DNA of 57,714 bases from Methylophaga sp. (lineage in GTDB: Bacteria > Pseudomonadota > Gammaproteobacteria > Nitrosococcales > Methylophagaceae). The stretch covers positions 1-57,714 of the forward strand of contig NZ_JAUSCC010000039.1 of assembly GCF_030651745.1 (NCBI RefSeq), given 5' to 3'. This document shows, one piece after another, positions 1-57,714 of the stretch. Within the stretch, counting starts at the first letter, position 1; each line of letters starts with the position of its first letter. Position numbers and translations under genes: made by a program. The notes beneath the pieces are model-generated. The model ran no database searches. It had not been told where the DNA came from and worked only from the letters and a program-made list of their open reading frames with translations.

Positions 1-78
1 ATGAAACAAACACCAGTTAATAATTGATAGTGTGTTCGATTCTAACATTTTCCCCTGCGGATCCACGAACAGCCGCGT

Positions 79-84
79 TATAAT
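79..84 (+). promoter_or_regulatory. Possible -10 element upstream of argH
   Basis: A perfect TATAAT lies 37 bases before the argH ATG. No convincing -35 hexamer is present at the usual 16-18 base spacing, so this is only a candidate. The first 120 bases hold no gene that I can support. Confidence 0.3.
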
Positions 85-120
85 GCCGTCTTTTTCTGCC
101 AGCAATCACAGGCCCGTGCC

Positions 121-1503
121 ATGACCGCATCCGATAAAAAGCTCTCTTCTGCCCGTCTTACCCAACCAACCAATAAGTTTGTTGAGGAATTCACTGCTTC
201 TGTCACATTTGATAAACGCGTGTATCGGCAGGATATTCAGGGTTCTATCGCCCATGCCACCATGCTGTGCAAAGTTGACGTGCTAACGGCAAAAGAACGT
301 GATCAAATCATCACCGGTTTACAGCAGATTGAGAGCGAAATCGATAACGATCAGTTTGAATGGTCGATTGCACAGGAAGATGTGCATATGAATATCGAAT
401 CCAGACTGATTAAACTGATTGGTGAAGTCGGTAAAAAACTGCATACAGGTCGCTCTCGCAATGATCAGGTGGCAACCGATGTACGTTTGTATCTGCGCGA
501 TATGATTGTGCCGATCCGTAGCGAATTACAACGCCTGCGTTCCACTCTGCTGGATGTTGCCGAACGTGAATTCGATACCATCATGCCTGGCTTTACTCAT
601 CTGCAAACGGCGCAGCCTGTGACCTTTGGCCACCATATGCTGGCCTGGTTTGAAATGCTGACCCGTGATCTGGAACGTCTGGATGATTGCACTAAACGGG
701 TCAACAGTCTGCCATTGGGTGCAGCAGCACTGGCCGGTACAACCTTTCCGATTGATCGTGAATACACGGCTGAACTGCTTGGCTTTGAACGTATTTGCCG
801 CAACTCACTGGATGCCGTCAGTGATCGCGATTTTGCCATTGAATTTAATAGCTTCGCATCATTACTGATGATGCATTTATCGCGCTTTTCTGAAGAACTG
901 ATCATCTGGTCTTCCGCCCAGTTTGATTTTGTTGATCTGGGTGATGCGTTCTGTACTGGCTCATCCATCATGCCGCAAAAGAAAAATCCCGATGTACCTG
1001 AATTAGTTCGGGGTAAAACCAGCCGGGTTTATGGCAATCTGTTTAATCTGCTGACGTTGATGAAAAACCAGCCTTTGGCATACAACAAAGATAACCAGGA
1101 AGACAAAGAACCGTTGTTCGACACCATTGATACCTTGCTCGGTTCATTACGGGTTTATGCCGATATGCTGGCTGTGATCACCGTCAAAAAAGACAATATG
1201 CGTCTGGCTGCGCTGAAAGGTTATGCCACTGCCACCGATCTGGCAGATTATCTGGTGCGTAAAGGCGTGGCTTTCCGTGATGCACATGAAGTAGTGGGAT
1301 TGTCGGTGGCGTATGCGATTAAACATAAAAAAGACCTGTCAGAACTGACGCTGCAGGAGTTACAGCAATTCAGCGATCAGATTGGTGAAGACGTGTTTGC
1401 GGTATTAACGCTTGAGGGCTCTGTAGCAGCTCGCAATCATCTCGGTGGAACGGCTCCTGAGCAGGTTAAAAAAGCTATTCAAATCGCACGCAATGAACTG
1501 TAA
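121..1503 (+). CDS. argH: Argininosuccinate lyase
   Basis: This 460-residue enzyme splits argininosuccinate into arginine and fumarate, the last step of arginine synthesis in the cytoplasm. The length is normal for the family. The fumarase/aspartase superfamily signature [12 protein letters not shown] starts near residue 280, and [12 protein letters not shown] near residues 110-121 is the typical ArgH substrate loop. The [13 protein letters not shown] segment near residue 160 carries the conserved catalytic His region. The ATG at 121 follows an AGG-containing stretch at a suitable distance. The gene stands alone; the next gene starts about 85 bases later after a small hairpin. Identification is secure. 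Confidence 0.97.
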
Positions 1504-1519
1504 TCAGGCTTGAGCCTGA
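1504..1519 (+). terminator. Small hairpin after argH
   Basis: TCAGGC and GCCTGA pair across a TTGA loop directly after the argH stop. The following bases are not T-rich, so it is at best a weak terminator. Confidence 0.3.
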
Positions 1520-1586
1520 ACAGTCTTAAAGCCTTACGCGAAAGTGTATTAATGATCGTTATTTTGCATTTTTACGGTAGGGCCTG

Positions 1587-2870
1587 TTGATCCAAATGGC
1601 CTCATTAAAATCCTTTATATTGGCGCTGATTGAATTAGCGAAACGCTGGCCATGGCTGATTGCTTCAGTGGGTTTTGCATCAGGTGTTGCCAGCTATTTT
1701 TTAGTCGAACGTAAAGAATCTTTGGCACAGGTCATTGCCATCGTCATGTTGGTGAGCTGGGTGTTTCTGGTATTGGAAAACTGGCTACGTGAAAGTTTCA
1801 AAAAGCGCTTCGGCCTCAATATACCGCCAGCTTTAATGCATTACCTGACGCAGTTAGTCCATCAGGAAAGCCTGTTTTTTGCCTTACCGTTTTTTATTGC
1901 CGTCACCACCTGGAATCACACTCAGGCCGGGTTTACCGGATTACTGATTTTATGTGCGTTGATATCGGTTATTGATCCGCTGTATTACAAACAGCTGGCC
2001 CCGCGCCGTTCACTGTTTGTTATCTTTCATTCTCTGGCATTATTTGCCGTGCTATTGGTGGCGTTACCGATATTGTTACAGCTGACAACCGGTCAAAGTC
2101 TGGCTTGGGCATTGATTATTTCACTGCTGTTCAGCCTGCCAAGTTTAGTAAAATTTGTTGCCAATGGTCGCTGGTGGCGTCGGCCTTTAATGGGTTTAAT
2201 GTTGGCCGCTTTAGCCGCTGGCTTATGGCAAGTACCAAGCCTGGTGCCTCCGGCAGCTTTGCGATTAACCGAATTTAATCTGGTACAACAGGTTGATCGT
2301 CAGCAACGTACCCACAGCATTCACATTGATCGCCTTGATGTTGCAAGCCTGAAACGTGACGGCATATATGCCTGGACAGCTATCCGCGCGCCGCGCGGCT
2401 TACAGGAAAAAATCCATCACATCTGGATGCACAACGGCAAGCAAGTCGATCGGATCACTTTGAATATAGAAGGTGGCAGTGAACAAGGCTATCGGGCCTG
2501 GACCCAAAAATTGAATTTTCCCAAAGATCCGATAGGTAAATGGCAGGTCAAAGTGGTGACGGATTCCGGACAACTAATCGGTATCAAGCGTTTTACCGTG
2601 GAAGCCAGCGTCGAAGAGCAGGAAAGTCTGTTTGACCGCCTTACAACACCGTTCCTGCAGGAATCACCCGAAGAGCAAGAAAACACGGAAGAACCTGATG
2701 AAACCTTGGAGCTAGAAAATACTGATGAACAAGAAAGCCTCTACGAGCGTTTAGTGCCATCGTTTATTCAGGAGATAACCGGAAGTCAGGACAACGCAGA
2801 ACAATCGGAAACTCCTGAAGATCAGGAGAGTACTGAAATACAGGAAAACGCTGAACCATCTGAATCATAA
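1587..2870 (+). CDS. DUF5924/DUF2914 membrane protein with acidic tail
   Basis: A protein of up to 427 residues with about six to seven membrane helices in residues 20-220, followed by a soluble DUF2914-like domain (about 225-335) that shows the family pattern W-x-A-I-R-A-P and GxWxVxVxTxxGQxIG. The role of the family is unknown. The last 85 residues are a low-complexity Glu/Gln/Ser tail with two related units (EEQESLFDRL near 340, DEQESLYERL near 385), each followed by a hydrophobic stretch and more acid residues. The start is uncertain: TTG at 1587 has a GGTAGGG stretch four bases upstream, and ATG at 1596 is the alternative. The same acidic coding pattern continues for 16 codons past the stop (see findings). 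Confidence 0.8.
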   Translation: MIQMASLKSFILALIELAKRWPWLIASVGFASGVASYFLVERKESLAQVIAIVMLVSWVFLVLENWLRESFKKRFGLNIPPALMHYLTQLVHQESLFFALPFFIAVTTWNHTQAGFTGLLILCALISVIDPLYYKQLAPRRSLFVIFHSLALFAVLLVALPILLQLTTGQSLAWALIISLLFSLPSLVKFVANGRWWRRPLMGLMLAALAAGLWQVPSLVPPAALRLTEFNLVQQVDRQQRTHSIHIDRLDVASLKRDGIYAWTAIRAPRGLQEKIHHIWMHNGKQVDRITLNIEGGSEQGYRAWTQKLNFPKDPIGKWQVKVVTDSGQLIGIKRFTVEASVEEQESLFDRLTTPFLQESPEEQENTEEPDETLELENTDEQESLYERLVPSFIQEITGSQDNAEQSETPEDQESTEIQENAEPSES

Positions 2871-2917
2871 GAAGATCAAGAAAATGATCAAGAGCAGGAA
2901 ACCACCGAAGATCAGAA

Positions 2918-3133
2918 TTAATCTTTACGATTAACGCCGATAAATGACGCGATGGTTAAAAACATCATCCATACCAGATAACTTGGCAACCAGACCGACC
3001 ACCAGCCTTCCTCTAACGGCGAGGATGAAACTGGGTCAATATGCAAATAGGCATACAGATTCAAAGCCAGATTAATCAGCAACCCAATAATCGCTGTAAT
3101 ACTTAAGATCGTATCCAGTCTAAATTTTTTCAT
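2918..3133 (-). CDS. Small two-helix membrane protein in PepSY operon
   Basis: This 71-residue protein starts MKKFRLDTIL and has two hydrophobic helices (about residues 9-29 and 46-65). I do not recognise the family by name. I chose ATG at 3133 because GGGGGAGA sits just before it; an in-frame start six codons upstream has no such site. It is the last of four same-strand genes (DUF3649, PepSY, DUF3325, this one) and lies 27 bases after the DUF3325 gene. That position suggests an accessory role in the same inner-membrane iron-reduction complex, by context only. Confidence 0.7.
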   Translation of the reverse strand: MKKFRLDTILSITAIIGLLINLALNLYAYLHIDPVSSSPLEEGWWSVWLPSYLVWMMFLTIASFIGVNRKD

Positions 3134-3160
3134 CGTATCTCCCCCGACCATACAATGAGC

Positions 3161-3511
3161 TCAGATTAGCCACAAAACGATACAGCTGGATAAGCCGATA
3201 AACGCCAGAACTAACGCTTTCGCCGCTGCAAAGCGCGGCCAATATGCCAATAAACTGACCAGGATCACGGCGGCCACTGATAACAATCCCAGCCAGACCA
3301 CAATGCCTACCACAATGCCCCACACACTGATCACCGGCCATAAGGAAAATATCAGCACGGCGATTGAGACCAACCGCAACAAACGGTTGTCACCGTAAGA
3401 TAATTTAGCCGCATTGAGTTGCGAATAATGCCGTGGCATCGCCAGACTCAGTCCGGTCATACCGGCATAACACAATGCGGTTCCAAGCAGCATCATCAGC
3501 AACATCTGCAT
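3161..3511 (-). CDS. DUF3325 inner-membrane protein
   Basis: A 116-residue very hydrophobic protein with about four membrane helices and little else. It resembles the DUF3325 family, which is typically found next to PepSY-associated proteins in iron-uptake operons. Its ATG overlaps the PepSY stop as TAATG, which indicates translational coupling. In Pseudomonas a comparable set (FpvG and small membrane partners) reduces iron released from pyoverdine; a similar role here is an inference from the gene order. Confidence 0.75.
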   Translation of the reverse strand: MQMLLMMLLGTALCYAGMTGLSLAMPRHYSQLNAAKLSYGDNRLLRLVSIAVLIFSLWPVISVWGIVVGIVVWLGLLSVAAVILVSLLAYWPRFAAAKALVLAFIGLSSCIVLWLI

Positions 3512-5157
3512 TACGCTGCCTCCGATTTTGGCTTATAAATTCTGGAAGCTTCAATTACGGTTTTTTGTTGTTTGCGTTTGAGTATTTTGACGGTGAAAAT
3601 ACCCAACACGCCGAACAGCAGAACCGTTAATTCAAAGGCAACATTCACCCAATCCCCCTGCATGAGATAGACGATTAAATGCTGACCCGTTGTCAGCCAG
3701 TTCATCACTGGCAGCAATAAACATAAAACGACAAAAGCGACTAATTGCTCTATCCAGGCACGGGATGCAGGTCTTAACGCAGCATGCAGCAAACTACCCA
3801 GCCAGATAAAAAAGAACAGTTTGATTTCCCAGCCAGCTCGGCCAGTGACCTCTAAAGGCAACAGTCGATTCACCCAGAAAAAAGCCACACAAGCCACCAT
3901 CAAGCCACTGATGGCACTGATATTGAGCACTTCAATAACACGGTAAACTTTTGGTGTCTGCGCACCAAATTCATTCAGAGATCTTTGGCGACGTTTCACC
4001 ATAAAGAGAATGGCACCGGTAGCCATCATCACAGTACCGGCCATACCGAGAATGAAATAGAGCCAACGCACGGTATAACCACCAAAATTGGCAAAATGTA
4101 AGGTCCGCATAATGCGCTGGGCGGCAAAGGCATTACTTTTATCAAACATATCCGGCGCTTCGATATGCAGCAATTCACCAGTAACAGCATCCAGAATGAC
4201 CTGCCCCTGGCTTAAAAATAATAATCGTCCGGCATTTTTTTCCGCTTCAAACACGCCGAATATTTTGGCTACCGCACTACTGTCGCCTGGATGTTCCACA
4301 CTGATGAAACCAGCCGGCTTTTCCAGGTGGGCTTCAGCTTTTTCGAATAATTCTGTTAATGGATATACATCAGCTTCAATTCCGGTTTCAGGACGATGTT
4401 CAGGCTGATTAAACACCTCAGCAAAGAACGTTCGTGGGCTATCGTAATTGGCCATGACTCCAGCAGGCATATATATAGATACAAAAATGATCAGTCCGGT
4501 GTAGGCAATCATTAATTGAAATGGCAGCGATAAAACGGATGATGCATTATGCGCATCCAGCCAACTACGCTGGCCTTTGCCGGAGCGGAAAGTAAAGAAG
4601 TCCTTAAAAATACGTTTATGAATGATGATGCCGCTGACCAATGCCACCAGCATGATCATGGTAAAGAATCCCACCATCCAGATCCCGGCCATACCGGCAT
4701 GAAACTCAAAATGCATATGCACGAAGTGATGGCCGCCCTCGGTTTCACGCTCCTGCTGTGGTGTTAATAATTCACCGGTGACCGGATGTAACCGAACTTG
4801 CTGGAATTCATCGTATTCATCTTCCCAGGAAAGACCAATAGCCGGGTCAGCTTCACTGGGTAGGCGTATCCTCCAGAGATGGCTTTGCGGGGCAATATCT
4901 CGCAGATAGGCTTCACCTTTGCTGACCAACTCCAGACGTTGCTGCTGAGTACTGGCCTGTGGATCAAATTCACCAACCTGAACTCTTTCAGGATTCATCC
5001 AGCGAGTGATGGCATCATCAAATACGCAAATGGTGCCTGTCAGAAAAATGGCAAATAAAACCCAGCTGGCAACCAATCCACCCCAGGTATGCAGCCAGGC
5101 CATAGCCTGACGAAAACCTCCCAGTTCTTCAGTACTGGTTTGTGATACTTGAGTCAT
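3511..5157 (-). CDS. PepSY-associated membrane protein (putative ferric-siderophore reductase)
   Basis: A 548-residue inner-membrane protein of the PepSY_TM/PiuB type. A first helix pair-like segment starts near residue 20 (the WLHTWGGLVASWVLF region), followed by a long periplasmic part with the PepSY-like GDSSAVAKIFGVFE stretch, and by helices at about 135-160, 190-220, 340-370 and several more to the C-terminus. His residues in the helices (HTWGG, HMHFEFHAGMAG, HNASS, LHFANFGG) fit haem binding as in FpvG-type reductases. ATG 5157 makes a 4-base ATGA overlap with the upstream DUF3649 gene, so I prefer it to a GTG nine bases earlier. The family is known to act in iron release from siderophores; the substrate is not predictable. 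Confidence 0.85.
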   Translation of the reverse strand: MTQVSQTSTEELGGFRQAMAWLHTWGGLVASWVLFAIFLTGTICVFDDAITRWMNPERVQVGEFDPQASTQQQRLELVSKGEAYLRDIAPQSHLWRIRLPSEADPAIGLSWEDEYDEFQQVRLHPVTGELLTPQQERETEGGHHFVHMHFEFHAGMAGIWMVGFFTMIMLVALVSGIIIHKRIFKDFFTFRSGKGQRSWLDAHNASSVLSLPFQLMIAYTGLIIFVSIYMPAGVMANYDSPRTFFAEVFNQPEHRPETGIEADVYPLTELFEKAEAHLEKPAGFISVEHPGDSSAVAKIFGVFEAEKNAGRLLFLSQGQVILDAVTGELLHIEAPDMFDKSNAFAAQRIMRTLHFANFGGYTVRWLYFILGMAGTVMMATGAILFMVKRRQRSLNEFGAQTPKVYRVIEVLNISAISGLMVACVAFFWVNRLLPLEVTGRAGWEIKLFFFIWLGSLLHAALRPASRAWIEQLVAFVVLCLLLPVMNWLTTGQHLIVYLMQGDWVNVAFELTVLLFGVLGIFTVKILKRKQQKTVIEASRIYKPKSEAA

Positions 5158-5450
5158 CGCAGCCACTCCGTCAACAGTAAGCCGGATCCACCAATAATCA
5201 GTGTCCCCAATAGCAATCCGCCCCAGGCACGCTTGGCATTTTTAACGGCAAATACCCAGATAATCACAGCGGTGTATACAGCAAAGCTCAATAGTGCACT
5301 GGTGATAACCGCGTCAGCACGAGATAAGGGCAGAACAGCGGCAATTAAAATCATCACTGCAGAAGTCAGCAAGTAGCCACCAAAGGTAGCGGCCAGCACC
5401 AGCGACACTATTCGGCCAGGGTAAGACAAGGTCATATTGGGGTATTCCAT
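5154..5450 (-). CDS. DUF3649 inner-membrane protein
   Basis: About 98 residues with three hydrophobic helices (RIVSLVLAATFGGYLLTSAVMIL, the ITSALLSFAVYTAVIIWVF region, and WGGLLLGTLIIGGSGLLL), matching the DUF3649 pattern GGY...LP.sRA.AV.TA.LLSF. The open frame extends upstream to 5606, but that part is hydrophilic and unlike the family. ATG 5450 gives the usual length, and ATG 5435 is also possible. It is the first gene of the PepSY operon and overlaps the next gene by ATGA. Confidence 0.7.
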   Translation of the reverse strand: MEYPNMTLSYPGRIVSLVLAATFGGYLLTSAVMILIAAVLPLSRADAVITSALLSFAVYTAVIIWVFAVKNAKRAWGGLLLGTLIIGGSGLLLTEWLR

Positions 5451-5575
5451 ACAAATGTTTTTATCGCGAGCAAAATCTTCATTGATCGATAGCTTTACGG
5501 CACCAGCGACAGTGCAGCCGGCCAGAAAATCTTTATCTTTCATTGGGTGATACAAGAGGCATGAGAACACCTCAC

Positions 5576-5601
5576 TAATGCGATAGATTATCGTTTGCAT
5601 T
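5576..5601 (-). promoter_or_regulatory. Candidate Fur-type operator of the PepSY operon
   Basis: CGATA and TATCG form an inverted repeat around GAT (5581-5593), flanked by AATGC and GCATT. This dyad resembles Fur boxes and lies about 130 bases before the DUF3649 start. The match to the Fur consensus is partial. Confidence 0.4.
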
Positions 5602-5825
5602 CGCAATTAACAAGTCTCTATATTCTTCCGGTTAAGGATTAACCGTTAAATCACTTGGTTTTATAAAAGCTTTTTCAGAATGTGATAACGCCGAAAGCCA
5701 TGCCATCGACAAGAATTAGTGCGCCAGCCGACAAGAAGAAATGCTATTCCACAGAACATAATAGCTACACGTGCCGCACTGCCGTGGCACCTCCGACATC
5801 TAGTAGTTATCCGAGGGGAATCATT

Positions 5826-7292
5826 ATGACAGAGCATATTTGCACACCAGGTTGTACACACGGCATCACAGCAGAAAATAAAAAAGACGTTGTTGAAGAG
5901 TTTGATACGGCAAGACGATCTTTTATTCGTAACGCTTTTGTTGGCGGTGGAGCCGCCTCATTAGGCGCCATGGGCGTGACCATGTCACCTATGAGTTTCG
6001 CTGCAGCTGGCGCCACTGGCACTGTTGATCCTGACGCGCCAGGTCCAATGCACTATTACATCCCCGCCACACCGGAAACCGTTATGTGGGGTTACTTCAG
6101 CAAAATCGCCAAACCTACCATTGAAATTGAGTCTGGCGACTTTGTCACCATGGAAACCCTCACTCATCACGCCAATGATGATGCCGAACGCATGGTGAAA
6201 GGTGACCCCGGTGCGGAAAGCATTTTTTATTGGGATGCCAAACGCAAAGGTGTCGACCGGCGTGGTGCCGGTCCAATGGATGCCAAGATTGGAGCTGGTG
6301 GTGGTGCCGGAGTACATATCTGTACTGGACCGGTACGCATCAAAGGTGCTCAACCGGGCGATATTCTTGAAGTACGTATTGCCGATGTGACACCCAGACC
6401 CAGTGGCAACCCGAATTACAAAGGTAAAACCTTTGGTAGTAATGCCGCCGCCTGGTGGGGTTTTCACTATGGAGATATGCTGACCGAACCGAAACAGCGT
6501 GAAGTCGTCACCATCTATGAAGTCGACGCCACCGGTGAACGTAACTGGGCCAAAGCCATTTATAACTATCGCTGGACACCACAAACCGATCCATTCGGCG
6601 TAGTACATCCCACTATCGACTATCCCGGTGTACCGGTGGATCACAGCACCATCACCAAAAAAGAAAATATCCTGCGCGATATTCGCATTCCGATCCGGCC
6701 ACACTTTGGCACCATTGGTGTCGCACCGGCCGAAGCCGATATGGTGAACTCGATCCCGCCCAACTATACCGGTGGCAATATTGATAACTGGCGGATTGGC
6801 AAGGGAGCAAAGATTTACTTCCCTGTCGCTGTTGATGGCGGCATGTTCTCGGTTGGCGATCCGCACGCCTCCCAAGGCGATTCAGAATTGTGTGGCACTG
6901 CTATTGAGTGTTCATTAACCGGCACTTTCCAGTTCATCCTGCACAAAAAAGCCGATTTACCGGGAACGCCACTGGCGGAGCTGAATTATCCATTGCTGGA
7001 AACGCAGGATGACTGGGTTTTACATGGATTCAGTTATGCCAATTATCTGGCCGAGCTGGGCCCTAATGCGCAAGACGATATCTACAGCAAATCTTCGGTT
7101 GATCAGGCTATGCGCGATGCCTATCGTAAGATGCGTCACTTCTTGATGACCACTCAAGCTTTGGATGAAGACGAAGCCATGTCGCTGATGTCAGTGGCGG
7201 TCGACTTTGGCATTACGCAGGTTGTGGATGGCAACTGGGGCGTGCATGCGATCCTGAAAAAATCCATGTTCCCGGCGCGAGGTAAGGGTTGA
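5826..7292 (+). CDS. Tat-exported acetamidase/formamidase family protein
   Basis: This 488-residue member of the FmdA/AmdA family would hydrolyse formamide or another short amide to ammonia and the acid. The ATG at 5826 follows GAGGGG. The N-terminus has a Cys/His-containing leader (HICTPGCTHG, residues 4-13), then ARRSFIRN and a hydrophobic stretch ending near AAAGATG, which is a twin-arginine signal with an unusually long n-region. The enzyme domain runs from about 75 to the end, with conserved GVHICTGPV, PGDxLEV, FGSNAAAWWGF, PIRPHFGTIGVAP, GGNIDNW and GDPHASQGDSELCGTAIE. Export implies action in the periplasm. The adjacent downstream gene carries a roughly 60 percent identical copy of the enzyme domain. 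Substrate specificity cannot be read from sequence. Confidence 0.85.
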   Translation: MTEHICTPGCTHGITAENKKDVVEEFDTARRSFIRNAFVGGGAASLGAMGVTMSPMSFAAAGATGTVDPDAPGPMHYYIPATPETVMWGYFSKIAKPTIEIESGDFVTMETLTHHANDDAERMVKGDPGAESIFYWDAKRKGVDRRGAGPMDAKIGAGGGAGVHICTGPVRIKGAQPGDILEVRIADVTPRPSGNPNYKGKTFGSNAAAWWGFHYGDMLTEPKQREVVTIYEVDATGERNWAKAIYNYRWTPQTDPFGVVHPTIDYPGVPVDHSTITKKENILRDIRIPIRPHFGTIGVAPAEADMVNSIPPNYTGGNIDNWRIGKGAKIYFPVAVDGGMFSVGDPHASQGDSELCGTAIECSLTGTFQFILHKKADLPGTPLAELNYPLLETQDDWVLHGFSYANYLAELGPNAQDDIYSKSSVDQAMRDAYRKMRHFLMTTQALDEDEAMSLMSVAVDFGITQVVDGNWGVHAILKKSMFPARGKG

Positions 7293-7318
7293 GGGTTGAG
7301 GGTTGAGGGTTGAGGGTT
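7286..7318 (+). repeat. GGGTTGA heptamer tandem repeat
   Basis: Four perfect GGGTTGA units plus GGGTT. The TGA of the first unit is the stop codon of the upstream amidase gene. The array occupies the start of the 80-base gap before the AraC-amidase gene. Confidence 0.9.
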
Positions 7319-7372
7319 CTGGCATAACACTTGCGAAAAGAAGTTTCAGTATTCAAGGAATAAGACACCATC

Positions 7373-9802
7373 GTGACTGACCTGAAACGCTTTTCTGCCA
7401 GTGCTATACCGGCAGAGCTACGCCAGCCAGCCTGGAATGAAATACTTTCCAGGCTCGGACTGGCGAGCCATGCCACAGGCATTGATACGCCAAATGACAG
7501 TGGCCATATGGCGCTGTCCATATCGGCACGCAACTCAGTATTTGTTCAACTGACTGCCGCACCACAAATTCTGTCACCTGTTGCCAGCAAAGCAACTCAA
7601 CCCTTACAGGGCACTGTATTGGTGCTCGCTTTGCTTGAAGGCACCGCACAGGTGCTGGATGCCGATCAAACCGTCAAGCTAAGTTCGGGCGACATCATGC
7701 TGCTGGACCCAAGCCAATCCTGGCAACTGGCGCTGCAAACCCGTTTTAGAATCCTGTTTATCAAGCTAGAATCCTCCAGCTTTCTGCTCAGGCTGGTGCG
7801 TACCGGTCGACAGCAAGCCAATCGCATCAGTACTCAGCAAGGTATAGGCGCTTTATGCCTGAACATGCTGCAATCGCTGACCGATCAACTGCAACATATG
7901 GAGCGCAATGAGCTGCCCGCACTGGAAGCCACACTGGCCGAGTTGCTGGTAGCCTGTCTTTCACATAAGCACTCAGAAGAAAATGACGATGCCACAGACG
8001 TGCAACTGGCTCACTTACGCCGTGTTTGTCGTTCCGTGGATGCACGGCTTGACGATCCGGAGTTAAATATCGAACAGATCGCCAGCCAGGAAGGATTATC
8101 AGCCCGCTACTTACAAAAACTGTTCAAGAACAGTGGTACGACCTTCAGCGAGTATCTGAAGAGTCGGCGGATCCAACACTGCTGTATCGATTTGGCCAAC
8201 CCGGCATTGGCGCAGTTCAGTATTGCCCAGTTATGTTACCGCTGGGGATTTAATGACGCAGCGAACTTCAGCCGTACTTTTTCGCAGTACATGGGCATGT
8301 CACCAAAAAGCTATCGCGCTGCTCCGCCGCAGGATCTGCATGAACAGCTGAGACGTGGTTGCCCACAAACCTCCCCTTCTTCCCGTTCATCCATTAGCGC
8401 TCCAGTCGAAGCACACCTGGATGACGATTTACAGAAACGCCGCAGGCCCTTTCAGGAAGTGCTAGACGATCATGCTCGCTACGCCCTTTCACTGCGGCTT
8501 GCACCCAAACGCGTGTCGTACTCACAGGATCCGGATCCGCTACCTACACCACGGCAATATTATCTGCCAGTGTCGGATAAAACCGTTCACTGGGGCTATT
8601 TCAGCAATGAGATCAAACCGGTGTTAACCATCCGCTCCGGCGATATTGTGACCATCGAAACCTTGTCCCAGCATGCCAGTGATGACTGTGAACGGATGAT
8701 TGATGGCGACCCAGGTGCACAAAGTGTTTTCCACTGGACGCATAATGCCAAAAACGTAGATCGGCGTGGTGCTGGTCCGATGGATGCCAGCATTTTTGGC
8801 CGGGGTGCCGGAGAAGGTTTTGGCGTACATATCTGTACTGGCCCTGTTTATGTCACCGATGCCGAACCCGGCGATGTGCTGGAAATACGCATACTGGATA
8901 TTCAACCCCGGACCAGCTGCAGCCCGGAGCATCAAGGCAAACATTTTGGCAGCAATGCCGCTACCTGGTGGGGCTTTCAATATGACGATCTGCTCACCGA
9001 ACCCAAAAAACGCGAAGTCGTCACCGTTTACGAAGTGCATCAACACACCCACCCGCCACATGCCAAAGCCCTCTATAACTTTCGTTGGACACCACAAACA
9101 GATCCTTATGGCATTGTGCACCCGACCATTGATTACCCCGGCATAGTGGTTGACCATTCCAGTATCGATAAGCAATTCGGCATACTCGAAAAGGCGACGA
9201 TTCCGGTACGACCACATTTTGGGGTGATGGCCGTTGCTCCACGTGAAGCTGGTTTAGTTGATTCGATTCCGCCAAGTTATTTTGGCGGCAATATGGATAA
9301 TTGGCGTGCAGGTAAAGGCAGTAAATTATTCCTGCCGGTAGCCACCGCTGGAGCACTGTTTTCGGTTGGTGATCCCCATGCTTCTCAAGGTGATTCAGAG
9401 TTATGCGGCACCGCTATCGAGTGTTCATTAACCGGTGTATTTCAGTTGGTTTTACACAAACAACGGGATCTAAAAGGCAGTTTTATGGATGGCCTCAGTC
9501 ATCCGTTTCTGGAAACCCCGGATGAATGGGTATTGCAAGGCATGAGCTTTTCAGACTATCAGGCAGAGCTGGGGCCTAACGCCCAGACTCAGGTATATAA
9601 AAATTCATCGATGGAAGCCGCCATGCGCGATGCCTTCCGAAAAGCTCGTCACTATTTAATGAAAGAACACCAGCTAAGCGAAGATGAAGCCATTTCTCTG
9701 ATTTCCGTAGCCGTGGATTTTGGTATTACCCAAGTAGTAGATGGCAATCTAGGCGTACATGCCATTATTCGCAAAGCCATTTTTCCGGATTACAAAGCCT
9801 AA
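7373..9802 (+). CDS. AraC-type regulator fused to acetamidase/formamidase domain
   Basis: One 809-residue frame joins two proteins. Residues 1-190 look like an AraC_binding_2-type ligand domain (beta-rich, GDIMLLDPSQSWQ). Residues about 215-316 are a full AraC/XylS DNA-binding domain with both helix-turn-helix units (IEQIASQEGLSARYLQKLF, and IAQLCYRWGFNDAANFSRTF followed by GMSPKSYR). A 65-residue linker with RKR-type and Ser-rich sequence leads to an FmdA/AmdA domain (about 385-809) that keeps every conserved block seen in the upstream exported enzyme, including GVHICTGPV, RPHFGVMAVAP and GDPHASQGDSELC. It has no signal peptide, so it should be cytoplasmic. The start is GTG 7373 with AAGGAA upstream. 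It probably regulates the upstream amidase gene; sensing through an enzyme-like domain is inference. Confidence 0.88.
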   Translation: MTDLKRFSASAIPAELRQPAWNEILSRLGLASHATGIDTPNDSGHMALSISARNSVFVQLTAAPQILSPVASKATQPLQGTVLVLALLEGTAQVLDADQTVKLSSGDIMLLDPSQSWQLALQTRFRILFIKLESSSFLLRLVRTGRQQANRISTQQGIGALCLNMLQSLTDQLQHMERNELPALEATLAELLVACLSHKHSEENDDATDVQLAHLRRVCRSVDARLDDPELNIEQIASQEGLSARYLQKLFKNSGTTFSEYLKSRRIQHCCIDLANPALAQFSIAQLCYRWGFNDAANFSRTFSQYMGMSPKSYRAAPPQDLHEQLRRGCPQTSPSSRSSISAPVEAHLDDDLQKRRRPFQEVLDDHARYALSLRLAPKRVSYSQDPDPLPTPRQYYLPVSDKTVHWGYFSNEIKPVLTIRSGDIVTIETLSQHASDDCERMIDGDPGAQSVFHWTHNAKNVDRRGAGPMDASIFGRGAGEGFGVHICTGPVYVTDAEPGDVLEIRILDIQPRTSCSPEHQGKHFGSNAATWWGFQYDDLLTEPKKREVVTVYEVHQHTHPPHAKALYNFRWTPQTDPYGIVHPTIDYPGIVVDHSSIDKQFGILEKATIPVRPHFGVMAVAPREAGLVDSIPPSYFGGNMDNWRAGKGSKLFLPVATAGALFSVGDPHASQGDSELCGTAIECSLTGVFQLVLHKQRDLKGSFMDGLSHPFLETPDEWVLQGMSFSDYQAELGPNAQTQVYKNSSMEAAMRDAFRKARHYLMKEHQLSEDEAISLISVAVDFGITQVVDGNLGVHAIIRKAIFPDYKA

Positions 9803-10039
9803 CCCCACCAGGCTTCTGTTTATGATTAAGGGTTGGTGCCATTTACCTATCCGTTAGTTAGTTATTTATCCATGAAAAATTCTTTTTAAGCCAGCAACCA
9901 GCGGCTCGCAATACACAAGCATTCTGTGATGCAGTTCTCTTTACTCAGGTTAATGCGATTAGCTGAGCCCGGCGCAGAATAGATTTTGATTTTTTCACAA
10001 ATCACTCTCCCTCTATTCACCGCAATCTAAGGATAAGTC
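9803..10039. other. Intergenic region before the catalase gene
   Basis: 237 bases without a gene. A short AAGCCT/AGGCTT hairpin spans the upstream stop (9795-9815). A clear AAGGATAAG ribosome site precedes the catalase ATG. I see no OxyR or sigma-S element that I can defend. Confidence 0.5.
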
Positions 10040-12112
10040 ATGGATAAAACCGATCCGAAAATAAACCGAGGTCATGGTGGAGAAACCCATCAACAAAAAA
10101 CCGCTGATACCTCAATACTCACTACCCAGCAAGGCGGTCCGATTGCTGACGATCAGAATTCTTTAAAAGCCGGAGCACGTGGTCCGACCTTAATGGAAGA
10201 TCATATTCTTCGTGAAAAGCTGTTCCATTTTGATCATGAGCGTATACCAGAACGGGTGGTGCATGCTCGTGGCTTTGGTGCTCACGGTTATTTTGAAACC
10301 ACCGAGTCTTTAGCAGACGTCACCTCTGCTGATATTTTCCAACGTAAAGGCGAAAGAACCCCTGCCTTTGTACGTTTTTCAACCGTAGCTGGCAGTAAAG
10401 GTTCAGCTGATCTGGCGCGTGATGTTCGCGGTTTTGCCGTCAAACTGTATACCAAAGAAGGCAACTGGGACATTGTTGGTAATAACATCCCTGTGTTTTT
10501 TATTCAGGATGCAATGAAATTTCCTGATCTGGTTCACGCCGTCAAGGAAGAACCCGATAGTGGATTTCCTCAGGCGCAATCCGCCCATGATAATTTTTGG
10601 GATTTTGCGTCATTGATGCCGGAAAGCATGCATATGCTGATGTGGCAAATGTCAGATCGTACGATTCCACGCTCATTTCGGTTTATGGAAGGCTTTGGCG
10701 TTCACAGTTTTCGACTGATTGATAAAAATGGCAAAGCCCAGTTTGTAAAATTTCACTGGAAACCGAAACTGGGCATGCAGTCAGTTTTATGGGATGAAGC
10801 GTTAAAAATCAACGGGGCCGATCCAGATTTTCACCGTCGTGATTTATGGAACGCTATCAGTCAGGGTGACTACCCTGAATGGGAACTGGGACTGCAGATT
10901 TTTGATGATGAATTTGCTGATAAATTTGAGTTTGATGTGTTGGATGCTACCAAACTGATCCCTGAAGAACAGGTTCCGATTCGTGTAGTTGGCCGCTTAG
11001 TGCTCGATCGAGTGGTAAGTAACTTTTTTGCCGAAACCGAACAGGTCGCTTTTTGTACCCAAAATATCGTTAAAGGTATCGATCATTCTAATGATCCCTT
11101 GCTGCAAGGCAGAAACTTTTCCTATCTCGATACCCAGCTAAAACGACTCGGTGGGCCTAATTTCACTCACATTCCAATCAATGCGCCAAAATGCCCGATG
11201 CATCATTTCCAGCAAGATGGACATATGGCGATGCACAATCCAACCGGCCGAGCCAACTATGAGCCCAATAGCTGGGGTGAAGAAGAAGGTGGTCCTCGTG
11301 AAGATCCGGCGAGAGGCTTTGAAAGTTATCCTGAAGATGTATCAGGACCAAAAGTCCGTGAACGTTCTGAAACTTTTGCTGATCACTACAGCCAAGCCAG
11401 ACAGTTTTTCATCAGTCAAACGGAGATTGAGCAACAGCATATTATCAATGCGTTTTCGTTTGAACTCAGCAAAGTCAAAACACCAGCCATCCGTAAACGC
11501 ATGGTCAGTCATCTGTTGAATATTGATCAACAATTGGCCGAGAAAGTGGCCGAGAAACTGGGTATCGATCCGTTGCCAAAACCGGCTGATGCAGCAATGC
11601 CAACACGTGATGATTTGCCAGCCTCAGATAAGTTGAGCATTCTCAAGAATGGTCCTGAAAGTTTCAAAGGTCGCAAAGTTGGCGTATTAATGACCGATGG
11701 ATTCGATGCAGACATATTCAAATCGCTTGAGAAGTCACTTAAAGCCGAAGGAGCAATGTTTGAAGTAATTGCACCACATAGTGGTGAAATCAAAAGCAGC
11801 GCCGGCAAAACAATCACTGTGGATGAGAAAGTCGATGGTGCCCCTTCGGTATTGTTTGATGCAGTTGTGATTTTGCCCAGCAAAGATGGTGGCAAAAAAC
11901 TGGCTGAGATCCCTCAAGCCATAACGTTTGTAATGGATGCTTTCAATCACAAGAAATTTATCGGCTATGCAGATGACGCTATGTCACTTCTGGAAAAAGC
12001 CGGTATAAGTGAAATGCTGGATGAAGGCTGTCTGAAGTTGAGTAATGACAAAACCACCGACAAATTTACCAAAAATTGTCGTGATCTTCGTTTTTGGCAG
12101 CGTGCCGGCTAG
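10040..12112 (+). CDS. katE: Large-subunit catalase, HPII type
   Basis: A 690-residue clade II monofunctional haem catalase that converts hydrogen peroxide to water and oxygen in the cytoplasm. The active-site His is in [11 protein letters not shown] (H75), the distal Asn in GNNIPVFF (about N148) and the proximal haem-ligand Tyr in RNFSYLDTQ (about Y362). Residues about 540-690 form the extra DJ-1/PfpI-like C-terminal domain typical of the large HPII enzymes ([16 protein letters not shown]). In E. coli this enzyme is a stationary-phase, RpoS-dependent protein; the same regulation here is inference. The start is ATG 10040 with a good Shine-Dalgarno. A strong hairpin follows the gene. Confidence 0.96.
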
Positions 12113-12145
12113 TTAGTTTGTACATTGAAATAACGTGCTGATTTG

Positions 12146-12177
12146 TATCACCCGTTTGAATGATCAAGCGGGTGATA
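12146..12177 (+). terminator. Hairpin terminator after catalase gene
   Basis: A 14-base-pair stem (one G-T pair) with an ATGA loop starts 34 bases after the katE stop, followed by only a short T-rich run (TTGGTTG). It overlaps a possible upstream start of the next gene, which supports the later start for that gene. Confidence 0.6.
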
Positions 12178-12219
12178 TTGGTTGTGATTGCTATAAAACT
12201 TCTTAATAGGGAGATCGCC

Positions 12220-13380
12220 ATGGTCGCCAGACGCTATTCCTACACACTGATTATCCTGGTTTTACTCGCTGTCGCTTTAATCATTCTGCGTATGCAATTG
12301 CCTTCAATAGTTAAAGACTATTTGAACGACAAGCTGGCCAATATGGATAACTATCAAGGCGAAATTGCTGATGTCGATATTCATCTGTGGCGTGGCGCCT
12401 ATTCTGTTGATCAGCTTGAAATCACCCAAAAAGACCAACCTTCCGTAGTATTTTTTAAAGCCGAGACCATAGATACATCAGTAAGCTGGAAATCTTTATT
12501 TAAAGGTAAAGTTGTCGCCAATGTTGATTTAATAGATGCCGAACTGCATCTGATCGATGATGGATCTGAAGACAAACCGGATGAAGAATCCACCTGGCGG
12601 CAGACAGTACAGGACATCATTCCATTACAGATAGATCAATTAAATATCCTAGATGGTGAAATTCATTTCCATAACTTCACCTCTGATCCGCCGGTCCATC
12701 TGGTATTCCATCAACTCAATGGTGAAATTAATAATCTGAGCAACGCTGATCGTAGTGAAGGGCTTGAATACGCCAATTTTGATGTGCAGGGACTATTATT
12801 TGATAACGCCAACGCCACGATGAACGGGCATCTCGATCCCTTGGGCGATTTTCATAATTTTGAGCTCAACCTTAAAATCACCGGCATCGAACTGATTAAA
12901 CTCAATGATGTTTCTGAGGCCTATGGCAATTTCAATTTCAAATCCGGTAACGGCGATTTTGTAATGGAGTTGCAAGCTGAGGATTCTCAATTAACCGGTT
13001 ATGCCAAACCCGTTTTGGATAATGTCGAAATTTTTGATTTGGAAAAAGATCTTGAAGAAGGCATTTTCAATGCTGCCTGGCACGCGATAGTCGCTGCTTT
13101 TGGTCAGATATTCCGTAATAAACCCAGAGACCGCATTGCCACCCAAATTGAAATCCGTGGCGATCTCGATCAGCCTGATGTCAGTGCTTGGCAGGCGTTT
13201 CTTTCTATTATGCAAAATGCATTTGTCAACGCCTTTGAAAGTGATTTTGGCCGGGAAACCGATGCGAAGGCATCACCTACACAAGATAAAAACGCTAAAT
13301 CTGAATCTCGCTCTGAATCAGAAACTGAAACGGATGCTGTGAATTGTCAGCTTCAGCCTATGTGGGAGCAATGCGATTAA
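12220..13380 (+). CDS. DUF748/AsmA-like membrane-anchored protein
   Basis: A 386-residue protein with one N-terminal membrane helix (about residues 8-25) and a long periplasmic beta-rich part with the DUF748 pattern (FFKAETIDTSVSWKSLFKGKVVANVDLIDAELHLID, then WRQTVQDIIPLQIDQLNILDGEIHFHN). AsmA-like proteins are linked to outer-membrane lipid transport or envelope homeostasis; the exact role of this group is not known. The C-terminal 45 residues are Ser/Glu/Lys-rich and end with two Cys residues (NCQLQPMWEQCD). ATG 12220 is preceded by GGGAGA and is preferred to the upstream starts, which lie in the catalase terminator. Confidence 0.75.
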   Translation: MVARRYSYTLIILVLLAVALIILRMQLPSIVKDYLNDKLANMDNYQGEIADVDIHLWRGAYSVDQLEITQKDQPSVVFFKAETIDTSVSWKSLFKGKVVANVDLIDAELHLIDDGSEDKPDEESTWRQTVQDIIPLQIDQLNILDGEIHFHNFTSDPPVHLVFHQLNGEINNLSNADRSEGLEYANFDVQGLLFDNANATMNGHLDPLGDFHNFELNLKITGIELIKLNDVSEAYGNFNFKSGNGDFVMELQAEDSQLTGYAKPVLDNVEIFDLEKDLEEGIFNAAWHAIVAAFGQIFRNKPRDRIATQIEIRGDLDQPDVSAWQAFLSIMQNAFVNAFESDFGRETDAKASPTQDKNAKSESRSESETETDAVNCQLQPMWEQCD

Positions 13381-13413
13381 TCGATATATCGCCAGCAGTA
13401 AGATTAATAGGCC

Positions 13414-13710
13414 TTAGTTGTTCCGAATAGCGGCTACCAATTCCGACTTACTCATTTTGCTACGTCCCTTGATGTTTAATTGGCTGGCCCGATTATACAA
13501 TTCCTGCTTAGTACGCGATTCCAAAGAAGAATTAGGGTTGCCAGTTCCTTGTGTGGTCTTCGATGGCGTGCGCCCTTCCTGACGCCGTTGTTTATTCACC
13601 GTACGAGCGGCAATCTCTTCGGCTTTATCGGTCTTTTTGCCGCTTTTTTCCTGCTGATCTTTAATATGCTCATATTGACGTTCATCTTTATCTGTCCATT
13701 CGGCAGTCAT
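13414..13710 (-). CDS. Small Rho_N/SAP-like nucleic-acid-binding protein
   Basis: A 98-residue charged protein. The N-terminal half (WTDKDERQYEHIKDQQEKSGK...AARTVNK) matches small proteins often annotated as plasmid stabilisation proteins. The C-terminal 30 residues (TKQELYNRASQLNIKGRSKMSKSELVAAIRN) form a SAP/Rho N-terminal-type helix-extended-helix nucleic-acid-binding motif. A perfect AGGAGG precedes the ATG at 13710. Similar proteins are often stress-induced and lie near catalase genes, which fits this position, but the function is unproven. Confidence 0.7.
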   Translation of the reverse strand: MTAEWTDKDERQYEHIKDQQEKSGKKTDKAEEIAARTVNKQRRQEGRTPSKTTQGTGNPNSSLESRTKQELYNRASQLNIKGRSKMSKSELVAAIRNN

Positions 13711-13820
13711 AATGAACCTCCTATTAATAGCTTAAGAATTGACTAAACCAGATTACCAATTCCATCAACACGATGACTTTAGCCTTGGTTAAAGTTGCGG
13801 TACTTAGTAGCACAGACAAT

Positions 13821-13858
13821 AAAAAGGCCCTGTCAGAAAAAACTGGCAGGGCCTTTTT
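13821..13858. terminator. Bidirectional terminator
   Basis: AAAAAGGCCCTGTCAG pairs with CTGGCAGGGCCTTTTT around a short A-rich loop, with A and T tracts on both sides. It lies downstream of the minus-strand TonB-receptor gene ending at 13883. Confidence 0.9.
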
Positions 13859-13882
13859 GATCTTTATGATTTTCTATCTTAA

Positions 13883-16339
13883 TTAGAAATCATATTTCAA
13901 TGTCAGATTGGCGTTACGTGGTGCACCATAGGCTAACTGACTGTAAAAACCGATATTGGTGTAATACTTTTCGTCAAACAGGTTATTGATATTCAGCTGG
14001 GCACTTAATGCCGGTGTTACCTGATATTTAGCCATCAACCTGACAATCGCATAACTATCCTGCTTTAACTTTTCGACCTGACCTAATGGATTAGTAGCCA
14101 TTGTGTAGTTAGAGCTTTCCCAGTTGACGCCACCACCCAAGGTTAATTGATCCAACCGATAGCTAGTAAACAAGGTTGCTGTTCGACGTGGATGACGAGT
14201 ATTCACAGCTGTACCGTCGGCATCTTCGGCTTGGAACTGTGACCAGCCCACCATCAAATTCCAATTATCGGTAATAGCGCCAGATATTTCTGCCTCAAAC
14301 CCTTTACTGGTAGTGCCTTCTGCAGCGTAGTAAGCCTGATTAATAGTGCCGGGGATCAAATTACCGACATCGGCCTGTGCCAGATTGTCCTGCTCAATAC
14401 GGAAAACTGAAACCATTGCATTGACCCGGCCTTGCAGATATTCAGCCTTGATGCCCGCTTCATAGTTTTCACCTTCCAATGGATCAAGGTAATTGCCATT
14501 GAGATCCTGATAATCCTGTGGATTAAAGATATCGGTATAACTGACATAAGCCGAATAGATATCATTAATCTCATAGATCAAACCAGCATAAGGCGTGACA
14601 ACCTGATGATGATCAAAGTTATAGCGATCACCATTCCATTTCATGCCTTCCATTTCCCAGTTGGTAATACGACTACCCAGGATCAATTTCAGCGGATCGG
14701 CAAGTGTCAGCCGAGCAACGGCATAACCGCCAACCTGTTTGGTTTTTTGGGTGGTGTAGGTGGTTTTTTCACCCCACTCAGGCTCAGAATATGAACCGTC
14801 CCATTCGTAAAAGCTTCCTGGTGCTGTGGCGACTCGTGGCCGGTTATCGGTAATTAAATCCTGTTTACTGTGTAAAAAACCCACCGTCAGTTCATGACTT
14901 TTGCCGGCAAAATCGAAAGGCAGGGATCCATAAATATCAATATTGTCCTGCTCTCTTTCCACATCGTACCAAGTCGGGCTGGCAGACATACCAAAGCCCG
15001 TTGTCCTGTCTGGTGCCCCGGACAGATATACCAACCTTAAATCGGCTTCATTGATGTTTTTGGTATATCCGGCATAAAGTTTTAAGCCAGAATCAAATAC
15101 ATGCTCAACATTGGCAAAATAGTTGGTATGGGTTGAACTCCACTCCGTCCAGTCGGCTGCCGTGGTTTTTGAACGAGACCAGTCTGTTCTACCGCCATCA
15201 CTAAACCAGGTTGGTAAACCACCCCAGGTTGAGCCTGTAGGTTTATTTTGTTGTTGGCTAATACCGATATTCATTAAGGTGTTGTCTGTGATATCAGCCG
15301 CTAAAGTGCCATAAAACACGGTTTTTTCATTTTCCAGCAAATCGATAAATGAACGCTCATCCAAATAACTACCAACCACTCGACCACGTACTGTTCCGGC
15401 TTCATTAAGTGGCGTAGAAATATCGACCGTACCTTGATAGCGATCCCAGCTGCCCGCACTAACAGAAGCATGCCCGGTAAACTCTTTGCTATCGGCTTTT
15501 TTACGTACCAGATTAATTGCCGCGGAAGGGTTACCTGCCCCGGAAATCAAACCACTGGCACCACGGACTACCTCAACACGGTCATAAATTACCGTATCCA
15601 TTTGTGACTCACCCGCCGCCCAGCCAGATGTCCAAGTGGTTGGAACACCATCTATTTGATAATTATCAATATCAAAACCACGAGCCGAAAAGCCAAATCG
15701 AGAACTATCGAAAGACTTTGCCGTAACACCGGTCACCGTATTAACGACATCGGTCAGCGACTCCAGCTGCATATCATCAATCATTTGCCGGGTAACCACT
15801 GATACAGACTGTGGTGTTTCACGAATAGATAAACCCAGTCGCGTCGCGGTATTCATCGATCCGGTAGTGTAGGAATTAGTGCCTTCGGTATTACTACCTA
15901 TGCCAGTGGCATTAACCTGTACCGGTGCCAAAGTTACGCTATCAACTTCTGTAGTATTGGCTGAAGCGCTTTGTTGCAATTGATAGCTATCAGCAGCGGT
16001 TTTCACCACTTGTAAGTTAGTGCCTTGCAAGAGCTGCTGTAAAGCGGAATCCACTGAATGGTCGCCTGTCAGTCCTGAACTTTGCAGGCCACGGGTTAAC
16101 GCAGCATCAAAATAAATATTCACTCCTGCCTGACTGGCAAAACGATTTAACACACTGCCTAACTCACCAGCCTGAATGGAATAGCTTTGGGTGACCGTCT
16201 CGGCCATGGTCATTGTCGAATACACACTGACCGGCATTAATAACGCACTGCATAACAACAATTGCCTGCTGGAACCTGAGATCCGTTGGATAGCACGAAC
16301 AATAGGCGTTTTTTGGGGTGTCGATAGATTAGTTTGCAT
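13883..16339 (-). CDS. TonB-dependent ferric-siderophore receptor with STN domain (cassette 1)
   Basis: An 818-residue outer-membrane transporter. A signal peptide ends near MTMAETV. The STN signalling domain (about 45-125, YSIQAGELGSVLNRFASQAGVNIYFD) marks a transducer that contacts a FecR protein. The plug domain follows (ETPQSVSVVTRQMIDD, VEVVRGASGLISGAGNPSAAINLVRKK), then a 22-strand barrel ending in Phe. Sequence flavour is of the FhuE/FpvA group for hydroxamate-type or pyoverdine-type siderophores, but the ligand cannot be assigned. The start is ATG 16339 with AGAGGA upstream; the open frame before it is not needed. It belongs with fecR and fecI just upstream. Confidence 0.92.
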   Translation of the reverse strand: MQTNLSTPQKTPIVRAIQRISGSSRQLLLCSALLMPVSVYSTMTMAETVTQSYSIQAGELGSVLNRFASQAGVNIYFDAALTRGLQSSGLTGDHSVDSALQQLLQGTNLQVVKTAADSYQLQQSASANTTEVDSVTLAPVQVNATGIGSNTEGTNSYTTGSMNTATRLGLSIRETPQSVSVVTRQMIDDMQLESLTDVVNTVTGVTAKSFDSSRFGFSARGFDIDNYQIDGVPTTWTSGWAAGESQMDTVIYDRVEVVRGASGLISGAGNPSAAINLVRKKADSKEFTGHASVSAGSWDRYQGTVDISTPLNEAGTVRGRVVGSYLDERSFIDLLENEKTVFYGTLAADITDNTLMNIGISQQQNKPTGSTWGGLPTWFSDGGRTDWSRSKTTAADWTEWSSTHTNYFANVEHVFDSGLKLYAGYTKNINEADLRLVYLSGAPDRTTGFGMSASPTWYDVEREQDNIDIYGSLPFDFAGKSHELTVGFLHSKQDLITDNRPRVATAPGSFYEWDGSYSEPEWGEKTTYTTQKTKQVGGYAVARLTLADPLKLILGSRITNWEMEGMKWNGDRYNFDHHQVVTPYAGLIYEINDIYSAYVSYTDIFNPQDYQDLNGNYLDPLEGENYEAGIKAEYLQGRVNAMVSVFRIEQDNLAQADVGNLIPGTINQAYYAAEGTTSKGFEAEISGAITDNWNLMVGWSQFQAEDADGTAVNTRHPRRTATLFTSYRLDQLTLGGGVNWESSNYTMATNPLGQVEKLKQDSYAIVRLMAKYQVTPALSAQLNINNLFDEKYYTNIGFYSQLAYGAPRNANLTLKYDF

Positions 16340-16419
16340 AAGTCCTCTTGTATGAATAACGCAAGTTAATGGGTTACCCACAAAGACGAAGCAACTTCTA
16401 AAAAGGTATAAGTTTGGGA

Positions 16420-17394
16420 TTATGCAGGGTGAACTGAAACCCAATAACGACTGCGGAAAGTCACGGCAACCGGAAACAGTCGACTCACCGCCATTAACGC
16501 CTGATCGGTATTGGTGACATCAAAAGTGCCACTGATATGGTATTTGGCGAGTTCGGGTTCAACACGAATAATGCCGGGTCGATAACGGCTAAGTTGATTG
16601 AGAAACTGATCCAGCGGCATATCGTTAATGACCAGCTTTTGCTGCAGCCACGCATCTTCACCTTCGGCGAGAGTGGTCAGCGGCTGAAATTGATTATGAC
16701 TAAAAGTCAGTTTATTTCCCGCCGAACAGATCATCTGTTGTTTGTCCGGTAAGCTGACTTTGACTTGATGCTGGAAGACCTTCAGTACCGTTTTATCCGA
16801 TTGTTGATGAACGGAAAAACGAGTGCCCAAAGGTTTTAACAAACCTTGTTCAGTTTGAACGTAAAAGGGCCTGATATCTTGGTTAGAGCTGGTAGAAATC
16901 ATGATCTCACCTTGTTTAAGGTGCAATCTGCGCTCTGTCGGAGAAAATTCAACATTGATTGCCGACGCACTGTTGAGCGTTACCATAGAGCCATCGGCCA
17001 AGGTCAGCTGTCTTACTTCTCCGGTGTGAGTGTAATGATCTGCCAGCATCAAACTGGCAGGAGAATACTGCCAGGCTAACCAACTCGAAGAAGAGATGAC
17101 TCCAAGCCCGGCAATGCTTTTCAGTATGTTTCTACGGGGATTGGCAACTGGCTTTTCTTCGTCACTATTGAGGGAATCAAAGGCCAAATCTCCGGGCAGC
17201 CCTTTAAGTTTCTGCTGCAATTTCTCCAGCTGTTGCCAGGCCCATTGATTTTCAGCCTGCTCAATCAACCACTGTTGCCAGGCTCGACGATGTTTTTCAG
17301 TAACGGATTCTGCGCTGAGCTCCACATGCCACTGGGCAGCATCCTTTAACGCTTTTTGTTGTTGCGGTGTGATATTTGCTGACGCGGCGATCAT
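16420..17394 (-). CDS. FecR-family anti-sigma regulator (cassette 1)
   Basis: A 324-residue inner-membrane signal protein. The N-terminal cytoplasmic DUF4880 region (about 10-60, AAQWHVELSAESV...AWQQWL) binds the sigma factor. RRNILK followed by a hydrophobic helix (about 92-112) forms a twin-arginine-like membrane anchor, as known for FecR. The periplasmic FecR domain (TGEVRQLTLADGSMVTLNSASAINVEF) and the C-terminal STN-contacting part (PLDQFLNQLSRYRPGII...ISGTFDVTNTDQAL) follow. The ATG overlaps the fecI stop as ATGA, so the two are translationally coupled. An 80-base gap separates it from the receptor gene. Confidence 0.92.
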   Translation of the reverse strand: MIAASANITPQQQKALKDAAQWHVELSAESVTEKHRRAWQQWLIEQAENQWAWQQLEKLQQKLKGLPGDLAFDSLNSDEEKPVANPRRNILKSIAGLGVISSSSWLAWQYSPASLMLADHYTHTGEVRQLTLADGSMVTLNSASAINVEFSPTERRLHLKQGEIMISTSSNQDIRPFYVQTEQGLLKPLGTRFSVHQQSDKTVLKVFQHQVKVSLPDKQQMICSAGNKLTFSHNQFQPLTTLAEGEDAWLQQKLVINDMPLDQFLNQLSRYRPGIIRVEPELAKYHISGTFDVTNTDQALMAVSRLFPVAVTFRSRYWVSVHPA

Positions 17395-17930
17395 GCATCT
17401 AACTGCTCATATATTGAGAACATCAGGCAGTGCTGCGTGGCTTTTGCCATATATTTTTTCACCGAGCTTTCTGACAAGCTCATTTCCTCAGCAATTTCCC
17501 GGTAGGTCATACCTTTGAGCTGAGACATTAAAAATGCTCTTTTCACTTTTGCCCCAACTCCATCCAGCATCGCATCAATTCGATACAGCGTTTCCAGCAA
17601 AATCAAGCTTTGTTCTGACGAAATGCCTTCTTGCTCTGGTTGCTGTATTAAAGCCTGCAAATACGATTGCTCAATGGTCCGTCGACGGAAATGATCAATC
17701 ATCACACGCTTGGCCACAGTCACCAGATAACTGCGGGGCTCACGTATAGACTCGACTTTGCCACTGAAATCCGGCGCTGTTAGCAATCTTACAAAGGTAT
17801 CCTGCGCCAAGTCTGCAGCTTGATGCGAGCAATTCAACCGCTCGCGTAACCAGTTTTGCAGCCAGCTGAAGTTGTTTTGATAAAGTTTTTCCAGACTTTC
17901 CGTCGAAGGTGAAGGCAATGGCGCATTCAT
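17391..17930 (-). CDS. FecI-type ECF sigma factor (cassette 1)
   Basis: A 179-residue RNA polymerase sigma factor of the iron-starvation ECF group. Sigma region 2 (AADLAQDTFVRLL, then PRSYLVTVAKRVMIDHFRRR) and region 4 (LKGMTYREIAEEMSLSESSVKKYMAKA) are both complete. It should transcribe the cassette 1 receptor gene when the receptor signals through FecR. ATG 17930 is preferred; a TTG five codons upstream is possible. Two Fur-like sites lie just upstream, so expression is probably iron-repressed. Confidence 0.92.
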   Translation of the reverse strand: MNAPLPSPSTESLEKLYQNNFSWLQNWLRERLNCSHQAADLAQDTFVRLLTAPDFSGKVESIREPRSYLVTVAKRVMIDHFRRRTIEQSYLQALIQQPEQEGISSEQSLILLETLYRIDAMLDGVGAKVKRAFLMSQLKGMTYREIAEEMSLSESSVKKYMAKATQHCLMFSIYEQLDA

Positions 17931-17947
17931 AGAAATTATTCTCAACC

Positions 17948-17989
17948 GCTAATGATAATGATTCGCAGTTGCATTCTATGATAATTATC
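17948..17989 (-). promoter_or_regulatory. Two Fur-like boxes upstream of fecI cassette 1
   Basis: GCTAATGATAATGATTCGC (17948-17966) and ATGATAATTATC (17978-17989, with the perfect palindrome GATAATTATC) both resemble the Fur consensus. They lie 18-60 bases before the fecI start, where they could also serve the end of the piuC transcript. Confidence 0.65.
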
Positions 17990-18034
17990 TTTTGAGAGCA
18001 ATTAATTGGAAAAACAATAATTGCTAGTGATGAG

Positions 18035-18691
18035 TTAACGATCCAACCATTGTCGTAGCAGATTATTACGTACTCTCGAGAGTCGATCATATTGGGCTGT
18101 CTTGCCGTTTTGATTGAATTCTTCGCGTAATGACTGCTCCATATCAAACAGGATTTCACGTTGATTCGGGTCTCGTACCCGGCTGGTCACCCAACCGACA
18201 ATGACCAAGCGTTCACCCTCAGTGACTTCATTGACCCGGTGTAAATAGGTTGAGGGATATAACAATAAATCACCGGCATCCAGTTTCCAGCTACGTTCGC
18301 CGCTGCTGTCTTCCAACACCAGTTCACCGCCTTGATAATCGGTTTTATCCGACAAAAACAAGGTAAACGAAATATCGGTGCGTTGATTATTGATCAGCGC
18401 TTCATCGACATGGGTGCCGTAACGCATGCCGGGCTGATAACGACTTAACAGCAAACGGACGAACTGTTTTGGATGTGCTGCCTGCAAAAATAAATCATTG
18501 GCCAGCAGGCGTTGCTCAACCAGTTTTAAAACACCACCAACTTCCACCATATCGGCCTGCTGATTATGTTTTACCTGAATGGCAGCCCGGCCAGCCGTGC
18601 TCTGTCCGTCATGAAACGGGACATCCTTGATGGATGCTTTGATAGCGTCTAGATCAATTGCAGATAAACACTGTGAAAGATGCAGGATCAT
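18035..18691 (-). CDS. piuC: PiuC-type Fe(II)/2-oxoglutarate dioxygenase
   Basis: A 218-residue PKHD-type hydroxylase, typical of genes near TonB siderophore receptors. The metal triad is H94-x-D96 (GTHVDEAL) and H151 (TYLHRVNE); an Arg for 2-oxoglutarate binding follows about ten residues later. The start MILHLSQ at 18691 matches the family; an ATG six codons upstream lies inside the Fur-like dyad. The physiological substrate is not established, though a role in siderophore handling is often proposed. It is divergent from the iron-linked periplasmic protein gene. Confidence 0.9.
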   Translation of the reverse strand: MILHLSQCLSAIDLDAIKASIKDVPFHDGQSTAGRAAIQVKHNQQADMVEVGGVLKLVEQRLLANDLFLQAAHPKQFVRLLLSRYQPGMRYGTHVDEALINNQRTDISFTLFLSDKTDYQGGELVLEDSSGERSWKLDAGDLLLYPSTYLHRVNEVTEGERLVIVGWVTSRVRDPNQREILFDMEQSLREEFNQNGKTAQYDRLSRVRNNLLRQWLDR

Positions 18692-18692
18692 A

Positions 18693-18709
18693 TTGAGAAT
18701 GCTTCTCAT
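18693..18709. promoter_or_regulatory. Fur-like dyad between piuC and divergent gene
   Basis: TGAGAATGCTTCTCA is a near-perfect 15-base dyad (TGAGAA, three bases, TTCTCA) in the position expected for a Fur site. It touches the piuC start and lies about 50 bases before the divergent gene at 18759, so it could control both. Confidence 0.6.
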
Positions 18710-18758
18710 TTATGGCAAAGTAAGTAACTTATCATACCCCCACTCAGAGAGACAGACT

Positions 18759-19556
18759 ATGCAAGAAAATCGTAAAAAATGGTTAAGCATTGGCGTTGCA
18801 TTAGCCAGCGGTATCAGCCTGAATGCCTCCGCCGCAGATATGTCGCATGATATGCATTCCGCCACTGACAATATGGTTATGGCAGCGACTGGCGAGGGTG
18901 AAGGTGGAGGCGTCACCGAGACCGATCTGAAAACCAATGATGTGGCGTTTTTAACCCGTTTAGGACTTATTCGCGGTCATTTGCTGGTGGGGTATGAACT
19001 GTACAAACAAGGTCAGGTAGATATGGCCATCACCCATATGAAACATCCACGCGATGAACTGTATGCGGGTCTGGTTCCATCAATCGAATATCGTGGTGGC
19101 GAGCGCTTTGACGATGCACTGAGTAGCCTTGCGGATAAAGTCACCAATAAAGCTCCTCAAGCAGAAGTCGACAAAGCCTATGAACAACTGGAGTCAGGTA
19201 TCAAAGCTGCCGAAGCGTTGGTTAAAGTCGACTTAAAAAATGTATTGCTGAGCATCAATGAACTGATTGAAACAGCTGCTGAAGAATATGCACTGGGCGT
19301 TGAAAACGGCAAACTCATTAATCTGCATGAATATCAGGATGCTTACGGTTTTACTCAAATCGCCAAACGCCGCCTGGAACAACTGCCCAAAGCAACCCGT
19401 AAAGAATCTGCCAATACCGTTAAACAAGTGGAAGGCTATTTAGCTGAACTTACCGATCTCTGGCCAACCATTGCTCCCGAAGGTGATGTGGATGGTGATG
19501 CCTCCAAACTGTATGGAACGGCGGCTCGTATTGAAATCAGTGCGTTGGGGCTTTAA
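18759..19556 (+). CDS. Periplasmic helical protein, probably iron-regulated, unknown function
   Basis: A 265-residue protein. A Sec signal peptide ends near NASAADMSHD. A His/Met-containing spacer (MSHDMHSATDNMVM) and the glycine-rich GEGEGGG follow. The rest is mainly helical with a conserved-looking motif AFLTRLGLIRGHLLVGYELYK and HMKHPRDELYAGL. I recall similar uncharacterised proteins near iron genes but know no function. Metal-ligand side chains in HMKHP and the Met/His leader make metal binding plausible, though this is inference. ATG 18759 follows AGAGAGACAG; the open frame upstream lies over piuC and is not used. It shares a Fur-like site with piuC. Confidence 0.75.
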   Translation: MQENRKKWLSIGVALASGISLNASAADMSHDMHSATDNMVMAATGEGEGGGVTETDLKTNDVAFLTRLGLIRGHLLVGYELYKQGQVDMAITHMKHPRDELYAGLVPSIEYRGGERFDDALSSLADKVTNKAPQAEVDKAYEQLESGIKAAEALVKVDLKNVLLSINELIETAAEEYALGVENGKLINLHEYQDAYGFTQIAKRRLEQLPKATRKESANTVKQVEGYLAELTDLWPTIAPEGDVDGDASKLYGTAARIEISALGL

Positions 19557-19567
19557 CTAGATTCATT

Positions 19568-19602
19568 AAGGCCTCTATACCCAAGGTGTAGAGGCCTTAT
19601 CA
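19568..19602 (+). terminator. Terminator after iron-linked periplasmic protein gene
   Basis: AAGGCCTCTATAC pairs with GTGTAGAGGCCTT over a five-base loop, with a T-containing tail. It lies 12 bases after the stop codon and is a good intrinsic-terminator candidate. Confidence 0.75.
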
Positions 19603-19655
19603 TTTCAAATCTCTATTAATGTTCTGCTCACTTTGACGAGTCACGCTAATTAAAC

Positions 19656-20780
19656 TCAACTAAGCTTTCTCTTGGCATTTTTAAGCCGCAACTTTCTAAG
19701 CCACAGCACCACACCAGTAATCGCTAATAACAATGGGATGAATCCTGCAATCATCCATATGATTCGTCCTGAGACGCCGAGAAATTGGCCAGTGTGTAAT
19801 GGCAATTGCCATGCAGCGTAGCTATCTCCCGATAAATTATTTTGCGGTTCGTCTACATGCAACACTGATCCACCCTGACCGACAAAAACAAAGATATTGC
19901 CATAGGGTCCGGCAGAGCCTTTTTCCCTCAGATACACCGTATATAGGTTTTTATCGTGATGATTTCTCAGGTAATAAGCCTCGGTATCTGGACGCACTTG
20001 CAAGGCAGCTTCAATCGCTAAATCAAAACCTTTATCGACTGCAAACTCAGACTGCGAAAAGGTTGCAGGAAATGGAGGAGTCATGGGCAAAATTTTTGCG
20101 ATAGCTGGACGAATCACAACATCCATATTCCACCACAGACCTGTCCATAAGATAACGACAAACAATGCCGAAAAAATCAGGCCTGATGCACGATGCAAAT
20201 CGAACATGAGTCTGGAGGAACCTGCAGTCCATTTAATGCTTAGCGCCTTACGCCATTTGCTTTTTTTAGGCCAGGCAAGCCAAACGCCAATCAGCGTGAC
20301 CAGCAGCCATAAAACAGTGGTAAAACCCAATAAATATTTACCAAACGCACCCAAGCCTAAACTGTAATGAAACCGATAAATAAATGGCATTAAGTGGCTT
20401 CGAGCAAGACTGGTTCGTTCGATATCCCTGTGACCGAGGATATGACCGGTATAAGGATCTATAAATACCTCATCGATTCCCGAAGTTTCACCTGCCAGAT
20501 AAAAAATCACGCTGGATGCACTATCTCTGGCCAGAATAATCCCATGAACCATAGCCGTTGGATAAGTGAGCAAAACCTGCTCTGACAACTCGTTCAATGA
20601 TTGAGAGTTGTCTCCAACCGCGACCTGATACCAGGCTGGATTTAGCCAGTTATCAATCGCTCGCCAGAAAGCAATAGCCGATCCTGTCAGACCGGCTATA
20701 ACAACAAACAGCAGAATAAAAATGCCAATCCAACGATGCAATAGCAGCCAGAATGAGCGCTGCGTAAACAGTACTAACAT
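19656..20780 (-). CDS. PepSY domain inner-membrane protein (cassette 2)
   Basis: A 374-residue protein with four main membrane helices: residues about 14-38 (FILLFVVIAGLTGSAIAFW), 140-170, 195-215 and 335-360. A periplasmic PepSY-like region (SLNELSEQVLLTYPTAMVHGI) and conserved helix His residues (LHRWIG, HYSLGLG, DLHRASG) fit a PiuB-like haem-binding reductase. It lies 12 bases after the cassette 2 receptor gene in the same direction, so it is likely co-transcribed with it and may release iron from the ligand of that receptor. Confidence 0.85.
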   Translation of the reverse strand: MLVLFTQRSFWLLLHRWIGIFILLFVVIAGLTGSAIAFWRAIDNWLNPAWYQVAVGDNSQSLNELSEQVLLTYPTAMVHGIILARDSASSVIFYLAGETSGIDEVFIDPYTGHILGHRDIERTSLARSHLMPFIYRFHYSLGLGAFGKYLLGFTTVLWLLVTLIGVWLAWPKKSKWRKALSIKWTAGSSRLMFDLHRASGLIFSALFVVILWTGLWWNMDVVIRPAIAKILPMTPPFPATFSQSEFAVDKGFDLAIEAALQVRPDTEAYYLRNHHDKNLYTVYLREKGSAGPYGNIFVFVGQGGSVLHVDEPQNNLSGDSYAAWQLPLHTGQFLGVSGRIIWMIAGFIPLLLAITGVVLWLRKLRLKNAKRKLS

Positions 20781-20792
20781 CGTGACGTTTTT

Positions 20793-23189
20793 TTACATTT
20801 CAGCTCTTAAAGCAATACCAAATGTTCTAGGAGCACCAACATCCAGAAAATTATTGCTCTGATTATTGGTTATATACTCACGATCCAGCAGATTTCTGAC
20901 GAAAGCTGAAACGGTGATATTTTTCGATAATGGATACTCTCCATTGAGATTCACCAACGTCACACAGTCGTTGTTTCGCTCCGAGGCAATACCAGAGTCA
21001 TAAGCCAGCGTAATACTCTCCGACTGATAGACAATATCGCTGCTAAGCCTTAATCCGTTAACAAAACGATAACTGCCACCAAGTGAGGCTTTATACCTCG
21101 GTGCATAGGGAAATTTTTGTCCACTCAGATCCTGACCATCCATATTAAAATCAAGATATTCAGTATGGTTATAGGAAGCTCCGGCAAAGACAGTGAAGGC
21201 ACTATTCACCAGATAGTCTGCTGAAAGCTCTAAACCCTTCAGTCTGGATTTTGCAGCATTCGCTACCGTGGCAATTCCAAGTTCATCTGAGATTTCAACC
21301 TGCTGATCTTTCCAATCGGTGTGATAAATATTGAGATTGGTATTCAAGCGATTTTGTAACCAACTGCCACGCCAAGCCAACTCATAGGTACTGGTGTATT
21401 CCGGATCATAAGGGCGGTGGGCTGTTGAGGTGCTCAAATCGACACCACCACCACGATAACCTTTTTGCCAAGTTAAGCCGATAAGATGATTTTGACTCAG
21501 CCGATGACTGAGACCAACTTTTGGCAATAGCTCAGTGAATGAGTTATTTTCATTGGCCGATTCAACGGTCGCCAAGCCTAAAGGGTCAACATACTGAAAC
21601 TTGGTGTTGTTTTTTTCGTGATCCAAACGCATACCGGTGATCCAGGTCCAGTTATCAATAAACTCCCAGTTCACTTCACCGAAAATGGCTTGATTACGTA
21701 TGACGATATCGCCTTGTGATATCAGCGCTGGATCATTAAACCCACTTAGGTTGAGATTAACCCGATCATCAATATCGTTACTGTGCTTAGCGTAATAGAG
21801 ACCAACGAACCCCATTAAGCGTTCACTTTCATAAGTGAAACGAAATTCCTGGCTTAACAGATCCTGTTTATGTTTGCGAACAGCTTCTCGCTCAAGTGTG
21901 ACGGTCTGATCAAAGTCCAATAGAGAGCTATAGTTAGACCAGGTTCCACTGGATAAACTGGTAAATGTCCAGTTATCCGACAGGTAATAATCCAGTTTGG
22001 CCGAGGCGGTATTTTGGTCCAGAGCATCTCTTTCAGCGGTATTAAGAAAATGGTCGTAATACTGTGGTTTACCATTTTCTGCACTGACGGTATTCGCCCC
22101 CCTCTTTTGCTCTGTACGGTCCATCGTTAACAGCAAATCCATTTTTTCTGTGGGTTGGAACAACAATTTCCCACGAATATTGACCGCACGTTGAGCATCC
22201 CCATCTCTGTCGAGGGTTTCATTCTTGATATAACCATCCATTGTTTGATAATCAACAGCCAAACGGCCTGCCAGAAGATTGTCCACAATCGTGTTATTGG
22301 CAACGAATGAAACGCCTTGTTCACCGTAGCTGCCGAAATTGGTTTGAGCAGAAAACTCCGGTTGAAAAGTTGGATCATTGGTTTTTAATACCACGGCTCC
22401 AGCCAGTGAATTTCGTCCTTGGGTGGTAGATTGTGCTCCACGGTAAACCTCAACTTGTTCCACATCCCATAATCTTAGAGGATTCATGGTGACCAGCCGG
22501 TGAGTCTGGGCAGCGCCATCCACAAACACAGTTATTGCACCATTCATCGTGCCTGCCCCTTGGGAATCAAATCCTGAAACTGGTACACCACGAATCCCCC
22601 AGTTTTCATTTCCCGATTGCGTATAAATACCTGGAGTTCTGGCCATAATATTTTGCAGATCCTGATCGGCGTGATCCCTTATATCTTGCTGACCAAATAC
22701 CGCCACACTGGATAATGTGTCCTGTAGTCTACGATTCATTTTTTCGCCTGAAACGATCACTGCAGGTAATTCAATTTGGTTATTGATGGACTGTGACTGT
22801 GTTTTATTTAGTGTGAAACTGCCATCTGCTCTTTGGGAAAACGTCAATCCACTTCCAGCCAGCAACATTTCCAAAACCTGCTTTTCTGAATATTCGCCAG
22901 AAATACTTGGGCTGGTTAATCCGTCGGTGAGAGCGGAATCAAATGACAGTGGGATCCCTGCACTGACAGCAAAATTGGATAAGGTGCGTCCTAATGGACC
23001 TGCGGGGATATGGTAGGTTTTAATTTCAGTGGTATTGAGTGCTGATACGTCAGCAAAGCTGTTGCCGCTGAGGGCTATGCCAGTTGCCAATGCCATGCTC
23101 AGCAGAGCATTGCGGTTCGACAGATTAAGATAGTTAGGCCTTAGTGCTTTGGATGTTATTGGGGGATAAGGTGGTTTTAGAGTGGACAT
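20793..23189 (-). CDS. TonB-dependent receptor with STN domain (cassette 2)
   Basis: A 798-residue outer-membrane transporter. A long cytoplasmic n-region precedes the signal peptide (about 25-48). The STN domain (about 57-130, IPAGPLGRTLSNFAVSAGIPLSFD...ISGEYSEKQVLEMLLAGSGL) resembles that of cassette 4. The plug follows (DLQNIMARTPGIYTQ, VEQVEVYRGAQSTTQGRNSLAGAVVLKT) and then a barrel that ends in Met rather than the usual aromatic residue. AAGGATCAG precedes the ATG at 23189. The ligand is unknown. It is linked to fecI/fecR upstream and a PepSY gene downstream. Confidence 0.9.
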   Translation of the reverse strand: MSTLKPPYPPITSKALRPNYLNLSNRNALLSMALATGIALSGNSFADVSALNTTEIKTYHIPAGPLGRTLSNFAVSAGIPLSFDSALTDGLTSPSISGEYSEKQVLEMLLAGSGLTFSQRADGSFTLNKTQSQSINNQIELPAVIVSGEKMNRRLQDTLSSVAVFGQQDIRDHADQDLQNIMARTPGIYTQSGNENWGIRGVPVSGFDSQGAGTMNGAITVFVDGAAQTHRLVTMNPLRLWDVEQVEVYRGAQSTTQGRNSLAGAVVLKTNDPTFQPEFSAQTNFGSYGEQGVSFVANNTIVDNLLAGRLAVDYQTMDGYIKNETLDRDGDAQRAVNIRGKLLFQPTEKMDLLLTMDRTEQKRGANTVSAENGKPQYYDHFLNTAERDALDQNTASAKLDYYLSDNWTFTSLSSGTWSNYSSLLDFDQTVTLEREAVRKHKQDLLSQEFRFTYESERLMGFVGLYYAKHSNDIDDRVNLNLSGFNDPALISQGDIVIRNQAIFGEVNWEFIDNWTWITGMRLDHEKNNTKFQYVDPLGLATVESANENNSFTELLPKVGLSHRLSQNHLIGLTWQKGYRGGGVDLSTSTAHRPYDPEYTSTYELAWRGSWLQNRLNTNLNIYHTDWKDQQVEISDELGIATVANAAKSRLKGLELSADYLVNSAFTVFAGASYNHTEYLDFNMDGQDLSGQKFPYAPRYKASLGGSYRFVNGLRLSSDIVYQSESITLAYDSGIASERNNDCVTLVNLNGEYPLSKNITVSAFVRNLLDREYITNNQSNNFLDVGAPRTFGIALRAEM

Positions 23190-23290
23190 TCAGCTGATCC
23201 TTGGTTAAGTCAAAATGTGTGCTTCACCCTCCTTGCCAGCTGAAAGCAAAAAAAGTATCAGTCTGTTCACATTTTTATTTATTGCTGATT

Positions 23291-24259
23291 TCAAACGGGT
23301 AACAGATTGATCCAGTAACCGTGCATATGTGATGTCAATTTAATGGGATAAGTCGAGACCAGCATGCGTAATGCCAAATCAGTGTCAGAAATAGGATACG
23401 AACCTGACACAGGCAAATTGGCAATGGCTGGATCGCATCTCACCATGCCGCTTCGATAACGGCCGAGTTCGGATACAAATTCACCCAGCGGCATTTTATC
23501 CGCCAGCAGCATGCCTTGAGTCCAGGTGGTTACAGCTTGATCCAGCGGCGTTGGAAGTTCAACGGTATGGCGGTTAAAGCTGATCTGCTCGCCTGCGTTA
23601 ACAATAATTTGCTGTGATAAATCAGCCTCTGTTGGTATAACTTTTACCGCACCTTCCAATACACCTAGCTGTGTTGTGTTTTTTTGCTGGTATACCCTAA
23701 ATCGAGTACCTAATGCTTCGAGTGTTCCCTGCTTGGTGCCCACGATAAATGGACGGTGGACTGACGCAGTATCAACTGCCGTTTGCACCAGTATTTCGCC
23801 GGATCGCAACCAGACAAATCGTTGCTGATTATCAAATTGCACATCAACCGATGTCGCTGTATTCAATGTCAGCTGAGAGCCATCTGCCAGTTGAAACTCT
23901 CTTTTTTCACCACTGGCGGTGTGATAATCAGCTGTCCAACCCTGTGATTCCACTATGCGCCAGCTACCCCAGCCGACAGGAGCTATTGCCAACAAAATAG
24001 CCAACTTATTAAGAATAGCGCGTCGATTAGGGTTATCCGGTCGGTCCAGTGCGGGTATCGCTAACGACGGGGGCAAGGCGCCCAATTTATTGACCAGCAA
24101 TTCAGCCCTCACCCAGGCACGGACATGATCAGGATGCTGTTGCTGCCAGCGAAGACAGGCCTCGCGATCAGCATCGGTGACTTCTGTGGCACTTAATCGC
24201 ATCAACCAGTCAGCTGCCTGATCGAGTATTCGAGGATCAATAGCGTTGATTTTGGGCAT
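23291..24259 (-). CDS. FecR-family anti-sigma regulator (cassette 2)
   Basis: A 322-residue protein with a cytoplasmic DUF4880 region (about 8-58, AADWLMRLSATEVTDADREACLRW), RRAIL before a hydrophobic helix (about 82-105), the periplasmic FecR domain (KREFQLADGSQLTLNTATSVDVQF) and the C-terminal receptor-contact part (LGEFVSELGRYRSGMV...VSGSYPISDTDLAL). It starts ten bases after the fecI stop. It should pass the signal from the cassette 2 receptor to its sigma factor. Confidence 0.92.
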   Translation of the reverse strand: MPKINAIDPRILDQAADWLMRLSATEVTDADREACLRWQQQHPDHVRAWVRAELLVNKLGALPPSLAIPALDRPDNPNRRAILNKLAILLAIAPVGWGSWRIVESQGWTADYHTASGEKREFQLADGSQLTLNTATSVDVQFDNQQRFVWLRSGEILVQTAVDTASVHRPFIVGTKQGTLEALGTRFRVYQQKNTTQLGVLEGAVKVIPTEADLSQQIIVNAGEQISFNRHTVELPTPLDQAVTTWTQGMLLADKMPLGEFVSELGRYRSGMVRCDPAIANLPVSGSYPISDTDLALRMLVSTYPIKLTSHMHGYWINLLPV

Positions 24260-24269
24260 GCTGGAGAAA

Positions 24270-24770
24270 TTATTCCATTACCAACAGGCAGTGGCGAAAA
24301 GCCTGTTTCATATAACGTTTTACCGTAATCAGCGATACACCAATCTGCTCGGCAATGATTTCGTATTTCAATCCCTCAATCTGCGATAGCAAAAACGCAC
24401 GTTTCACCAATGGCGGCAAAGCATCCAACATTTGGTCGACTTCGTTGAGGGCTTCAAGGATAAGATAGCGCTGCTCTTCCGAGGGGATTTCCTGAGGTGG
24501 CAGCAATGCCAATGCGTCAAGATAAGCACGCTCCAAAGCCTGACGCTGATACCAGTTCACCAACAAGCCTTTGGCAATCGTGGTCAGATAGGCACGGGGT
24601 TCGTTAATCCGAGTTTGTGTGCGGCCCGCTAAAATACGCGTAAAAGTATCCTGCGCTAAATCATCAGCTTGATAACTACAGCCTAATTTGGATCTTAACC
24701 AACCCTGTAACCAACTGTGATGGTCAATATACAAAGACTGAACTTGCTGTTTGGTCTGGTTGATCGACAT
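24270..24770 (-). CDS. FecI-type ECF sigma factor (cassette 2)
   Basis: A 166-residue ECF sigma factor with intact region 2 (ADDLAQDTFTRIL, PRAYLTTIAKGLLVNWYQRQ) and region 4 (IEGLKYEIIAEQIGVSLITVKRYMKQAF). AAAGGCG precedes the ATG. The promoter segment starting 33 bases upstream is one copy of a 56-base direct repeat that is also found before cassette 3, which implies shared control. Confidence 0.92.
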   Translation of the reverse strand: MSINQTKQQVQSLYIDHHSWLQGWLRSKLGCSYQADDLAQDTFTRILAGRTQTRINEPRAYLTTIAKGLLVNWYQRQALERAYLDALALLPPQEIPSEEQRYLILEALNEVDQMLDALPPLVKRAFLLSQIEGLKYEIIAEQIGVSLITVKRYMKQAFRHCLLVME

Positions 24771-24802
24771 GAAACGCCTTTAGCCTATGGCAAACTCACC
24801 AT

Positions 24803-24858
24803 TAATCGCGAATAAGAATTGTTCGCAATTATATTGAGCTGTGCTGGGACATGCAAAT
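24803..24858 (-). repeat. 56-bp promoter direct repeat, copy 1 (Fur-like)
   Basis: This segment differs at only one base from 30175-30230. It contains GCGAATAAGAATTGTTCGC, with GCGAA/TTCGC arms, followed by AATTATAT; this resembles a Fur box with promoter elements. It sits 33 bases before the cassette 2 fecI start. Confidence 0.9.
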
Positions 24859-24997
24859 CTCTGAAAGAAACACGTTGCTTGTTTTACCTTTTACAAAGAC
24901 CAATACAATTACGGGATTCAATAGCTTGATATGGTTCAACCTTAAGTTAGGCTCTATTAAACTCATGTTGGCTTGGGGTGCGATACCCAAAGCATAA

Positions 24998-25026
24998 TTG
25001 CACACTGTCGCGCGACACGATACAAT
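24998..25026 (+). promoter_or_regulatory. higBA promoter with operator in the spacer
   Basis: TTGCAC (24998-25003) and TACAAT (25021-25026) are spaced by exactly 17 bases. The spacer holds the perfect palindrome TGTCGCGCGACA (25006-25017). A dyad there is where the antitoxin would be expected to bind and repress. The toxin ATG follows 35 bases later. Confidence 0.65.
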
Positions 25027-25061
25027 CTGCCTTATGCAGAAAGACATGGGCTGAGAAAGGG

Positions 25062-25340
25062 ATGATCAAAAGCATCAGGCACAAGGGACTGAAACAGTTT
25101 TTCGAGAAGGGAAGTACCAAGGGCATTCCCACTGATCATGTTGACCGCCTCCGCGATCGACTGACCGTATTGGACGCCGCCACCAGCCTTGACGATATAG
25201 CGGTCAGCAACTGGGACCTGCACCCGCTGACCGGAAAACTAAAAGGCCAACATGCCATCAAAGTGTCCGGCAACTGGCGACTTTTCTTTGAGTTCCGAGA
25301 TGGCAATGTGTACCTATTGGACTATGACGATTACCACTGA
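25062..25340 (+). CDS. higB: HigB-type toxin (RelE superfamily mRNA interferase)
   Basis: A 92-residue protein starting MIKSIRHKGLKQFFEKG, a standard HigB/RelE-family beginning, and ending with SGNWRLFFEFRDGNVYLLDYDDYH, the usual C-terminal strand and catalytic surface. HigB toxins cut mRNA on the ribosome. The ATG at 25062 gives the family length; an in-frame extension upstream to 24978 runs through the promoter and is rejected. The antitoxin gene begins next to the toxin stop (toxin first, as typical of higBA). It lies between iron cassettes 2 and 3, inside the segment bounded by the promoter repeats. Confidence 0.92.
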   Translation: MIKSIRHKGLKQFFEKGSTKGIPTDHVDRLRDRLTVLDAATSLDDIAVSNWDLHPLTGKLKGQHAIKVSGNWRLFFEFRDGNVYLLDYDDYH

Positions 25341-25354
25341 TGGGAGAAAATACC

Positions 25355-25630
25355 ATGGCGATGTATGACCCCTCGCACCCAGGCCGTATTATCCGGCAGC
25401 GCTTGATTGAAGATGAAGACGGCCACAAGATTGACAGTGTGGCCGTGGTCGCCGAACGGCTGGGCTGCCACCGTAATACCCTCAACCGGGTCATTAACGG
25501 CAGCGCCTCAGTAACACCGGAAATGGCATTAGCTCTGGAACAAGCCGGGGCCGGCACTGCTGAGTTCTGGCTGACCATGCAAGCCAATTATGATCTGTTT
25601 CAGCTTCGCCACAGCCGAGGTGCGGCTTAG
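25355..25630 (+). CDS. higA: HigA-type antitoxin
   Basis: A 91-residue helix-turn-helix protein (VAERLGCHRNTLNRVINGSASVTPEMALALEQAG) of the HigA/VapI family that neutralises HigB and represses the operon. I chose ATG 25355 because GGGAGA lies before it. Another ATG at 25340 overlaps the toxin stop codon (TGATG) and would add five residues. Confidence 0.92.
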   Translation: MAMYDPSHPGRIIRQRLIEDEDGHKIDSVAVVAERLGCHRNTLNRVINGSASVTPEMALALEQAGAGTAEFWLTMQANYDLFQLRHSRGAA

Positions 25631-25672
25631 CATGGAACAGATACTGGAATAACGTTATCGCGTTATAAAACA

Positions 25673-25762
25673 GTAGGTTGGGTTGAATATTATGAAACCC
25701 AACATTGATGTAACTAATGACCTTGGGACTGTTGGGTATCGCTATCGCTCCACCCAACCTAC
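25673..25762. repeat. Dispersed palindromic repeat, copy A
   Basis: The 90-base unit begins GTAGGTTGGGT and ends ACCCAACCTAC (11-base inverted ends). Inside is a second pair, ACCCAACA and TGTTGGGT. Related units lie at 52237-52313 and around 52982-53210. The rest of the 25631-25983 gap holds a lone hairpin (CTCCCCG/CGGGGAG near 25808) and no gene that I can support. Confidence 0.75.
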
Positions 25763-25983
25763 GCACTTTTCCAACCTCAGATGGCAAATAGTAGTTTAAA
25801 TAACCTACTCCCCGCTTTCACGGGGAGAGGTAAATTTAAAATCACCCGTTCTGTTTGGCGGGGCCATAACCAATAGACGAGCACCGAAATAACAAGTGTT
25901 CAGGTTTTGACATCCCGAGACATATTCTTGGTCGAACAAATTAACAGCAAAATATCAATGACACTGCCCCGATTGCTCAGATC

Positions 25984-28503
25984 CTAGTAATCCCACCGAG
26001 TTGTTAGCATCAAATTGCGTGGCTCACCATAATAAGTAGTGTCGAAGTTACCCAAACCTATTAGGTATTTTTTGTCGAACACATTGTTGGCGTTGAGAGT
26101 AAAGTTCAAATGCTCGTTGTACTGGTAGCGTGCCATCAGGTCGACCAAGGTGTAGTCGCTTTGTTTGATTAGGGTGTAGTCGTCGATTGTCCCGCTATAA
26201 ATGTTGCCGTAGAAAACACTCTGCCATTTCACCCCGCCACCGATGGTTATCCGGTTCAAGTCGCCTGGTAAGCGGTATGTGGTGAAAAGGCGAACCACAT
26301 GTTCAGGTTGAGTAGTGGCTAGGGGATAGCCAAAGATGCGCTGTTGGTCAGCGTCGCGGGTGCGGGCGTATGTATAGCCGACGGAGAGGTTCCAGCCTTC
26401 CTGTAGTTCACCGTTCAGTTCCAGCTCCACCCCCTTGGTGGTAGCACCCTCAATGGCACGATAGATACCTTCGTTAGTGATCGGGTTGGTACCGATATTC
26501 TCCGCGACGTTGTCCTCTTCTATACGGAACAAGGCTAGGTTGGCATTCAATTTGCCGTCAAAGTAGGCAGCTTTAACACCGGTTTCGTAGCTGTTGCCTT
26601 CAACGGGATCCAATGTTGAACCGTTGGTGTCTTTGTTGGTCTGCGGCTGGTAGATCGAGGTATAGCTGGCGTATACCGAGTAGGTATCATCAAGGTCATA
26701 TACTATACCGGCATAGGGGGTGACGACACCGTGCTCCTTATAGCTGGCGTGGACATCCTCCCAGCTGGAGGTAGCGAAATAGTCTTCGTCATTGTTGTAT
26801 TTGAATGTACTGACTCTAGTCCCGAGGATCAGGGCGAGGCTATCGCTCGGGCGCAGGCGTGTAGCCATGTAGATGCCGTTTTGACTCTGGGTCGTTTTGT
26901 AGTCACCGTTTATGGGGAAATCTTGCTCCGGTAGTTTGCCATTCCAGTCGAAGATGCTCCCCGGCACCATGCTAAAGGCGCTGCCGTCATAGGTATCACC
27001 AGTTAGGCGCGAGCGGGAAACCATGGCCCCAGCCACCAGTTCGTGCTCGCGACCAAACAAGTTGAATGGCCCAGAAAGGTTGACATCAACAGTGTTCTGT
27101 ACTCGATGACCTTCCCAGCGTCCCCAATATAAGAACATGCCTTCACCCGTTACCGGATCTGGATTGCCGCCACTGGCCGAGGCCAGACGTGTGTCATGAT
27201 CGGTGATCATATGGTTTAGGTTGACTTTGAGTCTCCAGCCATTGTTAAAAGCCTGTTCCAGAGCAGTAAAGTATGTTGTAGATTCGAAGTCGCGGCGGCT
27301 CCAATCCGCACCAGGGTTGTGTGAACGCGAAAAATTGGTACGGCTACCATCAGAGAAGTACACGGGATTGCCGGTCCAGGACGCGCCACGCGGGGTCGTG
27401 GTATACCTGTCAATACCGAAAGTCAGCAGGGTATCTGGAGTCAGATCGGCCTCTAGGATGCCGTAAAGCGTATTATTTTTCTGTTTGTAATGATCTAGAT
27501 AAGACTTGCGATCCTGATAGGCGGCAACGAAGCGACCGCGTACAGTGCCCGCATCGTTCATTGCTCCAGAGATGTCACCTTCAGTTCGATAGTTATCCCA
27601 AGAGCCAGTGGTGCCGGTGATCGAGGCCTTGAAATCGTGGGTCGGCTTTTTGCGTATGATATTGACAGTCGCTGATGGATCGCCCGAGCCGGTCATCACC
27701 CCCGTGGCCCCCTTGATTACTTCAATTCGGTCGTAGGCAGCTGTGTCGCCGTGGGGGGAGCCTTCGTAGATATTATCGGCAATCGTGTTGACCCCATCAT
27801 ACTGGTAGTTGGTGATGTCGAAACCTCGTGTGAAATACAGCATGCGGTTACTGTCAAAAGCCTGTACAGATATGCCCGGGGTGTTACGCAGGGCGTCGCC
27901 GATGCTTATGACACCCTGGTCGTCCAACTGCTGTCGGGTAATCACGCTAACAGACTGCGGAGTTTCACGGGGTGAAAGATCAAGTCGCGTAGCAGAACTT
28001 GTGAGCCCTGTTGTATAGGATCCGGTGCCTTCAGTAATAACACCTAACGCCTTGCCGGAAACAGTAACTATGGGCAGGGTTATTTCACTCGCAGTGTCCC
28101 CCGATGCCTCGATTAAATATCCCCCACTACCCGTATGACTCAACTTTAATCCGCTATTTGCAAGTAACGCTTGCAACGCTTCATCTACGGTATAGCGACC
28201 TCTGACGCCTTGGGTCGTTAGCCCTTGTAACAAAGCAGCATCATAAGTCAGATTCACGCCGGCACTCCGAGCAAAGCTATCCAGGGCTTGGTGAAGTGGT
28301 CCGGCTGGTACGCTAAACATTTTGCTGTCGGTTTCAATCATGCCGTTCGATTGGTTTTCGGCATAGGCGGTTTGGCTAACCATTGCGCCGCCCAGCAGAC
28401 AGGCAAAGCTGATCTGCAGCATGGTCGATAAAACAGGATGTCGCAGTCGATGATGAGCTAGTGGCAGGTTTGGGGGAATGGCTGAGCAAGCAGTCATGGT
28501 CAT
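25984..28503 (-). CDS. TonB-dependent siderophore receptor with STN domain (cassette 3)
   Basis: An 839-residue outer-membrane transporter. A signal peptide ends near QTAYAENQ. The STN domain is at about 60-140 (VPAGPLHQALDSFARSAGVNLTYD). The plug (ETPQSVSVITRQQLDDQGVISIGDAL, IEVIKGATGVMTGSGDPSATVNIIRKK) and the barrel ending WDY-type aromatic resemble cassette 1, both of the FhuE/FpvA group. GAGAGAGAA lies just before the ATG. Stretches of this gene are clearly richer in G+C than the other receptors (38 of 60 bases at 26341-26400), suggesting separate acquisition. The ligand is unknown. Confidence 0.92.
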   Translation of the reverse strand: MTMTACSAIPPNLPLAHHRLRHPVLSTMLQISFACLLGGAMVSQTAYAENQSNGMIETDSKMFSVPAGPLHQALDSFARSAGVNLTYDAALLQGLTTQGVRGRYTVDEALQALLANSGLKLSHTGSGGYLIEASGDTASEITLPIVTVSGKALGVITEGTGSYTTGLTSSATRLDLSPRETPQSVSVITRQQLDDQGVISIGDALRNTPGISVQAFDSNRMLYFTRGFDITNYQYDGVNTIADNIYEGSPHGDTAAYDRIEVIKGATGVMTGSGDPSATVNIIRKKPTHDFKASITGTTGSWDNYRTEGDISGAMNDAGTVRGRFVAAYQDRKSYLDHYKQKNNTLYGILEADLTPDTLLTFGIDRYTTTPRGASWTGNPVYFSDGSRTNFSRSHNPGADWSRRDFESTTYFTALEQAFNNGWRLKVNLNHMITDHDTRLASASGGNPDPVTGEGMFLYWGRWEGHRVQNTVDVNLSGPFNLFGREHELVAGAMVSRSRLTGDTYDGSAFSMVPGSIFDWNGKLPEQDFPINGDYKTTQSQNGIYMATRLRPSDSLALILGTRVSTFKYNNDEDYFATSSWEDVHASYKEHGVVTPYAGIVYDLDDTYSVYASYTSIYQPQTNKDTNGSTLDPVEGNSYETGVKAAYFDGKLNANLALFRIEEDNVAENIGTNPITNEGIYRAIEGATTKGVELELNGELQEGWNLSVGYTYARTRDADQQRIFGYPLATTQPEHVVRLFTTYRLPGDLNRITIGGGVKWQSVFYGNIYSGTIDDYTLIKQSDYTLVDLMARYQYNEHLNFTLNANNVFDKKYLIGLGNFDTTYYGEPRNLMLTTRWDY

Positions 28504-28638
28504 TTCTCTCTCAGTAATGTGAATAAATAAAGCTCAAATCGGAGCCCTCTTACCCAACAGACCGGATGAAATTTTCAATCCCCTCATTTTTTTTGAAATA
28601 ATTTTTCTGGCAGTACCCCACGGTGAGATCACCCTGCT

Positions 28639-29637
28639 TTAGCTAGGCGAGACCGAGACCCAAAAACGGGTGCGGTAGCTGATCTTGATGGGTTGGGTTT
28701 GCACCAAAAATTGCAAAGCCTGATCGGTATTTTTCAAATGGAAAGTACCGGAAACCCGTAGATCGTTAATTCGTGGATCACACTGCACCACACCATGACG
28801 GTAACGTGCCAGTTCAGCCAACAAATCCGCCAGCCGAATATTCTGGCCAGCAATGACACCATCGGCCCAGGCATCATCCTCAAAGCCGGGGTTTGCTGCA
28901 TCTTGCGCTGTATTAATTGTTAACCAACGGCGTTCTCCTGCCGCAACCACTACAGAGTCATTACTGTTCACCGGATACAATTCAACAGCTCCTTGTTGCA
29001 CGCTAATCAAAGCACGCTCCTGCTCCAGTCTCACTACAAAGCGAGTTCCCAATGCCTGTAATTTACCGACTGGTGTTTGTACCCAGAATGGACGTTTGTT
29101 GGCAGAGACATCATCCGAGCCAGTGGTAATGAGAATTTCACCACGATGCAGAATGATATTGCGTTGTGTTGCATCCAGCAGCGTGCTGATCGCAGTATCG
29201 GTGTTGAGCTGAATAACACTGCCGTCTGCCAGGGTTAGCGTCCGTTGTTCTCCAATAGCCGTGCTGGCATCCGCCATCAATCGCTGCCATGGTGTGTGCT
29301 GATGTGCGAGCCAACCGCTCATGGCAAACACACCCGATACGGATAGCAATTTAAGTGCCTGACGCCGGTCCAGAGAAGTAGACTGACGTTTGGCATCGAC
29401 TTTTTTCAGCGTCTGCAACGCCAGCTTTTCCGGCAACGAAGAAAACTCTGCCTGCATCAAACCGATCCGCTGCCAGGCTTTGGCATGAAGTGGGTCAGTG
29501 CTTAACCAAGCTTCAAAGGATTGCTGATTGTGTTCAGAGGCTTGATTGTAATTTAGCTTAACGGCCCAGAGGATGGCCGCATCAACAATGGCATCCGGTA
29601 AGGGTTCGCCATCAACTGAGTCGGATAAATCATTCAC
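28639..29637 (-). CDS. FecR-family anti-sigma regulator (cassette 3)
   Basis: A 332-residue protein: N-terminal DUF4880 (about 15-65, AAILWAVKLNYNQASEHNQQSFEAWL), RRQALK before the membrane helix (about 91-112), the FecR domain (IGEQRTLTLADGSVIQLNTDTAISTLL) and the C-terminal contact domain (LADLLAELARYRHGVV...VSGTFHLKNTDQAL). The start is GTG 29637, which overlaps the fecI stop (GTGA). A 135-base gap to the receptor gene may hold the FecI-dependent promoter. Confidence 0.92.
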   Translation of the reverse strand: MNDLSDSVDGEPLPDAIVDAAILWAVKLNYNQASEHNQQSFEAWLSTDPLHAKAWQRIGLMQAEFSSLPEKLALQTLKKVDAKRQSTSLDRRQALKLLSVSGVFAMSGWLAHQHTPWQRLMADASTAIGEQRTLTLADGSVIQLNTDTAISTLLDATQRNIILHRGEILITTGSDDVSANKRPFWVQTPVGKLQALGTRFVVRLEQERALISVQQGAVELYPVNSNDSVVVAAGERRWLTINTAQDAANPGFEDDAWADGVIAGQNIRLADLLAELARYRHGVVQCDPRINDLRVSGTFHLKNTDQALQFLVQTQPIKISYRTRFWVSVSPS

Positions 29638-30143
29638 GCTTCAAATCTGCATTCATAGCAGCGGCGTAATGCCTTGGCGATATAGCGTTCTACCGTGGCC
29701 AATGAAACACCAAGTATCTGGGCAATTTGCGGGCAGGTGAAGCCTTCCAGTTGGGCCAATAGAAAAGCTTGTCGAATAGGTGGCTTTAACGAATCCAATA
29801 CCTGGTCAATAGTATTGAGTGTTTCTAAAAACAGCAGCTGGGTTTCCGGAGAAGGTGCCTCTTCTTCAGGCAGGCTGGCCAGGATTTCCAACCAGGTGTT
29901 TTCCAGTTCACGGCGACGCCAATGATCAATGACCAGTCCACGAGCAATCGTGGAAAGAAATGCACGAGGCTGTTTGGGTTGAATGGATTGCTGGCGATTA
30001 AGCAACCTTACAAATACATCCTGCGCCAAATCAGCGGCATCAAAACGATTTCCCAGTTTCGCAAGCAGCCAACTTTGCAACCAATTATGATGGTCGCTGT
30101 ACAACGTCAACACGTCCTGTTGTTTGCTATGTCTGGCTAACAT
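29634..30143 (-). CDS. FecI-type ECF sigma factor (cassette 3)
   Basis: A 169-residue ECF sigma factor with region 2 (AADLAQDVFVRLL, PRAFLSTIARGLVIDHWRRR) and region 4 (LEGFTCPQIAQILGVSLATVERYIAKAL). ATG 30143 has AGGA seven bases upstream; the longer open frame begins inside the promoter repeat and is rejected. Its promoter region is the second copy of the 56-base repeat. Confidence 0.92.
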   Translation of the reverse strand: MLARHSKQQDVLTLYSDHHNWLQSWLLAKLGNRFDAADLAQDVFVRLLNRQQSIQPKQPRAFLSTIARGLVIDHWRRRELENTWLEILASLPEEEAPSPETQLLFLETLNTIDQVLDSLKPPIRQAFLLAQLEGFTCPQIAQILGVSLATVERYIAKALRRCYECRFEA

Positions 30144-30174
30144 GATAATCCTGCTTGGAAAATGGCGAACCGCA

Positions 30175-30230
30175 TAATCGCGAATAAGAATTGTTCGCAA
30201 TTATATTGAGCTGCGCTGGGACATGCAAAT
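30175..30230 (-). repeat. 56-bp promoter direct repeat, copy 2 (Fur-like)
   Basis: It is identical to 24803-24858 except for one T/C difference, in the same orientation and at the same distance (32 bases) from its fecI start. It carries the same GCGAA...TTCGC dyad. Confidence 0.9.
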
Positions 30231-30441
30231 AATCGACAACAGTCGCTATTAGCTTGGTTAGCTTTGAGCGATAGCGATAGCGATAGCCCACAATCGGCGG
30301 TTCATCGTTTCACAGTTGTTGGATTTTGCGCCTCGACTTAACCAAACCCAACACTATTTAATGCAAATATATGTCTGCCCCATCTTTTTTTAAAAACTGG
30401 GGCAGATGATTGTTTTCCTGTGGAACATTTCACTAATTTCA
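30231..30441. other. Intergenic region with degraded repeat and hairpin
   Basis: It holds no gene. Around 30262-30340 are fragments reminiscent of the dispersed repeat (GCGATAGC triplicated, GTTGGATTTTGCG, CCAAACCCAACA). A TCTGCCCCA/TGGGGCAGA hairpin with a T/A-rich loop (30374-30406) lies downstream of the cassette 4 receptor gene and may end its transcript, although the tail is not T-rich. Confidence 0.5.
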
Positions 30442-32865
30442 TCAAAATTGCATTTGTGCCGAAAAAGCTATGCTACGAGGCGGCCCAACGTAGTAACTGT
30501 TTTGCCAATAATCTTTGTCAGTAATATTACTTGCGTACAAGCGAAGAGTCAGTGGCTTTCCGGCAGTTAGAGTCGTGTAGCGTAAACCAAGATCATATGT
30601 TGTATACGACGGCAAACGGTAGGTATTGGCATTGTTTGCCCATTGCTCTCCGGTATAGTAAGCCCCACCCGTGAGACTGAGACCGGGCACGAAAGGAAGT
30701 GCATATTCCGAATACAGTTTGGCGACTTTTTTGGCAACGTTCCTCGGGTCTTTGCCATCGTTATCACCGCCACGGACAGATGGATCAAGCAAAGTCAAAC
30801 CACCAACAATTGTTAAGCGCTCGGTCAATTTTCCTGTAGCACTGAATTCCGCTCCTCTGTGATTTTGTCGACCATCTTGGGTATAGGTGTTGGTAGCATT
30901 AGCAAATTCATAGGCTTTTTCGATTTCGAAAAGTGCACTGGTTAGAAAGACCCCGCCCACCTCTGCTTTAATGCCAATTTCTTTCTGCCGGCTCACCATG
31001 GGCGGCATGATTTCGTATTGATTGGTAGTTCCTAATGGGGCGATGCCTCCCATTTCCAGACCTTCGTTATAGGTGATGTATGTAGTAACTGTCGGGATTG
31101 GTTTGAACATCACCGAAATGGATGGGGAGTTACGGAATTTATCGTAGTCAGGTTGACTCTTATAACCTAATGAATTGTAGTTTTTGCTGGTAATACGACT
31201 GTGATTAACGCCGACCAGTGCCGACCATCGCGGTGTAAATTGAATCAGATCGCCAAGCATAAAATTGTCGTTGCTTGCTTTGCCTGCTAAATACAATTGT
31301 CCCGTATTTTCAGGAAAGCTGTACTCTGGAACATGCGTCGGCGTGTCCATCGAATAGGGTCCCTGATAGCCGGTGTTGGGAGCATAAGTCGTATTCCAGT
31401 CCTTAGCTGTATAAGTGTAATAGCCAAGAGTCAACTTATGAGCGATGCCCGCCGTGTCGAAGGCAAAATCAGCAAAAGCCTGGCCGCCGTTGATCTCGCT
31501 CTTGGTTTCGCCGACACGTTGACGAAGCTGGCGATACTGGGATGTAGAAAACATACTGTTCATTGTGTGATCTTGAACAGGTCGATCAATATAACTTTTG
31601 GTATAACCGCCTCTTAGTGTGATGGAGTCATTTAATTGATAACTAAGACGTCCACCGACCTGCTTATTCTCAAATTCATCCTGAATCCAGGGTTGAGACC
31701 AGTTTTTGCTGGCATCTGGCGCCTTACCTCTGGGAATAGCATCATTGAAAAACCAGTAGGCGGAAGGAGCTTGCGTCTTGTATTGGTTGTAAGATGCTTT
31801 AAGTTCAAGCAGAAGTTGATCTGAAAGCTGCCAATCGAAAGCACCGCTGACCAATGTCCGGTCAATTTCCTGATCATCAACAACGGTATTACCATCCTGT
31901 CTGACAACGTTTAGCCGGTACCCCATATTTTCCGCTTCGTCGATGCGGCCACCAAAATCTCCATGCACGTAATATTGGTTCCCGCCATAATTACCCACCG
32001 TAATATTGCTCAGCCGCTCCTGTGTAGGACGCTTGGAAACAAAGTTGATCATACCTGCCGGCGGGGCCGCTCCGTATAGAAACCCCGACAAACCGCTTAA
32101 TACTTCAATACGTTCTTTATCTTCTAGCACGGCAGCATGATTATAGGGACGACGCAAACCATCTTCGGAGACATCGTATGTCGGAAAGCCTCGAATATTG
32201 ACCAAAGGCGACCATCCGGTACTTTGTGGCGTACTTGTTCTGGTCGATGGGTTGATTCTGTATATATCATCGGGGGAAGATGCTTGAACGTTTTCGATGA
32301 GTTCTTTGGGAATGACACTGATCGAAAATGGCGTGTCTTGAAGATTCATGCTGCCGAGACCACCTACTGAAGAAACGGTTTTAACACGGTAACCGTCCGC
32401 CGCAGTACCTTCGAATTGCAGATTTCTTTCTGCATCCGCAGTAACCTTTACTGATGGCAAGTGAACCAGCTCGCTCGTATCAACCGACGGTGTCGCTTTG
32501 ATCCCATAACCTTCATCAGCTTGTCGGTATGCTTGCAATCCTGTACCAGTAAGCAACATTTCCAACACCTGCTGCGGTGAATATTGTCCGGAAATACTTG
32601 GGCTGGTTAGTCCATCAGTAATTGCCGGATCAAATGACAAGGTTACTCGTGCTTGACTGGCAAACTGGTTCAGTGATTGTGCCAATGGTCCAGCTGGGAT
32701 CTGAAACTGCTGTTGTTGAGAAACAGTGGCTTCGGCGGCTATTAATGTGGTTATGGGCAATGCTGCGGTTACTACCACCGTAGCGATGATTGCTGCTTTT
32801 ATTGACTGATTGAGCAGTGTCGGCTTTTTCAAGGCTTTCGCCTGTTTGGATTGAGCAGAGTTCAT
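30442..32865 (-). CDS. TonB-dependent siderophore receptor with STN domain (cassette 4)
   Basis: An 807-residue outer-membrane transporter. A signal peptide ends near TLIAAEATV. The STN domain (about 55-125, IPAGPLAQSLNQFASQARVTLSFD...ISGQYSPQQVLEMLLTGTGL) is the closest match in the window to that of cassette 2. The plug (TPFSISVIPKELIENVQ, IEVLSGLSGFLYGAAPPAGMINFVSKR) and the barrel ending in Phe are complete. It is FhuA/FoxA-like in general pattern; the ligand is not assignable. GGAAG precedes the ATG. Confidence 0.92.
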   Translation of the reverse strand: MNSAQSKQAKALKKPTLLNQSIKAAIIATVVVTAALPITTLIAAEATVSQQQQFQIPAGPLAQSLNQFASQARVTLSFDPAITDGLTSPSISGQYSPQQVLEMLLTGTGLQAYRQADEGYGIKATPSVDTSELVHLPSVKVTADAERNLQFEGTAADGYRVKTVSSVGGLGSMNLQDTPFSISVIPKELIENVQASSPDDIYRINPSTRTSTPQSTGWSPLVNIRGFPTYDVSEDGLRRPYNHAAVLEDKERIEVLSGLSGFLYGAAPPAGMINFVSKRPTQERLSNITVGNYGGNQYYVHGDFGGRIDEAENMGYRLNVVRQDGNTVVDDQEIDRTLVSGAFDWQLSDQLLLELKASYNQYKTQAPSAYWFFNDAIPRGKAPDASKNWSQPWIQDEFENKQVGGRLSYQLNDSITLRGGYTKSYIDRPVQDHTMNSMFSTSQYRQLRQRVGETKSEINGGQAFADFAFDTAGIAHKLTLGYYTYTAKDWNTTYAPNTGYQGPYSMDTPTHVPEYSFPENTGQLYLAGKASNDNFMLGDLIQFTPRWSALVGVNHSRITSKNYNSLGYKSQPDYDKFRNSPSISVMFKPIPTVTTYITYNEGLEMGGIAPLGTTNQYEIMPPMVSRQKEIGIKAEVGGVFLTSALFEIEKAYEFANATNTYTQDGRQNHRGAEFSATGKLTERLTIVGGLTLLDPSVRGGDNDGKDPRNVAKKVAKLYSEYALPFVPGLSLTGGAYYTGEQWANNANTYRLPSYTTYDLGLRYTTLTAGKPLTLRLYASNITDKDYWQNSYYVGPPRSIAFSAQMQF

Positions 32866-32940
32866 GGAGCTTCCTTTTCAGCGTAAATGATGTGAATGAG
32901 ATTCATTTACTACCTATGCCGAAGCAGCTGAAAAAAAGGT

Positions 32941-33900
32941 TCATTTATTTTTTGTGACCGTTACCCAATAGGGGCTGCGATACACCACACTGACCGGTAA
33001 CGTATGAGCGAGATTGCTGAGGGCAACATTGGTATCACTGAGTTGAAAAACACCCGAAAGCCGTAACTCTGCCACGGCAGGATCGCACCGCAGCCAGCCT
33101 TTACGATAACGCGATAATTCGGCTATCACTTCTGCTAATGGCTGATTATCAACAATCAATTGTTTACGTGTCCAAGCGGTTGTTACTGCCGATTGGTTCG
33201 CTGTAGCTGGCTCAATATGCTTTTTGGAAAAACGAATTTGCTGTCCAGCAGTGATTTGCTGAGTTTTATGGGTTTCAGCCGTATAAATTTCCACGGCATC
33301 CTGCTGTACGGCGACCTGCGAATAATCTGAATCGAATCGCACCGTGAAGATGGTGCCCAAGGCGCGAATTTGTCCATGTTCTGTTGTGACGGATAAGGGT
33401 CGACTCAGCGCGTCACTGGCTGTGGTGATCTGGATTTCTCCTTCCAGTAATTCGATTCGTCGCTGGTTTTCATCAAACAGGACATTGACCGCGCTGCGGG
33501 TATTCAATATCAGCTTACTGCCATCCGCTAGCATGACTTCACGCCATTCGCCAGTCGCTGTTTGATAATCTGCAGCCCAAGAAGCTAACGTTGAATGTTG
33601 ATAGGCCAGCCAGCTACCGGTCGGAATAACCAGCAATGCACTGATGGCTTTGATGATATTGCGTCGTTGAGTTTGTTTTCGGCTGAGCACGGAAAGGCCG
33701 AGCTTTTCCGGCACTTGTGCAAACGAGTGATTTAATTGTTGTGCGACCTGCCATGCACGCTGATGATCAGAACTTTGGGCACACCATATCTGCAACTGAC
33801 TTTGTTCGTTTGCCGTTAATGGCCTGTCCTGCATTTTAACCAGCCAGTCGGCGGCTTCAGCAATGATGTTTGCTGGTGCTGAGTTCATGGTGTTTACCAT
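32941..33900 (-). CDS. FecR-family anti-sigma regulator (cassette 4)
   Basis: About 319 residues: N-terminal DUF4880 (AADWLVKMQDRPLTANEQSQLQIW), RRNIIK before the membrane helix (IKAISALLVIPTGSWLAYQ), the FecR domain (TGEWREVMLADGSKLILNTRSAVNVLF) and the C-terminal contact part (LAEVIAELSRYRKGWL...LSGVFQLSDTNVAL). The exact start is open: ATG 33900 overlaps the fecI stop by seven bases, and ATG 33888 is also possible. A 75-base gap to the receptor gene follows. Confidence 0.9.
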   Translation of the reverse strand: MVNTMNSAPANIIAEAADWLVKMQDRPLTANEQSQLQIWCAQSSDHQRAWQVAQQLNHSFAQVPEKLGLSVLSRKQTQRRNIIKAISALLVIPTGSWLAYQHSTLASWAADYQTATGEWREVMLADGSKLILNTRSAVNVLFDENQRRIELLEGEIQITTASDALSRPLSVTTEHGQIRALGTIFTVRFDSDYSQVAVQQDAVEIYTAETHKTQQITAGQQIRFSKKHIEPATANQSAVTTAWTRKQLIVDNQPLAEVIAELSRYRKGWLRCDPAVAELRLSGVFQLSDTNVALSNLAHTLPVSVVYRSPYWVTVTKNK

Positions 33901-34391
33901 AATAAGGTCAGGCAATGGATAAAGGCCTGCTGCATATCGCGCTTTACGGTGCTTAATGACGCGCCGGTCTTTTTAGCAATCTGGAGGTAAGTCAGCCCTT
34001 CCAGCTGGGATAACAGGAAGATGGTTTTCACTCGTGTGGGCAATCTATTTAATAAAGCGTCAAGCTGCTCCAGCGTTTCTCGAATTAGCAGCTGTTCTTC
34101 TTCTGACATTATTGTGAGTTCGGGCATATCGGCTAATGCTTCAAGATAAGCATTTTCCAAAGAACGGCGGCGAAAATAATCAACCACCAGGCCATTGGCG
34201 ACGGTACGTAGATAAGCTCTTGGTTGTTCCGGGGTAAAGCCTGTTTGTTTGTGCTGTGCCTGCAATAGGCGAACAAAGGTATCCTGCGCCAGATCTGCTG
34301 CGCGCTGATCGCAACCGACCCTTTGATACAACCAGCCGCGAAGCCAACTGTGGTGGTCTTTATAGATGGATTCCAGTGGAGGTGGAGACAT
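33894..34391 (-). CDS. FecI-type ECF sigma factor (cassette 4)
   Basis: A 165-residue ECF sigma factor with region 2 (AADLAQDTFVRLLQ, PRAYLRTVANGLVVDYFRRR) and region 4 (LEGLTYLQIAKKTGASLSTVKRDMQQAF). It ends with LTLLW. The ribosome site is weak. A Fur-like dyad lies about 20-45 bases upstream. Confidence 0.92.
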   Translation of the reverse strand: MSPPPLESIYKDHHSWLRGWLYQRVGCDQRAADLAQDTFVRLLQAQHKQTGFTPEQPRAYLRTVANGLVVDYFRRRSLENAYLEALADMPELTIMSEEEQLLIRETLEQLDALLNRLPTRVKTIFLLSQLEGLTYLQIAKKTGASLSTVKRDMQQAFIHCLTLLW

Positions 34392-34409
34392 TTGCCGACG
34401 ATGGATAAC

Positions 34410-34436
34410 CGTTAATGAGAATGAGATACATTAACG
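34410..34436 (-). promoter_or_regulatory. Fur-like dyad upstream of fecI cassette 4
   Basis: CGTTAATG and CATTAACG are perfect 8-base arms around AGAATGAGATA. The core GAGAATGAGATAC resembles Fur sites with G substitutions. Confidence 0.5.
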
Positions 34437-34508
34437 TTTTAACAGTTAACTGACAAGCGGGTCTGGGTTGTTTCCTGATGTTGAATGGAGAAGCTTTAAT
34501 TATCGTGT

Positions 34509-34964
34509 TCAGGTATGTCCGGTCGCGGCCAGCTTGGCGGCAATAAAATCACTGTGCTCAACATGTAACAGATTACTGATGCGACGGATAACGTGTTGCT
34601 CTATCTGATGAATTTCATTATCAGCATTCGCCAGTTGCCATAGGATATGGATTAATTCGATTTTCTTTTTCTGACTGAAACGACGGTTGATTTCGGAAGT
34701 AAAAGCAAAATAGTCAGTAGCGGATTTGTGAGCCTGTTCGGCTTCTTGCAGCAAACTCTCCGCCGCATTTTTGTCCAGAGAAAAGCGTTTTTGCAAAATG
34801 TTCAGCAGCATTTCACGCTCTTCGTCTTTGAAATGATAATCAGCGGCAATCACCTCGACCATCAATGCGGCCGCAGCAAGTTTGACTGAGACATGCGCAA
34901 CATCACCGGTATCGTCATCGCTGAGCAATTCACGTTGTAAGAACTGTTTGAGTTTATCGAGCAT
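34509..34964 (-). CDS. TerB-like tellurite-resistance family protein
   Basis: A 151-residue all-helical protein of the TerB/DjlA-type domain. The pattern LAAAALMVEVIAADYHFKDEEREMLLNIL and the second half LIHILWQLANADNEIHQIEQHVIRRISNLL show the paired acidic loops typical of the family. The function of such stand-alone proteins is not known; metal sensing has been proposed. AGGAGA precedes the ATG. It stands alone between the iron cassettes and the amidoligase group. Confidence 0.85.
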   Translation of the reverse strand: MLDKLKQFLQRELLSDDDTGDVAHVSVKLAAAALMVEVIAADYHFKDEEREMLLNILQKRFSLDKNAAESLLQEAEQAHKSATDYFAFTSEINRRFSQKKKIELIHILWQLANADNEIHQIEQHVIRRISNLLHVEHSDFIAAKLAATGHT

Positions 34965-35024
34965 TAGATTCTCCTGTTCTGCAGAGACAGCTTTTTCACG
35001 CAGCGGTTCTTATCTGGGAAAGGA

Positions 35025-36155
35025 TTATTTTGTGGAATGTAAAATAACCGCGGCCTGATAACGGGGTTTACCGTAACCCAGCATGCGATTGAATTCTTTA
35101 TGTGTGACCGGCACATAAAAACTGTCGGTTAAGGTTTTGTCATCATCCCAATCGATATCCGGATCGTGAAAATAGACAAAAGTATCGGAAATCGACACCA
35201 GCACCACCCAGTGTGGTGACTTGTTTTGATTTAACCGATAAGAGCTGATCAGCACCACCGCCAGCGCCCCTTGATGCAGATAATCTCGCAACAAGTTCAC
35301 ATCGATCTGTCGCATCTGCTGCTCAACATCTGACGTTTCCAGTTGCTGCATAAAATCCTGATGCACACATTCCATCACGGCTTTTTTATCTTCACTACGC
35401 ACGCCGTTTACAAATGGCACATCAGCGCTGTTGGTGATTAATGTTGTTTTGAAATAACGTCGCCATGCCGCCAAAGCCAGACCTTGAGCACTACAACCTC
35501 CATGACCGGAAGTCATAAAAATGGTGGTGGCTTCGCGCCATAACTGTAATTCCAGACCACGATCCAGATGCATGACCGGTTGCAGAGTTTTCATCGCCAT
35601 CATCAAACTGGCGGGGCCGCAGGTGAAATCGGTACTTTGTGAATAATGAAAAACCTGCTGATGCAGCTCTTCGGGCTGAGGCTGTAATACCTTCATCATG
35701 CGTAAAGCGTTGGCATGATCTTCATAGTAATCACTGACAATTTCAAACTGGTGATAGCCGAGGCTTTCATAAAGTTTGATAGCGCCTACATTATCCGGGC
35801 GCACTTCCAGGCGGATAAAACTGCGACCGGCAATCAATGCAGCCTGTTCAGCCTCTTTCATCAACGCCCTGGCAATTTTCTGGTTACGGTATTCTGGTAA
35901 CACCGCCAGCGAATAAATACGCCCCAGCGACGTGCCTCTGGCATACAGCAATAACACATAGCCCATGATGTTTTGCTGTTGTTCGGCCACTAGTAATAAT
36001 GCGTTGGCCTTGTTGATCATCCATTTGAAGCTGCGGCGGGATAATTGATCGCTATCAAAACAGATGTTTTCAATTGTCAGCAGTGCATCTACATCCGCTA
36101 ACGTGGCCGCACGAAAATTTATTGAATCAGTCTGTTGCTTAACTGCCATTTGCAT
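35025..36155 (-). CDS. GNAT acetyltransferase fused to C39-like peptidase
   Basis: A 376-residue two-domain protein. Residues about 10-155 are a RimI-like GNAT domain (GRIYSLAVLPEYRNQKIARALMKEAEQAA is the acetyl-CoA loop). Residues about 165-376 are a papain-fold C39-like peptidase (DUF3335 type) with nucleophile Cys in DFTCGPASLMMAM, His in SPHWVVLVSI and Asp in FHDPDIDWDD. Its start overlaps the end of the M14-like gene by 17 bases, so the two are co-translated. Together with the divergent RimK-like ligase it forms a group seen in other proteobacteria and thought to make or trim a peptide or modify a protein. The product is unknown. Confidence 0.85.
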   Translation of the reverse strand: MQMAVKQQTDSINFRAATLADVDALLTIENICFDSDQLSRRSFKWMINKANALLLVAEQQQNIMGYVLLLYARGTSLGRIYSLAVLPEYRNQKIARALMKEAEQAALIAGRSFIRLEVRPDNVGAIKLYESLGYHQFEIVSDYYEDHANALRMMKVLQPQPEELHQQVFHYSQSTDFTCGPASLMMAMKTLQPVMHLDRGLELQLWREATTIFMTSGHGGCSAQGLALAAWRRYFKTTLITNSADVPFVNGVRSEDKKAVMECVHQDFMQQLETSDVEQQMRQIDVNLLRDYLHQGALAVVLISSYRLNQNKSPHWVVLVSISDTFVYFHDPDIDWDDDKTLTDSFYVPVTHKEFNRMLGYGKPRYQAAVILHSTK

Positions 36156-37209
36156 TGGCGGTTAAACCTTCCAAAGCCATTTCAATGACCTGCCGTCCAC
36201 GAAACAATACCAACTCCTGCCATTGGGTCTCGCTGGGGCAGAAAAAGTCTTGCATCGCATGTTTGATATCCAGCGTTTTCTGATCGGACCAGTCAATCTT
36301 GCCGGATTGCTGCAATTGCTGATCGGCAAACAATACATTCAACATTTGCTGGTTGCCAAAGGTACCGAATTCCAATGTCAGGAAACACACATTGTCACCT
36401 TGCTGGTGCCAGTAATAATCGTGCAGACCATGTTTGACGCCAGAGGTTGATGTACCCAGCGCCGGCTCCGTCACAGTGGCACCAAATAAATCACGAGCCT
36501 TCTTTAGACCGGCACTTTCAGGAGGATGGTCACAGATCAATTCACCATAACCATAAGGGCCCAGCCCACTATGAATATCAATGACGATCACATTGTCACG
36601 TTTTTCTGGTTTCAGTTGAGCGACCAGCTCTTCGATGGTTTGACGCGACCAGCTGGCTTTGTCACCACCGTAATAAAGCGCGTCGGCTTTGGCGTACTGG
36701 CCCTGGCTGAGCTTATCAAACTGCTCGCGTTGTTCACCAACCAGCTCAACAGCTTCTTTTTGTTTACTGAGCTTTTCCCAGATAGCAACTGCTTCAGCAG
36801 AGTCCGGCAGCTTTGCATTAAAATCGACAAAGTTACGGTTGATATCGATGCCTTCATGATCATTGCGGCTGGCACAGGCAAATCCCCAGGGATTTAACGC
36901 ATGAACCATCACAACACAGACATCGGCAGGTAATCGCCGATGACGTCCCACAAAATCCGATTGAATAGCTGAGCCAACACCGCCTTCAACGCCATGTACA
37001 CCTGAAACCAATACCAGAATATTTTTGGCCTTGGGACTTCCAGCCCAGGCGATATCACAGAACAAACGTTCATTTTTAGGGCCGCGAACCGGGTGGACAA
37101 TATTGTTAACCCGTTCGACAATGGAGCTTGTTTCCACTGCTGAGATAAACTTGTCTCGTGCACCAGCATAGCGTTGCGAAAACACACTCAGAACGGCTTC
37201 TGCATACAT
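36139..37209 (-). CDS. DUF2817 / M14-like metallopeptidase
   Basis: A 356-residue zinc carboxypeptidase-like protein. The metal motif HxxE is in SGVHGVEGGVG (about residue 70), the third ligand His in DIHSGLGPYGYGE (about residue 210) and the likely catalytic Glu in TLEFGTFG (about residue 278). DINRNFVDF is the substrate-binding block of the M14 fold. No signal peptide, so cytoplasmic. AGGAGAG precedes the ATG. It is the first gene of the operon with the GNAT-peptidase and is divergent from the RimK-like gene. Confidence 0.85.
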   Translation of the reverse strand: MYAEAVLSVFSQRYAGARDKFISAVETSSIVERVNNIVHPVRGPKNERLFCDIAWAGSPKAKNILVLVSGVHGVEGGVGSAIQSDFVGRHRRLPADVCVVMVHALNPWGFACASRNDHEGIDINRNFVDFNAKLPDSAEAVAIWEKLSKQKEAVELVGEQREQFDKLSQGQYAKADALYYGGDKASWSRQTIEELVAQLKPEKRDNVIVIDIHSGLGPYGYGELICDHPPESAGLKKARDLFGATVTEPALGTSTSGVKHGLHDYYWHQQGDNVCFLTLEFGTFGNQQMLNVLFADQQLQQSGKIDWSDQKTLDIKHAMQDFFCPSETQWQELVLFRGRQVIEMALEGLTANANGS

Positions 37210-37376
37210 GGCAACAACTCTCCTGTACTTAAAATTTCGGCGAAGAATAGGCGACTTTTATGATTTTGACCAGATAATCGGCGTAGTGGCAAAAATATTT
37301 ATCATAACCATGACACAATCACTTTATGATGCACAAATCGTCTGACCAACCTGAACCGGAGCTCCGTTAACGTCAT

Positions 37377-38861
37377 ATGACTAACCATTTGATAATTTTG
37401 GAAAATATAGAAGACTGGGCCCCTTATTTCCCCAGCGCTCAGGTTATTGCTGTGGATGATTATCTGCAAACCCCATCCCACATCGCGAGCGGTCGTGCGC
37501 AAATTATTAACCTCTGTCACGGTCTGGAATATTTAAGCCCCGGTTATTACTGCTCAATGGTGGCCGAAGCGCGTGGACATCGGGTGATGCCCAGTTTGCG
37601 AACCATCAATGATCTGTCTCGCAAAAGCCTGTATGCCTACGACTTATCAGATTTTGGAACACAACTTGATAAAGTAATCGCTGCCAGTCACAAACAATCC
37701 GAAACCAGTTTTAATCTGAAAGTATTTTTTGGTCAGTGTGAATTCAAGGGATTACAAAGACTGGCGAGACAAATTTTTGAACAATATCCCTGCCCGATCA
37801 TCGAAATCGAATTCAGTCACAAAGGTCACTGGTTAATTTCAGCGATCAAGGCTGCACCACTTAATCAGTTAACAGACACTGAACAGGATAGTTTTGCTAA
37901 TGCACTGGATGCCTTCAGTCATAAGCTGTGGCGTAAGCCCTCCAAGCGTCGTCAATACCGCTATGACATGGCCATTCTGCACAATCCAGATGAAAAAATG
38001 CCGCCCAGCGATGCCACCGCTTTAAAACGCTTTATCTCCAGCGGTAAACGTATAGGCATTGATGTGGAATTGATTACGCCACGTGACTATATTCGTATCG
38101 CTGAGTATGACGCTTTGTTTATCCGCGAGACCACGGCGATACATAACCACACCTATAAATTTGCCAGACGAGCTGAAAGTGAAGGACTGGTGGTCATTGA
38201 TGATCCCACGTCGATTATTCGCTGTACCAATAAGATCTATCTGAAAGAATTGCTGGAAAAGCATAATTTGCCGATGCCGGAATCGCATCTTTTGTATCGC
38301 AATGACAAGGTTGGTTTGGAAAAAATCTGCACCGAAGCAACCTTCCCGCTGGTGCTGAAGATCCCTGATGGCGCATTCTCCAAAGGCGTTATCAAGGTCA
38401 ATAATGCCGATGAACTGCGCAGTAATGCCGCCGATTTCTTCCAGCAATCCGCAATTATTCTGTTGCAGGAATTTATGTTTACCGATTATGACTGGCGTAT
38501 TGGTGTGTTTAATAACAAGCCTATATATGCCTGTCAGTATTTTATGAGCAAAGGCCATTGGCAGATTTATAACCACAACACCAAAAAAGGTACTGACTCC
38601 GGTAAATCGGCTGCAGTGCCTATTTCAGAAGTACCGGAAAAAGTGCTGAAAATCGCTATAAAATCGGCGAAACTGGTCGGAGATGGACTTTATGGCATCG
38701 ATATCAAACAAAGCGGTAGCCGAGTGGTGTTGATCGAAATAAACGATAACCCCAGTATCGATAGCGGGGTTGAAGATGCTTATCTGGGACCAGCTTTATA
38801 TGACGACATTATGCGAGAGTTTTTACGAAGATTAGAGATGCGAAAAGCGCATCGTCAATAA
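37377..38861 (+). CDS. RimK-like ATP-grasp amidoligase with RLAN domain
   Basis: A 494-residue protein. Residues 1-200 match the RimK-like ATP-grasp N-terminal (RLAN) domain (VDDYLQTPSHIASGRAQIINLC, GYYCSMVAEARGHRVMPSL). Residues about 210-490 are the ATP-grasp fold: KIPDGAFSKGVIKV is the glycine-rich lid, LLQEFM and DWRIGVFNNKPIYACQY follow, and EINDNPSIDSGVED carries the metal-binding Glu/Asn. Such enzymes form peptide or amide bonds, like RimK adding Glu to ribosomal protein S6; the substrate here is unknown. It is divergent from the M14-like and GNAT-C39 genes with 167 bases between. A strong terminator follows. Confidence 0.88.
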   Translation: MTNHLIILENIEDWAPYFPSAQVIAVDDYLQTPSHIASGRAQIINLCHGLEYLSPGYYCSMVAEARGHRVMPSLRTINDLSRKSLYAYDLSDFGTQLDKVIAASHKQSETSFNLKVFFGQCEFKGLQRLARQIFEQYPCPIIEIEFSHKGHWLISAIKAAPLNQLTDTEQDSFANALDAFSHKLWRKPSKRRQYRYDMAILHNPDEKMPPSDATALKRFISSGKRIGIDVELITPRDYIRIAEYDALFIRETTAIHNHTYKFARRAESEGLVVIDDPTSIIRCTNKIYLKELLEKHNLPMPESHLLYRNDKVGLEKICTEATFPLVLKIPDGAFSKGVIKVNNADELRSNAADFFQQSAIILLQEFMFTDYDWRIGVFNNKPIYACQYFMSKGHWQIYNHNTKKGTDSGKSAAVPISEVPEKVLKIAIKSAKLVGDGLYGIDIKQSGSRVVLIEINDNPSIDSGVEDAYLGPALYDDIMREFLRRLEMRKAHRQ

Positions 38862-38885
38862 GGCTTTTGCTTAACTTAATGACAT

Positions 38886-38924
38886 AAAAAAGCGGTGGCT
38901 GAATGAATCAGCCACCGCTTTTTT
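38886..38924. terminator. Bidirectional terminator
   Basis: AAAAAAGCGGTGGCTGA pairs perfectly with TCAGCCACCGCTTTTTT around a five-base loop. It serves both the RimK-like gene and the converging TonB-receptor gene. Confidence 0.93.
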
Positions 38925-38943
38925 GATTTTGACACTCGTTAAC

Positions 38944-41001
38944 TTAGAACGAGTAACTTGCACCAACATGCAGGCCACGACGTTCGCCTACAAAGTAACG
39001 GTATTGTTGGCTGAAACCATTAAAGTCTGCCCGCTCGGCATAATCCGTATCAAACAGGTTATGCACACGGCCATACAGCGTCAAACTCTCGGTTACTGCA
39101 TGCGAGGCACGTAAATTGAATAAATCATGTCCTTCGTATTTTCGAGCATTTGCATCATCCAAATAATACTCACTCATATGCACCCATTCGAGTTCAGCAC
39201 GACTTTTTGGCGTGACGTTCCAACCTAAGCGGACATTACCCATTCGTTTTGGTGCAGTAACCAGATAGTTACCTTTTTCGATATTGCTAGAGGTTCTATC
39301 AAAGTCATATTCATGTTTGGCAAACGTAACGTTGGCACCGATATCAAACAATTCATTGAAGGGATAAAACACGCCTAATTCAATACCGGTATGTTTGGTT
39401 TTACCATCTGGAACGTTTATTTGCGTGCTGTCGGTAAAGAAATAATCTTTTTTCTTCATCTGATATGCGGCGATTTCATATTGCAAACCAGCACCCACCC
39501 GACGAACACCAATTTCTACACTATCAATCGTTTCAGAATCAGCAGCACCACCTGTCGCTCCACGTTGTTGAATACGATAGAGGTCGGTGGTTTGAGGAGC
39601 ACGATTACCCCGTGCGTAGTTGATAAATGCAGCGGTATTGTCCGTCAGCTCTTGCACTACACCCAGTTTAGGACTCAGATTGCTGAAGGTATCTTTGCCA
39701 CTATCTGGACGTAGGTAACGAGTATTGCCTGGGATGATCGCAGAGTCTGTTTTATTGGTGTAATCATATTTGGTGTATTCGTAGCGAACCCCGGCGGTGA
39801 CACGAGTTTTATCCAATACCTGCCATTCGGAGTGGATATATGGCGCAAGTACGGTGGCATCGACCTCATAGTTATAATGCTCGCCCTGTATAAACTGACC
39901 TACTGACGGATTGAATTGCACTTCTGATAAGTCACCTTCCGTGTATTCAATATCAGTACCGACGATGATGCTATGGCCACCATCCAATTCTTTGGTTAAA
40001 GCAGATAATAAACCGGCGCTGGTATGCTTGTTCTTTTCAACTGGTTGGCCGGTTAAGAAATGCATTAAAAAATCCATTTCGGTATGACGCATATAAGGTG
40101 TAAGACGAAACGAAGTGGTTTCATTCAGCTGGCGCTCCCACTCGGTTGATAAGCGGAAAGACTTGGCATTGCGATATGCATCAACCCCTCGTTCTTTATT
40201 AGGGTTGCTTCTGGAAAGGCTGCCATCTTTATAAGCTTCAAAACCTTCAATGTAACCTGCTGTTTTCTGATTCAGATTACTGGCACTGAAAATGGTTTTA
40301 AAACTGTCCTGATCACCGTAATAATCATGACGCAGAGTGACTTTTTGCTGATCATATCCAGCATCTTCGGCATAACCATTATCGGTAGTGCCATTAACAC
40401 TGACACGGTAACCATGGCGACCAACGGTGTCACTGACAGTGCCTTTGAATTTGTATAAATCGTGTGGCCCCACCGAAAAATCGATTTGTCGTTCGAGGTT
40501 TAATGAAGGTGCACGGGTCAAAAAGTTCATCAGACCATGCACAGCGTTAGAACCATACAAAGCACTACCAGGGCCACGCACGACTTCAATACCACCCGCC
40601 TGTTCATGATTGACTTCAAACAAACCGTTTACATTAGCAAAACCCGCTGCACGTAATGGAAGTCCATCTTCAAGGTATAAAAACGAACCGGCACCAGCAC
40701 CACCTGACAGAACCGGCGAACGAATAGAAGTTAAATGCTCCTGGCCGTTACCACGTTGCACATTGACACCACTTATACGATTGACCACCTCTGTGACGTG
40801 ATCCGCACGAATCAGATCGATTTCTTCTTCTGAGATTTTGCCGGTATTACCTGCTAATTCCAGAATAGGTGTGCCCGAGCGCGTTCCGGTCACTACCAGT
40901 TCGTCAAGAGATAAATCCTGATCTTCCTGAGCATAAGCGGGTAAGGCAATATTCAAACTGGCCAAAGCCATTAGGGCGGATAATTTTCGTAAAGTCGGCA
41001 T
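38944..41001 (-). CDS. TonB-dependent receptor, no signalling domain
   Basis: A 685-residue outer-membrane transporter. The signal peptide ends at LPAYAQED and is followed by a TonB box-like segment (LDELVVTGTRS), the plug (EVVNRISGVNVQRGNGQEHLTSIRSPVLSGG, GGIEVVRGPGSALYGSNAVHGLMNFLT) and a barrel with C-terminal YSF. It has no STN domain and no sigma/anti-sigma genes nearby, and I see no Fur box or riboswitch upstream. The substrate could be a metal chelate, a vitamin or another scarce molecule; it cannot be told from sequence. AGGGA lies about ten bases before the ATG. Confidence 0.9.
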   Translation of the reverse strand: MPTLRKLSALMALASLNIALPAYAQEDQDLSLDELVVTGTRSGTPILELAGNTGKISEEEIDLIRADHVTEVVNRISGVNVQRGNGQEHLTSIRSPVLSGGAGAGSFLYLEDGLPLRAAGFANVNGLFEVNHEQAGGIEVVRGPGSALYGSNAVHGLMNFLTRAPSLNLERQIDFSVGPHDLYKFKGTVSDTVGRHGYRVSVNGTTDNGYAEDAGYDQQKVTLRHDYYGDQDSFKTIFSASNLNQKTAGYIEGFEAYKDGSLSRSNPNKERGVDAYRNAKSFRLSTEWERQLNETTSFRLTPYMRHTEMDFLMHFLTGQPVEKNKHTSAGLLSALTKELDGGHSIIVGTDIEYTEGDLSEVQFNPSVGQFIQGEHYNYEVDATVLAPYIHSEWQVLDKTRVTAGVRYEYTKYDYTNKTDSAIIPGNTRYLRPDSGKDTFSNLSPKLGVVQELTDNTAAFINYARGNRAPQTTDLYRIQQRGATGGAADSETIDSVEIGVRRVGAGLQYEIAAYQMKKKDYFFTDSTQINVPDGKTKHTGIELGVFYPFNELFDIGANVTFAKHEYDFDRTSSNIEKGNYLVTAPKRMGNVRLGWNVTPKSRAELEWVHMSEYYLDDANARKYEGHDLFNLRASHAVTESLTLYGRVHNLFDTDYAERADFNGFSQQYRYFVGERRGLHVGASYSF

Positions 41002-41154
41002 GAGCTATAATCCCTGAGCAGTATGTTGTAAAAAGTTAACGCATTCTCTCATGTTGTGTTTTTGCAACACATCAGAAAAATCCTTAAATGACGTTGAAAA
41101 ACGTCCTATCATCCCCATCTATTGACCCAAATCAATTTTTATCTAAAAGAGCCC

Positions 41155-42045
41155 ATGGAATATAAAGACTATTACAAGATCCTTGGTGTAAGCCGAACAG
41201 CAACACCTGAAGAGATAAAAAAAGCCTATCGCACCCTGGCGCGTAAGTTTCACCCTGATGTCAGCAAAGAAGAAAATGCTGAAGAAAAGTTCAAGGAAGT
41301 CGGTGAGGCTTACGAAGTTCTGCGAGATAAAGATAAGCGTGCCCAATACGATCAGTTTGGTGGACAGTTCCGTCATGGCCAATCATTTTCTCCACCTCCT
41401 GGCTGGGAAGAGAATGTCGGTGGCTTTGGTCAAGGTAATTTCAGCAGTTTTTTTGAAAACATGTTTGGTGGCATGGGCGGTATGGGTGGCGGCCGCAGTG
41501 ATAATTTCTTTGCCAGAGGGGACGACGTTAACGCCAAGATCACCATTTCATTAGAAGATGCATTTAACGGTGCGACCAAATCGATTCGTCGTCCTGCAGG
41601 CGCATCTCAATCTGGCACCGTCAGTGTCAAGATTCCTGCCGGAATTGAGCCCGGTAAAAAAATCCGTTTAACCGGCCAAGGTAAAGCCGGTATGAGCGGC
41701 AAACCCGGTGATTTATACCTGGAAATCCAGATTGCCCCGCATTCGCTTTATCGTCTGGATGGCAGGGATGTTTATCTGGATCTACCTATTGCCCCGTGGG
41801 AAGCCGCTTTGGGTGCCAAAATTACTGCGCCAACTTTAGCCGGAAAAATTAGTCTGAATATCCCGGCGGGTGCTCGCAGTGGTCAAAAAATGCGTTTAAA
41901 AGGTCGCGGCCTGCCCGGCAAAACGGCTGGAGATCAGTTTGTTGTTTTACAAATTATGACCCCTCCGGCAACGACTGCTGAAGCTAAAAAGTTTTACCAA
42001 GAAATGGCTGAAAAATTACCTTTTAACCCTCGTGAGAACATCTGA
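41155..42045 (+). CDS. cbpA: CbpA-type J-domain co-chaperone
   Basis: A 296-residue DnaJ-class protein. The J domain (residues 1-70) has the HPD motif in [12 protein letters not shown] Gly/Phe/Met-rich linker (residues about 70-130) and two C-terminal substrate-binding domains ([19 protein letters not shown] onward) follow; the zinc finger of DnaJ is absent, as expected for CbpA. It would work with DnaK. ATG 41155 begins [12 protein letters not shown], the normal start, with AAAAGAG upstream. It is about 19 bases ahead of the DegQ-type gene, likely in one operon. Confidence 0.93.
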
Positions 42046-42064
42046 AACATTTGAGGAAAACAAG

Positions 42065-43450
42065 ATGATGAACAAGCTGAAATCTGCTGTTGTCTGGTTA
42101 GCCGGTATTACCCTTTTGACGCAGGTGGCTGTCGCTGCCCTGCCTTTTTCATGGTTGGGCGATGACAATCAAATGCCAACATTGGCACCGATGCTGGATC
42201 GATCCAAACCAGCCGTTGTCAACATCGCAACGCGCAGTGAAGTGCGTATACAGGATAATCCGCTATTAAATGACCCTTTTTTCCGGCGTTTTTTTAACTT
42301 ACCCGAACAACAGCAACCTCGTACCCGTCAGGCGCAAAGCCTGGGTAGTGGCGTTATTGTGAATGCCAAAGAAGGGCTGGTATTAACCAACAACCATGTA
42401 ATTCAACGTGCTGATGAAATTACGGTTTCATTGCATGACGGCCGCAGTTTTCAGGCTGAAGTCGTTGGCAGCGATCCGGCAACCGATGTTGCTGTAATTC
42501 GTATTCCACCTGAAAATCTTACTGCCCTGCCACTAGCGGATTCAGATAGCCTACGGGTAGGTGATTTTGTGGTGGCAATTGGTAACCCATTTGGATTGGG
42601 CCAAACTGTGACTTCCGGTATTGTCAGTGCCTTGGGGCGTAGTGGTCTTGGTCTCGAAGGTTATGAAAACTTTATTCAAACCGATGCTTCAATCAACCCC
42701 GGTAATTCTGGTGGTGCCTTGGTCAATTTACGCGGTGAACTGGTCGGTATTAACACAGCCATCTTTTCGCCAGGACAAACTGGCAATATCGGTATTGGTT
42801 TTGCCATCCCAAGCAATCTGGTCAAACAAATCACCGATCAATTACTGGAACATGGCGAAGTACGCCGCGCTTATTTGGGCGTGCAAATGCAAGATATAAC
42901 ACCTGAATTAGCTCAAGCCTTTGGCATTGAAAATATCCGCGGTGGTGCTGTTGTGACAAACGTGATTCCGGGATCAGCTGCTGAAAAAGCCGGGTTAAAA
43001 GTGGGTGATGTGGTGACAGCCGTTGATGGTGTTTCACTGGCCAATGCCGATAACCTGCGTAATACCATTGGTTTATTAATGGTTGGTCAGTCGATCAAAC
43101 TGGACATCATTCGTGATGGTAAAGCACAAACTCTGACTGCAGAAGTAACAGAGGCACAACGTAGCACAGCTCAGACTGGTGAAGTGCACCCAAAATTAGC
43201 TGGGGCAACGTTTGGCGATATTGAACCAAGCTCACCTAATTACGGCAAAGTTCAAGGCATTATGTTGTATTCGGTACAACGTGGCAGCCCGGCCTGGAAT
43301 GCTGGTTTACGCAGCTATGACATTGTGACTTCAGTAAACCGCCAGCCAGTGAATGATCTGGAGCAGTTCAAACAGATGGTGACCAATCAACCGGAATTAT
43401 TGCTGAATATTGTTCGTGACAATCAGGCGATGTTCTTGTTGCTACGATAA
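42065..43450 (+). CDS. degQ: DegQ/DegP-type periplasmic serine protease
   Basis: A 461-residue HtrA protease. The signal peptide ends near VAVAALPF. The catalytic triad is H111 (NNHVIQ), D141 ([11 protein letters not shown]) and S215 (NPGNSGGAL). Two PDZ domains follow ([17 protein letters not shown]... and [26 protein letters not shown]). It degrades or refolds damaged periplasmic proteins. GAGGAAAAC precedes the ATG at 42065. Pairing with a cytoplasmic co-chaperone gene suggests a protein-quality unit. A UUCG-loop terminator closes the gene. Confidence 0.93.
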
Positions 43451-43455
43451 AAAAT

Positions 43456-43492
43456 CCGGCGCGGAGTTTCGACTCCGCGCCGGTTTATTTTA
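43456..43492 (+). terminator. Strong terminator with UUCG loop
   Basis: CCGGCGCGGAGT and ACTCCGCGCCGG form a 12-base-pair stem capped by TTCG, followed by TTTATTTT. It ends the cbpA-degQ unit. Confidence 0.93.
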
Positions 43493-43498
43493 CCGGGA

Positions 43499-43975
43499 CT
43501 ATAAACCCAACTCGCTCAGACTTGGATAATCATCCGGTCTTCTGCCTAAAGGCCAGGTTAATTTACGTTCACTTTCATGAATAGCTAAATCATTAATACT
43601 GGCATAACGTTTTTTCATTAAACCGTTGTCATCGAATTCCCAGTTTTCATTGCCGTATGAACGAAACCATTGTCCTGCTGCATCATGCCATTCATAGACA
43701 AATCTAACGGCAATCCGGTTATCCGTAAAAGCCCAAAGCTCTTTCACCAATCGATAATCCAATTCGGTTTGCCATTTTTTCTGCAGAAACGTTTTAATCT
43801 GTTCCCGCCCAGTTGGAAATTCAGACCTGTTCCGCCATTGACTGTCAGCGGTGTAAGCCATAGAGACTTTTTCCGGATCCCGGCTATTCCAGCCATCTTC
43901 CGCCATACGGACTTTTTGCACAGCAGTCTCACGGGTAAAAGGTGGAAACGGTGGTTTTTGTTCGGTTTGTAACAT
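43499..43975 (-). CDS. DUF1348 / NTF2-like SnoaL-type protein
   Basis: A 158-residue cone-fold protein of the DUF1348 family ([68 protein letters not shown], ending [17 protein letters not shown]). The family is widespread and has no established reaction. GGAG precedes the ATG at 43975. It is divergent from a TetR gene, and the short gap holds a perfect operator dyad, so it is probably the TetR target. Confidence 0.85.
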
Positions 43976-43996
43976 GGTTTTATTCTCCAGCAACAA

Positions 43997-44041
43997 GGTA
44001 TACAAATCTGTCTACCAACAGAATAGACAGATCGGTATACC
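43997..44041. promoter_or_regulatory. TetR operator dyad
   Basis: A long perfect dyad: GGTATAC, three bases, TCTGTCTA, nine bases, TAGACAGA, three bases, GTATACC. It lies in the 102-base gap between the divergent DUF1348 and TetR genes and should control both. Confidence 0.8.
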
Positions 44042-44077
44042 TCTGTCAAACTGGCTGTAAATTTATGAGAAAGCATT

Positions 44078-44653
44078 ATGGATAAACGTCAGCAATTAGT
44101 TCATGCCGCCTTTGATCTGTTTTATCGAAATGGCATTCATGCCGTTGGCATCAATCAGATCTTGCAGACTGCAGGTGTTGCCAAAAAAACGCTTTATCAT
44201 CATTTTGCCAGCAAAGATGAATTGATTGCGGCGGTGGTGGAATATCGCGATGAGAATTTTTACAACTGGTTAGCTGCTCGATTAGAACAAGTAACCCCCG
44301 GTTATGATGGCCTCAATGAATTATTTGATGCCGTAGATGATTGGATAAATAACCGTGTAGATTTGCTAACGGATTTCCATGGATGCTTTTTTATTAATAC
44401 CTGTGCTGAATTCAATAATCCACAACATCCGGTATATCAGCAATGTCAGCAACATAAACAAAAAATCAATGGCTTGATTGCTAAACAAATCCAGGCTTTG
44501 GGAATACCAGAACCCGCGAGTCAACAGGTCACCGAGTCCATCAGCCTGTTAAAAGAGGGGGCCATCGTAATGGCCCACGTACAAGGGGATTTAACGGCAG
44601 CAAACAAGGCTAAAGATATGGCCTGGATCGTGTTAGCTGCCTATTTAAGCTGA
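44078..44653 (+). CDS. TetR-family repressor
   Basis: A 191-residue regulator with the N-terminal helix-turn-helix of the family (LVHAAFDLFYRNGIHAVGINQILQTAGVAKKTLYHHFASKDELIAAV) and a ligand domain with CFFINTCAEF, as in TetR proteins of the YcdC/AcuR-like type. It should repress the divergent DUF1348 gene through the dyad in between. The inducer is unknown. Its stop is 12 bases from the convergent lipoprotein gene. Confidence 0.88.
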   Translation: MDKRQQLVHAAFDLFYRNGIHAVGINQILQTAGVAKKTLYHHFASKDELIAAVVEYRDENFYNWLAARLEQVTPGYDGLNELFDAVDDWINNRVDLLTDFHGCFFINTCAEFNNPQHPVYQQCQQHKQKINGLIAKQIQALGIPEPASQQVTESISLLKEGAIVMAHVQGDLTAANKAKDMAWIVLAAYLS

Positions 44654-44665
44654 AGACAGATTTAC

Positions 44666-45601
44666 TTAGTTAAGTAATTGTTGAATATTTTCAGCATATT
44701 GCGCTTCCGGATACGGCATATAACCGGTGAAATGCAGCCATGTCACAATGTTGGAAAAGTAGTGCGTTAAAAACACCTTAAGATTGGCCTTATCCTCTAA
44801 AGACTGTTTTTTAACATATAAAAATAAAGGTCTTGAAAACGGCTTGTACTGACCATTTGCCACTGTTTCAATAGAAGGGTAAACAGGGCCGTTTCCATTA
44901 TCAATCGGTACCAGCTTCAAGGTATCCCAATGACGGTGATAGCCGCCGATACCAAAAAAGCCCAATGCATTTTTATCTTTGGCGATCTGGGCTGCCAAAT
45001 ACTCTTCGTCTTCACTGGCTACATAATCGGAACGACTTTCGCGGGTAACACCAGTAACATGAGTAGTAAAATAGTCGTAAGTACCTGAATCCTGGCCTCT
45101 GCCATACAGCGATAACGATTTATCCGGCCATTGCGTTCTGACTTGGTTCCAGTTCAAGACCTTTCCATCACTTTGTTTGGACCAAATGGTTTTTAATTCG
45201 CTCATTGTCAAAGAATCAACCCAGTCATTTGCCGAGTGCACAACAACCGCTAAAGCATCCTGTGCCAATGGTAGTTCGATATAGTCGATCTCATTTTCAG
45301 CACATAAGGCAATCTCTTCGGCGTTAATCGGCCGCGATGCATTGCTTATATCAGTTTTACCTTCACAGAACATACGAAACCCGGCATTGGTGCCTGAAAA
45401 CTTCACGGAAATTTCAGCTTCCGGTTGTTGACGTATAAAGCGTTTTGCCGCTTCCGTGGAGATTGGAAAAACAGTGCTGGAACCGTTAATGACGATGGTG
45501 TTTTCCGTAATCCTGGTTTCTGACAGATCATCATGCTGTGAACAACCAGCCAACATAATCAACACAAGACCAGCAATCACACCCACATATTGTTGTTTCA
45601 C
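44666..45601 (-). CDS. PstS-like phosphate-binding lipoprotein
   Basis: A 311-residue periplasmic binding protein. The lipobox LAGC (residues 17-20) predicts a lipid-anchored protein. INGSSTVFPISTEAAKRF and SGTNAGFRMFCEGKTDISNASRPI are the phosphate-binding signature of the PstS/SphX group, with GRGQDSGTYDYFT later. Start is GTG 45601 with GGAG upstream. It is in tandem with a small coiled-coil gene and a Na/phosphate cotransporter gene, so phosphate uptake or sensing is likely. The PstABC transporter genes are not here. Confidence 0.87.
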   Translation of the reverse strand: MKQQYVGVIAGLVLIMLAGCSQHDDLSETRITENTIVINGSSTVFPISTEAAKRFIRQQPEAEISVKFSGTNAGFRMFCEGKTDISNASRPINAEEIALCAENEIDYIELPLAQDALAVVVHSANDWVDSLTMSELKTIWSKQSDGKVLNWNQVRTQWPDKSLSLYGRGQDSGTYDYFTTHVTGVTRESRSDYVASEDEEYLAAQIAKDKNALGFFGIGGYHRHWDTLKLVPIDNGNGPVYPSIETVANGQYKPFSRPLFLYVKKQSLEDKANLKVFLTHYFSNIVTWLHFTGYMPYPEAQYAENIQQLLN

Positions 45602-45625
45602 TGAGATTTACTCCGCATGGTCGAG

Positions 45626-45847
45626 TTAGTCTTGCTTGGAATTTTTCAAGGATTGTTTCAAATCTTCCCAAAAGATTTTCAAACTGGTGAATTTGGTTTC
45701 CACTGCATCAAAATACTGTTCCAGCTCATCAATCTTTTCGTGCTGTTGTTCATCCATTTCACTTGGCATTCCTGCTTCAAGCTCTTCAATCGCTTGCTTG
45801 AGTTCACGAATACGGACTTGTCTTTCCTGTGGTGTCAAATTGGACAT
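45626..45847 (-). CDS. Small acidic coiled-coil protein
   Basis: A 73-residue protein, mostly helical and charged (RIRELKQAIEELEAGMPSEMDEQQHEKIDELEQYFDAVETKF). I do not recognise it. GAGG lies about ten bases before the ATG. It sits between the Na/phosphate cotransporter and the PstS-like genes on the same strand, so it may serve phosphate transport. Confidence 0.6.
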   Translation of the reverse strand: MSNLTPQERQVRIRELKQAIEELEAGMPSEMDEQQHEKIDELEQYFDAVETKFTSLKIFWEDLKQSLKNSKQD

Positions 45848-45877
45848 GGGTTAAACCTCAAAATGATTTGTTCTACT

Positions 45878-47038
45878 TTAAAAGATCTGACTTATGCCAA
45901 TGATCAACAATGGAATCACAAAAAATACGCCACCAATATAGGCAACAACATACAGTTTGTTTTTCTGGGCATAAATGGCCAGCGTCTCAGCCATCTTGAT
46001 AGGCAATTGGCGAAATACCGGCAACACATATATCAACAATATCGCCATCAAATTAAAAAACAGATGCACCAGTGCTATCTGTAAAGCGAGTTCAGCCGTC
46101 GGGCCCGAGATTGCCGTGGCAGCAAGTAATGCAGTAATGGTAGTGCCGACATTTGCACCTAAAGTAAAAGGATAGATCTGTTTAATTGAAAACACGCCAG
46201 TTCCTGCCAGAGGAACGATTAAGGCCGTCGTCGTTGAAGAGGATTGAACCAGTACGGTGATGATTGAGCCAGAGGTCATGCCAGCAATCGGTCCACGACC
46301 AACCGCCTTATGCAAAATTTCTTTCGCCTTTCCAACCATCACTTTGCGAAGCAGTTTACCTATTGCAGATACCACAAACAGAATTAAGGCAATGCCGATC
46401 ACAATCAAGGCAATACCAGCCCAAACTTCCGGTAACCAGCCCGTTATAAACTTCAGAGCATCATCGGCTGGTGACAGTAATGTTTTCATGAAATTCATAT
46501 TGCTCATGCTGACGCTGGCATCCGATACGAAAAATCCGGACATAAATTCAGCACTACGCTGTAAGGGTTTAAATAACAGTTCTAATGGCAGCAGAATCAT
46601 TACTGCAAGGATGTTGAAACTATCGTGCACCGTGGCTGCTGCAAAGGCACGGCGAAACTCATCGCCATTACGTACATGGCCCAGACTGACCAATGTACTG
46701 GTTAATGAGGTACCAATATTCGCCCCCATCACCATCGGGATAGCAATACTTAATGGCAGCCCACCTGCCACCATACCGACAATAATCGATGTAACTGTAC
46801 TGGAGCTTTGAATTAATGCCGTGGCAACGACACCGATAATTAAGGCAATCACCGGATTGGATGCAAAAGAAAATAATTCTTTGGCATTACTGGCTGTCGC
46901 CATTTTAAAACCACTGCCGATGGCACCGACAGAAGCCAGTAAAAGATAAATCAATGCCGCCACCATCAACCATGCCTGCCAATTAGATTGTGATGCCTGG
47001 GCCTTTAACGATGGATTTTGCTGAGTAATGGTAGACAT
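45878..47038 (-). CDS. Na+/phosphate cotransporter family protein
   Basis: A 386-residue membrane protein with two repeats of the NptA/PNaS type: ALIQSSSTVTSIIVGMVAGGLPLSIAIPMVMGANIGTSLTS (about 75-115) and ITVLVQSSSTTTALIVPLAGTGV...LGANVGTTITALLAA (about 260-310). The two QSSS motifs form the substrate site of the family. It would carry phosphate into or out of the cell in exchange with sodium; direction cannot be told. A Fur-like AATGATTCTCATT (47102-47114) lies upstream. Confidence 0.88.
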   Translation of the reverse strand: MSTITQQNPSLKAQASQSNWQAWLMVAALIYLLLASVGAIGSGFKMATASNAKELFSFASNPVIALIIGVVATALIQSSSTVTSIIVGMVAGGLPLSIAIPMVMGANIGTSLTSTLVSLGHVRNGDEFRRAFAAATVHDSFNILAVMILLPLELLFKPLQRSAEFMSGFFVSDASVSMSNMNFMKTLLSPADDALKFITGWLPEVWAGIALIVIGIALILFVVSAIGKLLRKVMVGKAKEILHKAVGRGPIAGMTSGSIITVLVQSSSTTTALIVPLAGTGVFSIKQIYPFTLGANVGTTITALLAATAISGPTAELALQIALVHLFFNLMAILLIYVLPVFRQLPIKMAETLAIYAQKNKLYVVAYIGGVFFVIPLLIIGISQIF

Positions 47039-47280
47039 GAGTGACCACTCTTATTTGAAATTCACTCATGCAATTTAATTCTCATATATGACAATTTGAT
47101 GAATGATTCTCATTTATTAATTTGTCTAGCTGGTAAAAGCAGCGGTTTTATATTCCTATTCTCAATAAACTATTACATATACTTTCTTTAATAATTACAA
47201 ACATTTACACAGATTGAAGCAAACTTACAGAAAAAAGGCCTAGTCTGATTTTCAGTGACAGGCCTTATAAAAATGAGGTA
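47039..47280. other. Intergenic region with a Fur-like site and hairpin
   Basis: AT-rich gap between divergent genes. AATGATTCTCATT at 47102-47114 resembles a Fur box. AGGCCT at 47236-47241 pairs with AGGCCT at 47260-47265 as a bulged hairpin (helped by AGTC/GAC) just before the His-rich gene. Its role, leader structure or old terminator, is unclear. Confidence 0.4.
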
Positions 47281-47286
47281 ATGACA

Positions 47287-47634
47287 ATGCAAAATTTAAA
47301 AATGACAAAAACCATTTTATTACTCATGTTTTCATTATTTATCGTGGGTTTTTCAATTAATCAGGCAAGGGCTGACGTAAGAATTAATATCGGTTTGGGT
47401 TATCCCATCGGCTATGTGGATCATCGACATCATGGTTATATCGTGCACCACCATGCACCTGTTTATAGCTATAGTCGACACCATTATCATCCGCCTAAAA
47501 AATACTACTCAAAGCACAGGTATCATCATCCAAAATCATATCGCGGCCATGGACATCACAGAGATTATTACCGCCATGATTCCCGGAGTTATCAACACAA
47601 CTATGGACATCGTCATAACCGCTATTATCGTTAA
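47287..47634 (+). CDS. Secreted His/Tyr-rich small protein
   Basis: A 115-residue protein with a Sec signal peptide (ending near INQARADV). The mature part contains 19 His and many Tyr and Arg residues (HRHHGYIVHHH, RHHYHPPKKYY, RGHGHHRDYYRH). Such composition suggests binding of metal ions in the periplasm, but no fold or family can be assigned. GAGGTA lies eight bases before ATG 47287; another ATG two codons earlier is too close to it. It converges with the TonB receptor gene. Confidence 0.75.
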   Translation: MQNLKMTKTILLLMFSLFIVGFSINQARADVRINIGLGYPIGYVDHRHHGYIVHHHAPVYSYSRHHYHPPKKYYSKHRYHHPKSYRGHGHHRDYYRHDSRSYQHNYGHRHNRYYR

Positions 47635-47672
47635 ACCAATTTCTCTCCTGACAAGGAAGTCTTCTGTTTTAC

Positions 47673-47700
47673 AAAAAAAGCCCCTTTCGGGGCTTTTTTA
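47673..47700. terminator. Bidirectional terminator
   Basis: AAAAAAAGCCCC pairs with GGGGCTTTTTT over a TTTC loop between the His-rich gene and the converging TonB-receptor gene. Confidence 0.9.
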
Positions 47701-47705
47701 TTGAT

Positions 47706-49805
47706 TTAGAAGCTGTATCGAATATTAGCTGTGACATTGCGGCGTTCGCCATAGCCACAATCGCCACCATCATAACGACACCAGGAGATAAACTCTTCGT
47801 CCGTCAGATTTTTTGCATCCAATGTAATATCCCAGTCTTGAATCGAGTAACCGATCATCGCGTCATACAGGGTTTCAGATGGCACTTTTGGTGCATCGAA
47901 ATAACCAACATTATTCCCGATGTAACGAATACCCGCCCCAAAGCGCCAGTTATTACCGACATACAGCTTGTTCCACCAAGAACCTAACTTCTCTGCTACA
48001 AATGGCAGACGATAGCCTGTCGAATCGTCTTTGGCATTCATATCGGTGTAGGCAAACTGGGTTTCAAAGTTCTGCCAACGTTTATTAACTTGCAACTCCC
48101 AACCATCAATCACTGCACCAGTTTGTTGAACACCGCCAGGGGTTAAACCATTGCTAATGCGATTTTCCTGCGTAATATCAAAATACGCGACGGTGATGGC
48201 CAGCGATTTATCTGGTGATAAATATTTCACCCCGATTTCTTCCTGATCACCGGTAGTCGGTTTTAACGTACTAGGAGAAGCTGTTCCATCTGTACCCAGG
48301 TTCATGCCGAACGCTTCTGCATAGCTGATATAAGGCGATAAACCGTTATCAAAGCGATACATCAGTCCAATACGACCTGTGGTTTCCTGTTCATCACTAG
48401 TGGTGTTTGGTCCTGTAACAGCAAGCAGACGGTTTTTAGCGTAATCGCGGCGTAAACCAGCAGACAACACCACCTTGCCTATTTCAATATGATCGGCAAT
48501 ATAAAAGCCTACTTGTTGAATCTCATTATCAGGACGATCTGTTGGCGTGATGATGCCACTATTCACATTACCGTATTGAGGATTGTAGACATTGATGGTT
48601 CCGCCATCACCATAAAAGTAATTATCCGTTTCCCAATACGCATCCTGACGATCAACACCGACAATCAGATTATGACGGGTGATTCCCAGATCAAACACAC
48701 CCTCAACTCTGGCATCCAGATTAAAAATTCGGGTCGCAGCATCGGCGGTATAAATAGTCCGCCCGATATTGCCATTAGCATCCGGGACACTTGGAATATT
48801 GGTCCAATGTTCGCGCGTTTTAGTGCTCGACTCTGTATACCTTGCGGTGGTGACAAACTTCCAGTTGTCAGCAAATTTATGATCTGCGAAAACGGTAAAT
48901 TCTGTTTTCTCCTGATCATATTTATCCCAACCTGGCTCGCCAACAAAGGTTTCAGATCCAATATAGCCAAGCGATCCTCGGTCCAGCGTTCCGGTTTGTG
49001 GCAGAAACTGAGCAGAAACCTGGCTACGTGTTTCCTGACGGTTAAATAATACCGTCACACTGGTATCGTCGGTTGCCTGCCAGGTGAATGATGGCGCAAT
49101 CAAATAACCATCATCCTTGACATGATCAACCTGTGTATCACTGTCCCGCTGTAATCCCACGACGCGATACAACAGCTTTCCTTCGTCATCGACAGGGCCG
49201 GTCACATCAAAAGCAATCTGCTTACGATTAAATGAACCGTATTGGCCCCAGATTTCGCCTTGTTGTTCAGCTTTTGGCAACTTGGAAACAGAGTTCACCA
49301 ATCCGCCCAGATCACCTTGACCATACAACATTGAAGAAGGGCCTTTTAATACTTCCAGGCTTTCCAATGCATAGATATTGGTACGCACACTGTTATAGGA
49401 ACCATATATCTGACGAAGGCCATCCAGATAAAATCCTGCTGAAATACCACGAATATTGGCACCATCAAGTCGAGTATCTAAGCCAAAATTACCGGCATAA
49501 ACTCCCGAAGTGTATTGCAAAGCATCTTGAATGTTTTTAGCCCCGGTATCCTTCATAAACTCGGAGTCAATCACCGACATTGAAAACGGCTGTTCCATAA
49601 TCGGCACGTTTAATTTTCCAACATTCGGCTCTTTTTCAAGCTCGATATAACCTAAGCCATCATTAGTTGTTGAAGTCACCTCTACCGTTGGCAGATCCAA
49701 TGATTTTTCTTCAGTGTCTTCTGCCATTGCAGGGTTTGCAAAGACAAACATCGCCAGAACGGCTGGTGCACAAAACAGCCGGATTTTTTGAACAGGTGGA
49801 TACAT
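47706..49805 (-). CDS. TonB-dependent siderophore receptor, no signalling domain
   Basis: A 699-residue outer-membrane transporter. The signal peptide ends near NPAMAEDT, followed by a TonB box-like DLPTVEVTSTT, the plug (QPFSMSVIDSEFMKDTGAKNIQDALQYTSGV, LESLEVLKGPSSMLYGQGDLGGLVNSVSK) and a barrel ending RYSF. The plug pattern is that of ferrichrome/ferrioxamine-type receptors. GGGAAT lies before the ATG. A Fur-like dyad is upstream. It has no FecI/FecR partner. Confidence 0.9.
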   Translation of the reverse strand: MYPPVQKIRLFCAPAVLAMFVFANPAMAEDTEEKSLDLPTVEVTSTTNDGLGYIELEKEPNVGKLNVPIMEQPFSMSVIDSEFMKDTGAKNIQDALQYTSGVYAGNFGLDTRLDGANIRGISAGFYLDGLRQIYGSYNSVRTNIYALESLEVLKGPSSMLYGQGDLGGLVNSVSKLPKAEQQGEIWGQYGSFNRKQIAFDVTGPVDDEGKLLYRVVGLQRDSDTQVDHVKDDGYLIAPSFTWQATDDTSVTVLFNRQETRSQVSAQFLPQTGTLDRGSLGYIGSETFVGEPGWDKYDQEKTEFTVFADHKFADNWKFVTTARYTESSTKTREHWTNIPSVPDANGNIGRTIYTADAATRIFNLDARVEGVFDLGITRHNLIVGVDRQDAYWETDNYFYGDGGTINVYNPQYGNVNSGIITPTDRPDNEIQQVGFYIADHIEIGKVVLSAGLRRDYAKNRLLAVTGPNTTSDEQETTGRIGLMYRFDNGLSPYISYAEAFGMNLGTDGTASPSTLKPTTGDQEEIGVKYLSPDKSLAITVAYFDITQENRISNGLTPGGVQQTGAVIDGWELQVNKRWQNFETQFAYTDMNAKDDSTGYRLPFVAEKLGSWWNKLYVGNNWRFGAGIRYIGNNVGYFDAPKVPSETLYDAMIGYSIQDWDITLDAKNLTDEEFISWCRYDGGDCGYGERRNVTANIRYSF

Positions 49806-49832
49806 TACAGATTCCCAGATTATATAAACAAG

Positions 49833-49851
49833 CTAAATGATATTGATTTAG
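49833..49851 (-). promoter_or_regulatory. Candidate Fur box for the 47706 TonB receptor
   Basis: CTAAATGATATTGATTTAG is a dyad (CTAAA/TTTAG) with AATGATATTGATT at its core, close to the Fur consensus, 28 bases before the receptor start. Confidence 0.55.
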
Positions 49852-50065
49852 ATTTGCATAATGTAAATAAGTGTAACTATCCTGTCAATTTTTTTATTAT
49901 TTTTCGGAACTTATTTGTAATTCATGGAATAACGCGTGTTTAGCACTTGATAAAACATCGCAAAATGCACTTTTATAATGCTAATATCCTGCGGGCATGG
50001 ATGCGCTGATCATTATATTTGGCTGTTCATACAACTTTACGGATTAACTTTAATAGGACATAAAC

Positions 50066-50488
50066 TTGAACGCTAAATTACTATTTGCTTTAACTAGCAC
50101 ATTGTTGTTTTCCGGTTGCGCAACAATTGTTAATGATCCCAACATCCCCGTTACCGCTTCATTTTCTGATGGTAGCGAAGGAGAATGTAAATTCCATAAT
50201 AAGCGTGGCGTATGGAAATTAGACATGCCGGGAACCGCTATGATCAGACGTTCCGATGATGCTTTAATTTATGATTGCAGTACTGAAGATGGAAGAAAAA
50301 CTGATGGGTCTATCGTCAGTGAGTTTGAATCCGGTAAATTTGCAGCCAGCGTTATTTTTTGGGATTTCGGCATTACAGACGCTATCACTGACAAGCACCG
50401 AAGCTATCAGGGCAATATCGTCATTCCAGTCAAACAAGCAAAAGACATCGCCCAAGCAATCGACACTGAAGTTACACCTACAGAATAA
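50066..50488 (+). CDS. Small lipoprotein, unknown function
   Basis: A 140-residue protein with a lipobox (LLFSGC, Cys at 18) after a short signal. The remainder (IPVTASFSDGSEGECKFHNKRGVWKLDMPGTAMI...) looks beta-rich; ILxxDC-type and Cys residues suggest a disulphide. I do not recognise the family. Start is TTG 50066 with AGGAC upstream; no ATG would keep the signal peptide. A GTGATGCCCC/GGGGCATCAC palindrome (50504-50524) follows. Confidence 0.65.
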   Translation: MNAKLLFALTSTLLFSGCATIVNDPNIPVTASFSDGSEGECKFHNKRGVWKLDMPGTAMIRRSDDALIYDCSTEDGRKTDGSIVSEFESGKFAASVIFWDFGITDAITDKHRSYQGNIVIPVKQAKDIAQAIDTEVTPTE

Positions 50489-50503
50489 ATAACTTTTTAC
50501 TAT

Positions 50504-50524
50504 GTGATGCCCCAGGGGCATCAC
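50504..50524. terminator. Palindromic hairpin after lipoprotein gene
   Basis: GTGATGCCCC and GGGGCATCAC around one A. There is no T tract, so it may be a protein site or a weak terminator. Confidence 0.4.
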
Positions 50525-50663
50525 AGCAACTCTCAGGTTGAGCGAAAACGGATCACGCCGAATCTTCGGTTAGTCAGTTACCAACAAGTAATTAATTGTA
50601 AGATCGTAGGTTTATTTTACTTCAGAACAGCCATAGCTTTATCCAACGACTGTTGTTGTCATG

Positions 50664-50996
50664 CTACCCATCAGGAAAAGTAACTAAAACCACACAGCCT
50701 ATTTTTGATTGTGGAATATGAGATGAACCAATTGGGTTATAGATAAAGCTCCCCTCTCTATGATCATCTTTCCCATCATTGAAAACACCAGAGATTACAT
50801 AGATTTGCTCAGGCCCTGACAGATGAGAATCAACGCCAGGGAATTTCGAGTTCGCTTCAAACTTTAGAACTACCGCTCTTTTTCCCTTTTCTCCCTCCCA
50901 AAGAGGAAATGCGTATATTCCTTCTGCAACTTCACGGCCTTGCATATCCTTCCAATTTATTGACGTCACGCCGTTGAAATTTAACTCACTACCCAT
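50664..50996 (-). CDS. ChrR-type cupin protein
   Basis: A 110-residue single-domain cupin of the anti-sigma ChrR C-terminal type (RAVVLKFEANSKFPGVDSHLSGPEQIYVISGVFNDG, EGSFIYNPIGSSHIP). H-x-x...E and the later His are the metal ligands of the fold. No enzyme activity can be named. GAGGAG precedes the ATG. It is divergent from an OhrR-like MarR gene with twin operator sites, so it is probably regulated by it. Confidence 0.8.
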   Translation of the reverse strand: MGSELNFNGVTSINWKDMQGREVAEGIYAFPLWEGEKGKRAVVLKFEANSKFPGVDSHLSGPEQIYVISGVFNDGKDDHREGSFIYNPIGSSHIPQSKIGCVVLVTFPDG

Positions 50997-51033
50997 TGTG
51001 GTTACTCCTCTGTATGCGCTGACTATAGAAAAT

Positions 51034-51099
51034 TACTTTGTGCGCAAAATAATTTTAATCGCCCACCTCTAGACCGTCAAGTACTTTGCGCGCAAAATA
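51034..51099. promoter_or_regulatory. Twin MarR operators
   Basis: TACTTTGTGCGCAAAATA (51034-51051) and TACTTTGCGCGCAAAATA (51082-51099) differ at one base and are 48 bases apart. TTTGCGCGCAAA in the second is a perfect palindrome. They lie between the divergent cupin and MarR genes. Confidence 0.8.
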
Positions 51100-51129
51100 T
51101 ATCCCCACATTACAAGCAGAGTGTTACAA

Positions 51130-51561
51130 ATGAATACCGATGAGTTTGATTTTTCACAGATGGTTTGTTTTTCGTTGTATGCGAGTTCAAACGCAATGAT
51201 TAGGGAATACCGTCCCCAATTGGAGGAATTTGATCTTACCTATCCTCAATTTTTAGTGATGATGAGTCTTTGGAATAAAAGCGCTGTTAATATCAAGGAA
51301 TTAAGTGAACAAACATACCTTGATGCAGGCACGCTAACACAAATTCTTAAACGACTAGAAAACAAAGGATTTATAGAACGCAACAAGTCTTCGATTGATG
51401 AGAGGGCTAAAGTCATTGAACTAACTGAACCAGGAAGAGATTTAAAAAATAAAACCTCCCAGATCCTCAATAAAATGGCATGCAGGATAAATTTAACCCC
51501 GCAAGAGAAAAAAGAAGTTACAGCTATATGCAATAAGATACTTTCTCGCTTAAATGAATAA
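51130..51561 (+). CDS. MarR-family regulator, OhrR-like
   Basis: A 143-residue winged-helix protein. The start QMVCFSLYASSNAMIREYRPQLEEFDLTYPQFLVMMSLW closely follows the OhrR peroxide sensor pattern with the reactive Cys at residue 13. The recognition helix region (DAGTLTQILKRLENKGFIERNKSSIDERAKVIELTEPG) is typical MarR. It likely senses organic peroxide or another oxidant and represses the divergent cupin gene. ATG 51130 is preferred; GTG 51121 is also in frame. No ohr gene is in the window. Confidence 0.85.
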   Translation: MNTDEFDFSQMVCFSLYASSNAMIREYRPQLEEFDLTYPQFLVMMSLWNKSAVNIKELSEQTYLDAGTLTQILKRLENKGFIERNKSSIDERAKVIELTEPGRDLKNKTSQILNKMACRINLTPQEKKEVTAICNKILSRLNE

Positions 51562-51686
51562 AGCAAAGCATCCCCTTTAATTGCACTGCAAAACGCAAAG
51601 ACCGTGACAAGTGCTGGCAGTTGATGCAAGCTTATCGCCATTAATCCACATTCTGAATCAAAGACCAGCAACAAAAGGAAACGCTT

Positions 51687-52166
51687 ATGAAAGGCAGCCA
51701 AAAAGTCATCGATTTGCTTAACAAGCTACTCGCCGGTGAACTGACCGCAATGGATCAATATTTCATTCATTCCAGAATGTACGAAGACTGGGGCTTGAAG
51801 CGCCTCTATACCCGCATTTCCCACGAAATGCAGGATGAAACAGATCACGCCGACCAAATGATCAAACGCATCCTGTTTCTGGAAGGCATGCCAGACCTGA
51901 CCCACCGTGAACCAATACATGTCGGCCACAACGTTCTGGAAATGTTGCAAAACGACCTGAACCTTGAATATGCCGTAGTGAAATCGTTACGTGAGGGTAT
52001 CGCCCTCTGTGAAGCAGAAGGCGACTATGAAACCCGTCAGATGTTACTTAGACAACTGGAAGATACCGAATTGGATCATACCCACTGGCTGGAACAACAG
52101 CTGGGTTTGATCGAGAAAATGGGGTTAAAAAATTATCTGCAAGCCATGACGTTGGCTGAAGCATAA
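51687..52166 (+). CDS. bfr: Bacterioferritin lacking the haem-ligand Met52
   Basis: A 159-residue ferritin-fold iron-storage protein. Ferroxidase residues are in place: E18, E51, H54, E94, E128 and H131 (numbering by this sequence). The haem-coordinating Met52 of E. coli Bfr is Thr here, so this subunit may not bind haem. Pseudomonads and Neisseria have pairs of subunits with and without Met52; only one is seen in this window. AGGAAA lies before the ATG. A strong terminator follows. It fits the iron-uptake content of the region. Confidence 0.92.
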   Translation: MKGSQKVIDLLNKLLAGELTAMDQYFIHSRMYEDWGLKRLYTRISHEMQDETDHADQMIKRILFLEGMPDLTHREPIHVGHNVLEMLQNDLNLEYAVVKSLREGIALCEAEGDYETRQMLLRQLEDTELDHTHWLEQQLGLIEKMGLKNYLQAMTLAEA

Positions 52167-52208
52167 AAATCAAGTTGGTGACGACTGATTTACTCACCAC
52201 TTAATCGC

Positions 52209-52236
52209 TAAAAGCCCCTAAACATGGGGCTTTTTT
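52209..52236 (+). terminator. Terminator after bacterioferritin gene
   Basis: AAAAGCCCC pairs with GGGGCTTTTTT over a seven-base loop, about 40 bases after the stop. Confidence 0.88.
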
Positions 52237-52313
52237 GTAAGTTGGCGCTGAATGCAATGAAACCCAACAATCGTAAATAAGATGTTGGGTTTCGCAAGCT
52301 CAACCCAACCTAC
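52237..52313. repeat. Dispersed palindromic repeat, copy B
   Basis: GTAAGTTGG at the left and CCCAACCTAC at the right, with an internal AAACCCAACA/TGTTGGGTTT pair. It is related to 25673-25762 and lies between the bacterioferritin terminator and the periplasmic cupin gene. Confidence 0.7.
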
Positions 52314-52345
52314 CCTCGAAATGTAGGTCGGGGAAAGCTATCAGT

Positions 52346-52822
52346 TTAGTTTCTAGGATCATCCGCCGGATCAATATAGGTAATATCCCACGGACCGCTA
52401 GCAATCAACTCAACAATGGTTTCTTCATCCGTAGTCCAAACATAATGAGCATGACCAGCTGGCAAAACAAAGCTGTCACCTACGTTCAGCACCTCACCAT
52501 TTTCCTTATCAAACGTCTCGCCCATGCCATTACCTAATTGGCCTTTCAACACCGTGATGACTTCAGTGTATGGATGCGTGTGGGCAGGGATTGGATAATT
52601 AGGTGGGAATTTCAACCAGGCGATAAACACACCGGCTTTAGTCGGGTCGCCAAGCACAATGACACTGTCAGCTCCTTTCGGCAAAATCGTCTCCGGTTGC
52701 CAATTCACCTCATCAGCACGAAACGACTGCATTTTGTCCGCCGTCATCCGCTCAATCTGATCTGCTGCAAATGCCGTTGCAGTAAAGCTAAATAACATCG
52801 ATATGATTAATAGAATTCTCAC
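52346..52822 (-). CDS. Periplasmic cupin protein
   Basis: A 158-residue single-domain cupin with a Sec signal peptide (ending TAFAADQ). The metal motif is PAHTHPYTEVITVLKGQ and GDSFVLPAGHAHYVW. Similar proteins are annotated as cupins of unknown substrate. Start is GTG 52822 with AGGAC upstream. It is flanked by two dispersed repeats. Confidence 0.78.
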   Translation of the reverse strand: MRILLIISMLFSFTATAFAADQIERMTADKMQSFRADEVNWQPETILPKGADSVIVLGDPTKAGVFIAWLKFPPNYPIPAHTHPYTEVITVLKGQLGNGMGETFDKENGEVLNVGDSFVLPAGHAHYVWTTDEETIVELIASGPWDITYIDPADDPRN

Positions 52823-52981
52823 AGTAATGTCCTTTTAAAAGTCGTAATGGAGATAAATCCGTTGTTTTGGAAATCGTCCAATATTAGGCTTTGTGATAAA
52901 GACAGTCGCTCAGTATTAATCCGATTTTATATAGGAATTTTCCTGAAATGGTAATTGTGAATTTTGGTTAAAAATTTCGGG

Positions 52982-53212
52982 GTTGGGTGGAATGCCATGA
53001 AACCCAACAATTCAAGATTTTATACTTTAAAGGTTTCGCCCTATTGGGCGAGTTCATTTTCTTTGGGCAAACAAAGAAAATGAACTCGGGCTTTAGTCCG
53101 AAATTGCTAACTTGGAAGTCACAATACAAGTTATTGGGCGATCCGGATGTAACCCATGTAGGTGAATTAAGATAGTGAATTTAACGTTGGGTTTTATCCC
53201 TCAACCCATCTT
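52982..53212. repeat. Dispersed repeat copy C interrupted by another element
   Basis: The left half (GGTTGGGTGGAAT, AAACCCAACA, 52981-53010) and the right half (CGTTGGGTTTTAT, TCAACCC, 53185-53207) of the same repeat are separated by about 170 bases. Inside is a perfect 17-base-pair inverted repeat (53049-53065 and 53072-53088, arms CGAGTTCATTTTCTTTG). A short open frame across it (52987-53175) is not credible. This is all I see in the 52823-53279 gap. Confidence 0.65.
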
Positions 53213-53279
53213 GACGTGTTTGAATAAAGCTAGTTGAAATCTTTTAATCAACGGAGTATCTACCTTACTTCCTAAAAAT

Positions 53280-54224
53280 TTAACACTCTCTAATATCAGC
53301 TACTAACGCGGGTTCTTCTATTGCTAGTTTGATGAGTTCTCGAACAACCTCATCAAGGAACGAGTTAACATTCTGTAATTCTCTAAGGCATTTAAGCTCA
53401 CCAGAAAAGTCATAAACTTGACCATGGGCAATATTACTTCTTAATTGGTAGAGTTTTTTCCACAAGTTTGCCTCCGCTATTCCACCAAAAATTTCATCCT
53501 GCATAGGCTTTATTTCAAAACGCTTTGATAATAGTTTAATTTTATTTTTAATTTGATGAGTTATTGAATCAAGCGTTTCTGTAAGTCTAGGTTTGTGTGT
53601 AATTAATGACTCAATAATTGAAAAATAAGAGAGTGTTAAAAGTGCAGACTCATCATCCAATTTCGATGAAGACTCATATAAATCTATGGCATCTTGAACA
53701 TGGGCTAATTCATTTTTTTCAAAGTGGCTGTAATAACGTTTTAATTTATTTAGTTCGTCTTTGCTCAGTATTGCTATATCTTTTCTTGATTCTCTGACAT
53801 ATAAGTCAACAGATGCGCCTGGTCCAAAGATAAACCCTGAATCATCTAATTGTCGATGATTATTAAAAATAAGTGTGTTACTAAAATGTATCTTAGGTTT
53901 TAAAAGCTTTGCAATTGGGTTTAAATCCTCTGCCTTTCCATTGAAACCTTCAAATGTAATAACCCAACATCGAGTCCTATTCGTCTCAACGTAACGAATG
54001 CCTCTTCGGCCATCGCCGTCATCATATTTTTCTGGAACTGTGTTAAATGGAACTACAAATTTAGCTAAAAGGCCGTATGTTTTTTGATAATGCTGATTTA
54101 ATTTTTCGATCTCTGCCTCTGAGGCAACTCTTAAAATAAGATCATCAGAAATATTGAATGGTAAAATATCTTCAGGAATATCAATATTACTAGCAATAAA
54201 TTTAATTCCTCCTCTGGGCTCCAT
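53280..54224 (-). CDS. AT-rich hypothetical protein with HEPN-like C-terminal domain
   Basis: A 314-residue protein. Residues about 1-170 are of unknown type with a Trp/Phe-rich WVITFEGFNG. Residues about 195-300 look like an ApeA-type HEPN domain (LTLSYFSIIESLITHK...) with the RNase motif R-x4-H at R262-H267 (RSNIAH). Base composition differs from its neighbours (14 G+C in 60 bases at 53521-53580 against 28 of 60 in glmU), which suggests acquisition by transfer. The ATG directly abuts the glmU stop (TGAATG), so it may be translated from the glmU transcript. It could be a defence gene; this is inference. Confidence 0.65.
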   Translation of the reverse strand: MEPRGGIKFIASNIDIPEDILPFNISDDLILRVASEAEIEKLNQHYQKTYGLLAKFVVPFNTVPEKYDDGDGRRGIRYVETNRTRCWVITFEGFNGKAEDLNPIAKLLKPKIHFSNTLIFNNHRQLDDSGFIFGPGASVDLYVRESRKDIAILSKDELNKLKRYYSHFEKNELAHVQDAIDLYESSSKLDDESALLTLSYFSIIESLITHKPRLTETLDSITHQIKNKIKLLSKRFEIKPMQDEIFGGIAEANLWKKLYQLRSNIAHGQVYDFSGELKCLRELQNVNSFLDEVVRELIKLAIEEPALVADIREC

Positions 54225-55604
54225 TCACTTCTCCATTTTCAAATTACTCTTAACCGGCCTAACCCACCCCTTAACCGTCTTCTGCTCCGACTTAGTCAAC
54301 GTCAACGCATCCCCAGGAACGGTCTTCCGAATCGTGGATCCAGCCCCAATCGTCGCTCCATCCTCAACCGTAACCGGCGCAACCAACTGCGTATCAGAAC
54401 CAACAAACACCCGATCCCCAATCACCGTACGATGTTTATTCGCCCCATCATAGTTGCAGGTAATCGTGCCTGCCCCGATATTTACATCCGCCCCCATATC
54501 GGTATCGCCGATATAACTGAGGTGATTGATCTTGGAACCCAACCCGATATTGGCATTTTTGATTTCAACGAAGTTACCAACTTTTGCTTTGGCAGCAAGC
54601 TTGGTGCCCGGACGTAAACGTGCATAAGGGCCGACTGAACAGTCAGTACCCACTTCGGCATTTTCGATAATACTATTGGGCAGGATTTCAGCGCCTTGAT
54701 GAATAACGCTGTTGATAATGATGCAGTTGGCACCGATGCTGACATTGTCGGCTATGGTGTTATTGCCTTCGAAGATGACGTTGATATCGATGGTGATATC
54801 CTGCCCTGCTTTGATATCACCACGTATATCGATGCGTGCCGGATCACGGAAAGTGACACCTGACATCATCAAGTCGGTTGCTTTGAGTTGCTGATAGTAA
54901 CTTTCTACCTCAGCCAGCTGCACACGGTTATTGATGCCAGCTACTTCCATTTCATCTTCACAAGTGACTGAGTTGATTTCGATGCCTTGGTTAACTGCTT
55001 TGGCAATCAGGTCGGTCAGATAGTATTCGCCCTGGGCATTATTGTTATCGAGCTGTGACAAAGCTTCGGTCAACCATTTAGCTGGAATACACATAATGCC
55101 GGTGTTGATTTCGTTGATCAGCTTGGTTTCTTCGTCAGCATCTTTTTCTTCGGTGATGCACAGCATATTGTCATCATAATCACGAACAATACGGCCGTAG
55201 CCAGTGGGATCGTCCAATATGGCTGTGAGCACTTTGAGGCTTTTTTTATCGCCTGATTCAATCAAGTCCTGCAGTGTTTCGACGCTGATTAACGGTACAT
55301 CTCCATACAACACCAAGACCTGTTCACTGTTTTCAAAACTGGCTTTTGCTTGTTCAACAGCGTGGCCGGTGCCCTTCTGTTCATGTTGCATCACGATATC
55401 GATTTGCTGCTTTTGCAGGTATGGCACGACTTCGTCAGCGCCATTACCACAGACTACGGCTAACTGGCTTGGAGAAAGCTGTTTAGCAGTATCAATAACG
55501 TGTTGCAGCATGGGTTTACCAGCCAATGTGTGCATCACTTTTGGCTTAGCAGATTTCATGCGGGTGCCTTTACCGGCAGCGAGAATAATAATAGCCAGAG
55601 ACAT
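54225..55604 (-). CDS. glmU: Bifunctional GlcNAc-1-P uridyltransferase / GlcN-1-P acetyltransferase
   Basis: A 459-residue enzyme that makes UDP-GlcNAc for peptidoglycan and LPS. The N-terminal pyrophosphorylase has LAAGKGTRMKSAKPKVMHTLAGKPM and YGDVPLI; the C-terminal half is a left-handed beta-helix of hexapeptide repeats (IENAEVGTDCSVGPYARLRPG) ending in the acetyltransferase site (NYDGANKHRTVIG). ATG 55604 begins MSLAIIILAAGKG with AAGGAA upstream; the longer open frame is rejected. The order atpC-glmU is usual in gammaproteobacteria. Confidence 0.97.
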   Translation of the reverse strand: MSLAIIILAAGKGTRMKSAKPKVMHTLAGKPMLQHVIDTAKQLSPSQLAVVCGNGADEVVPYLQKQQIDIVMQHEQKGTGHAVEQAKASFENSEQVLVLYGDVPLISVETLQDLIESGDKKSLKVLTAILDDPTGYGRIVRDYDDNMLCITEEKDADEETKLINEINTGIMCIPAKWLTEALSQLDNNNAQGEYYLTDLIAKAVNQGIEINSVTCEDEMEVAGINNRVQLAEVESYYQQLKATDLMMSGVTFRDPARIDIRGDIKAGQDITIDINVIFEGNNTIADNVSIGANCIIINSVIHQGAEILPNSIIENAEVGTDCSVGPYARLRPGTKLAAKAKVGNFVEIKNANIGLGSKINHLSYIGDTDMGADVNIGAGTITCNYDGANKHRTVIGDRVFVGSDTQLVAPVTVEDGATIGAGSTIRKTVPGDALTLTKSEQKTVKGWVRPVKSNLKMEK

Positions 55605-55651
55605 AATAGATTCCTTGTAACAGCTTTGTAGTTTAGCAAAGACCTGCAAAC

Positions 55652-55680
55652 AAAAAAGGCCGTCCGAAGACAGCCTTTTC
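55652..55680 (-). terminator. Terminator of the atp operon
   Basis: AAAAGGC-type and GCCTTTT arms with a GTC/GAC inner stem and CGAA loop (one C-A mismatch), between atpC and glmU. Confidence 0.75.
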
Positions 55681-55699
55681 TGGGTCATCACTTTCGTGA

Positions 55700-56122
55700 T
55701 TAATGCTTACGTGTTTTACGTGCTCTTTCAATGGCTCGTAATTGCGCCATTGCTTCAGCGAGTTGCGCCTGCGCTTCAGCATATTCCATTTTTGTGGATT
55801 TATCTGCTAACGCTTTTTCGGCACTTGCTTTAGCTTCTAAAGCAGCAGCCTCGTCTACATCGGCAGCGCGTAATGCGGTATCCGCCAAAATAGTAACGAT
55901 GTGTGGCTGAACTTCTAAAATGCCACCGGAAATATAAAACTGCTCTTCCTTACCATCTTTTAGCAAACGCACTTCACCCGCTTTCAAACGCGTCAGTAAC
56001 GGAGCATGACGTGGATATATACCCACTTCACCCTCTTGCGCCGAGGCGATTACGACTTCGGCTGTTCCTGAATAAATGGATTCTTCAGCACTTACGATGT
56101 CAACATGAATTGTCATAGCCAT
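55700..56122 (-). CDS. atpC: ATP synthase epsilon subunit
   Basis: A 140-residue F1 subunit that couples rotation and can inhibit ATP hydrolysis. The N-terminal beta domain ([45 protein letters not shown]) and the C-terminal helical hairpin ([39 protein letters not shown]) are both present. GGGAGGTAG precedes the ATG. It is 18 bases after atpD. Confidence 0.97.
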
Positions 56123-56140
56123 CAGCTACCTCCCTAGAGA

Positions 56141-57714
<1,574 letters not shown>

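Follow-up and report, generated by a model that had tools for sequence, protein, structure and literature searches.

An AraC-type regulator with a fused, altered amidase domain: a candidate sensor paired with its catalytic paralogue

What does a complete amidase domain do inside a transcriptional regulator? The window (the whole 57,714-nucleotide stretch of Methylophaga sp. DNA analysed here) contains an AraC::FmdA_AmdA fusion gene (7373..9802, + strand; 809 aa, GTG start) that lies 80 bp 3' of an enzyme gene. ORF analysis gives an uninterrupted frame of 809 codons from the GTG to the stop (7373-9802), and the initial annotation, which had described an AraC ligand domain, a two-HTH domain and a full amidase domain in a single frame, is borne out by Pfam matches that all lie above cut-off. 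The AraC_binding_2 cupin domain (residues 75-196; 7595..7960, +) scores 47.5 bits against a Pfam cut-off of 27 and has AraC-like and cupin fold matches. The two-HTH DNA-binding domain (residues 237-316; 8081..8320, +) scores 69.1 bits with HTH_18 (cut-off 33.6); its HTH_18 and HTH_AraC matches reach residue 316 above the Pfam cut-offs, and its fold matches are to AraC-type DNA-binding domains. The protein therefore has both the N-terminal cupin and the two HTHs of the AraC/XylS family. A low-confidence stretch of the AlphaFold2 model (residues 321-349) precedes a predicted linker helix (residues 351-376; 8423..8500, +), which is partially conserved. The fused acetamidase/formamidase domain (residues 394-806; 8552..9790, +) belongs to FmdA_AmdA (PF03069) by profile match and by fold, with its best stretch at residues 485-804 above the Pfam cut-off. 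At 141.9 bits, the fusion falls below the cut-off of 199 for the NCBI profile of the FeaR equivalog (NF007243) and so is not assigned to it, and its 52.8 bits with the formamidase FmdA NCBIfam (NF045496, cut-off 500) are below equivalog level. FeaR-like AraC/XylS proteins (AraC_binding_2 + HTH_18) share with it the N-terminal cupin, the two HTHs and a direct repeat by the -35 (predicted here), but lack the extra C-terminal enzyme domain of about 410 aa.

The upstream neighbour (5826..7292, +) is a Tat-exported FmdA_AmdA enzyme, based on its Pfam match, its relationship to 3b9t and its RR signal; it is the paralogue of the fused domain and the predicted target of the regulator. Its ATG at 5826 is backed by relatives, though the longest ORF begins at 5682, and its score with NF045496 (68.3 bits) is also below the cut-off of 500. 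Earlier estimates for this enzyme held up: the twin-arginine signal is present in the sequence, and the alignment with the enzyme part of the fusion, put at about 60 percent identity by eye, gives 62% over 432 aa. The structure 3b9t, an acetamidase/formamidase of Methylobacillus flagellatus, is of the same Tat type. Compared with it and other PF03069 enzymes, the fused domain is tied to a regulator, has no export signal, and carries Gln for the first His of the THHA motif (Gln433, codon CAG at 8669..8671, +), a His found in the stand-alone relatives examined. The fusion gene probably shares one transcript with the Tat enzyme gene at 5826. A tandem GGGTTGA repeat (four copies and a partial one; 7286-7318) starts at the stop codon of the Tat enzyme and occupies part of the 80-bp gap before the fusion gene. 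The immediate neighbours checked in the window fit the earlier remark that no amide transporter is nearby.

That two genes were read as one through an assembly or annotation artefact has a practically negligible probability. In a database of 5.8 billion proteins, HTH_18 and FmdA_AmdA occur in one protein in 119 of the best 120 matches listed (the window's entry, P0002, included); the other fusions are 49-91% identical to the window protein. These single-frame fusions come from many sources and refute an artefact, so the frameshift that the initial annotation had guarded against does not explain the gene. A stand-alone piece and a broken copy speak weakly for an artefact. The piece, P0106, is the exception among the best 120 matches, a 473-aa stand-alone protein on another contig that is 91% identical to the window's fused domain, keeps the linker helix and Gln433, and is either a split fusion or a fragment. 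The region of the apparently broken copy (L090, 5328-7737, Rhizobium johnstonii pRlX5) is annotated as a pair of genes, one for a hypothetical protein and one for a shorter acetamidase.

The fusion architecture is widespread in Proteobacteria, and some fusions carry the JGI name 'acetamidase/formamidase/AraC-like DNA-binding protein'. The initial annotation knew of no described regulator of this build, and no publication on AraC + FmdA_AmdA proteins was found in the open literature searched. PMC5052560 mentions a 'transcriptional regulator of acetamidase genes' removed from its sequence set, which may or may not refer to such fusions. By ORF analysis there are 64 fusion loci, the window counted in and two duplicates included (L092 of L028, L116 of L021). 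The nearest genome matches to the window are in Methylophaga and Nitrincola (AraC part 83-88%, enzyme part 91-96%). With the two best candidates scored per genome, at least 8 of 397 sampled genomes of the phylum have the fusion, including the centre genome (G001), which was picked for having one. The partner gene adjoins the fusion in 7 of these 8; the other, G103, lacks a partner, and no further FmdA copy was found in its genome (L094). Within Methylophaga, the genus of G001, the fusion and its partner occur together in 4 of 24 genomes (G001 among them), and a related enzyme occurs in the absence of a fusion in 5 of 24. In fusion-free Methylophaga genomes (L109-L113) the related enzyme has a different, Sec-like leader and no operator.

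Three types of stand-alone enzyme accompany the fusions: Tat-type (T), signal-less with 55-64% identity and mostly about 413 aa (C), and distant with about 358 aa (S). A separate enzyme copy is present in the fetched stretch at 56 of the 64 loci, the nearest FmdA paralogue being T at 25, C at 20 and S at 11, with none at 8. The expectation that the fusion always sits beside a Tat-type paralogue thus fails, since the nearest copy is of another type at 31 of 64 loci. Among the partnerless loci, contig ends truncate L011, L013 and L041 (an incomplete FmdA gene is visible in L013), the partners of the L025 and L029 fusions are on other contigs or far off, the only copy found elsewhere for L115 is a distant one, and L085 is a plasmid. 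The initial annotation had further proposed that the cytoplasmic fusion reads amides that escape periplasmic hydrolysis. This does not stand as a general rule: in Oxalicibacterium and Herminiimonas the partners retain the start of the leader but have neither the twin arginine nor the hydrophobic stretch, and in rhizobia and Burkholderiaceae the partner is often a signal-less 413-aa enzyme encoded in an operon with an ABC transporter, so that partners are exported in some lineages only. A solute-binding protein (an SBP_bac_3 relative) and an amino-acid-type ABC transporter are encoded in the fetched stretch at 18 of the 64 fusion loci, and a RidA protein at ten. The ABC-transporter, RidA, PuuE-like, Rieske and LigB neighbours indicate several pathways and no one substrate. 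In Herminiimonas sp. KBW02 (L119, G006:C11, 5393-6816) an extra FmdA gene is apparently split over two frames, with an operator-like site still 5' of it.

A quick tree was built, without position 433, from 93 of 287 domains thinned to at most 85% identity within class; it unites the fused enzyme domains in a single clade (SH-aLRT 98). The one non-fusion row inside this clade, L043_2, comes from a domain truncated at the edge of its locus, and its sister is a fusion. We considered a recent duplication of the neighbour as the origin of the fused domain and rejected it, because this clade stands separate from the stand-alone enzymes; the fused domain thus did not arise by recent copying of the adjoining gene. 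On these sequences, an old fused-domain lineage is combined with several enzyme types.

What might the AraC part bind? Among aligned promoters of the window and its Methylophaga, Nitrincola, Halopseudomonas and Pseudomonas relatives, a 30-bp block is kept amid otherwise diverged DNA 5' of the Tat gene. This predicted operator, CGACAAGAATTAGTGCGCCAGCCGACAAGA (5707..5736, +), is a direct repeat of CGACAAG with a 22-bp period (CGACAAG-N15-CGACAAG), 89 bp 5' of the Tat enzyme ATG at 5826, and its first 19 bp have no second match in the window at ≤3 mismatches (0.02 expected). Its sequence is kept across clades. A putative -10 hexamer, CATAAT (5757..5762, +), follows 20 bp after the operator at an offset that is constant in relatives. 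The best TATAAT-like hexamer starts exactly 20 bp past the block in 14 of 16 training promoters, 6 of these 14 matching only 3/6 letters; 5/6 letters are matched in 8 of the 16, one of them at offset 19. The proximal half-site of the predicted operator would overlap the -35, the usual operator position of AraC-type activators.

An operator matrix was built from 16 gamma- and betaproteobacterial promoter sites and applied to the 700 bp 5' of each enzyme domain at a threshold score of ≥15; letter-shuffled promoters, 20 for each, reached at most 14.0. Within fusion-bearing loci or genomes, a set that includes nine loci added by hand (L030, L034, L043, L048, L053, L061 and L117-L119), 25 of 26 Tat enzymes reach the threshold (16 training sites, 6 near copies and 3 Delftia sites), while a site directly upstream was found for no more than 10 of 23 enzymes of the C type and 3 of 16 of the S type. 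Many of the C-type misses arise because transporter genes stand first in the operon. No site of ≥15 was found before enzymes whose loci show no fusion (0/8 Tat, 0/6 C, 0/25 S). For the controls from the 397-genome sample the two best candidates per genome were scored, so a fusion may lie elsewhere in those genomes; for the Methylophaga controls every candidate was scored. One of the 14 operator-free T/C controls, L105, nests inside the window enzyme's own clade. In Herminiimonas, where fusion and enzyme are unlinked, all three fetched enzyme promoters (L117-L119) have the site.

Because the matrix was trained on the promoters that suggested the operator, the weight falls on the held-out and control loci. 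Leaving aside the training loci and their near copies, 43 fusion loci remain, and in 31 of them a site of ≥15 lies just upstream of a gene (a hand tally with two duplicate loci counted in). The genes behind these sites are the partner enzyme, the solute-binding protein of the transporter operon, porin, nitrile hydratase beta, ribokinase and the fusion itself. The site lies about 50-205 bp before the solute-binding protein gene in L052, L064, L082-L084, L087, L088, L090, L093 and L095-L098. Apparent targets elsewhere are a porin (L021, L024, L026), two genes of L114 (for a ribokinase and for a Rieske oxygenase) and, in L025, L029 and L094, the promoter of the fusion gene itself. Nitrile hydratase beta is under the operator in L016, and in L083 nitrile hydratase lies on the same strand downstream of it; as nitrile hydratase makes amides, this fits an amide inducer. 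No promoter site of ≥15 was found in 12 of the 43 held-out loci: L011, L013 and L041 have little upstream sequence, and nine (L031, L033, L036, L038, L046, L072, L085, L086, L089) lack a contig-end explanation. The best match in L072 (15.8) lies inside a predicted reverse ORF before the fusion and was left uncounted. A whole-genome scan with a 29-bp pattern (≤3 mismatches) gave one match each in 7 of 12 genomes, all seven at the enzyme promoter, and the reversed control pattern matched in 0 of 12; the five genomes without a match carry more diverged sites. The earlier proposal that the fusion regulates its neighbour is thus well supported by a conserved, predicted AraC-type operator whose spacing suits a promoter and which accompanies the fusion, being absent upstream of related enzymes at loci that show no fusion. 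The repeat is not exclusive to fusions: similar sites lie close to stand-alone AraC relatives too, which is what recognition by the AraC part would predict. In L114, related operator-like sites stand before the ribokinase gene and the Rieske gene; in L043, such a site stands before a LigB-like gene.

Does the fused domain sense or catalyze? Across 74 near-invariant positions (≥97% identical in each of the three stand-alone classes), the fused class shares the stand-alone consensus at 73, and at 65 of these fused domains keep the residue in ≥95%; the sole exception is position 433, His to Gln. The 181 fused domains compared (64 taken from loci and 117 from database proteins, with some overlap between the two sets) have Gln433 in 175 cases and His433 in 6. 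His433 is found in 105 of 105 stand-alone domains of the loci with the column filled (one further domain is incomplete) and in 240 of 240 database matches (the best 120 each for the Tat and a 413-aa enzyme), and the Gln of the window sets its fused domain apart from the 3b9t-like stand-alone amidases (T, C and S). Among the 240, 235 were read automatically as His, and the remaining five read THQ, keeping His433 while residue 434 varies. These are the Tat-type proteins P0202, P0208, P0211, P0213 and P0218, in which the second His of THH is replaced. The residue aligned to 433 in a distant family member, 3tkk, is Cys. No published mechanism or metal ligands of PF03069 enzymes were found in the open literature searched; according to PMC5353710, the mechanism of 2WKN remained elusive.

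The conservation of near-invariant residues other than 433 would also be expected of an active enzyme. The fused domain could be a trigger enzyme, active and setting the activity of the AraC part by turnover or product release, with His433 to Gln shifting only preference or rate. We regard this as rather unlikely, although the consensus kept at 73 of 74 positions argues for it, as does the enzyme domain, which is conserved more strongly than any other part of the fusion (on average 76% identical to the window, vs 48% for residues 75-200). It also draws on the fusions with His433 (L041, L072, L086, L114, L115, P0080), which indicate that either residue state can exist in a fusion; the domain tree requires four changes of state at this residue. 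Five His433 genomes (G010, G011, G432, G433 and G442, the last counted from its cut domain) showed no Tat- or 413-type copy. The link between His433 and an absent partner is loose, because in six Gln433 genomes (G012, G434-G437, G439) the only other copy found is of the 358-aa type. Two things weigh against a trigger enzyme: the near-uniform Gln433 of the fused class, where every stand-alone match has His, and the separate copy at most fusion loci, which would often make a second catalytic copy redundant. L072, L114 and allied Caulobacterales/Sphingomonadales loci combine a His433 fusion with a separate pair of stand-alone AraC and 358-aa FmdA genes, and adjoin Rieske, SDR and, in several cases, LigB genes.

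Alternatively, the cupin might sense the inducer as in any AraC protein, the amidase being a merely co-expressed, tied cytoplasmic enzyme. The fusion does have a cupin domain, and Caulobacter and its allies have a stand-alone AraC relative of about 320 aa directly 3' of the 358-aa enzyme gene, with related sites and no fused domain. At matched identity of the DNA-binding domain, however, fusions are 9-14 points less alike in the cupin half than stand-alone AraC relatives are (identity by band, fusions/stand-alone: 0.29/0.39, 0.39/0.48, 0.53/0.66 and 0.63/0.77), in a comparison of 64 fusions with 37 mostly Caulobacterales stand-alone proteins whose pairs are not independent. This faster drift, together with the separation of the fused domains from all stand-alone enzymes as one clade with its own residue, makes a passenger amidase quite improbable. 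The cupin drift, the best-kept enzyme domain and Gln433 instead suggest that inducer recognition moved to the fused enzyme pocket. Between the two roles offered by the initial annotation, trigger enzyme or amide sensor, the cupin drift and the His433 replacement favour the sensor, though slow catalysis may persist.

The fusion, its single clade, the conserved operator-like repeat with its co-occurrence with the fusion, and the change at 433 are features of the sequences compared. The reading we hold to be probable is that of an AraC-type activator, rather than a repressor, in which a duplicated and altered amidase domain acts as the sensor and turns on its own catalytic paralogue. An amide, the pathway substrate, would enter the cytoplasm and occupy the fused active site, which keeps its pocket and in which Gln for His433 would permit binding without normal turnover. 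A signal through the linker would then let the AraC domains bind the CGACAAG-N15-CGACAAG repeat and, with the proximal half on the -35, bring RNA polymerase to the promoter from which the catalytic paralogue is transcribed; in the window this paralogue is the Tat enzyme at 5826.

Such a regulator would have partial counterparts among known systems. GlxA/CdhR-type AraC regulators likewise join an AraC DNA-binding domain to an enzyme-like domain (DJ-1/PfpI); this domain is a different one, and these regulators are not known to target a catalytic paralogue next to them. PutA, BirA and other trigger enzymes combine enzyme and regulator in one protein, but catalysis by the fused domain described here is only putative, with one conserved His replaced. 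A parallel in principle is MocR/GabR (PMC5320631, PMC8739950), in which an enzyme fold is joined to a DNA-binding domain as sensor, as proposed here. MocR/GabR proteins consist of a GntR-type DNA-binding domain and an aminotransferase-like sensory domain, and the fusion draws on other families for both. In contrast to MocR/GabR, the putative sensor of the fusion is a paralogue (62% in the window) of the predicted target enzyme, with one class-wide residue change.

More tentatively, and short of thinking it probable, we propose a regulator family in which an enzyme was copied into its own activator and His433 to Gln turned the catalyst into a long-lived amide sensor, the His433 fusions of Caulobacterales/Sphingomonadales being self-resetting trigger enzymes. 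No described substrate or mechanism for the 3b9t-like amidase family was found in the open literature searched, and the present analysis proposes a regulator and a regulon for this widespread family. If the proposal is true, the genomes concerned hold an enzyme/sensor paralogue pair with nearly the same pocket, in which the sensor would drive the enzyme and its transporter, and some species would place their amide-forming nitrile hydratase under it as well. The predicted operator could report the activity of the catalyst/sensor pair, and the fusion could yield a modular amide-responsive switch. With side-by-side paralogues, nearly the same conserved residues and one diagnostic residue, the family would offer a test case for how an enzyme becomes a sensor.
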